From Candidatus Omnitrophota bacterium (lineage in GTDB: Bacteria; Omnitrophota; Gorgyraeia; Aquiviventales; Aquiviventaceae), in the NCBI GenBank assembly GCA_016192545.1, contig JACPTX010000040.1, forward strand, positions 1 through 41,986: a stretch of DNA of 41,986 nt. The letters are read 5' to 3'. The notes beneath the pieces were generated by a model that saw only the letters and a program-made list of their open reading frames with translations, searched no databases and had not been told where the DNA came from. Made by a program: the position numbers and the translations under genes. This document shows positions 1 to 41,986 of this stretch, piece after piece (the first letter of the stretch is position 1; every line of letters starts with the position of its first letter).

Positions 1-501
1 CAGCCGGCTCTTCTTGATCATCGAGCCGACCGCCTCGCCCAGCCCCTGGCGGCGCCGGGCCCCGTCGCGGATCGCGCGGTTGATGAGCTGGCTCGTCTCC
101 CGCGCCATCCCGAAGGAGCCGTCGGCCAGCGCCGCCGCCACATCCTCGGAGGTCGAGCCCATGAACGCCAACTCGAAATCGTGGATGATGCCCGCCCCGT
201 TGAGGGCCAGCGCGGTCACCACCCTGCGCCGGATGAGGTGGATGAGCAACGGGTTGAGCCCCACCTTGATCACGTGGGCCCCCAGCATCCACAGCACGGG
301 CTTTTTCTGCCGGTGGGCCTGGACGATGGCCTCGACCACGGTGCGCAGGTGTTGGACCGCCAGGAAGTCCGGCAGCGACCGGTAGAACTCGCGGAAGGAG
401 AGGCCCTTCCGGCCGACCCGCGCGAAGGCTTCCCGGTTGACCTTGCTGCGGCGCGAGGCGAGGGGATAGGTCTTGAGCTTGGTAAAATCGAGGGTTGGCA
501 C
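1..501 (-). CDS. Conserved protein of unknown function, possibly deoxyhypusine-synthase-like (partial, runs off the window)
   Basis: Reverse-strand reading from a GTG at 501: PTLDFTKLKTYPLASRRSKVNREAFARVGRKGLSFREFYRSLPDFLAVQHLRTVVEAIVQAHRQKKPVLWMLGAHVIKVGLNPLLIHLIRR...ALNGAGIIHDFELAFMGSTSEDV; open to the window edge. Family assignment is weak. Confidence 0.6.
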   Translation of the reverse strand, partial: MPTLDFTKLKTYPLASRRSKVNREAFARVGRKGLSFREFYRSLPDFLAVQHLRTVVEAIVQAHRQKKPVLWMLGAHVIKVGLNPLLIHLIRRRVVTALALNGAGIIHDFELAFMGSTSEDVAAALADGSFGMARETSQLINRAIRDGARRRQGLGEAVGSMIKKSRL

Positions 502-540
502 GTTCAGATTTTAGCAAAGCCCGTCGGTGCTGTCTAGTAA

Positions 541-569
541 GGGGTCAGACCCCTCAGGGGTCTGACCCC
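541..569. repeat. GGGGTCAGACCCC / GGGGTCTGACCCC pair, locus 1
   Basis: 541-553 and 557-569; supplies the last codons and the stop of the twin GT9. Confidence 0.95.
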
Positions 570-2686
570 TTTTTACTTAAGACCGAGATGGCGGCGGCGA
601 ACACTTCCTCGACGCTCAGCTCGGCGATCGCCGTGAAGCGGGACGGGTCGGACGTGTCCAGCACGACGTGGCGGGGTCCCAGTGGCCGCCAGCGAGTCGC
701 ATTCACCCCAGGCTGACAGCGGCCAAACAGCGCCACGACCGGCGTACCGACGGCGGCGGCGACGTGGACCGGGCCGGAGTCGTTGGACACCAGGAGCCGG
801 CAGCGGGCCAGCAGGACGGCCAACTCCCCCACCGACAGCGCGCCGGCCGCGTTCAGCGGACGGCGGCGCATCGCCTGCTCAACCGCGCGGGCATGCCGGG
901 CGTCGTCAGGCCCCGCGACCAGGACGACGCGCGCGCCGCAGGACTCGACCAGGCGGTCGGCCAGCTGCGCGAACCGCTCCGCCGGCCATCGCTTGGAGGC
1001 GTCGCTGGCCGAGGGGTGGAGGGCGACGAGCGGTGAGGCGCCGTCCACGCCGCGCTCCTGAAAGAGCCGCGCGACGCCCGCCTCGGCGGCCGGGTGAATC
1101 GGGACGTACGGGCTCAGGACGCGGGGCGGCTCGAGTCCCCCCGGCCCGCCGTCCGGGGCGGGGAGCACACGCAGCATCTCCACCGCGTACTCCGCTTCGT
1201 GCCTTGCCCCTTCCTGCTTGCGGTGCGGCACGCGATGCGTCAGGAGCCAGCCGCTCTTGCGGTCATACCCGATCCGCACCGGAATCCCGGCCAGCCACGG
1301 GATCCAGTGCGAGCGGTTGGTGGGATGCAGCACGAGCGCGGTGTCGAAGTGGTGGCGGCGCAGGCCGCGCGCAAACCGGATCGTGCTCAGGATGCCCCGG
1401 TGGCGGCCGTCCTTGTCATAGAGAAGAACCTCATTCACACACGGATTCCCCTCGACGAGCTCGCGGCAGACCGGCCTGACCATCATCGCGAGGAAGGCGC
1501 GCGGGTAGGCGTCCCGCAGCGCCTGCAGCACCGGCGTCGAGAGCACCACGTCGCCGATCCGATCGAGACGAATGACCAAAATCCGTTGATGGGCGGGTGA
1601 CGCCGAGGGGAGGTCTCCGCCGCCGGCCGCAGTCCCGTGAGGGACGAGGACGGCAGGCGGAGTCCCGAGGCGGCAGGACCCGCCCCCCGCCTTCTCCAAG
1701 ATGCCCTTGGCAGCACGATAGACCTCATCCACGCTCAGGAACCGCATGCACTCGTGATGGAACTCGCACAGCGCCTGCTCGCACGGGACGCAGAACAGCC
1801 GCCGCTGCAGCACGCGGGACCGCGCGCCGGTGGGGCCGTACTTCGCCGGGTCGGTCGGCCCGAACAGCGCCAGCACCGGGGTGCCCACCGCGCCGGCGAC
1901 GTGGAGCGAGGCCGAATCGTTGGTGATGACGAGGCTGGTCTGCCGCATGAGCGCGGCGAGCTGGCGGACCGTCGTGCATCCCGCCGCGTTGTGCGCCGGA
2001 TGGCGCATGCTCTTCAGGACCTCCTGGATGATCGGAGTCTCATCCGGCTCGCCGCTGAAAATGACCTCGACGCCGTCCTGCTCGATCAACTGGTCGGCCA
2101 CGTCGGCAAAGCGGTCCGCGTACCAGCGCTTGATGTGGCTCCGCGCGCCGGGACAGATGACGACCAGCCGGCCGTCCGTCGGCACTCCCCACCGCCTCCT
2201 CAGCAGCGTCTCGACCGCCGCCTCATCCTCCGGACTGATCCACATCGAAGAACGTTCGAGGTTCGAGGCTCCAGGTTCTAGGTCGTTCCCTCGAACCTTG
2301 AACCTCGAACCTAGAGCCATGTGTAATTTCCAGAGATGCCGTGTGCGCATATGGACAATCCGTTTCGGGACCGGCCAGAAATAGCGCCAGCAGCGCCAGG
2401 GCTTCCACACCAGCGGCAGCATCGTCTGGCGCAGGTCAATCAACAGATCCGGGCGCTGCCGCCAGACCAACCCGACGAGCCGCAGGCGCCCGATCCAGCC
2501 GCTGAACTCGTCCAGGGTGATCACCTGAGCCAGGCGCGGGTCATGCGCAAACAGCGCCTGGGCCCGGTCGCCGGCCAAGAGCGTCAGCTCGGCCTGCGGG
2601 AACCGCTGATGGAGCCGCTCGATGACCGGGCTCATCAGCACCGCATCCCCGACGTTGGACAATCCCACGACGAGAATCCGTCTCAT
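554..2686 (-). CDS. Twin-domain glycosyltransferase family 9 (heptosyltransferase-like)
   Basis: Two GT9 N-termini in one ORF (MRRILVVGLSNVGDAVLMSPVIERL and ILVIRLDRIGDVVLSTPVLQALRDAYP), each with an NDS(A/G)xxHVAxAVGTPVxALFG motif. Confidence 0.9.
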   Translation of the reverse strand: MRRILVVGLSNVGDAVLMSPVIERLHQRFPQAELTLLAGDRAQALFAHDPRLAQVITLDEFSGWIGRLRLVGLVWRQRPDLLIDLRQTMLPLVWKPWRCWRYFWPVPKRIVHMRTRHLWKLHMALGSRFKVRGNDLEPGASNLERSSMWISPEDEAAVETLLRRRWGVPTDGRLVVICPGARSHIKRWYADRFADVADQLIEQDGVEVIFSGEPDETPIIQEVLKSMRHPAHNAAGCTTVRQLAALMRQTSLVITNDSASLHVAGAVGTPVLALFGPTDPAKYGPTGARSRVLQRRLFCVPCEQALCEFHHECMRFLSVDEVYRAAKGILEKAGGGSCRLGTPPAVLVPHGTAAGGGDLPSASPAHQRILVIRLDRIGDVVLSTPVLQALRDAYPRAFLAMMVRPVCRELVEGNPCVNEVLLYDKDGRHRGILSTIRFARGLRRHHFDTALVLHPTNRSHWIPWLAGIPVRIGYDRKSGWLLTHRVPHRKQEGARHEAEYAVEMLRVLPAPDGGPGGLEPPRVLSPYVPIHPAAEAGVARLFQERGVDGASPLVALHPSASDASKRWPAERFAQLADRLVESCGARVVLVAGPDDARHARAVEQAMRRRPLNAAGALSVGELAVLLARCRLLVSNDSGPVHVAAAVGTPVVALFGRCQPGVNATRWRPLGPRHVVLDTSDPSRFTAIAELSVEEVFAAAISVLSKKGSDP
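2257..2317. repeat. Inverted heptamer array in the twin GT9 gene
   Basis: CGAGGTT CGAGGCT CCAGGTT CTAGGTC - GTTCC - CTCGAAC CTTGAAC CTCGAAC CTAGAGC. Confidence 0.9.
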
Positions 2687-3662
2687 CCCACGCCCTGCGC
2701 CAGCAATCGTTCGGCCGCCTCGTGCGCTTCGTCAACCGAAATCGCGTCCATCCCGGGATGGCGCGGGCGGTCCGGGTTGAAGCACGGGATCTGCGGGCAG
2801 CAGTCCGCGTGGTGAATCACGACGGTGCGCTCCGGAGCCCCCAGCGGTCCGGTGAACGCGGGCGACGTCGGGCCGTACAGCGCCACGACGGGACGCCGGA
2901 GGGCGCTGGCGATGTGCAGGACCCCGGTGTCGTTCGACACCACGACGCCGGCGCGCTCCAGGCACGCGGCCAGTTGGCGCAGCGTGGTCTGGCCGGCCAG
3001 CACGAGCGGCGGCACGCGCATCCGCCCGCTGATGCGCCGGATGAGCGGCTCGTCATCCGGCCCGCCGGTCAGCGCGATGGCGCGCCCCGGCCGCTGCGCG
3101 AGCCGGTCCGCCAACTCGGCAAACCGCTCCGGCGGCCACCGCTTATGCGGCCAGTTCGCGCCCGGGTGCAGGACGATCAGCGCCGCCTCCTCCGCCCATC
3201 CGCGCTCGCGCAGCCAAGCGCCGGCCGCGGTCCGCTCGTCGTCGCTGAGAAAATATTCGTAGGGGCCCGGCGGCTCGCCTGCGGCTCCCCGCACTTCCGT
3301 CGCCCACCCACCTGCCGGTGGGTACCCGGGCTCGGTCGGCGGCTCCAGCAGGCGCAGGTACACGTGGGCTTTGTGCGCGGGCGCGGCCGGGGCTTTGACG
3401 CGGTGCGTCAGCAGCCAGTTGCTCTTCGGGTGCTCGAATCCGATGCGGCGCGGGATGCCGGCCAGCGTCACCAGCAGCGTGCGCGTGAGGCTCTTGCGCA
3501 GGATGAAGGCGGCGTCGAACCGTTCCGCCCGCAGCACGGCGATGAGCGCGCGCTTGCCCCGGAAGCTGCGGTGGAGGCCGCCCTCGTCATAGACCAGGAA
3601 CTCGTCGAAGTTCGGGTTATTCGCAACCAGTTGGGCACCACGACGAGCAACCGCTCAGCCAT
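2683..3662 (-). pseudogene. Glycosyltransferase family 9 with damaged N-terminus (internal deletion plus frame change)
   Basis: ORF 2683..3537 covers most of a GT9 (LRKSLTRTLLVTLAGIPRRIGF...NDTGVLHIASALRRPVVALYGPTSP). The start MAERLLVVVPNWL at 3662 is in another frame and the usual N-terminal Rossmann segment is missing. Confidence 0.7.
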
Positions 3663-4806
3663 GCCGTTGCCCCACACACGCCTGATACACCTGCTCGACC
3701 TGCGTCACCACCCGCTCGAAATCGTAGCGCGTGCGCGCGGTCTCCTGCGCGCAAGCGGCAAGCTGACCCGCCAGCGCGCCGTCCTGCATGATTCGCACAA
3801 TCGCATCCGCCAACGCCTGCGGGTCGTCCGGCTCGACCAGCAGCCCGGCCTGGCTCTCTTCCAGCGCCCACGTCGAGCCGCCGCCCCGCCGCACCGCGAC
3901 GATGGGCCGCCGGCTCGCCATCGCTTCCAGCAGCGACAGCCCGAATCCCTCTTCGGTCGCCGGCATGAAGACAAAGCAATCCATAAGCGCCAGTGCGGCG
4001 CGCGTGTCAGGCAGCGTCCCGGCGAACCGCACTGCGCGCTGGATGCCAAGCTGCGACGCCACGCGCTCGAGCCGGGCCCGCTGCGGGCCGTCTCCGACGA
4101 TGAGCAGGGAGGCGTCCGGCGTCTGCGAGCGCAGCGAGTCCCGAGCAGAGTCGAGGGATGACACGACTCGCCGGAACGCTTCAAGCAAGTGGTCAACGCC
4201 CTTGCTCGGCACGAGGCGCGCCACGGTGCCGATGATCGGCCCAGCATGGTCCAGGTTCAGCCGCGCGCGCAGCGCCTGCACCTCCGCGGCGCCCGCCGGG
4301 GCTGCGAACCTCGCGGCGTCGATGCCGTGCGGGATCAGGTGGATGCGGGACTCCGGCACCCGGAACACCGCCTGCAGATGATCCGCCACCGGCCGGCTGA
4401 TCGCGATGGTCCGCGTCCCGGTGCACGGCCACCATCGTCGAGACAACCTCCGCCGATAGAACCCGTGCCACGTCGTGACGTACGGAATCCCATGGCGGCG
4501 CCAGAGCCCATGGGCCACGACCTGCGCGACGCGGGTGTGCGCGTGGATCACGTCTACGGTCTGCCTGGCGAGCAAGCCGTCCAGTTGGCGGGCGGCGCGC
4601 CAGACCTGTGGGCTGAACTCCGCGCTCGTCGCCAGCGGCGCCTCCCAGTGTGTCAGACCATCGCGCGCGCACCGCGAGGCCAGCGCCCCGCCGCCCGACG
4701 CCACCACGACCTGGTGCCCGCGCCGGGCGAGCGCTTCGGCGAGACTCACCACATACGTGGTGATGCCCCCGACATTCAGATGTGACGTGATGTGCAACAC
4801 TCGCAT
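3655..4806 (-). CDS. Glycosyltransferase family 4
   Basis: MRVLHITSHLNVGGITTYVVSLAEALARRGHQV...GTVARLVPSKGVDHLLEAF...EEGFGLSLLEAMASRRPIVAV. Confidence 0.9.
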   Translation of the reverse strand: MRVLHITSHLNVGGITTYVVSLAEALARRGHQVVVASGGGALASRCARDGLTHWEAPLATSAEFSPQVWRAARQLDGLLARQTVDVIHAHTRVAQVVAHGLWRRHGIPYVTTWHGFYRRRLSRRWWPCTGTRTIAISRPVADHLQAVFRVPESRIHLIPHGIDAARFAAPAGAAEVQALRARLNLDHAGPIIGTVARLVPSKGVDHLLEAFRRVVSSLDSARDSLRSQTPDASLLIVGDGPQRARLERVASQLGIQRAVRFAGTLPDTRAALALMDCFVFMPATEEGFGLSLLEAMASRRPIVAVRRGGGSTWALEESQAGLLVEPDDPQALADAIVRIMQDGALAGQLAACAQETARTRYDFERVVTQVEQVYQACVGQRHG

Positions 4807-4836
4807 GAGCAGGCTACAGGTACGCGTTCCCCGGGG

Positions 4837-5448
4837 TCATGGGAAACGGAGGCAGCGTTGAATGACCGCCTCGATACCGTGCATCAGCATATGCTTCACC
4901 ACAATGCGCATCACCCATTGGGGCATGTAAAAGGCCGGCTCGATGCCCACCTGGTGATGCACCTGCGTGCCTTCCGCATGATCCTCGATCCGCCAGAACC
5001 CCTCGAAATGCTTGAAATCGCCCTCGAAGGCCTCGAACGTGATCTCGCGCAAGGGCGTCTCATGGACGCGAAAGGTCACGGAGAAGCGCCGATGGAAGAT
5101 GCCTAAGCCGCCGCGGCCTTCCTGATGGAGGATCTTGTCATCTCCGTCTTGGCGGATCAGACGGCTCTCCGTCACGAACGGGACGATCTCCTCGAGATGG
5201 TCGTAATCCGACAGCACGTCCCACACCCTCGAGGGGGCTTGGGGAATGACGCAGATGACCTCCACCCCTGATGGACGGCCCGGCGCTTCGCGGAGCGTCA
5301 CGGGGATCGTCTGCGACTCCACCCGAATGAGGCGGGCATCGGCATCGTGTGGCGGCACACGCTGAGCCGCGGCCAGGCCGACTTCTCCCAGCAGGACCAC
5401 GACCGCCGAGGAGAGCGCGACCGCCCGCCTCATGGCTGGCGCGTCCAC
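4837..5448 (-). CDS. Exported SRPBCC/START-like (polyketide cyclase-type) protein
   Basis: N-terminal signal-like segment followed by IPQAPSRVWDVLSDYDHLEEIVPFVTESRLI...GFWRIEDHAEGTQVHHQVGIEP. Confidence 0.75.
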   Translation of the reverse strand: MDAPAMRRAVALSSAVVVLLGEVGLAAAQRVPPHDADARLIRVESQTIPVTLREAPGRPSGVEVICVIPQAPSRVWDVLSDYDHLEEIVPFVTESRLIRQDGDDKILHQEGRGGLGIFHRRFSVTFRVHETPLREITFEAFEGDFKHFEGFWRIEDHAEGTQVHHQVGIEPAFYMPQWVMRIVVKHMLMHGIEAVIQRCLRFP

Positions 5449-6050
5449 CGACTGGCAAACTCCACGCGTACCTGCTTGCGCACGCGCACCAGTCCCAGCA
5501 TCAGGGCGGGAGGCCGCAAGGCAAATGCGCTCGTCGTCAAGAGCAGCTCGCCGGACGCCTCGATCAGCTCAGGAGTCACCGTGGCCACCACCTCGAAGGC
5601 GACCGGCTGCTCCATCGCTCGAATCTGCAGCCGCCCCTCCACACGATAGCGCCGAGCGCCGGAGGCATCGGGAAGATTGAGAGAGAGCGGAGCCAGTCTC
5701 GTCAGCACGCAGCGGATGACCGGGTAGGACGCCACCTCAAACATCTCCCACATGTCCTGGTCTCGCCTAGCATGGTCCGTCGTCAACGCCCCCGCCGAAA
5801 TCAGGATCTCCGCCGGGCGAAGCAATTGGCCGTGCGCCGGATCGAAGTCCAGGCGTCCTTGCAGCGCCTGGGCCCGGCCGCGAAACCGATGTCCCATGGC
5901 CGACCCGGTAAACTGCACGCGGCTGTGCTCCTGATCCAACACATACGTCGTGGGCGCGGCCCAGGATGGGCCAGGCCCGCTGAACAACCCCACGGCAACG
6001 AGCACGCCAACCCCTGCACGCATCGGCTCTGCCCGACTAAACCGGCTCAA
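5430..6050 (-). CDS. YceI-like family protein
   Basis: TTYVLDQEHSRVQFTGSAMGHRFRGRAQALQGRLDFDP...DQDMWEMFEVASYPVIRCVLTRL, with signal peptide. Confidence 0.75.
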   Translation of the reverse strand: MSRFSRAEPMRAGVGVLVAVGLFSGPGPSWAAPTTYVLDQEHSRVQFTGSAMGHRFRGRAQALQGRLDFDPAHGQLLRPAEILISAGALTTDHARRDQDMWEMFEVASYPVIRCVLTRLAPLSLNLPDASGARRYRVEGRLQIRAMEQPVAFEVVATVTPELIEASGELLLTTSAFALRPPALMLGLVRVRKQVRVEFASRWTRQP

Positions 6051-8190
6051 CGGGCCTAACGAATTGCGTCGGTTTCATAAGATCAGTGATGGCTTGCGTC
6101 ACTTCTTCCACGGTGATGCGCTTCATGCAGGCGTGGGTGATGGTGCGGCAGCGCGTCGAGTAGCACGGGCTGCAGAAGACATCGCGCTTGAGCACGCGAA
6201 TCTGCGCGGCCGGCGGGACGTGGCGCGCCGGATCGGTCGGGCCGAACAGCGCGACGGCCGGGGTACCCATGGCGGCGGCCAGATGCAGGGGCGCGGAGTC
6301 CAGCGTCACGAACGCCTGGCAGCGGCGGATCAGGCAGGCCAGCTCCATCAGCCGCGTCTTGCCGACGGCGACGATCGGCTTGGATTTCGTCAGGCGCAGC
6401 AACTGTTCGCCCAGCCCGGCCTCGGCCGGACTGCCGGTCACCACTACCTGGCAGCCCTGCTCCGCCAGCCGGTCGCACAGCGCGGCCCATCGCGCCGGCT
6501 CCCACCGTTTGGTCGCCCAGCGCGCGCTGCCGCCCGGATGCACGCCGATGAGCGGCCGGGACGGGTCAATGCCGGCGTCGTGCAGGAGCTGGGCCACCTG
6601 CTGCTCGTCCGTCTCGGAAGGCCATAACTCCAGCGCCTCGCCATCGAGCGCCACGCCGGCCGCCTGCAGCAGAGGTTGCTGGTGCGACACCGGGGACATC
6701 GGCGCGCGGGGCAATGCCACCGGACGGCTCAGCAGGCGCCCCCACCGGCGGTCATAGCCGACCCGCGTCGGAATCCCGGCCAGCCACGCCAGCGCGTGCG
6801 TCAGCCGGCTGTTCTGCAAGTCAATGGACCGATCGAACCCCGCGCGTTTCAATCGGCGCGCAAACCGCCACGCGCCGAGCGGCCCGCGGTCTTTGCGGGT
6901 CGGATCATAGACCACCACCTCATTGACGTGCGGACAGCGCGCCACCGCGTCATACACCGGACGGCCGACGGCCAGCGCGATGAAGGCATCCGGAAACCGC
7001 CGGCGGATCGCCCGCAGGCTCGGCGTGGCCAGGACCACGTCGCCCAGCGCGCTCAGCTTCCAGATGAGGACGCGGGGTGCGGTCAGGCACTCCTGATAGA
7101 GCGCGAGGGTGTCGTCCACCATCCGATCCACCGTGAACCGTTCCTCGACGCGCCGCCGTCCCTGCTCGATGAGCAAGGCGCGCAAGGCGTCATCGTCCAT
7201 CAACTGGCGGACCGCCCGGGCGATGGCACCCGGGTCGCGCGGCGGCACGAGCAGGCCGGTCCGGCCGTCCTCGATCACCTCGGCCAGCGCGCCGAGACGG
7301 GAGGCGATGACCGGCACCCCGACGGCCTGTGATTCGAGGACGCTGCGCCCGAACGACTCAGGATACACCGACGGCACGAGGACGACGTCCAGCCCGCGCA
7401 GGCAGGCCGGCACGTCGCCGCGCGCGCCCTGCCACTCGACGGCCTGCTCCACGCCGAGCGACTGCGCCAGCTCCACGAGCCGCAGGCGCAGCTGCCCCCC
7501 CGGCAGCCGTCGGGGTCGGGGCGGCGGGGCGCCGCCGATGATGCACAGCGTGGCCGGCACGCCCTGCTGGTGCAACTGTTGGAGTGCGTGGAGCGCGATC
7601 TCATGTCCCTTCAACGCGGTCAGGCGGCCGATGACGCCGATGCGCCACGGTCCCTCGCCCCGGCCGTCCGGTGACCGTGGCCGGGGCTGACGGAACTCAA
7701 ACTGTGTGAGGTCCACCCCGCGCGGGATGATGCGCAGGCGCTCCGGCGGAAGATGGAACTGGTCGATGAGGTACCGTCCCAGCGCCTCTGAGGGCGCGAT
7801 GACGGTGCGCCCCCAGGTCATGACGCGCGAGGCCGGATGCGGCGCATAGAAACCGTGGCACGTGGTGAGGAACGGGATGCCGGTCCGCCGGCACGCCAGG
7901 AACCCGGCCCAGGCGGGGACCCGCGAGCGGGCATGCACGAGGTCCACCTGGGCCTCCCGGATCAGCTGCGTGAGCGTCGGCACGGCCTGCAGGATTGACC
8001 ACGGAGATTTCCGGTTGACGGGGATGGTGTAGTGTTTCGCGCCCAGGCGCATGAGCTCCTCCACCAGCCGCCCGCCCGAGGACACGACGCTGACACGATG
8101 CCCCCGGCTGATGAGCCCGCGCGCCAGGTCGAGGACCCCGCGTTCGACGCCGCCCACGTCAAGGGCAGGAACCAACTGTAAGATATGCAT
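6037..8190 (-). CDS. GT4-GT9 fusion glycosyltransferase
   Basis: N-terminal GT4 (MHILQLVPALDVGGVERGVLDLARGL...YPESFGRSVLESQAVGVPVIAS) fused to GT9 (RVLIWKLSALGDVVLATPSLRAIRRRFPDAFIALAVGRPV...LDSAPLHLAAAMGTPAVALFGPTDP). Confidence 0.9.
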   Translation of the reverse strand: MHILQLVPALDVGGVERGVLDLARGLISRGHRVSVVSSGGRLVEELMRLGAKHYTIPVNRKSPWSILQAVPTLTQLIREAQVDLVHARSRVPAWAGFLACRRTGIPFLTTCHGFYAPHPASRVMTWGRTVIAPSEALGRYLIDQFHLPPERLRIIPRGVDLTQFEFRQPRPRSPDGRGEGPWRIGVIGRLTALKGHEIALHALQQLHQQGVPATLCIIGGAPPPRPRRLPGGQLRLRLVELAQSLGVEQAVEWQGARGDVPACLRGLDVVLVPSVYPESFGRSVLESQAVGVPVIASRLGALAEVIEDGRTGLLVPPRDPGAIARAVRQLMDDDALRALLIEQGRRRVEERFTVDRMVDDTLALYQECLTAPRVLIWKLSALGDVVLATPSLRAIRRRFPDAFIALAVGRPVYDAVARCPHVNEVVVYDPTRKDRGPLGAWRFARRLKRAGFDRSIDLQNSRLTHALAWLAGIPTRVGYDRRWGRLLSRPVALPRAPMSPVSHQQPLLQAAGVALDGEALELWPSETDEQQVAQLLHDAGIDPSRPLIGVHPGGSARWATKRWEPARWAALCDRLAEQGCQVVVTGSPAEAGLGEQLLRLTKSKPIVAVGKTRLMELACLIRRCQAFVTLDSAPLHLAAAMGTPAVALFGPTDPARHVPPAAQIRVLKRDVFCSPCYSTRCRTITHACMKRITVEEVTQAITDLMKPTQFVRPVEPV

Positions 8191-8205
8191 GGGTGCGATG
8201 GGTTG

Positions 8206-10173
8206 TTAAAGGAGACGGGCGACCGCGTCGCGGACCGCGGCGTAGGTCTCAAGGCGCCGGGCCGGGGTCTTGGCCGAGAGGCACCGGCGGATCGCATGGC
8301 CGACTTCCGGAAGGGGATGGTGGTGGACGTAGCCCTGCGCGGCGAGCTCGTCAATGAACCGCCGCGCCTTCGTACCGCCGGCACCCCGACGACCGTCGGG
8401 GGGGCGGCGGGGCGGCTCGACCACGACGACGGGCCGCCCGCTGGCGCACGCCTCCGAGAGCATGGACACGCTCTCCCCGGTCACCACGACGACGCGCGCC
8501 CATCCCAGGATCCCGGCCATGGTGCCGTTGAGCGCGTCGCGGCCGGCCAGGAGCAAGAGCGGGCAGCGCGGATGACTGCCGAGCCGGTCGGACAAATACT
8601 GCTCCACCGCCGGCTGCGTGCGGCGCGACGTGGTCACCAGGCACACGCCGTCCGCGTCGTCGCAGACCGCGAGCACCTGCCGCATCAGCGTCTCGGCGAA
8701 GCCGGTGGTCAGCTCGTAGGCGTCCGTATCCCCGCCGATCAGCACGGCGATGACCGGGCGCTCAGGCGCCACGGCGATCGAAGGGCGGAAGCGCGGATGC
8801 GCGGTCAGTTGGCGGCGCGCGGCCTCGAGCTCCTCGTCGCTGGAGACGCTGAGCGCGCCCAGCGTCCGCACGACGTTGCGGCGGCTGGGAATGCGGTCAT
8901 GCGCCGGCACCAGCGCCAGCGTGAAGCGCCTCAGCGGGATGGGGCTGGGGTTCATGATGACGATGGATTTGGCGCGGTTGTCGGCCGACAGCAGGACGTT
9001 GACCGGCGCGGTCGAGGCCCCGCAGGAGATGATGAGGTCGGCGTAGGCGCCGGCCGCTTGGCGGAAACACGCCGGCTCCAGCGCGAGGCGCAGGCACGTC
9101 AGGGGGGCGAGGCGCGGCAGGCACCACGCCCAGGCCAGCGCCAGGCCGCGGGCGAGCGGATGGCGGTACCGCACCTCGATGACCTCCTCCGTGAGGAATG
9201 AGGAATGCTCGTGCATCGCCCGCAGGACGGTCAGCGACTGTTTCACGTGGCCGAGCTTGCCGTCGCTGAGGATGAGCGCGCGGCGCGCCGGCGTGCGCTT
9301 CCAGCGTTTGTGCATCCACAGCCACTGGGCCGGGTCCTCCTCGACGTGGCGTCCCAAGATCTGGGCGAACCGCTCGATCCCCCACCGGATGACCTCGTCT
9401 TTGCCGCCGGTCGTCTGCGCCAGGTCAATCGGCGGCTCCACCACCAGGCGATGGAACGGGCCCTGCACGCGGTGGATGAACGCCGGCACGATCAGCGCGC
9501 GGGCGGCCTGCGCCAGCTCAAACGGCCCGGTCGTAAACAGCGCGGGCCTGCCGAAGAAGTCCACGAAGATCCCCTGCCGGCTCGACTGATCCCCGACGAT
9601 GCCGACCGGCTCCCGCTGCTCAAGCGCCTGCACCAACTTGCGCAGCGCCCCGCCCTTGTGGACGATCCGGCAGCCCTTCGACTCCCGGGAGGCCACGAGC
9701 ATCCGGTACAGCTTCGGGAATTTGTCCTGCGCGCGGGCCAGCGCCGTGACCGGATGGCCTTTGAGCGCGGCGACAATCGGGCACAGCTCCCAGTTGCCGA
9801 AATGTCCGGTCAGCACGATGACCGGCCGCCCGGAGGCGACCGCGTCGTCGAAATACCGCTCATCCACGACGTGAACGTAGCGGTCCATGTAGGCCCGATC
9901 CACCGCCGAAAGGCGCAGCATCTCGACGAACCCGGCGCCGAGGTTCCCGAAGACGCGGCGGACGACCCGCCGGGCCTGCGGCGGCGTCAGGCGCTCGCCG
10001 AAGGCGGCCTTCAGGTTCAGGTAGCCGATCCGCGCGCGCTTGGGCTGGAGATAGTACGCCAGCCGCCCCAGGGCCGTGCCGATCCACACGGCCGTTGAGG
10101 GCGGCAGCGCGCAGAACAGCGCGCCGGAGCCCTTAACGAACGCGCACGCCAGCCAGTCGAGCATCCAGCTCAT
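8206..10173 (-). CDS. Lauroyl (lipid A) acyltransferase LpxL/HtrB-like domain fused to ELM1/DUF1022-like domain
   Basis: N-terminus RARIGYLNLKAAFGERLTPPQARRVVRRVFGNLGAGFVEML...VIVLTGHFGNWELC...GDQSSRQGIFVDFFGRPA. C-terminus RALILSDGKLGHVKQSLTVLRAM...VIAVLIGGDTDAYELTTG...VVVVTGESVSMLSEACASGRPVVV. Confidence 0.85.
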   Translation of the reverse strand: MSWMLDWLACAFVKGSGALFCALPPSTAVWIGTALGRLAYYLQPKRARIGYLNLKAAFGERLTPPQARRVVRRVFGNLGAGFVEMLRLSAVDRAYMDRYVHVVDERYFDDAVASGRPVIVLTGHFGNWELCPIVAALKGHPVTALARAQDKFPKLYRMLVASRESKGCRIVHKGGALRKLVQALEQREPVGIVGDQSSRQGIFVDFFGRPALFTTGPFELAQAARALIVPAFIHRVQGPFHRLVVEPPIDLAQTTGGKDEVIRWGIERFAQILGRHVEEDPAQWLWMHKRWKRTPARRALILSDGKLGHVKQSLTVLRAMHEHSSFLTEEVIEVRYRHPLARGLALAWAWCLPRLAPLTCLRLALEPACFRQAAGAYADLIISCGASTAPVNVLLSADNRAKSIVIMNPSPIPLRRFTLALVPAHDRIPSRRNVVRTLGALSVSSDEELEAARRQLTAHPRFRPSIAVAPERPVIAVLIGGDTDAYELTTGFAETLMRQVLAVCDDADGVCLVTTSRRTQPAVEQYLSDRLGSHPRCPLLLLAGRDALNGTMAGILGWARVVVVTGESVSMLSEACASGRPVVVVEPPRRPPDGRRGAGGTKARRFIDELAAQGYVHHHPLPEVGHAIRRCLSAKTPARRLETYAAVRDAVARLL

Positions 10174-11305
10174 CTTCCCCGCTCAACATCCGCAGACGAA
10201 TCCTCAGCACCCAGACGGGCACGCCGCCGGCCGCCGCTTCATCCCGGAAGGGCTGCAGGCGGATGATGTCTTTTTCCGTCGTGACCACGGCGTGCGCGCC
10301 GCAGGCCCCTGCGGTGCGCAGGAGATCCGCCCACTCCGGCCGCTGATACCGGTGGTGATCCGGGTATCTCGCATGGGACGACACCGAGGCCCCCATTCGG
10401 ATCAGCGTCTGCTCGAAGCCCTCCGGATCGCCGATGGACGACAGGAGCGCGATCCGGCGGCCGTTCACGCGCTCAAGCGGCACGGCGTCGTCCGTGCGCC
10501 AGTCCCGCACGCCCTCCGGTTCATGGACCGCCGTCGCAATCAGCGCCTGCGGAGCGAACCGCCTGAGCTGTTCCTGCAGCACGGCGACCCTCTCCAGCGA
10601 CTGGTCGGCCTTGGTGATCAGCACGACATCCGCGCGCGACAACGACTCCAGCGGCTCCCGCATCGGCCCGCGCGGCAGCAAGGGCCAGCCGCCCAGCGGC
10701 ATCCGGGCGTTCACCAGCACGATCTCGCAATCCCGCGCGAGCCGCCGGTATTGGAACCCGTCGTCCAGGATCACGGCATCCGCCTGGAAGGCTTCGCACG
10801 CCTGCCGGCCGGTCACCTCCCGCCGGCGTCCGACCAGGACGGGGACCCCAGGCAATCGCGAGGCCAGCAGCGCCGGCTCATCCGGCAGGCCCCCCCACCG
10901 ATGACGGTGGGGGGGCAGGTCGTCGCGGTCAGCGACGGTCTGGCCGTTCAGCAGGAGCCGTCCCTGCTCGGCCAGCAGCCAGTAGGGTTGTCCGGTCCGT
11001 CCGCCGTAGCCCCGCGACAGGATGCAGACCCGCCGGTCCTTCGCGGTCAGGCGGGACGCCAGGTACTCGACGCAGGCGGTCTTGCCGGTGCCGCCGACCG
11101 AGAGGTTCCCGACGCTGATCACCGGGCGGGGCAGGCGCGCCTGCCGCAGCCAGGCCCGGTCATAGGCCCGGTTGCGCCATCGCACGGCGGCGCCGTACAC
11201 CCACACGCCGCCCCGGAGCGCGTTGTCGAGGAGATGGTCCGAGAAGGACTGAGGCGGGGTAAGGGTCAGGCGCCACCACGTATCGTGGAGGGACCGCCAC
11301 ATCAC
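10133..11305 (-). CDS. lpxK: Tetraacyldisaccharide 4'-kinase
   Basis: RPVISVGNLSVGGTGKTACVEYLA...ILSRGYGG...DAVILDDGFQYRRLARDCEIVLVNARMPLGGWPLLPRGPMREPL. Confidence 0.95.
   Translation of the reverse strand: MMWRSLHDTWWRLTLTPPQSFSDHLLDNALRGGVWVYGAAVRWRNRAYDRAWLRQARLPRPVISVGNLSVGGTGKTACVEYLASRLTAKDRRVCILSRGYGGRTGQPYWLLAEQGRLLLNGQTVADRDDLPPHRHRWGGLPDEPALLASRLPGVPVLVGRRREVTGRQACEAFQADAVILDDGFQYRRLARDCEIVLVNARMPLGGWPLLPRGPMREPLESLSRADVVLITKADQSLERVAVLQEQLRRFAPQALIATAVHEPEGVRDWRTDDAVPLERVNGRRIALLSSIGDPEGFEQTLIRMGASVSSHARYPDHHRYQRPEWADLLRTAGACGAHAVVTTEKDIIRLQPFRDEAAAGGVPVWVLRIRLRMLSGEDELDARLAGVRVR
10889..10916. repeat. 12-bp-stem hairpin inside lpxK
   Basis: GCCCCCCCACCG-ATGA-CGGTGGGGGGGC. Confidence 0.95.
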
Positions 11306-11314
11306 CCCCCTATT

Positions 11315-12607
11315 CTACGTCGTCGAGGAGGGAGTGTCTAGAACCCCGTGGAGGGCGTCGAGGGTGCGGCGGCTGGTGCCGCCCAGGCGCTCCACCAGGG
11401 CCTGGGCGCGCGCGCCCATGAGGCTGGCGTCTTCGCGGCTGTCGAGCAAGGCCTGAAGGGCCGGGGTCAGTTCCGAGGCGTCCCGAAGCTGCCGGGCCGC
11501 CTGGTGGGCCAGGAGCTGCTGCACGATCTCCGCGAAATTCTCCATGGACGGTCCGAAGACCACCGGCTTGCCGAGGCTGGCCGGCTCAATCGGGTTCTGG
11601 CCCCCGTGAGGGATGAGACTGCCACCGACGAAGACGACGCTGGCCAGCCCGTAATAGAGCGGCAGCTGCCCCATCGTATCCACCAGGGCGACGTCCCACT
11701 CGGCCCCTCCGGCCAGCGATGACACGCGCCCTCCGCGCAACCCGCGCCCGCGGAGCAGCTCTTCGAGCTCGCCGGTCCGTTCCACATGGCGGGGGGCGAG
11801 GATGAGCTTCGCGCGAGGCTGCTGCCCGCGGATACGCGCAAATGCCTCCAACAGCGCGGCCTCTTCCCCGCGATGGGTGCTGCCGGCCACAATCAGCGGA
11901 TTGTCCTCCTTCACGCCGAGCGTCGAGGCCGCCTGCTGGAGCGCGGCCAGGTCCGGACGGCTCATGAGGCTCGCGTCCCATTTCAGGCTGCCGAGGACGT
12001 GGACCCGCGAGGGAGGCGCCCCCATGCGCGTGATGCGTTCGGCATCCGCGTCGGTCTGCATGAAGAACCGATCCACCTGCGCCAGGAGCGGGACCATCCA
12101 TCGGCGGACCTTCAGGTACCGCCGGAACGCCCGCTCCGAGACCCGGCCGTTCACGACGACCACCGGCACCCCCTCCTGCCGGGCCAACCGGATCAGGGTG
12201 GGCCACAGCTCGGATTCGACCAGGACCAGCAGACGCGGACGGATCAGGCGCAGCGCCCGGGAGACGGTCGCGCGGAAATCAAACGGGGCGAACATCGCAG
12301 CACCGTCGTCGCCCATCAGCTTGGAGGCCACCTCAAAGCCTGCCGGGGTCACCGTGGACAAGACGAGCGGAGGGCGGCGGGCCTCCTCCAGCATGAGGCG
12401 GATCAGCGGCTGCGCGGCGATCACCTCGCCGACGCTGACTGCGTGCACCCAGACGGCGCCGCCGGAGGCCAGCGGCCGGCGGACGGCCTCCGGATAGCGG
12501 CCCAGGCGCATCGTCCATCCCCGGTGCGGCAGCCGCCCGCGCCACACCGCCTTCGGGATGTAGAGGAGCAACCCGATGAACAGCAACACCTCGTAGAGAA
12601 TCCACAT
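11315..12607 (-). CDS. waaA: 3-deoxy-D-manno-octulosonic acid transferase
   Basis: From ATG at 12607: MWILYEVLLFIGLLLYIPKAVWRGRLPHRGWTMRLGRYP...GAVWVHAVSVGEVIAAQPLI...ESELWPTLIRLARQEGVPVVVVNGRVSERAFRRY...GGQNPIEPASLGKPVVFGP. The longer ORF start to 12814 overlaps xer and is rejected. Confidence 0.93.
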   Translation of the reverse strand: MWILYEVLLFIGLLLYIPKAVWRGRLPHRGWTMRLGRYPEAVRRPLASGGAVWVHAVSVGEVIAAQPLIRLMLEEARRPPLVLSTVTPAGFEVASKLMGDDGAAMFAPFDFRATVSRALRLIRPRLLVLVESELWPTLIRLARQEGVPVVVVNGRVSERAFRRYLKVRRWMVPLLAQVDRFFMQTDADAERITRMGAPPSRVHVLGSLKWDASLMSRPDLAALQQAASTLGVKEDNPLIVAGSTHRGEEAALLEAFARIRGQQPRAKLILAPRHVERTGELEELLRGRGLRGGRVSSLAGGAEWDVALVDTMGQLPLYYGLASVVFVGGSLIPHGGQNPIEPASLGKPVVFGPSMENFAEIVQQLLAHQAARQLRDASELTPALQALLDSREDASLMGARAQALVERLGGTSRRTLDALHGVLDTPSSTT

Positions 12608-12608
12608 G

Positions 12609-13376
12609 CTAGGCGCGGGGGTGCGCCTGGTCGTACACCTTCTTGAGGCGCTGCGGGGTGACGTGCGTGTAGATTTGCGTCGTCGAGAGGCTCCGGTGCC
12701 CGAGGAGCTCCTGCACGCTGCGCAGGTCCGCCCCGCGGTCCAGCAGATGCGTCGCGAACGTATGCCGCAGGCTGTGCGGGCTGATCGCCATGGGAAGCTG
12801 GGCGGCTTTCGCATACCGCTGCAACAACCGGTCCACCTGGCGGACCGTCAGGCGGCTGAGCTTCTGGCTCACGAACAGCGCGTACGGCACTTTCAGCTTC
12901 TTGTCCTTGGGCCGCGCGGCCAGATACCGGCGGATCGCCTGCAGCGCGGTGGTGCCGATGGGGCACAGCCGCTCGCGCTTGCCCTTCCCTCGGACGATGA
13001 CCGTGCCGGAAATCTCATCCAGGTCTTCGAGGTTCAGCCCCGTCAGCTCGCTCACCCGGATGCCGGTCGAATAGAGCGTCTCGAGGAGCGCGCGGTCCCG
13101 CAGGCCCTGCCACGTGCCCGCGGCGGGCGCCTCGAGGAGCCGGCGCGTCTGGCTCTCGTCGAGAAACGTCGGCAGGCGCCGCTCCATGCGCGGGGTGGGC
13201 ACCACCGCCGCCGGGTTCTGTTTCAACACCCCCTCCCGGCAGCAGAACCGGAAGAAACTGCGCACGCACGACAGCCGGCGGGCGATGGTGCGCTTCGCGT
13301 AGCCCTTGGTGCTTTCCTCGGCCAGAAACCGCCGCACGTCGAGGGGCGTGATCGTGCGCACATTCGTGCGCCCCAC
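12609..13376 (-). CDS. Tyrosine recombinase XerC/XerD-like (coding sequence continues upstream to about 13475)
   Basis: RDRALLETLYSTGIRVSELTGLNLEDLD...SPHSLRHTFATHLLDRGADLRSVQELLGHRSLSTTQIYTHV. Upstream in the same frame: VQRFLHYLAVERNASDYTRRNYRDDLARFFRCVGRTNV, with no canonical start found. Confidence 0.88.
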   Translation of the reverse strand: MGRTNVRTITPLDVRRFLAEESTKGYAKRTIARRLSCVRSFFRFCCREGVLKQNPAAVVPTPRMERRLPTFLDESQTRRLLEAPAAGTWQGLRDRALLETLYSTGIRVSELTGLNLEDLDEISGTVIVRGKGKRERLCPIGTTALQAIRRYLAARPKDKKLKVPYALFVSQKLSRLTVRQVDRLLQRYAKAAQLPMAISPHSLRHTFATHLLDRGADLRSVQELLGHRSLSTTQIYTHVTPQRLKKVYDQAHPRA

Positions 13377-13494
13377 GCAGCGGAAAAACCTGGCCAGGTC
13401 GTCGCGGTAGTTGCGCCGCGTGTAGTCCGAGGCGTTGCGCTCGACGGCGAGATAATGCAGGAACCGCTGAACGGCCGGGGGGGCGCTCGTGGGG

Positions 13495-15600
13495 TTACCC
13501 GGGCGGTTCCTGTTTCGGCAAGCGGCGCGTCGTGTAGGTGCAGGCCGGGTACTTCGAGCAGCCGTAGAAGTGGCGCCCGCGGGCGCGGCGCTCCACGAGC
13601 TCCCCGCCGCAGCCCGGCTGGGGGCAGGCCACGCCGGTCGGCACGGGGCGCGCGTTCTTGCATTCCGGGTAGCCGGAACAACTCAGGAACTCGCCGAACC
13701 GCCCCCACTTGATGACCATGGGCTTGCCGCATTTCTCGCAGCGGTAGTCCGTCGGCACCACCTCGCGCTTGACCTCGCGCATCTGCTCCTGGGCCACGGC
13801 CACCCGGGAGGAAAACGGCGTGTAGAAGTGCCGGACCACTTGGACCCACGGCAGATGCCCTTCTTCAACCCGGTCCAATTCTCCTTCCATCGCCGCGGTG
13901 AACTTGAGGTCCATCACCTCCGGGAAGTGCTCGATGAGCAGCTCGGTCACGATGCGGCCCAGCCTGGTCGGCACGAGGCTGCCGCCCGTCCGGCGGACGT
14001 AGTCGCGCTCGACGATGGTCTGGATGATCGGCGCGTAGGTGCTCGGCCGCCCGATGCCGTCCTCCTCCAGCGCCTTGACCAGCGAGGCGTCCGTGTAGCG
14101 CCGCGGGGGCTTCGTGAAGTGCTGGCTCGGCGTGCAGCCGAGCAGCGTGAGGGCATCGCCCTTGGCCAGCGGCGGCAGGACGCCTTCCGGCGGGACGTCC
14201 TCGTCGCGCGGCGGCTCCTCGACGTCCCGATAGACCGCGGTCCATCCCGCGAAGAGATTCGTGCGGCCGTTCGCCTTCAACTGATAGGGCCCGGCGGCGA
14301 CCGCGACGCTCACGACCCGGTCCACCGCATCGGCCATCTGGCTGGCCACGAACCGCTGCCAGATGAGCTGATAGAGCGCCCACTGATCCTCGGTGAGGGA
14401 GGGCTTGAGCGAGTCGGGCGTGCGGGCGACGCTCGTCGGACGGACCGCCTCATGCGCCTCCTGCGCGGTCTTTTTGGATTTGTAGACCCGCGGCTCATCC
14501 GGCAGGGAGCGTGTCCCGAACCGGCCGGGGATGAAGCGGCGCACGGCGGCCAGCGCCTCGTGGGCGACGCGCACCGAATCGGTGCGCATGTAGGTGATCA
14601 GGCCGGCCGGGCCCGGCTCGCCGATCTCCAGCCCTTCGTAGAGCTCCTGCGCGATGCGCATCGTCTTGGCCGAGGAGTACCCGAGTTGATTGAAGGCCGC
14701 CTGCTGCAGGGTGCTCGTCGTGAAGGGCGGCTTGGGATAGTGCCTCTGCTCCTTCTCCTCGACGCCGGCGACGGCAAACGCCTGCTGGTTCAGCTCCGCG
14801 GCGAGCCGCTCGGCGTCGGCCTTCGTCCGCACGTCGAGTTTCTTGTCCTTGACCCGCTCGACCCTGGCCGTGAAGGCCGGCTCCACGCCGGGCTTCTGCA
14901 GCTTGGCCTCGATCGTCCAGTACTCCTGGGGCGTGAAGGCCTCGATCTCCTTCTCGCGGTCGACGAGGAGGCGCAGCGCCACCGACTGCACGCGCCCCGC
15001 GGACAGCCCCCGGCCGACTTTCTTCCACAGCAGGGGCGAGAGCGAATACCCGACCAGCCGGTCGAGGATGCGCCGGGCCTGCTGGGCATCCACCTTTTTC
15101 AGGTCGATCTCGCCCGGGTGCTTCAGCGCCGCCTTCACCGCGTCGGGCGTGATTTCATGGAAGCTGATGCGGAAGATTTTGCGGCCTGCCCCGCCCGCTG
15201 ATCGGTTGTGGGCGGGGCCGTCGCGCCGGCCCGCCGGCGCTTTCGCCTTTTTGACCGTGGCGTTCGGGGCGGCCTTCTTGGCTTGCTTGGCGTCATCCTC
15301 GCGCAGCAGATTGGCCAGATGCCAGCTGATGGCCTCCCCCTCCCGGTCCGGGTCGGGCGCGAGGTAGACCGCGTCCTTGCCGCGCGCCTCCTCGGTGAGC
15401 TGCTTGGCGATCTTCATCCGCTTGCGGATCACGATGTAGTGCGGCTCGAAATTCCGCTCGACATCCACCCCCAGGGTGCTGGAGGGCAAATCGACCAGGT
15501 GCCCCATCGAGGAGGTGACCTCGAAATCTTTCCCCAGGATTTTGTTGATGGTCCTCGCTTTGGCGGGCGACTCGACGATGACCAGCTTCTTCGCCATCAC
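13495..15600 (-). CDS. topA: DNA topoisomerase I
   Basis: KKLVIVESPAKARTINKILGKDFEVTSSMGHLVDLP...SAGRVQSVALRLLVDREKEI...ITYMRTDSVRVA; C-terminal CxxC zinc motifs. Confidence 0.97.
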   Translation of the reverse strand: MMAKKLVIVESPAKARTINKILGKDFEVTSSMGHLVDLPSSTLGVDVERNFEPHYIVIRKRMKIAKQLTEEARGKDAVYLAPDPDREGEAISWHLANLLREDDAKQAKKAAPNATVKKAKAPAGRRDGPAHNRSAGGAGRKIFRISFHEITPDAVKAALKHPGEIDLKKVDAQQARRILDRLVGYSLSPLLWKKVGRGLSAGRVQSVALRLLVDREKEIEAFTPQEYWTIEAKLQKPGVEPAFTARVERVKDKKLDVRTKADAERLAAELNQQAFAVAGVEEKEQRHYPKPPFTTSTLQQAAFNQLGYSSAKTMRIAQELYEGLEIGEPGPAGLITYMRTDSVRVAHEALAAVRRFIPGRFGTRSLPDEPRVYKSKKTAQEAHEAVRPTSVARTPDSLKPSLTEDQWALYQLIWQRFVASQMADAVDRVVSVAVAAGPYQLKANGRTNLFAGWTAVYRDVEEPPRDEDVPPEGVLPPLAKGDALTLLGCTPSQHFTKPPRRYTDASLVKALEEDGIGRPSTYAPIIQTIVERDYVRRTGGSLVPTRLGRIVTELLIEHFPEVMDLKFTAAMEGELDRVEEGHLPWVQVVRHFYTPFSSRVAVAQEQMREVKREVVPTDYRCEKCGKPMVIKWGRFGEFLSCSGYPECKNARPVPTGVACPQPGCGGELVERRARGRHFYGCSKYPACTYTTRRLPKQEPPG

Positions 15601-15800
15601 GCGCCTCCGCCGACGAAATGGACGATCTCGACCTGATCCCCAGCCTTCAGGACGGTGGCGGGCAGCTGCTCCCGCTTGAGGATCGTCAGGTTCACTTCCA
15701 CCACGACGCGCTCCGGCCTGACCTGCAGCCGGTCGAGCAGCCCCGCGGCGGTCAGGCCGTCCGCAAGCTGCATGGGTTTGCCATTGACCATAACGTCCAT
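15597..15800 (-). CDS. thiS: ThiS-like sulfur carrier protein
   Basis: 67 aa MDVMVNGKPMQLADGLTAAGLLDRLQVRPERVVVEVNLTILKREQLPATVLKAGDQVEIVHFVGGGA; overlaps the topA start. Confidence 0.85.
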   Translation of the reverse strand: MDVMVNGKPMQLADGLTAAGLLDRLQVRPERVVVEVNLTILKREQLPATVLKAGDQVEIVHFVGGGA

Positions 15801-15822
15801 TCGGATGGGATCACGCAGAGAT

Positions 15823-15859
15823 GGGGTCAGACCCCGTCAGTCTTGAGGGGTCTGACCCC
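15823..15859. repeat. GGGGTCAGACCCC / GGGGTCTGACCCC pair, locus 2
   Basis: 15823-15835 and 15847-15859, at the dprA 3' end. Confidence 0.95.
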
Positions 15860-16766
15860 CTCAAGAGGTTCCAGGCGCAGCTCTTCCAGGATGTCGTTGA
15901 CCGACGTGACCAGCCTGGCGCCCTGCTTCAGCAACTGATGCGTGCCCTGCGACGTGACCGAGTCGGCCTTGCCCGGCACCGCGAAGACCTCGCGCCCCTG
16001 CTCCAGCGCGCAGTCCGCCGTGATGAGCGCCCCGCTGCGCTGGGCCGCCTCCACGATGACGACGCCCAGCGACAGCCCGCTGATGAGGCGGTTGCGACGG
16101 GGGAAGTTCTCCGGCCGGGGCTCCATCCGCATCGGGTATTCGGAGATCAGCGCCCCGCGCTCCGCAATCTGCTCCGCGAGCTCCTGGTGCTCCGAGGGAT
16201 AGATGGAAGACAGCCCGTTGCCCAGGACCGCGAGGGTCCCCCCCCGGCCCGACCCGAGCCGGGGCGGGCGATGCTTTCAGCGCGCCCCGGTGCGCGGCGC
16301 CGTCGATGCCGCGGGCCAGGCCCGACACCACCGTGATGCCGCGCAGCGCCAGCTCATACGCCAGCCGCTCCGCCATCTGCCAGCCGTACAACGAGGCGCG
16401 CCGCGCACCGACGATCCCCACCGCGGTCTCATCCGCCTCGGTCCACGCTCCCTTCATATAGAGCACCAGCGGAGGATCGTGAATCTGCCGCAGCGGCGCG
16501 GGATAGCCGCCGTCCTCAAGGGTCACGACGGTGCAGCCGGCCTTGCGGGCCAACCCCAGCTCCTCCGTCACGGCGCCCCGCTTCCCGCGGCAGGCGATGA
16601 GCTGCTGCGCCAGGGCCGGTCCGATCCCTTCCACCTGCTGCAGCTGCTCGGCCGAGGCGGCCCACAGGACGGAGAGGCCGCCGAAGGCGTCGAGCAGCCG
16701 CCGCAGCCGAAGGCTGCCGATCCCCGGCACCAGATTCAGCGCGATGAGCCGTTCACGATCGTCCAT
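15827..16766 (-). pseudogene. dprA: DNA processing protein DprA, split by an apparent frameshift
   Basis: N-terminal frame (stop 15861): VPGIGSLRLRRLLDAFGG...GIVGARRASLYGWQMAERLAYELALRGITVVSGLARGIDGAAHRGALKA. The rest (GTLAVLGNGLSSIYPSEHQELAEQIAERGALISEYPMRMEPRPENFPRRNRLISGLSLGVVIVEAAQRSGALITA) continues in another frame to 15827. Confidence 0.85.
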
Positions 16767-16799
16767 CAGTCAACTAGCATACCACAGAGAAAGTGACTG

Positions 16800-17249
16800 T
16801 CACTTTGAGTAGCGGCTGATCGGGGTGGCGGTGAGGACGCGGGCGCGGTCGTTGAAGGCGAACACGAACCGGTCGAAGAACCCGGCCCGGCCCAGCAGGT
16901 TGAAGCCCACTTTCAGCGCATCCGAGAACCCCGCCGGCACCAGGAACTCCGCGCCGGCGAACCGCACGCGGATCGCGTGGAAATAGACCGGGATGACGCT
17001 GCCGTTGCCCAGCGACATGTCGCGGCGCTTGGCGTGCGAGAGCTTCAGGCCCAGCAGCTGCGCGACGTCCACGTGGAAAATCGTCCAGCTCGCGCCGGAA
17101 TCCACGTAGGCCTGCAGGTACAGCCAGCGGTTCCCGCTCCACACCTGCAGGTAGACGATGGGTGCGTGGTGCCCCGCCGCATCCTTCAGGTAGGGAAAGG
17201 TGGCGCGATGAGCGACGGCTCGTCGTCGCGGGGCGGACGGCTTGGCCAT
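16800..17249 (-). CDS. Retropepsin-like aspartic protease family protein
   Basis: 149 aa with LQAYVDSGASWTIFHVDVAQLLGL and a GFNLLGRAGFFDRFVFAFND C-terminal segment. Confidence 0.75.
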   Translation of the reverse strand: MAKPSAPRRRAVAHRATFPYLKDAAGHHAPIVYLQVWSGNRWLYLQAYVDSGASWTIFHVDVAQLLGLKLSHAKRRDMSLGNGSVIPVYFHAIRVRFAGAEFLVPAGFSDALKVGFNLLGRAGFFDRFVFAFNDRARVLTATPISRYSK

Positions 17250-17968
17250 TACAGCGCAATCGCGGACTCTTCCGGCAGGGGCACGTAGTAGATACCCACC
17301 TCGCGCTGGCGCGGGACGGGCTTGGCGAGCCGCTGGAACGCCTCCAGCTGCGTCGTCCCGACGGAGACGATGCGGTCATCCAGGACGACGATGTACTTGC
17401 CCCCGTAGCGCTGCGACAGCTTGTGGCTGTGCGTGAGGAGATACTGCCAGCTCTTGGAGACCCACGGGCCGACCTGCTCCCAGATCCGCTCCGCAATCTG
17501 CTCGATGGAGGAGCTGCTCGTGTCCACGGTCAGGTCCGCCTGCGCGTAGGCGGAGGCGCGCTGCTGCAGGAGCTGCTGGATGCGCGCCAGCGGCGAAGGC
17601 GCTGTCGCGAGCATCGGGCGCCTGGACAGCGTCGGCCCGACGCGCTGCAGGATCACCTTGGGGCTGGCCGTCAGGCAGATCACCGGCCCGACCGCCCGCA
17701 GCAGCCGCCGGTTCTGGGCATCCACGAACGCGCCCCCGCCGGTCGCGATGACCTGCTCGCGGTCGCGCGCCACCCGGCGGATCGCGCGCTTCTCCAGCCG
17801 CCGGAACACCCCCTCGCCGTGCTCGGCGAAAATCCGCGGGATCGGCTTCTTCGCGCCGGCCTCAATCACGCGGTCGAGGTCCACGAACCGCCAGCCCAGT
17901 TGCTTCGCCAGGCACTTGCCGACGGCGGTCTTGCCCGTCCCCATGAACCCCGTGAGGATGATATTCAT
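17249..17968 (-). CDS. aroK: Shikimate kinase fused to a C-terminal DUF5678-like domain
   Basis: MNIILTGFMGTGKTAVGKCLAKQLGWRFVDLDRVIE...VIATGGGAFVD...LSRRPML, then SWQYLLTHSHKLSQRYGGKYIVVLDDRIVSVGTTQLEAFQRL...REVGIYYVPLPEESAIAL. Confidence 0.85.
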   Translation of the reverse strand: MNIILTGFMGTGKTAVGKCLAKQLGWRFVDLDRVIEAGAKKPIPRIFAEHGEGVFRRLEKRAIRRVARDREQVIATGGGAFVDAQNRRLLRAVGPVICLTASPKVILQRVGPTLSRRPMLATAPSPLARIQQLLQQRASAYAQADLTVDTSSSSIEQIAERIWEQVGPWVSKSWQYLLTHSHKLSQRYGGKYIVVLDDRIVSVGTTQLEAFQRLAKPVPRQREVGIYYVPLPEESAIAL

Positions 17969-17974
17969 CGAGAC

Positions 17975-18316
17975 CTAGGCTGCTGAGCGGAGCTGACGCA
18001 GCTTCGCCTTGAACGCCGGCAAATCCTGTTGAAGGATCTGCCAGACCAACGCGAGGTCGATCCCAAAGTAGTCGTGGACGATGCGGTGACGGAGGCCGAC
18101 AATCTGCGGCCAGGCAATCTCCGGATGCTGACCCTTGAACTGCTCCGGCAGCCGGTTTGCGGCCTCTCCAATGATTTCGAGGTTTCGCACCACCGCATCG
18201 GCTGTCTTTTCATCGTTGACGAAGGTTTCGTGGGTGACGCCACTGATATAGCGTTCAATGCGCTCAATGGCTTCCCACATATCGTCCAGGAGCAATGGGC
18301 TGGGCCGTTTAGACAT
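17975..18316 (-). CDS. hepT: HepT-like HEPN (DUF86) RNase toxin
   Basis: 113 aa with RNLEIIGEAANRLPEQFK and RHRIVHDYFGID (Rx4HxY motif). Confidence 0.88.
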   Translation of the reverse strand: MSKRPSPLLLDDMWEAIERIERYISGVTHETFVNDEKTADAVVRNLEIIGEAANRLPEQFKGQHPEIAWPQIVGLRHRIVHDYFGIDLALVWQILQQDLPAFKAKLRQLRSAA

Positions 18317-18599
18317 CGATCAACTCAGGAGTTAAGAAGGCCATCTGGCTGGGCCGGACGGCTCGTTGCGAAACCAGATCAACCGGAAGGCCGAGCAGAC
18401 GTTCTAGGTCTTCCGCCAATGTCACAAAGCGTAGCCCGATTGAGGGGTCGACTTCGACCAATAGATCCACGTCGCTATCCGACTGCGCCTCGCCGCGCGC
18501 ATACGAGCCGAACAGCGCCAAGCGATAGACAGGGTAACGGCGTTGCAGGCTGACTTTTTCCCTCGCCAACACGCTTAAAATGTCTTCTCGAGTCTTCAT
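18309..18599 (-). CDS. mntA: MntA-like minimal nucleotidyltransferase antitoxin
   Basis: LALFGSYARGEAQSDSDVDLLVEVDPSIGL (GSx10DxD motif); start overlaps the aroC stop, 3' end overlaps the hepT start. Confidence 0.88.
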   Translation of the reverse strand: MKTREDILSVLAREKVSLQRRYPVYRLALFGSYARGEAQSDSDVDLLVEVDPSIGLRFVTLAEDLERLLGLPVDLVSQRAVRPSQMAFLTPELIDV

Positions 18600-19726
18600 C
18601 AGAACCGCTGGAGTTGTTTCAAGTAGCTGCCGTAATTGTGCTGGACTTCACGGAGGGAATCGCCGCCGAATTTCTCCAGCACGGCGCGGGCCAGCTCGAA
18701 GGCGACCATGGCTTCCCCGATGACGCCCGCCGCCGGCACGGTGCAGACGTCGGAGCGCTCCACCGTCGCCGCGACCGGCCGCTTCGTGTTGACGTCCACC
18801 GACCGCAGGGGGCGGCGCAGCGTCGAGAGCGGCTTGAGGAATCCGCGCACGACGACGGGCTGCCCGGTCGTCATGCCGCCTTCGAACCCGCCGGCGCGGT
18901 TGGAGGAGCGATGGAATCCCCGGGCCTTGGTGTAGAAAATTTCGTCCTGCACGCGCGAACCCGGGACGGAGGCGGCGAGCACCCCGTCGCCGACCTCGAC
19001 CGCCTTGACCGCGTGGATGGACATGACGGCATGCGCGAGAATCGCATCCAGCCGCCGGTCATAGTGGACGTGGCTGCCCAACCCCAGCGGGACCCCGTCG
19101 GCCGTGACTTCGAAGATGCCGCCGAGCGTGTCGCCGCGCTTGGCGCACGCGTCAATCTCGCGCACCATCTTCCGGGCCGCCTGCGCGTCGAGGCAGCGGA
19201 CCGGCGAGGCATCCGCGTTTCTGCGGAGCTGCCGGATGGACAGGCTCGGCGCGGGCTTCGCGCGCGTGGCGCCGATGGCGACCACGTGGCTGGCCAGCTC
19301 GATGCCGAGCGGCGAGAGCAGGCGCCTGCAGACCGCGCCCACCGCCACGCGCGCCGCGGTCTCCCTGGCGCTGGCCCGTTCCAGGACGTTGCGGATGTCA
19401 CGGTGGTCATACTTCATCGCGCCGGTCAGGTCCGCGTGCCCTGGGCGCGGCTGGGTCACGACCGGCAGCCGGTCGATCGAGAAATCCTTGTTCAGAATTT
19501 CCAGCGCGACCGGGCTGCCCAGGGTCTTGCCCCGGCGGACGCCGGAGAGGATCTCGACGTGGTCCGACTCGAACTTCATGCGAGGGCCCCGGCCGTAGCC
19601 GAGCTGCCGCCGCTTCATCTCGGCGTCAATCGCGGCCGCGTCAACCGGCACGCCGGCCGGCAGGCCCTCGAGGATGGCGACCAGGCACTTGCCGTGCGAT
19701 TCCCCCGCTGTCAGAAATCGTAGCAT
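18599..19726 (-). CDS. aroC: Chorismate synthase
   Basis: From ATG at 19726: MLRFLTAGESHGKCLVAILEGLPAGVPVD...RPGHADLTGAMKYDHRDIRNVLERASARETAARVAVGAV. Confidence 0.97.
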   Translation of the reverse strand: MLRFLTAGESHGKCLVAILEGLPAGVPVDAAAIDAEMKRRQLGYGRGPRMKFESDHVEILSGVRRGKTLGSPVALEILNKDFSIDRLPVVTQPRPGHADLTGAMKYDHRDIRNVLERASARETAARVAVGAVCRRLLSPLGIELASHVVAIGATRAKPAPSLSIRQLRRNADASPVRCLDAQAARKMVREIDACAKRGDTLGGIFEVTADGVPLGLGSHVHYDRRLDAILAHAVMSIHAVKAVEVGDGVLAASVPGSRVQDEIFYTKARGFHRSSNRAGGFEGGMTTGQPVVVRGFLKPLSTLRRPLRSVDVNTKRPVAATVERSDVCTVPAAGVIGEAMVAFELARAVLEKFGGDSLREVQHNYGSYLKQLQRF

Positions 19727-20517
19727 CAGATTGTTCCCGTCCAATATCCCCACAACAGCCGCACGCTCTCCTCGATCCCGCTCATTTCAATGAGGGCGGG
19801 CCCGACGAACAGCGAGCCGACCAGCGCCAGCGACAGAAACGGCCCGTACGGGATCACGTGCGAGCGCTTCCACACCAGCACGGCCACGCCGGGAACCACC
19901 GCCAGCACCGGCGCCAGAAAAAACGTCAGCGTCACCAGCTTCCAGCCGAGGATCGAGCCGGCCATCGCCAGGAGCTTGATGTCGCCGCCGCCCATCGCCT
20001 CTTTGCGGAAGACCACCGTGCCAAGCCAGCCGGTCACGTAGAGCAACCCCCCGCCGGCCACCGCGCCCACGAATGCCTCCCGCAGGGCGACCATCCAGCG
20101 GTCCGTCCCGTGCAGCTGCGGAATCAAGGGGCTGAGCACCAGCCCCAGCACCAGCCCCCCGAGGCTGATCTCATCCGGGATGATCTGGTGCTCGAAATCC
20201 ACCGCGCTGGCGACGATGAGCGCCCACACAAAGACCAGATACATCCAGCCCTGCGGCCCCGTGCCGAATCGGCTCAGCACCGCGACGGCCGCCGCCCCGC
20301 CCAGCGCCTCCACGGCGGGATACCGCCAGTGGATCGGCTTGCGGCAGTGGCGGCAACGCGCCCCCAGCAGCGCGTAGCTGAGGAGCGGAACGTTGTCGTA
20401 CCACGCAATCGGATGCGAGCAGTGCGGGCAGCGGGAGCGCGGGCTGACGATGGACTGCTCGCGGGGCAGCCGCCAGATGCAGACGTTGAGGAAGCTCCCC
20501 ACGAACGCGCCGATCAC
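19726..20517 (-). CDS. Prepilin peptidase (A24 family, PilD-like)
   Basis: GAFVGSFLNVCIWRLPREQSIVSPRSRCPHCSHPIAWYDNVPLLSYALLGARCRHCRKPI...VDFEHQIIPDEIS...GGGDIKLLAMAGSILGW. True start may be slightly upstream. Confidence 0.93.
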   Translation of the reverse strand: MIGAFVGSFLNVCIWRLPREQSIVSPRSRCPHCSHPIAWYDNVPLLSYALLGARCRHCRKPIHWRYPAVEALGGAAAVAVLSRFGTGPQGWMYLVFVWALIVASAVDFEHQIIPDEISLGGLVLGLVLSPLIPQLHGTDRWMVALREAFVGAVAGGGLLYVTGWLGTVVFRKEAMGGGDIKLLAMAGSILGWKLVTLTFFLAPVLAVVPGVAVLVWKRSHVIPYGPFLSLALVGSLFVGPALIEMSGIEESVRLLWGYWTGTI

Positions 20518-20542
20518 AAACCACGCCGCCGCCGGCAGCCGC

Positions 20543-21373
20543 TTACCTCCCTGCGCGCTCCACCGCCCGGCGCATCGCGTCCACGGGCGGATCCCGATGC
20601 CACCACAGCCGGAACGACTCGGCCCCTTGGTATACTAACATTGACGTCCCATTGGCCGCAAGACATCCTCGCCGGCGCGCCTCCCGCACCAATCGCGTGG
20701 GGCGGTTGTAGACCAAATCGTAGACGGCCGTCCCCTTCCTGAGTCCCTGCAAACGGACGGGCAGCCCATCCTGGGCGCGCATCCCGACCGTCGTGGCGTT
20801 GACGACGAGGTCCTGCCCGTCCAGCCGCACGTCCTTCAATGTGACCGCGCGCGCGTCACAGGAGGGCCGCACGCGCCGCAGCCACCGGACGAGCGACTGG
20901 GCGCGCGCGACATGGCGGTTGGCAATGGTCAGGCGCGTACCGGTGTGAGCCGACAGCGCCCACGCAACCGCCCGCGCAGCCCCGCCGGCGCCGAGGACCA
21001 CCGCCGCCCCGACGGACGTCGGGGGACGCCACCCCAGCTCGTCCAGCGCCCGGAGGAACCCGGCAACGTCGGTGTTATGGCCGATGGCGCGACCGCGCTC
21101 GATGACGACCGTGTTGACCGCCTGCAGGACCTTGGCCTCCTCCGCCAGCTCGTCCACCTGGCGGGCGACCAGCTCTTTCAGGGGAACCGTCACGTTCAAC
21201 CCGTCAATGCCCGCCGCAACAAGCCCGCGGAGAACCGGCGCCAGCAGGCGGGGCGGGACCTCAAACGGCGCGTAGACCGCATCCAGCCCCAGCGCCTGAC
21301 ACGCGGCCTGGTGCATGCGGGGGGACAGGGAGTGACCGATGGGGAACCCCATCACCCCGAAGACGCGAGTCAT
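20543..21373 (-). CDS. aroE: Shikimate dehydrogenase
   Basis: MTRVFGVMGFPIGHSLSPRMHQAACQALGLDAVYAPFEV...GLNVTVPLKE...GHNTDVAGFLRAL...VLGAGGAARAVAWAL. Confidence 0.96.
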   Translation of the reverse strand: MTRVFGVMGFPIGHSLSPRMHQAACQALGLDAVYAPFEVPPRLLAPVLRGLVAAGIDGLNVTVPLKELVARQVDELAEEAKVLQAVNTVVIERGRAIGHNTDVAGFLRALDELGWRPPTSVGAAVVLGAGGAARAVAWALSAHTGTRLTIANRHVARAQSLVRWLRRVRPSCDARAVTLKDVRLDGQDLVVNATTVGMRAQDGLPVRLQGLRKGTAVYDLVYNRPTRLVREARRRGCLAANGTSMLVYQGAESFRLWWHRDPPVDAMRRAVERAGR

Positions 21374-21382
21374 GAGGACTCG

Positions 21383-22936
<1,554 letters not shown>

Positions 22937-22945
<9 letters not shown>

Positions 22946-22972
22946 TCACTTACTTACTCACTGACTCACTCC
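22937..22972. repeat. Tetranucleotide array between the 84-aa gene and leuA
   Basis: CTCA CTCA CTCA CTTA CTTA CTCA CTGA CTCA CTCC. Confidence 0.9.
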
Positions 22973-23220
22973 TCCACCCCACCCTCTTCGATATACGGCT
23001 CAATCAATTCGAGCAGGCGGTCCAGCGTGTCCATCAGCTCCGCCTCGCCGTCGTCGAGCAGCGCCTGCCGCACCGCCGCCAGGTCCACGCGCTTGGCGAC
23101 AATCGCGTCGGACAGCGCGTTGGCCAGATGCCCGCGGGACTCCGGCTGCGCGCCATGGAACTCCCGCAGCGCCGCAATGAACACGTTCGGATCGTGCACC
23201 TGCCCCTCGAACATCCTCAC
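22966..23220 (-). CDS. Hypothetical small acidic protein between ilvC and leuA
   Basis: 84 aa [84 protein letters not shown]; start overlaps the ilvC stop. Confidence 0.65.
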
Positions 23221-24293
23221 TTCGCCGCTCGCACTCGTCCTTTGACACGCCTTTGACCCGCTCGTACTTTCTGCTTAGCGCTTCGCGCTGATTGCTGACT
23301 GCTGTTTCCGATCCACGGCATCATCGCGCGCAGCTTCCGTCCGACCTGCTCGAGGGGGTGGTCGTCGTCCTGCTGCATGAGCCGGGTGAAGTTCGGGCGC
23401 CCCGCCTCGTGCTCGGCGATCCACTCCCGCGCGAACTGGCCGGATTGGATCTCGCGCAGGAGCCGGCGCATGGTCTCCTTCACGCGCGCGTCAATCACGC
23501 GAGGCCCGCAGGAGATGTCGCCCCACTTCGCGGTGTCGGACACGCGCTTGCGCATCCCCGAAATGCCGCCCGCCCAGATCATGTCGGTGATGAGCTTCAG
23601 CTCATGCAGGCACTCGAAGTACGCCAGCTCCGGCTGATACCCGGCCTCAACCAGCGTCTCGAATCCGGCCTTGATGAGCGCCGAGACGCCGCCGCACAGC
23701 ACCGCCTGCTCGCCGAAGTTATCCGTCTCGGTCTCTTCCTTGAACGTGGTCTCCAGCACCCCGGCCCTCGTCGAGCCGATGCCCTTCGCCCACGCCAAGG
23801 CGATCGGCTTGGCACGTCCGCTTGAATCCTGATAGACCGCGACCAGCGACGGCACCCCCTTGCCCTCGAGGAACTGCGAGCGCAGGAGGCTGCCCGGCCC
23901 TTTCGGCGCCACCATCACGACGTCCACGTCCTTGGGCGGTGTGACGAGCCCGTACAGAATCGAGAATCCGTGCGAGAACCCCAGCGCCTTGCCGGCCTTG
24001 AGGTTCGGGGCGATGGCCTCGCGGTAGATCTGCGCATGGAGCGTGTCCTGCACGAGCAGGATGATGAGACCCGCCCTCTTCGTCGCCTCCGCCGCTGAGA
24101 CCGGCGTGAACCCGTCCTGCTTGGCCAGGTCGTAGTTCGGCCCGCCCGGGCGCTGGGCGACGATCACCTTCACCCCGCTGTCGCGCAGGTTGAGCGCCTG
24201 GCCGCGGCCCTGGATGCCGTAGCCGACGATGGCGACGGTCTTGCCTTTCAAGGCGCCGAGATCGGCGTCCTTGTCATAGTAGATGCGCGCCAT
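23217..24293 (-). CDS. ilvC: Ketol-acid reductoisomerase
   Basis: [54 protein letters not shown]...[14 protein letters not shown]...[14 protein letters not shown]. Confidence 0.97.
23273..23307. repeat. Heptamer array at the ilvC 3' end
   Basis: GCTTAGC GCTTCGC GCTGATT GCTGACT GCTGTTT. Confidence 0.8.
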
Positions 24294-24663
24294 GAGGCTC
24301 CTTGGTAAACCACGCTTTCACGTGCGGCCGCGTCAGATACCGCAGCACCAGGAGGTAGACCCCGGCCATCGCGGTCGCCGTCACGCTGCGCATCGGCTCC
24401 GGGTGCGGCCGCAGGACCGCCAGCAGCGCCGCGCTCAAGCTCCCCACCAGTGTGAACGCCGCGGACCAGATTGCCAACGTCCTCGCCCACGGCTTCAGGA
24501 AGGCGAATCCGACGACGATCGCCCCTGACACCACCGTCCACGCCATCGGCCACAGCGGCGACCGGGCCTCCTGGCCCTGGAGAATCCGCCACAGCGCGGC
24601 GGCCGAACAGGTGCCCAGCACGGCGTACAGGCCGGCCAGCAGGGCGATGGGCCACGGAATCAT
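24274..24663 (-). CDS. Small multi-pass membrane protein between ilvN and ilvC
   Basis: 129 aa with about four hydrophobic segments ([66 protein letters not shown]); overlaps both neighbours. Confidence 0.65.
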
Positions 24664-25139
24664 GTTCGTTCCAGCGCGACGCGGCCGGTGCGGACGAGCT
24701 GCTTGATGCCGTGCGGCTTGAGCTGCTCGATGAGCGCGTCAATATGCTGCGTATCGCCGGCCGCTTCGATCACCATGGTCTGCTCGTTCACGTCGGCCAC
24801 CTTCGCCCCGGAGGCGCCGGCGATGCGCAGCAGCTCCGCGCGGGTGGCGCCGTTCACCGACACGCGGGCCAGCAGGAGCTCGCGGTCGAGGAACTGCCCC
24901 TCCCGGAGCTCCTGCACGTCAATCACGTCAATGAGGCGGCCCAGCTGGTTCTTGACCTGCTCCAGCTTCACCGCGTCGGCCTCCACGACGACCGTCATGC
25001 GTGAAATCGTCGGGTCCTCGGTCGTGCTCACGGTCAGGGAGGCGATGTTGAACCCCCTGGCGCTGATGAGCCCTGACATGCGCGCCAGGACGCCGAAATG
25101 GTTTTCCACCAGGCAGGAGATCGTGTGCTGTTCCGCCAT
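24660..25139 (-). CDS. ilvN: Acetolactate synthase small (ACT) subunit
   Basis: HTISCLVENHFGVLARMSGLISARGFNIASLTVSTTEDPTISRMTVVVEAD...QLGRLIDVIDVQEL. Confidence 0.95.
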   Translation of the reverse strand: MAEQHTISCLVENHFGVLARMSGLISARGFNIASLTVSTTEDPTISRMTVVVEADAVKLEQVKNQLGRLIDVIDVQELREGQFLDRELLLARVSVNGATRAELLRIAGASGAKVADVNEQTMVIEAAGDTQHIDALIEQLKPHGIKQLVRTGRVALERT

Positions 25140-25147
25140 CTCACGGG

Positions 25148-26911
25148 TTATCCAAGGCTCAGCTTGGCTTCTTCGTCCGGCTCGAGGTGCCGGTGCTGGG
25201 CGGTCCCGCCCTCGTCCTTGAGGCTCTCGTAGGTGCCCAGCATCTGGTCGTGCGGCTTGCCCGGAGCGATCATCGGCCAGCAGTTCTCGGTTTCCTCAAC
25301 GAGGAAATCGATGATGGTCGGCCGGTCGGCCGTCTGCATCGCCCGGTCAATGGCCGGGCGCACCTCGTCCTTGGCGCTCACCCGGATGCCGAGGCAGCCG
25401 TTGGCCTCGGCGAGCTTCACGAAATCCACCGGGTTCAGGCGCGACTGCGCGTGGCGGCCCTGGTAGAACAGGTCCTGCCACTGCCGCACCATGCCGTGAT
25501 GCTGGTTGTCCATAATCGCCACTTTGACCGGCAGCTTGTTGTGGGACGCCGTCGCCAGCTCCTGCGCCGTCATCTGGAAGCTGCCGTCGCCGTCAATGTC
25601 CCACACCACCTCGCCGGGGCGCCCGAACTGCGCGCCGATCGCCGCCGGCAGGCCGAAGCCCATCGTGCCGAGACCCCCGCTGGTAATGAGCGAGCGGGGG
25701 CGGTTGAACTGATAGAACTGCGCGGCCCACATCTGGTGCTGGCCCACGCCGGTCGCGATGACGGCATTCCCTTTGGTCGCCTCCGAAATCTGCTGGATGA
25801 CGTACTGCGGCAGCACCTTCTGCTTCTCGCGGTACACCAGCGGGTACTTCCGGCGCATCTCGTCCAGCGTCTTGAGCCACTCGCGCGTCTGCGGCGCTTT
25901 CACGAGCCGGTTGAGCGCCTGCAGCACCTTCTTCACGTCGCCCACGATGGGGATGTCCACCACCACCGTCTTGTTGATGGACGACGGATCCACGTCCACG
26001 TGAATCTTCTTGGCGTTCCGCGCGAACTCATCGGGCTTGCCGGTCACGCGGTCGTCGAACCGCGCCCCGATGCCGATCAACAGGTCGCACTGGGCCACGG
26101 CATAGTTGGTGTACTCGAAGCCGTGCATCCCCAGCATCCCCAGGCTCAGCGGGTCGGTCTCGGGAAACCCGCCCAGGCCGAGCAGGCTGGTCGTGACCGG
26201 CATCTTCGTCTTGTGGGCCAGCTCCGCCAGCTCCGCCGCGGCCCCGGCATGGATCACGCCGGCGCCGGCATAGATGACCGGCTTCGTGCTCTCGGCAATC
26301 GCCTCGGCGGCCCGTTCGATGGCGCGCGGGTCCGGCTCCTGGGCCTCCTTCACGCGGTAGCCGCGGATGCTCACCTGCTCCGGATACACGAATTCCGTCT
26401 CGGCGACGGTCGTGTCCACCGGCAGGTCAATCAGCACGGGCCCGGGACGGCCGGTCCGCGCGATGTAGAACGCCTCGCGCACCACGCGCGCCAGGTCCCG
26501 CACGTCCTTCACCAGGTAGCTGTGCTTGGTGATGGGGCGCGTGACGCCGATGGTGTCAACCTCTTGGAAGGCGTCGTTGCCGATCACCGACGTGCGCACC
26601 TGGCCGGTGATGGCCACGATGGGAATGGAGTCCATGAACGCCGTCGCGATGCCGGTCACGAGGTTCGTGGCCCCCGGGCCGGAGGTGGCCAGGCAGACCC
26701 CGACCTTGCCGCTGGCGCGGGCGTAGCCGTCCGCCATGTGGGCGGCCCCCTGCTCGTGGACCGTCAGGATCACCTTGATGGGCGACTGGTAGAGCGCGTC
26801 AAACGTGGGCAGATTGACCCCCCCGGGGATGCCGAACGCGGTCTCCACCCCCTCCCGCTTGAGGCACTCGATGAGGATGTGTGCGCCTTTGAGCTTCGCC
26901 ATGGCAAACAC
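25148..26911 (-). CDS. ilvB: Acetolactate synthase large subunit
   Basis: KGAHILIECLKREGVETAFGIPGGVNLPTFDAL...ATSGPGATNLVTGIATAFMDSIPIVAITGQV...WDIDGDGSFQMTAQELATA. Confidence 0.97.
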   Translation of the reverse strand: MFAMAKLKGAHILIECLKREGVETAFGIPGGVNLPTFDALYQSPIKVILTVHEQGAAHMADGYARASGKVGVCLATSGPGATNLVTGIATAFMDSIPIVAITGQVRTSVIGNDAFQEVDTIGVTRPITKHSYLVKDVRDLARVVREAFYIARTGRPGPVLIDLPVDTTVAETEFVYPEQVSIRGYRVKEAQEPDPRAIERAAEAIAESTKPVIYAGAGVIHAGAAAELAELAHKTKMPVTTSLLGLGGFPETDPLSLGMLGMHGFEYTNYAVAQCDLLIGIGARFDDRVTGKPDEFARNAKKIHVDVDPSSINKTVVVDIPIVGDVKKVLQALNRLVKAPQTREWLKTLDEMRRKYPLVYREKQKVLPQYVIQQISEATKGNAVIATGVGQHQMWAAQFYQFNRPRSLITSGGLGTMGFGLPAAIGAQFGRPGEVVWDIDGDGSFQMTAQELATASHNKLPVKVAIMDNQHHGMVRQWQDLFYQGRHAQSRLNPVDFVKLAEANGCLGIRVSAKDEVRPAIDRAMQTADRPTIIDFLVEETENCWPMIAPGKPHDQMLGTYESLKDEGGTAQHRHLEPDEEAKLSLG

Positions 26912-26950
26912 GTATTATAGCACCCAATTCCGGCCCCTTCCACACTCCAC

Positions 26951-26979
26951 TTGCGCGAATCCGGATTATCTAGTATAAT
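26951..26979 (+). promoter_or_regulatory. Putative sigma70-type promoter for the RHH-nucleotidyltransferase pair
   Basis: TTGCGC (26951-26956), 17-nt spacer, TATAAT (26974-26979); near-palindrome CTAGTATAATACTTAG over the -10. Confidence 0.55.
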
Positions 26980-27003
26980 ACTTAGTAAGACAAAATCCTA
27001 CAG

Positions 27004-27306
27004 ATGAGACGCACCCGCACCTGGACGATTTCCCTGCCGCCGGAACTGAGCCGGCTCGCGCAGCAGCTTGCCGACGCGGAGCACCGCACGAAAAGCGAGC
27101 TGATCCGCGAGGCGCTGCGCTGTTACTTTGACCAGCGAGGCCGCCCGCCCACCACGGCAGCCGCGGAGCGTCTGGCGCGCGTCGGCGAGCTGGCGGATTT
27201 CTACCGCCGGCGCCACGCCCCCCGTCAGCCGGACGAGGCGCAGCTACGCCGGCAGTTCCGGGGGGTCCGGCGGTTGCATGAGCAGCTACGGCATCTGACC
27301 GAATGA
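27004..27306 (+). CDS. Ribbon-helix-helix (CopG/Arc-type) regulator
   Basis: RTRTWTISLPPELSRLAQQLADAEHRTKSELIREALRCYFDQR; ATGA overlap with the downstream gene. Confidence 0.8.
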   Translation: MRRTRTWTISLPPELSRLAQQLADAEHRTKSELIREALRCYFDQRGRPPTTAAAERLARVGELADFYRRRHAPRQPDEAQLRRQFRGVRRLHEQLRHLTE

Positions 27307-27872
27307 CCACCGCCCTTGAGCAAGCGGTGGGCTCCCTCGCCCGCTTCCTGGACGCGCAGCACGTCCCCTACATGCTGATCGGCGGGATTGCGAACCTCGT
27401 GTGGGGCGAGCCGCGCGCGACGCTTGATGTGGACGTCTCAGTGCTCGTGGAGGAAGAGGAGTGGGATGGGCTGCTTGCGGAGCTGCGGCGGGTCTTCCGG
27501 GTCATCCCCAAGGACGCCCGGCGGTTTCTCCACGACACCCACGTCCTCCCAGTGGAAACAGACGACGGCGTGCGGATTGACCTGGTGTGGGCCCGGCTGC
27601 CCTATGAGCACAAGGCGATTGCGCGGGCGACCATTGAGGAAGTACTAGGCCAGCAGGTGCGGGTGTGCCGGCCCGAGGACTTGATCATCCACAAGATCGT
27701 CTCCGAGCGGCTCAAAGACCGCGAGGACGTGCGGGCGATCATCCGCCAGCAGGGCCCGCGGCTGGACCGGCGCTACCTCACGCGCACCGTCGGCGCCCTG
27801 GCCCGCGCGCTCCACCGGCCCGACCTTTCCACCTTCCTCGCCGCCTGCTTCCGCCCCACCGCCCGACGCTAA
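27303..27872 (+). CDS. Nucleotidyltransferase-fold protein (AbiEii/AbiGii-toxin-like)
   Basis: VPYMLIGGIANLVWGEPRATLDVDVSVLVEEEEWDGLL...VCRPEDLIIHKIVSERLKDREDVRAIIRQQGPRLDRRYL. Confidence 0.78.
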   Translation: MTTALEQAVGSLARFLDAQHVPYMLIGGIANLVWGEPRATLDVDVSVLVEEEEWDGLLAELRRVFRVIPKDARRFLHDTHVLPVETDDGVRIDLVWARLPYEHKAIARATIEEVLGQQVRVCRPEDLIIHKIVSERLKDREDVRAIIRQQGPRLDRRYLTRTVGALARALHRPDLSTFLAACFRPTARR

Positions 27873-28378
27873 CCCTCAATGTCCTTCTCGAGCAGCAGCT
27901 GATAGCGCTTGAGGAAGGCGCGGTCCTTCGGCCGTCCAGCGAGCTGTTTGGAGCGCAGCAGTTTCGCCAACCGGCCGACGCGCACCGGTACGCCGCGAAC
28001 GCTGAATGTGCGGGCATCCTTCGCGAGCTCGGAGAAGGGATAGCCGGACACTCTCAGCAGCAGTTCTACGCTGAGACCGTCCGGCGTGGTCGCCACCAGC
28101 GTCCGTTGATCACGCACGACGATGCGGAGCCGGCGCGGATCGAGCCGGCCTTCGGCCGTTCCCAGCGTGAAGCCAAGCGTCGTGAGACCGCGAACCGCCC
28201 GCCCGACATTCTCCAGAGTCGGCTCCAGGAACAGGTCATAATCGAGGGTGGCGAACGTCTCCGCCGGATTCGCCGCGTAGTAATTGATCCCCGCCATCCC
28301 GACCACGACGTAGCGCACCCCCAACCGATTGAAGCGCCGGAGCACCGCTTGATAGGGATCAGGCAGCGAACGCGTCAT
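27869..28378 (-). CDS. Nucleotidyltransferase-fold protein (DUF-type, TA-like)
   Basis: From ATG at 28378 (ATGA overlap with the XRE gene): MTRSLPDPYQAVLRRFNRLGVRYVVVGMAGINYYAANPAETFATLDYDLFLEPTLENV...GVPVRVGRLAKLLRSKQLAGRPKDRAFLKRYQLLLE. Confidence 0.75.
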   Translation of the reverse strand: MTRSLPDPYQAVLRRFNRLGVRYVVVGMAGINYYAANPAETFATLDYDLFLEPTLENVGRAVRGLTTLGFTLGTAEGRLDPRRLRIVVRDQRTLVATTPDGLSVELLLRVSGYPFSELAKDARTFSVRGVPVRVGRLAKLLRSKQLAGRPKDRAFLKRYQLLLEKDIEG

Positions 28379-28731
28379 CCGTCGCGCCTGGCGCGCGGGG
28401 CGCGATAATGGCGTTGCCAAGCCAGCAGCACGCGGTGGACCCATCCCCGTTCGGCGCCATCGGGGGCCGCGCCCTCCCGCAGGCACAGCCGTTCACGTAT
28501 CCTCGGTTGACGATACAGCAGCCCGGTCGGCTCTTCGGAACACCCCAGCAGATCGCCGGGGCTGCAGTCGAGCATGCGCGCAACACGAGCCAGCGCCTTG
28601 AGGGAGATGGCGCGCCGGCCGGCATCCATCGCGGAGAGATTGGAGGGGTACAGCCGCAGCCGTCGTGCGACGGCCGCCGCGGTCAGGCCTCGTGCATGAG
28701 CCATGTCGGTAATCCGCGTCCGCATGCCCAT
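28375..28731 (-). CDS. XRE-family helix-turn-helix regulator
   Basis: DMAHARGLTAAAVARRLRLYPSNLSAMDAGRRAISLKALARVARMLDCSPGDLL. Confidence 0.82.
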   Translation of the reverse strand: MGMRTRITDMAHARGLTAAAVARRLRLYPSNLSAMDAGRRAISLKALARVARMLDCSPGDLLGCSEEPTGLLYRQPRIRERLCLREGAAPDGAERGWVHRVLLAWQRHYRAPRARRDG

Positions 28732-28737
28732 AACATC

Positions 28738-28766
28738 ATATTATCATTATATGATAACTTTGTAAA
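28738..28766 (-). promoter_or_regulatory. Putative promoter with palindromic operator upstream of the XRE gene
   Basis: Minus strand TTTACA (28761-28766), 17-nt spacer, TAATAT (28738-28743), with perfect inverted repeat TTATCAT-N3-ATGATAA at 28741-28757 in the spacer. Confidence 0.6.
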
Positions 28767-28782
28767 TCCACGTCCCAGCGGC

Positions 28783-31700
28783 TTACTCGTCATCCCGCAT
28801 CTCGTTCACGCTCCGCACCGCGCCTTCCGCCTGAGCCGTTTCATCCTTGGCGGCGGGCGGCGCGGCGGGGCCGGGTGACGGCTCCACCTTCACTGCGGCG
28901 TTTGACAGTTCGTCAGTGTCCAGCGCCTGATTTCTCCACAGCCGCCACAACTTCAACCCGTCGTTATGCCCTCTTGGCAGTAAGTTGACCACCGCCATAG
29001 ACCAACTCGATAGGCCCACCAGCATCACCCACAAGAATTGCAACGGCTGCTGAACCAATACGGCCGGACCCCACGTAGCCAGGATACTCCCCATCACGCC
29101 GGCGACCATGAGGTGCACCACTGGTCCTGCAGCGGCGATCCATGCGCGGTGTCTTTCACGGCCCCTCCAGTCGCCTGTATATGTCACCCGAAATGGCTCT
29201 AACTGGACGCCGTCCACAGACAGATGGTATCTGGCTGCAAGATAATGCGCACCTTCATGGAGGAATTCCTGGAAGACCAACGCCAGCCCAAAGGACAGCC
29301 CAAAGAGCAGCGCCGTCCCAGAGGCGCTCATGACATCCCATAAGCTCACCCCCCAATACCCGAATAAGAGTTGCACCGCCGACGCCATGGACCATCCCAT
29401 GAAAGACCGTATCATGAACTGGCGCCTATAGCTGTGGATAAATGTTCGCCAAGGCACAGAGAGCGAGCGATAGACCGGAATAAGAGAGTCGAGCAACTTA
29501 TATTGGAAGATGAGCTCCGCTCCCCGGGGCGTATCTCGTAGGCGTTCCCAGCGGACCCCAAGAGGGTATTGCACCAGGCGCATTTTCATTGACCTGTCTA
29601 GGGCGGGCGAGAACGGCACCAGATTGACGTAGCGTATCGTTCCCCCCGTCAGTCCAAAGCCTACCTCGAACTCGAATATCCTATAAGATTCGTCTGCTGG
29701 AAGATCGAGTCTGCGCCATTCCTGTTCCGTCGGAATACGACCATGAAGGGGCTCAAATTCAACGGCGATATGAGCGCCAAGAGCGATGGCCTTGGCCCGC
29801 AAGGGAAGCCACTCATCGCTTGCCAGAGTTTTCCCATCCACAAGCCAGACCTGTTGGCTGTCCAGTACGCGGTGCGTCCCAGGTTCAAGGAACAAGACCG
29901 TAGCGGGGGAGGAAGCTGGCTTGCGACGCTGTGGAATCGTGGCGATCACGAACGCCAGGAGTCCCAGTGTTGCAAGGCTGGCCGCAGTCAGCACATACCC
30001 CAGAGACGCCACGCGCGTGTGGAGACTCACGGGAAGCCCAGGAAGGGAATAAATAAGCCAGGCGACCAACGGTGTCAGTGACAGTGCTGCTGAAAGCGCC
30101 GGCCGTGATCCGACTGGTCGCTCCGAGTTATCGCTGGCGGCGGGCCCCGGCGGTGCGGTGGCCCTTCGACTCGGCTCGCCTAGCTCGCCCCGCTCAGGGC
30201 TCACTCCGTTCGCGGGCGGCGCGGCGGCGGGATCCTGCGGCTGTCCCCCCGGGCCACCCGGAATCGCAGTCGCCATCGCCAGGAGGGGGATGGTCACCGG
30301 CGGCAGATCCAGGCCAAGCGCCTGCGCCAGGAGGGGCTGCCAGAAGGGCTGGAACGCCACAAGGAGAGCCAGGCCGATGATCTGGAAGGCGAGGCGCGCG
30401 GAAACCGGCTGGAGCAACCAGGGCTTGACACCTGCCCGAGGCGGCGGTATGGTAAGAACCCCGATGGCGAGCCGACGTCCCCACAAGTCCCTGAAGGAAC
30501 CGAAGGAACCGACCAGCGCGGAGGAAGCGCGCCGCACGAACACGCTGTTGGAAGAAATTCGCTCTTCTCTCTCGACCCTTGCTGACGGTGTCCACATGCT
30601 CCAACGTCGGCTTGATCCCATCGAAGGGAGCCTTCGGACAACCATGGAGGACGTTGAATTAATCAAGGCAATCGTGCGCCAGAACACCGATGAACTCGCG
30701 CGAGTGAAGGATGAAATAGCGACCCTGAAAGCCTTCGCCGTTGACCACACAAGAAAACTTGACGCAATTGAGCTCCAGTTCAAGCTGGTGCGAGACGACG
30801 TCAAGGGCTTCACACGAAGGCTTGAACTCGTCGAAACCAAGCTCGCCCCGTAAGTCGCGATCCGCTCCCCGAAGAACAGCGCCCCGCTCAACGCCAGCAG
30901 TCCCCACCCCAGCGGGCTGGCCAGCGTGCCATAGGTGGCGAAGTGGAACGTGAACGCCAGGATCGCCCCGCTGAGGCTGACCACCCCGCCGAGCATCTGC
31001 GCAAGCTTGAGCGCGAGTTTCCCGGTGTCATCATCGAGCCCTGCGCGCGAGGCCGGCCCGCCCTCCGCCGAGCCCCCGCGCGTCCCCCCGCCTGTCGCCC
31101 CCGTCGCGCCGGATGGAATAAGGACGATCATGTCGCCAGCCTGCAACCTGACTGAAGTGCTGCGACGTAACCGCCCGGTTACGTCTTCTTCACCGCCCTC
31201 CCGATGATGGATGAACACCCGCAGGGTTTCCCTGAGGGTCCCCATCTGAGTGAAGATTTGGGAGCGTAGTTGGGGATACGAACCCTTCGTGTGGTCGCTA
31301 GTGAGGTCATCGAGTGCTTCCACGACCGTCTGCCCCTCGCCAGCTCTGACGGGCTGCCCATCGGCGCGGGACTGCCACGCTGTTGGTATCACAATGGGGG
31401 TCTCTGACAACTCCTTCTCGCGTGTCATCACAAAGGCTTGAAGCCGCCTTAGCTGCCAGTCTCGACGCAGGTATGCCTGTTGGACCTCTTTGGACAATGA
31501 GTCCCAGCTTTGTGCATCGGTGGCAATTAAGAATCGTTGGCCAAATAGTTCCAACCCCGGTACATTATTGATACACGCAAAGTCTTCCTTGTCCTCTGCA
31601 TCTGTCGGGGGATGCTGGATAGCCGCGTAGATGATCGCTTCAGTGATGGTGAGAATGGACTGGAGGCGGCTGGCGAGCTTCTCTGACGACATTGGCCACA

Positions 31701-33966
31701 CGTCTTGTTTAAACGATTCTCTTGCAAGCTCGTTAGCCAGTCCAAGCACCGCTTGCACTTGGTCAGGGGTGAACCCTCGCGCCACCAACCAGCGCGCCAT
31801 CCGCGGAACCTCTTGATCGTAGGTGTGTCGGATTTGTTGACCGTACTTGTCCAAATAGTCAGCGAGGAAGGGATACTGTCGCCTCCACGCGGTGGGCGGC
31901 GCGGTGGACGGTTCCTTGGGCTGGCCCGGGCCGGGTGGAAGGCCGGTCGCCATCGCCAAGAGGGTGCCGTTGGCAGGGTCGAGCTGGAACTCCTGGCCCA
32001 GGATGGAAATGACCGCGACGCCGGCGGCCATGCGAAAGGCCAACCGCAACTGTGCCGCAACTTCCGGATGCTGCGCCCGCCACTCGCTGATCATTGCTCG
32101 AAGCTGCTCGGCTCCCCGCACGGCGTACGCCTTGAGGGTGATGAAACGTTGCAGAATCGTCTGAAACTTTGAGGAGGGTTGCTCATCCTCCTGTTGATCA
32201 GACTTCGCTATTGCCGGGCCAGAGGGTTGCTTGGCGGGAAGGCCGCCGGATATGGACACATTGGAGGCCTGGCTGGGGTTCAACGCTTGGCTGTGCAACT
32301 GCTCGAACTTCTGAATGAGCTCCTCGATCGGCGGGATTTCGTTCTGGAGGCGGGATTGGTAGCGGGCTTCGTCCAGCGGGGCGGTGGAGGAGGGGGTGAT
32401 GACGGCGTAGGCGATGGACTGTTCCTTGAAGCGCTGGGTCAGGCCGGCGGTATGGAAGCCGCCGGTGATAAGCACTGTGGCTCGTGAAGCGTATCTCGTG
32501 AAGCGTGAAGCGTTGGACGTGTGGCGAGGAGGCTGGTCGAGAAGCGTGAGGGTGTTGCGGAGGAAGGCGTCGTCGCGCTGGTGGGCGAGGGCGTAGAAGC
32601 GCTCCCATGTCGGCAAAGCTGCCATGAACTCGTGAAGCGTATCTCGTGAAGCGTGAAGCGCAAGCTGGTCAAGACCCAGCAAGATGGAGTCGGCGGTGAG
32701 ATAAGGACGGCGCTGCTGATATGTGCGGAAATCGTCCGGAGAAAGTTTGGTATGGGCCAGGTTGTCGAGGAGTTGGACGTCTTCGAGCAGGCGCGCCAGA
32801 GTCCGTTGCTCGTCGGTGGCGAAGTGGCGCTGCTCAACTGCCTCCTGCAACCGATCCACTTCCTGGGTCAGCTTGCCGAGATGGATCTGCGCAGAGAGCG
32901 TCAGGTACTCGACGTACTGGCGCAGGGCGTGGTAGTTGGCCTGGGGGCCATTAAGCAACCCCTGGGCGGCGGTGAGGCGCAACAGCGATTCGTAATAGAG
33001 TCGGACCGGTTTGGTCCTGGCGGTGACGGCGTTCGCCAGCGCGTTGAGCTGATCCTGCTGGGTGAGCGTCAGCTTTGGCCAGAGAACTTTCAGAAGGCGG
33101 TCGCGATCCGATTCGACGAGCTTGGTGTTGAGCTGGGGATGAAGCTCGTAGGTCTGCACCATGGCGCGGAGATTCGGATAGTCGTTGAGCTCGATCTGCG
33201 CGCCTTGAGCTAACCGCGTCAATTCCGTCAAGTAGGGTTGGAAACTTTGGTCCTCTCCGCCCTCGTAGGCGTCGCGGAGCAAGAGGAGGTTGTGGAGCGA
33301 GCCGGGATAGCGCTGCGTCCTCAGTGCGCGGAGCTGCTCGCGAAGCGGCGTCAGGATGGAATCGGCCTGGGCCTGCCACTGGGCGCCCTGCCCGTACACC
33401 TTGAGATGTTCAAGATACGTCGCCTCATCTTCCACGCCCCACAGGGTGACCTTTCCGGGATTCGTGATGCCGTAGTACTCGGCGCCGGTGAACAACCCCT
33501 CCTGCATGAACAGCCGGGAAATCTTCTCGGTGCTGGGCGGGTCGGGGAAATCGGAATACAGGGCCGTGTCGCACAGGCCTGCCGCGCCTTCGAGGGCGAC
33601 CAGTTCGACGCCGAACCGCTCGCGGAAATAGGCGATCAGCTCACTGAGATGCTGCTGGGCGTCGGGATGGGTGTGGAGGTCCTGCAGGTGGATGACGACC
33701 GCCGAGGGCTCGCGATCCTCCGGCTGCCACGTCTCGACGATGTGGCCCAGCGTCTCCGGAATGCTGAGAGACGCCAGATCCAGCTTGGCGAGGTCGAAGG
33801 ACGGGCCGGCGGCGGTCTGCGGCGGGGCGGTCGTGACGGCCTCCGCCAATACAGCAGGAGCCGGGCCGGACGTCAGCGCCACGGCAAACGCCAAGGAGAC
33901 GCAGAGGCCCCGCCTCCAACTCCCCAGGATGCGGCTGGACAGAATTACGGGTAGCTTTTGGGACAT
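28783..33966 (-). CDS. Giant multidomain exported/membrane ORF: N-terminal TraB/ChaN(TIKI)-like region, several TM/Pro-Gly linkers, C-terminal M50 site-2-protease-like domain
   Basis: N-terminal signal/TM; VVIHLQDLHTHPDAQQHLSELIAYFRERFGVELVALEGA ... VLITGGFHTAGL; C-terminal FQEFLHEGAHYLAARYHL ... AAAGPVVHLMVAGVMG ... VVNLLPRGHNDGLKLWRLWR (HExxH plus NxxPxxxxDG). The single-ORF extent is open, but an antisense gene may interrupt it. Confidence 0.7.
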   Translation of the reverse strand: MSQKLPVILSSRILGSWRRGLCVSLAFAVALTSGPAPAVLAEAVTTAPPQTAAGPSFDLAKLDLASLSIPETLGHIVETWQPEDREPSAVVIHLQDLHTHPDAQQHLSELIAYFRERFGVELVALEGAAGLCDTALYSDFPDPPSTEKISRLFMQEGLFTGAEYYGITNPGKVTLWGVEDEATYLEHLKVYGQGAQWQAQADSILTPLREQLRALRTQRYPGSLHNLLLLRDAYEGGEDQSFQPYLTELTRLAQGAQIELNDYPNLRAMVQTYELHPQLNTKLVESDRDRLLKVLWPKLTLTQQDQLNALANAVTARTKPVRLYYESLLRLTAAQGLLNGPQANYHALRQYVEYLTLSAQIHLGKLTQEVDRLQEAVEQRHFATDEQRTLARLLEDVQLLDNLAHTKLSPDDFRTYQQRRPYLTADSILLGLDQLALHASRDTLHEFMAALPTWERFYALAHQRDDAFLRNTLTLLDQPPRHTSNASRFTRYASRATVLITGGFHTAGLTQRFKEQSIAYAVITPSSTAPLDEARYQSRLQNEIPPIEELIQKFEQLHSQALNPSQASNVSISGGLPAKQPSGPAIAKSDQQEDEQPSSKFQTILQRFITLKAYAVRGAEQLRAMISEWRAQHPEVAAQLRLAFRMAAGVAVISILGQEFQLDPANGTLLAMATGLPPGPGQPKEPSTAPPTAWRRQYPFLADYLDKYGQQIRHTYDQEVPRMARWLVARGFTPDQVQAVLGLANELARESFKQDVWPMSSEKLASRLQSILTITEAIIYAAIQHPPTDAEDKEDFACINNVPGLELFGQRFLIATDAQSWDSLSKEVQQAYLRRDWQLRRLQAFVMTREKELSETPIVIPTAWQSRADGQPVRAGEGQTVVEALDDLTSDHTKGSYPQLRSQIFTQMGTLRETLRVFIHHREGGEEDVTGRLRRSTSVRLQAGDMIVLIPSGATGATGGGTRGGSAEGGPASRAGLDDDTGKLALKLAQMLGGVVSLSGAILAFTFHFATYGTLASPLGWGLLALSGALFFGERIATYGASLVSTSSSLRVKPLTSSRTSLNWSSIASSFLVWSTAKAFRVAISSFTRASSSVFWRTIALINSTSSMVVRRLPSMGSSRRWSMWTPSARVEREERISSNSVFVRRASSALVGSFGSFRDLWGRRLAIGVLTIPPPRAGVKPWLLQPVSARLAFQIIGLALLVAFQPFWQPLLAQALGLDLPPVTIPLLAMATAIPGGPGGQPQDPAAAPPANGVSPERGELGEPSRRATAPPGPAASDNSERPVGSRPALSAALSLTPLVAWLIYSLPGLPVSLHTRVASLGYVLTAASLATLGLLAFVIATIPQRRKPASSPATVLFLEPGTHRVLDSQQVWLVDGKTLASDEWLPLRAKAIALGAHIAVEFEPLHGRIPTEQEWRRLDLPADESYRIFEFEVGFGLTGGTIRYVNLVPFSPALDRSMKMRLVQYPLGVRWERLRDTPRGAELIFQYKLLDSLIPVYRSLSVPWRTFIHSYRRQFMIRSFMGWSMASAVQLLFGYWGVSLWDVMSASGTALLFGLSFGLALVFQEFLHEGAHYLAARYHLSVDGVQLEPFRVTYTGDWRGRERHRAWIAAAGPVVHLMVAGVMGSILATWGPAVLVQQPLQFLWVMLVGLSSWSMAVVNLLPRGHNDGLKLWRLWRNQALDTDELSNAAVKVEPSPGPAAPPAAKDETAQAEGAVRSVNEMRDDE
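30425..30453 (+). promoter_or_regulatory. Putative sigma70-like promoter of the embedded plus-strand gene
   Basis: TTGACA (30425-30430), 17 nt, TATGGT (30448-30453), immediately upstream of candidate start ATG 30464. Confidence 0.35.
30464..30853 (+). CDS. Probable coiled-coil protein embedded antisense in the giant ORF
   Basis: MASRRPHKSLKEPKEPTSAEEARRTNTLLEEIRSSLSTLADGVHMLQRRLDPIEGSLRTTMEDVELIKAIVRQNTDELARVKDEIATLKAFAVDHTRKLDAIELQFKLVRDDVKGFTRRLELVETKLAP: protein-like heptads, unlike the Ser/Arg-rich antisense reading. Alternative start ATG 30449. Confidence 0.65.
   Translation: MASRRPHKSLKEPKEPTSAEEARRTNTLLEEIRSSLSTLADGVHMLQRRLDPIEGSLRTTMEDVELIKAIVRQNTDELARVKDEIATLKAFAVDHTRKLDAIELQFKLVRDDVKGFTRRLELVETKLAP
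32481..32512. repeat. 32-nt heptamer-periodic repeat, copy 1, in the giant ORF
   Basis: CTCGTGAAGCGTATCTCGTGAAGCGTGAAGCG, identical to 32629-32660. Confidence 0.95.
32629..32660. repeat. 32-nt heptamer-periodic repeat, copy 2, in the giant ORF
   Basis: CTCGTGAAGCGTATCTCGTGAAGCGTGAAGCG, offset 148 nt from copy 1, so read in a different frame. Confidence 0.95.
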
Positions 33967-34008
33967 TACCTCAAGTATACCTGAGAGTTATAACAACCGA
34001 GAAGAACG

Positions 34009-34767
34009 CTAGGCGGGCTGAACCGCCCGAGAGGATGAAGACGGGGAAACTCGAAGCTCGGGTCGTATTGTACAGTCCATTGGGTAGAGGTACAGGGGGG
34101 TCAGACGGGCGGGGTCATCGGTCCGGCCTTGGCGAAGCCGCTCAAGGCCCAGGCGTCCCAGCGTCGCGGCCCGCGGCAGCCACAGGTCCGGGGCGGCGAA
34201 GCGGGCCCGGTCACCCAGCCGCTCCTTGAGGACGGCCTCGTAGAGCGCGATGCCGTCGCCGACGAAAAGCACGGATCCTTCGGGGTCAGACCCCTTCGGG
34301 GTCAGACCCCTCAGCAGTTCGGGGATCAGTTCGTCCACGGACAGGAGGTGGTAGTCGGACTGTTTCTTCAGCAGGCCGGCCTCGCCGCGATAGAGCGCGG
34401 CGTAGACTTTGCGCTGCTTGGCGTCCACGATGGGGCAGATGAGGTCCGGCGACAGGGCGGCGTTCGACGCCAGCACGTCCAGCGACGGCACGCCGACGAG
34501 AGGTTTCTTGAAGCGGAAGAGCAGCGCCTTCACGAACGCGATCCCGATCCGCAGGCCGGTGAATGAGCCGGGGCCGATGTCCACGGCGACTCCATCGAGC
34601 TGCTCCAGCGTGCTGTCGGATTCCTGCAGCACCCGCGTGAGGGCCTGAGGCAATTCCACGGCATGCACCCGCTCGGCCAGGACCTCGTAGGAGGCCAGCA
34701 CCTTCGCCTCGTCGAGGACCGCGACCCCCAGTTGCGAGGAGGACGTCTCAATGGCTAACAGTTTCAT
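34009..34767 (-). CDS. tsaB: tRNA t6A biosynthesis protein TsaB
   Basis: MKLLAIETSSSQLGVAVLDEAKVLASYEVLAERVHAVELPQALTRVLQESDSTLEQLDGVAVDIGPGSFTGLRIGIAFVKALLF. Confidence 0.94.
   Translation of the reverse strand: MKLLAIETSSSQLGVAVLDEAKVLASYEVLAERVHAVELPQALTRVLQESDSTLEQLDGVAVDIGPGSFTGLRIGIAFVKALLFRFKKPLVGVPSLDVLASNAALSPDLICPIVDAKQRKVYAALYRGEAGLLKKQSDYHLLSVDELIPELLRGLTPKGSDPEGSVLFVGDGIALYEAVLKERLGDRARFAAPDLWLPRAATLGRLGLERLRQGRTDDPARLTPLYLYPMDCTIRPELRVSPSSSSRAVQPA
34282..34310. repeat. GGGGTCAGACCCC direct pair, locus 3 (in tsaB)
   Basis: 34282-34294 and 34298-34310. Confidence 0.95.
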
Positions 34768-35266
34768 GGGTCTTCTGGATCTCCGAGATGATCTGTGCTG
34801 CGCGCGCGCCGTGCGCCACCGCGCTGACGGTCCGCTGGTTGGTGGTCTTGTACGCGAACCGCAATTCCATATACTCCGGCGGCAGGCAGTCGGCGACGCG
34901 GTCCGCCCATTCGATGACGGTGATCCGCTTCGGTGAAAACAGCCATTCGAGGTCCAGCCACACGGCGGAACTCCCCTGCTCCAGCCGGTAGCCGTCGAGG
35001 TGGATCAACGGGGTTCTGCCGGCGTATTCGCGCATCAAGACGAACGTCGGGCTCTTGACCTGATCCGGCTCAATCCCCAAACCTCTCGCGAGGCCCTGAA
35101 TGAAGGTGGTCTTGCCGCTGCCCAGTTCTCCGATGAGCCCGAGGACGTCGCCAGGCTGCAGGCGCCCTCCCAGCCGCTCGCCGAGCTGCCGGGTTTCTTC
35201 AGCCGACTGCGTCACACACTCAAAAGTGCCGGAAGCCTGTTGGGATGAGCGGCGTGATGCGGCCAT
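34748..35266 (-). CDS. tsaE: tRNA t6A biosynthesis ATPase TsaE
   Basis: VLGLIGELGSGKTTFIQGLARGLGIEPDQVKSPTFVLMREYAGRTPLIHLDGYRL. Confidence 0.94.
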   Translation of the reverse strand: MAASRRSSQQASGTFECVTQSAEETRQLGERLGGRLQPGDVLGLIGELGSGKTTFIQGLARGLGIEPDQVKSPTFVLMREYAGRTPLIHLDGYRLEQGSSAVWLDLEWLFSPKRITVIEWADRVADCLPPEYMELRFAYKTTNQRTVSAVAHGARAAQIISEIQKTHETVSH

Positions 35267-36170
35267 GTGCGTCCATCAATTCTACACGAGCCCCGCGCCG
35301 GCTGACTACGCCGATTTCCGTCACCGGCACGCGCCCGATCGACGACGGCACTCGGCGGGCTGTCTGCGGAGACACCGCGAACACCAGCTCGAAATCCTCC
35401 CCATCCATCAGCGCGTGCCGCACGGTCTTGCCTGCCCGGGAGACCGGGATCGCGCGCGCCTCGATTTGGAACGCCACCCGGCTGGCCCGCGCCAGCTGCC
35501 AGAGGTCCGAGGCGAGCCCGTCGGACAGATCCATCATCGCATGGACCGGCAGGCGGCGCACCAGCCACTGCGCCTGCGTCAGCCGCGGCACGAACGTCGC
35601 ATGCCGGCCGCTGGCCAGCGAGCCGCCCAGACAGCCGGTCACAAACACCCGGTCGCCCACCGCGGCACCGCTGCGCAGCACCAGATGCTCGGGCTTCACC
35701 CGGCCAAGAATCGCCACGTCCACCACCACCACCGGCGCGCGGACCGTATCCCCGCCGACCAGCGACATGCCGAACCGGCGCGCGCAGCGGGTCAAACCCT
35801 GGTAGAGCCCGTCCACGAACGCGACCGGCGTGGTCCGCGGCAGGCCCAGCGACACGACGGCGTGCGTCGGCAGGCCGCCCATCGCCGCGATATCGCTGAC
35901 GTTGACCGCGAGCGCCTTCCAGCCGATCCACCGCGGCGGGGTCAGACCCCTCGAAAAAGTCGAAAAAGGGGTCAGACCCCTTTTGGTTGGCAGGCGGAAA
36001 TGGACGCCTTCCACCAGCATATCGCTGGCGAAGAGCGTATGCTCGCGCCCCCCTCCTCGAAGAACCGCCGCGTCGTCCCCGATCCCGACGAGGACGGACG
36101 GCACGCCGGGAATCTGCCTGCGGAGGCGCGCAATCACCCCGACCTCCCCGAGCGCCGCGACGGTGGGCAT
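35220..36170 (-). CDS. thiL: Thiamine-monophosphate kinase
   Basis: GIGDDAAVLRGGGREHTLFASDMLVEGVHFRL...IGWKALAVNVSDIAAMGGLPTHAVVSLGLP...MDLSDGLASDLWQLARAS. Confidence 0.94.
   Translation of the reverse strand: MPTVAALGEVGVIARLRRQIPGVPSVLVGIGDDAAVLRGGGREHTLFASDMLVEGVHFRLPTKRGLTPFSTFSRGLTPPRWIGWKALAVNVSDIAAMGGLPTHAVVSLGLPRTTPVAFVDGLYQGLTRCARRFGMSLVGGDTVRAPVVVVDVAILGRVKPEHLVLRSGAAVGDRVFVTGCLGGSLASGRHATFVPRLTQAQWLVRRLPVHAMMDLSDGLASDLWQLARASRVAFQIEARAIPVSRAGKTVRHALMDGEDFELVFAVSPQTARRVPSSIGRVPVTEIGVVSRRGARVELMDAHGRITPLIPTGFRHF
35938..35980. repeat. GGGGTCAGACCCC direct pair, locus 4 (in thiL)
   Basis: 35938-35950 and 35968-35980. Confidence 0.95.
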
Positions 36171-36172
36171 CG

Positions 36173-37270
36173 CTAACCGAACAGCACGGCTTTCATCGTC
36201 AGCCCCACGCCGACCAGTAGCGTGTTGTGCAGCATGTGGACCGCGATGGGCGCGAGCAGCGAGCCGGTGCGCTCATACAGGTCCGCCAGCAGACAGCCGA
36301 GGATCAGGATGGGCAGGAAGCCCAGGAAGTTCGTGTGCATGGCGGAAAACAGCCCGCCGCTGATCAGCATCGCCACGAGGCGCGAGGTGTGCTTGCGCAC
36401 CGCGACAAAGACCACGCCGCGGAAAAACAATTCTTCCACCAACGGCCCGACGACACAGGCCAGCGCGACGGTCGTCCACAGGACCACCCGCCGCTCATCG
36501 AGCAGCAGCAACTCGTGAATCGGCTCCAGCGGCGGCTGAATCCCCAGCTGCTGGCAGGTGCGGATGATCACCCACAAGAGCCCGAAGACCCAGGGAAAGA
36601 TGGCGACATAGCCGATAAGCCCGGCGGCGATCGCGCCCCGGCGGGTGCGCGCCGAGAGCCCCAGCAGGGTGGACGGCTTCAGCGCTTTGGTGGAGGCGAA
36701 CGCCCACACGATGAGCACCAGCAGCCCTTCCACCAGCAGCGTCGTGATGAGGCTGCGCAGGTGCGCGTCGGTCAACCCCGGCACGCCCCACGCCGTCAGG
36801 CTCACGTAGGCGAATGGCAGCAGCGCCGCGCCCAACCCGACGAGGAGCGCGATCCGCGCGGCCTCCCGGAGCGACCAGAACCGGCGCAATTTTGGCCGGT
36901 AGCGGAACAGCGTGACCAGCCGCCGCCTCCGGATCGCCCGAGCCGCCAGCACGAGGCCGGTGACGCCCAACGTCAGCACGAGCGCCGTCCACACGCTCAG
37001 CAGGAAGGCCAGATGGGGTTTGCGGCTCAGGACTTCCGACGCGCGCGCCATGTCGAAGTCGCGCGTCAAGAGTGCCTCCGCCTCGGGCGACGCCGTCGAG
37101 ACCGACACGGTCACCTTCGGGCCGGTCAAGCCGTGCCAGACGGGCCAGGCATACAGCGCCAGCGCCATCCCGCCGAGCAGGAGGTACAGCCACGGCTGAT
37201 CAAGCGGGGACGTCCGAATGCGACGGTGGGATCGCGGCCGTCGGCGTCCCCCCTTGGCGAGGGGACTCAT
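36173..37270 (-). CDS. CPBP/Abi-type intramembrane metalloprotease
   Basis: Multi-pass with GPLVEELFFRGVVFVAVRKHTSRLVAMLISGGLFSAMHTNFLGFLPILILGCLLADLYERTGSLLAPIAVHMLHNTLL. Confidence 0.9.
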   Translation of the reverse strand: MSPLAKGGRRRPRSHRRIRTSPLDQPWLYLLLGGMALALYAWPVWHGLTGPKVTVSVSTASPEAEALLTRDFDMARASEVLSRKPHLAFLLSVWTALVLTLGVTGLVLAARAIRRRRLVTLFRYRPKLRRFWSLREAARIALLVGLGAALLPFAYVSLTAWGVPGLTDAHLRSLITTLLVEGLLVLIVWAFASTKALKPSTLLGLSARTRRGAIAAGLIGYVAIFPWVFGLLWVIIRTCQQLGIQPPLEPIHELLLLDERRVVLWTTVALACVVGPLVEELFFRGVVFVAVRKHTSRLVAMLISGGLFSAMHTNFLGFLPILILGCLLADLYERTGSLLAPIAVHMLHNTLLVGVGLTMKAVLFG

Positions 37271-38871
37271 CCGGCAGCCCCTGCCTCACTCTTCGGAAAC
37301 AACACGCTTCTCGCGCCGAGCGGCTGACCGGATGAGATCCCGGGCCAGCGAGAGGCGTCCGCGAGCCGCCGGGGAGTGCCGCCCATGCCGAGCTGCTGCC
37401 AGATGGCGGCGGAGACCGAGGGCATGAACGGCTCCAGCGTGATGCTGACGATCCGGATCACCTCGGCCAATGACCGAAGTATGGTATTAAGACGCTCCTG
37501 CCCTGTTGTGTCTTTTGCATATAGCCACGGCGTCTGGTTCTCGATGTAACGATTCGCATGGGTTACCAGTTGGAAAATCGAGCCGAGTGCGTCAGCAAAG
37601 CTTAGATTGGACATTGATTCATCTAGACGACCACTCAACTGAAGAGCTTCTTCCTTCAGGTCGTCATCATCCGTGACTCGGCCTAACCGGTCATTTTCCG
37701 AGCCGAAATCCGGTATAACACCTTTGCGATAGCGCTCAATCATTGATAGCGCGCGGTTGACCAGATTGCCCAGGTCGTCCGCCAAGTCGGCATCCAGCCG
37801 GCCGAGGATCGCGTCCTCGGAAAACGCGCCGTCCTGCCCGAAGGGCACCTCGCGCAGGAGGAAGTAGCGGTAGACGTCGGCGGCGAAGGACTGGCCCTTG
37901 AGGAATTGCTGGACGATGGCATAGGGGTCCACGATGTTGCCCAGCGACTTCGACATCTTCTGCTCGCCGATCTTCCACCAGCCGTGGGCGAAGATCAGCC
38001 GCGGCATCCGCTCATCTGAGAGGCCCAGCGCATGGAGGATGATGGGCCAGTAGACCGCATGGTGGCGCAGGATGTCTTTGCCGATGAAGTGCACGTCAGC
38101 GGGCCAGAGGCCTTCGAACCGTTCGGCGTCCACGCCGTAGCCGGGGGCGCTGAGGTAGTTGAGGAGCGCGTCGAACCAGACATAGGTCACGTGCCGGTCG
38201 CTGAACGGCACCGGGATCCCCCAGCCCACCCGCCGGCGCGGGCGCGTGATGCAGAGATATTCCGGCAGGGGCTGTTCCAGCAGGCTGGCGATTTCGTTGT
38301 AGCGGGTCTGCGGCTGGATGAACGGGGGGTGCGCCTTGAGGAATCGGCGCAGCCAGTCCTGATGCCGGCGCAGCGGCAGGTACCAGCCCTCTTCCTTCAC
38401 CGCTTCGAGGGGGCGCTGGCAGTTCGGGCAGGTCGGCGAGCCGCCTGTGGCGGCGAGCTCGTCTTTCGTCCAGAACGTCTCGCACGGCGTGCAGTACCAG
38501 CCGTCGTAGGTGGCATGGAAGAGTGCGTTCTCATCATGCAGGCGCGTGAGGCACGCCTGCACCACCGTGACGTGCCGCGGCTCGGTCGTCCGGATGAAAT
38601 CGTCATGCGAAATCCCCAGCAGCGTCCAGAGCGCCTTGAATCGCTCCACCATCTCATCGACAAACATCTGCGGTGCCTTGCCAGCGGCTGTCGCGGCCTG
38701 CTCTATCTTCTGGCCATGCTCGTCGGTGCCGGTCAGAAAAAAGACCGCCTCGCCTTTGAGGCGCCGGTAGCGCGCCAGGCAGTCCGCGGCCACCTCGGTG
38801 TAGGAGTGGCCGATGTGCGGCGAGGCGTTGACGTAGTAGAGCGGCGTCGTCAGATAGAACGTCTTGGCCAT
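37267..38871 (-). CDS. metG: Methionyl-tRNA synthetase
   Basis: From ATG at 38871: MAKTFYLTTPLYYVNASPHIGHSYTEVAADCLARYRRLKG...TGTDEHGQKIEQAA...KMSKSLGN. Confidence 0.97.
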   Translation of the reverse strand: MAKTFYLTTPLYYVNASPHIGHSYTEVAADCLARYRRLKGEAVFFLTGTDEHGQKIEQAATAAGKAPQMFVDEMVERFKALWTLLGISHDDFIRTTEPRHVTVVQACLTRLHDENALFHATYDGWYCTPCETFWTKDELAATGGSPTCPNCQRPLEAVKEEGWYLPLRRHQDWLRRFLKAHPPFIQPQTRYNEIASLLEQPLPEYLCITRPRRRVGWGIPVPFSDRHVTYVWFDALLNYLSAPGYGVDAERFEGLWPADVHFIGKDILRHHAVYWPIILHALGLSDERMPRLIFAHGWWKIGEQKMSKSLGNIVDPYAIVQQFLKGQSFAADVYRYFLLREVPFGQDGAFSEDAILGRLDADLADDLGNLVNRALSMIERYRKGVIPDFGSENDRLGRVTDDDDLKEEALQLSGRLDESMSNLSFADALGSIFQLVTHANRYIENQTPWLYAKDTTGQERLNTILRSLAEVIRIVSITLEPFMPSVSAAIWQQLGMGGTPRRLADASRWPGISSGQPLGARSVLFPKSEAGAAG

Positions 38872-39872
38872 CAGCGGGCCGGCTGGGTCAGCTCGAGCCA
38901 CTGCTCGCGCAGGAGGCTGCCGACCAGGCGGGGGCTGACGAGCTGTTCGAGCGAGCCCCAGACCTCGATCAGCTGCAGGGCCGCGTCCACGCACCGATCG
39001 CGGCCCAACTCGCCCGCCTGCCGGCGGATGGACGAGGACGCATCGGCGTGCGCCAGCAGCGTGTCGTCTGATGCCGACGCCACGGCCACGTCCCGCAGCC
39101 ACGCGATGGAGCCGGCCAGCCACTGCGCCTGCTCCTGTCGGTCATTGGGGATGGCCCACTCCAGCCAGCGGGCGGCCTGCTCAGCACCCAGATGCGCGGT
39201 CATCTGCTGATACGCCGGCCACTCTTCGGCCAGGCGGCGCGCGCGCGAGAGACTCCCCTGCGCCAGCCGGCTGATGGAAGGAGCCGCCTCAGCAGCGCAG
39301 AGCTGCTGGGACACCAGGAGGCGCTGAATCATCTCCGTCGACAACCGCTGGAACCGGATCGTCTGGCAGCGGGACACGATGGTGGGCAGGCAGTCGGACG
39401 GCTGAGAGGTCAGCAGGATGAACCGCGCAGACGCGGGCGGCTCCTCCAGCGATTTCAACAGACTGTTGGCCGCCTCCTCGGTGAGCCGGTCGGCGCCGTC
39501 GAGGATGACGACCTGCGCGCGCGCCATGAACGGGCGCAGGGCGATGCGCCCCAGGATGTGCCGGATCTCATCGATGCGGATGGTCTCAATCGCGCCCTGG
39601 GGGCTCACGAGGTGGACATCCGGGTGCATCCGGCGGAGGATCCGGCTGCAGCTCGCGCACCGGTCGCACGGCCCTGCCTGCGCCGAGGCTTCGGCAGGCA
39701 GGCCGTCGGACTGCTCGCAATTGAGCGCCTTGGCCAGCTCGAATGCGGCCAGCCGCTTGCCCACCCCCTCCGGCCCGGCAAAGAGGTACGCAGGGGCGAC
39801 GCGCTCCTTCGACAGGTGCGTCCGAAGAATCCGCAACGCGAACGATTGTCCAAGAATCTCAGACCATGCCAT
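38871..39872 (-). CDS. holB: DNA polymerase III delta-prime subunit-like
   Basis: From ATG at 39872: MAWSEILGQSFALRILRTHLSKERVAPAYLFAGPEGVGKRLAAFELAKALNC...ILDGADRLTEEAANSLLKSLEEPPASARFILLTSQPSDCLPTIVSRCQTIRF. Confidence 0.92.
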   Translation of the reverse strand: MAWSEILGQSFALRILRTHLSKERVAPAYLFAGPEGVGKRLAAFELAKALNCEQSDGLPAEASAQAGPCDRCASCSRILRRMHPDVHLVSPQGAIETIRIDEIRHILGRIALRPFMARAQVVILDGADRLTEEAANSLLKSLEEPPASARFILLTSQPSDCLPTIVSRCQTIRFQRLSTEMIQRLLVSQQLCAAEAAPSISRLAQGSLSRARRLAEEWPAYQQMTAHLGAEQAARWLEWAIPNDRQEQAQWLAGSIAWLRDVAVASASDDTLLAHADASSSIRRQAGELGRDRCVDAALQLIEVWGSLEQLVSPRLVGSLLREQWLELTQPAR

Positions 39873-40617
39873 ATGATTTCTCCGTGGGGCGGGTGACGCG
39901 GAGCGGGGGCCCCCGCCGCCCGCCCGCAGGTCCGCCAACGATCGTTGGCGGACGAGGACGGACGGTGGGGTCGCGCAGCGGCAGGACCCGCCCCATGCGT
40001 AATCGCTTGAACACGATCTGCTGCACGTGCTGGGCGACGCGGGTCTTTGGCTGAGTGGCATCGATGACAATGATGCGGCGGGGCTCCCGGCGCGCCAGCG
40101 CGAGATACCCCCGGCGAAGCCGGCGGTGAAAGGCCTGCGCTTTGCGCTCCATCCGGTCCCGATGTCGCCCCACGCGGCGGAATCCCGCCTCCGTGGGCAC
40201 GTCCAACAGCAGCGTCAAGTCCGGCATGAGCCCGCCGATCGCCCGGCGCCCCACCACCTGCAGCCACGCCACGTCGAGCTCTCCCCCATGCCCTTGATAG
40301 GCCATCGTGGAATCGTGGAATCGGTCGCAGACCACGATCCGTCCCTTCGCCAGCGCCGGCTTGATGAGCTCCTCGACAAGCTGCACGCGCCCCGCGATGA
40401 ACAGGAGCGCTTCAGTCAGCGGCGTCATCCCACGGACATCCGCATGGAGCAGAACCCGGCGCAGCCGCCGTCCCAGCGCGGTCGAGCCCGGATCGCGGAC
40501 GAACGTCACCCGGCGGCCCGCCCGACGCAGCGCCTGCACGAGCTGCCGCGCCTGGCTCGACTTCCCCGATCCCTCCGGCCCTTCAAGAGTAATGAAGAAA
40601 CCACGCTTTTCAGACAT
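39859..40617 (-). CDS. tmk: Thymidylate kinase
   Basis: MSEKRGFFITLEGPEGSGKSSQARQLVQALRRAGRRVTFVRDPGSTALG...VVCDRFHDSTMAYQGHG. Confidence 0.95.
   Translation of the reverse strand: MSEKRGFFITLEGPEGSGKSSQARQLVQALRRAGRRVTFVRDPGSTALGRRLRRVLLHADVRGMTPLTEALLFIAGRVQLVEELIKPALAKGRIVVCDRFHDSTMAYQGHGGELDVAWLQVVGRRAIGGLMPDLTLLLDVPTEAGFRRVGRHRDRMERKAQAFHRRLRRGYLALARREPRRIIVIDATQPKTRVAQHVQQIVFKRLRMGRVLPLRDPTVRPRPPTIVGGPAGGRRGPPLRVTRPTEKSYGMV
39930..39953. repeat. 24-bp perfect palindrome in the tmk 3' coding region
   Basis: GTCCGCCAACGATCGTTGGCGGAC. Confidence 0.95.
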
Positions 40618-40699
40618 CAGGGCAAAAGGGGTCAGACCCCTTTGGGAAGGGGTCTGACCCCTTTTTCACTTCCAGCGTGATGAAAAAACCTCGTCTCAT
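40610..40699 (-). other. 29-codon ORF MRRGFFITLEVKKGSDPFPKGSDPFCPDV: duplicated tmk 5' end interrupted by a GGGGTCAGACCCC pair
   Basis: ATG at 40697-40699 overlaps the cysS stop (ATGA); RGFFITLE is shared with the Tmk N-terminus; stop 40610-40612 overlaps the tmk start. Confidence 0.7.
40628..40661. repeat. GGGGTCAGACCCC / GGGGTCTGACCCC pair, locus 5 (upstream of tmk)
   Basis: 40628-40640 and 40649-40661. Confidence 0.95.
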
Positions 40700-41986
40700 C
40701 GTTTTCGGCGAACCAACGGACCTTGATTGGTGTCTTCAATCGCAAGGCCCTTTTGCATAAACATATTTCGGATAGCATCCGCACGCTGGAAATCCTTCCG
40801 TTTCCGTGCGGCTTCACGTTCATCAAGAAGATCCCGTTCCCCAGCTGTGAGTTCCGAGAGAGGTACCATAAATAGACCTAGAATCTTCCCAAGTTCATAG
40901 ACCGCATCGGCAGCCAACTTCATTTTTTCAAGGAGAGCAATCCAGTTCCGCCACTGGTCTGATCCTTCTCCTGGGGGATGCTGTTCTTGACGTCGGAATT
41001 CCACTTCGCATTGATTTCCATAAGCGGTCAATTTATCAAGGACAGCGAGCGCCTGTGGCGTGTTGAGATCGTCCTCCATGGCTGCTTCAAACTCACTTCT
41101 CAAAGCAGCGATTTCCGTTGGCTCAGGCGCGTTAGGCCGTCCAAGACCTTGCGCCAACACGCGCATTTGCAAGCTATCAAGCGCGTCAAACCGCTGACGA
41201 GCAGCGTTGAGATTCTCCACTGTGTAGTTGACAGGGCTTCGATAATGTGCGCCTAGAAAGAACATTTTTAGGACATCTGTTTCCCCACCGCAGGCCTGCA
41301 AGGCATCCTCCACCGTCACGAAGTTGCCCAGGGACTTGGACATTTTCTCGCCGTTGACGGTGAGGAGGCCGTTGTGGATCCAGCACCTCGCGAAGGGCTT
41401 GCCGACCGCCTGGGCCTGGGCGATTTCATTTTCATGGTGCGGGAACACGAGGTCCACCCCGCCGCCGTGGATGTCGAACGTGTCGCCGAGATACTTCATG
41501 CTCATCGCGGAGCACTCGATGTGCCAGCCGGGACGTCCCTTGCCCCAGGGGCTGTCCCACGACGGCTCGCCGGGCTTGGCGGCTTTCCACAGCGCGAAGT
41601 CCAGCGGGTCCTGCTTGCCTGCCCCGCCTCCGGCGTCCGCATGGGCGGGGTGCTCGCCCCGTTCACTCGACCGCAGCTCATCGAGGGTTCGGTTCGAGAG
41701 TTTGCCGTAGCCGGGGAATTTGCGCACCGCAAAATACACGTCGCCGGCCGCCTCGTAGGCCGCGCCCTTGACGACCAGCTCCGACACCAGGTTGAGCATG
41801 GCGTCAAGGTGCCCGGTTGCTTTCGGCTCTTCGGTGGGCTGCCCGATGCCCAGGCGCTCCAGCGCCTCGTGGTAACTGTTCAGGTACCGCTCGGCCACCT
41901 GCTCACATGACTGCTTGGCCTCGTTCGCCTTCTGGATGATTTTGTCGTCCACATCGGTCACATTGCGCACGAACGTCACCTGATAC
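40696..41986 (-). CDS. cysS: Cysteinyl-tRNA synthetase (5' end outside window)
   Basis: YQVTFVRNVTDVDDKIIQKANE...GRPGWHIECSAMSMKYLGDTFDIHGGGVDLVFPHHENEIAQAQA...GEKMSKSLGNF. Confidence 0.97.
   Translation of the reverse strand, partial: YQVTFVRNVTDVDDKIIQKANEAKQSCEQVAERYLNSYHEALERLGIGQPTEEPKATGHLDAMLNLVSELVVKGAAYEAAGDVYFAVRKFPGYGKLSNRTLDELRSSERGEHPAHADAGGGAGKQDPLDFALWKAAKPGEPSWDSPWGKGRPGWHIECSAMSMKYLGDTFDIHGGGVDLVFPHHENEIAQAQAVGKPFARCWIHNGLLTVNGEKMSKSLGNFVTVEDALQACGGETDVLKMFFLGAHYRSPVNYTVENLNAARQRFDALDSLQMRVLAQGLGRPNAPEPTEIAALRSEFEAAMEDDLNTPQALAVLDKLTAYGNQCEVEFRRQEQHPPGEGSDQWRNWIALLEKMKLAADAVYELGKILGLFMVPLSELTAGERDLLDEREAARKRKDFQRADAIRNMFMQKGLAIEDTNQGPLVRRKR

Follow-up and report, generated by a model that had tools for sequence, protein, structure and literature searches.

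Heptameric repeats in bacteria include GGGAATC in Xanthomonas and GGGGA(C/T)T in Nostoc (PMC4692102), which are placed within the heptameric long simple sequence repeats (Mrazek et al. 2007, as cited in PMC4692102), and the four-fold GGACCGG heptanucleotide elements of Geobacter metallireducens (PMC2700814). Direct repeats of a further heptamer, TAACTGA, occur in Beggiatoaceae, Cyanobacteria and Bacteroidetes (MacGregor 2015, PMC4679880), and heptanucleotide repeats form the stem P6b of the Nostoc trnL intron (PMC4476775). Repeats of this period are thus documented, as are pairs that face each other, an asymmetry between frames and the presence of several copies per gene, and a 7-nt period has been proposed by Mrazek et al. 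to reflect polymerase contact (as cited in PMC4679880 and PMC4692102). In the open-access literature we found no description of a CGTGAAG/CGTATCT family across phyla, of a general G-left polarity of facing pairs, or of the heptamer of one genome being replaced by that of another at the same protein loop, and no paper on heptamer repeats in Nitrospira.

The window analyzed here is a stretch of 41,986 nucleotides from an uncultured Candidatus Omnitrophota bacterium (contig JACPTX010000040.1 of assembly GCA_016192545.1). The features around its 32-nt repeat are the following:

28783-33966, minus strand: host ORF of 1727 amino acids, with no Pfam match over the cut-off
32481-32512, plus strand: copy A, consisting of CT, the units CGTGAAG, CGTATCT, CGTGAAG and CGTGAAG, and CG; antisense to the ORF, encoding NASRFTRYASRA
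32629-32660, plus strand: copy B, the same 32 nt as copy A, in another frame and encoding ALHASRDTLHEF
32537-32549, plus strand: TCGAGAAGCGTGA, with 92% similarity to the array; it codes TLTLL in a conserved region of the gene

As the preliminary description had reported, the 32-mer is exact at both positions, 148 nt apart, and lies within a single ORF in two frames. The copies start at codon phases 2 and 1, respectively. No other exact direct repeat in the window is as long, and with independent bases one would expect about 2e-9 pairs of this length there. The flanks of the two copies are each unique and unrelated to each other. The coding strand had been read as CGCTTCA, CGCTTCA, CGAGATA, CGCTTCA, CGAG with a period of 7; this reading is right, although the presence of two unit types, CGTGAAG and CGTATCT, makes the array a degenerate one. 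By their period and repeated units, the copies belong to the heptameric tandem repeats (the LSSR/STRR class). No opposite-facing arm was found beside copy A or copy B, which therefore do not form facing pairs of the Xanthomonas type. Elsewhere in the window there is a palindromic dispersed repeat of the GGGGTCAGACCCC type (539-570, 34277-34311, 35966 and 40626), and a CTCA tetranucleotide run of about nine copies (22937-22971).

Like the Xanthomonas and Nostoc repeats (PMC4692102), arrays of this kind combine a period of 7 with degenerate units, dispersal and length variation between relatives, and they share with Xanthomonas, which has 70-75 of them, the convergent inverted pair. They differ in the heptamer itself, the units of the Xanthomonas and Nostoc repeats being of the G-quadruplex type while CGTGAAG has no G-tract, and in that each window copy is a lone arm within an ORF. 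With TAACTGA they have in common a heptamer that recurs in distant phyla, but the TAACTGA unit is near-uniform and placed before start codons, with one indirect repeat among 169 sets (PMC4679880). The P6b repeats of Nostoc (PMC4476775) similarly form hairpin arms of degenerate heptamers in which one repeat class is replaced by another in place; they are, however, part of the structural RNA of one intron, and not dispersed arrays in protein genes. The GGACCGG element of G. metallireducens differs in sequence and was described in a single genome (PMC2700814).

The genome search that had been proposed for this type of array returned only these two sites. The exact 32-mer was absent from the remainder of the 1,349,629-base assembly (67 contigs, 1.35 Mb, 86% complete), as were looser versions of the array (17-mer with 1 mismatch, 23-mer with 3 mismatches), and further copies may lie in the roughly 14% of the genome that is missing. 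CGTGAAG arrays are thus not dispersed in their own genome, whereas the family is dispersed in other genomes, and other heptamers are dispersed in this one. Two copies in one gene fit a local copy as well as the spread that had been claimed, and with only these two in the genome they give no direct view of the source or of ongoing movement.

The host protein had no Pfam or NCBIfam match over the cut-off in a profile search, so no name was assigned; its C-terminal part, at 28783-30300, resembled Peptidase_M50 / HExxH metalloproteases weakly (E 0.005 and 7e-6, below the cut-offs). Its N-terminal 560 amino acids are conserved in 11 of the 27 family genomes, including its own. Copy A sits in a 13-amino-acid (39-nt) in-frame insertion directly upstream of the conserved LITGGFHT motif; the compared orthologues lack this insertion, and the spacing from the N-T/L motif to GGFHT/S is 29 residues in the window against 16 in the orthologues counted, as read by eye. 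Copy B lies in a linker of variable length, to which the array adds no net length. At the same site, genome G003 carries a different period-7 array, GTGACCAGTGGTCAGTGGTCGGTGACCAGTGA (lag-7 score 9), while in G010 inspection by eye showed a stretch with a degenerate period of 7, ACCAATCACCAGTCACTGGTCACC, that falls below the scan threshold. Because the compared orthologues are without its insertion, copy A is the likelier newcomer of the two. Identity to the nearest orthologues is about 46-63%, too low for junctions or any target-site duplication to be read; the TCGAGAAGCGTGA segment is a possible microhomology adjoining copy A.

The core 23-mer of the array, CGTGAAGCGTATCTCGTGAAGCG, was found in at least 118 stretches of the genome collection, spanning several phyla. 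Nitrospira, Latescibacterota, Omnitrophota, Tritonobacter, Sedimentisphaerales and Syntrophaceae/Smithellaceae were, with others, among the matches listed, and Planctomycetota and Desulfobacterota are further phyla with the CGTGAAG core besides Nitrospira, Latescibacterota and Omnitrophota. Within the Omnitrophota, 7 of 384 genomes contained the core, scattered over five families, and the reversed pattern used as a control occurred in none. Two pairs of family loci (L010/L019 and L012/L128) had the same sequence around the array, the named records being Candidatus Omnitrophota. Arrays consist of 4-11 units, and CGTGAAG and CGTATCT dominate in all groups, a sharing that is partly built in, since the scan asked for these units. 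Positioned against the calls of our own simple gene caller, 76 of 121 arrays were intergenic, 35 overlapped a gene end and 10 lay inside a called gene. An opposite-facing unit followed within 150 nt downstream in 87/121 arrays and upstream in 2/121, compared to 6% of control windows. Upstream genes in the same sense ended at a TGA within the array in 13 of 68 cases, and 44/68 arrays either contained the stop of such a gene or started no more than 10 nt from it. Length change by whole units was seen at a single orthologous site, in Nitrospira, where the arrays differ by exactly two heptamers, CGTGAGG CGTCAAA. Near position 76 of L281, at a Nitrospira orthologous site, the left flank switches exactly at the array edge, reflecting a rearrangement or an assembly join at the repeat.

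Translation of the arrays shows an asymmetry between strands: none of the three frames of (CTTCACG)n contains a stop, the product being LHASRFT or a rotation of it, whereas every frame of (CGTGAAG)n meets a TGA. MacGregor found the same asymmetry for TAACTGA, whose forward arrays stop all frames and whose reverse arrays are read through in ORFs as a heptapeptide (PMC4679880). In the window, the ORF reads the CTTCACG strand of each copy; survival alone would thus produce the shared orientation, which does not point to tandem duplication. The preliminary description had argued from the difference between the two protein products to spread at the level of DNA. The peptides do differ but are not unrelated, as a homogeneous 7-nt array gives one heptapeptide cycle in any frame, and the frame argument is weak on its own, because reading the antisense strand makes every frame acceptable. 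What upholds DNA-level spread is the core's occurrence in many unrelated loci of several phyla, together with the 39-nt insertion that holds copy A.

The window has a second heptamer element inside an ORF, from a family other than CGTGAAG:

2254-2318, strand unassigned: convergent GGTTCRA hairpin within the heptosyltransferase ORF (554-2686, minus strand), coding GSRFKVRG..LEPGASNLE

Here two arrays do face each other to form a stem. In other genera the same heptosyltransferase loop holds different heptamer arrays, with (CAAGSGA)n in G003, GGGTTCC facing GGGCTCT in G010 and GGGCTCM in G016, whereas no array was present there in G004, G008, G009 and G013; in G018 the array has a period of 8, and the loop in locus L337 (1869-1896) holds the period-8 array (GTGGCCGA)n where relatives have period-7 ones. 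The in-gene array matches the dispersed repeats of its own genome at least in G003 and in G000, the genome of the window, as indicated by doublet counts: CAAGSGA doublets number 100 in G003 and 0 in G000, and GGTTCNA doublets 25 in G000 and 0 in G003. The sequence CAAGSGACAAGSGA occurs 100 times in the 1.4-Mb G003 genome (loci L346 and L355), compared to 0-14 times in other family members.

A census of arrays with a score of at least 12, covering 1,172,255 of the 1,349,629 bases of this genome, revealed 45 arrays at lag 7, compared to 3, 6, 6, 6, 2 and 0 at lags 5, 6, 8, 9, 10 and 11; lag 12 had 14 arrays, and lag 14 is a harmonic. The main family, GGTTCRA, takes the form of convergent hairpins with short loops, with 13 convergent pairs and 1 divergent pair in this genome and 12 and 0 in relatives. 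Over all fetched sequence there were 46 distinct complementary inverted pairs at lag 7, and in 43 of them the left (5') arm was the one with the higher G skew; these counts come from loci often fetched because they hold heptamers, and are not a random sample, though polarity is less affected. When the CGTGAA family was excluded, 38 of 41 pairs were still G-left (binomial p 5e-9, treating elements as independent though many share a family). Inverted pairs at other lags amounted to four at lag 8 and three at lag 9, with none at 5, 6, 10 or 11. Within 1.4 kb of one Omnitrophota contig, L127, three facing heptamer hairpins have three different unit sequences (3122-3186, 3835-3901 and 4404-4479). 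An apparent anti-complementarity of hairpin arms, with 5/38 matches at position 6 of GGTTCNA in this genome against 12.5 expected (p 0.004), was dropped, relatives giving 11/32 against 10.4.

We propose that each 32-mer is a copy of a degenerate CGTGAAG/CGTATCT heptameric tandem repeat and arose through copying of DNA combined with slippage, and put the probability of this reading at about 0.66. Arrays would gain and lose whole 7-nt units by slippage and would also spread as short patches of DNA, probably when replication switches template at microhomology. Their usual setting is intergenic, where two facing arrays make up a hairpin-like pair, with survival inside genes mainly for the arm read as CTTCACG, which is open in all frames while the CGTGAAG strand has TGA, and where a loop tolerates it; the array peptide would be tolerated in linkers. 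The likely origin of the window pair is either copying of one from the other across 148 nt or derivation of both from a single external source; both routes fit, and the step from site to site is one that we infer. The fixed polarity of pairs could, as a conjecture, come from nascent strands snapping back after a G-rich array.

Movement of the arrays as a mobile element, by a RAYT-like enzyme or another factor that would have left half-elements in the window, would account for the two facing arms of fixed polarity in the usual element and for copies dispersed over many loci, and Y1 transposases are present in 19 of the 27 family genomes. We nevertheless consider it unlikely, as the arrays have no fixed ends and vary in unit number, the heptamer sequence changes between genomes while the architecture stays constant, and the window copies are without a second arm. 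A RAYT as the mover was rejected, there being no Y1_Tnp (PF01797) match in the window's own genome at 86% completeness, which also sets the arrays apart from REP/REPIN elements moved by RAYT. Slightly less probable again is a regulatory role, in which the heptamers would act near gene ends, as putative binding sites or as RNA hairpins, with those inside genes being strays. The arrays near or across upstream same-sense stops (44/68, by the same gene caller) and the stable hairpins formed by several elements are in keeping with such a role; however, no heptamer sequence is common to the genomes, arrays also lie inside genes, and the origin of the copies is left unexplained.

Copying of the heptameric array as DNA also accounts better for the two copies than does selection on the protein, by which a useful peptide repeat was duplicated within the gene. 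In keeping with such selection, neither copy breaks the frame and both fall in the same domain. Against it, two copies with identical DNA are read in different frames, this DNA is found in intergenic positions in other phyla, and other orthologues carry unrelated peptides or nothing at these sites, making this explanation highly improbable. We give marginally less credence still to one copy being a misassembled duplicate: such an error is conceivable in an incomplete genome of 67 contigs, given that assembly may collapse or expand repeats, but the copies have unique flanks and preserve frame, and both sites agree with the orthologue alignment.

Why repeats of seven nucleotides in particular are over-represented in bacteria is not settled. 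Three testable regularities emerge from this analysis: the period is constant while the sequence changes by genome, the G-rich arm is 5' in 43/46 pairs, and orthologous loops take different arrays. They link a long-known genomic peculiarity to the origin of new protein segments, since a heptamer array without stops is readable in every frame. It is conceivable, although we hold this only tentatively and think it rather less probable than not, that many bacterial genomes run a hitherto undescribed copying process, producing facing period-7 arrays with the G-rich arm 5' in a heptamer "dialect" specific to each genome, and repeatedly dropping them into the same protein loops as peptide segments that can be read in any frame.
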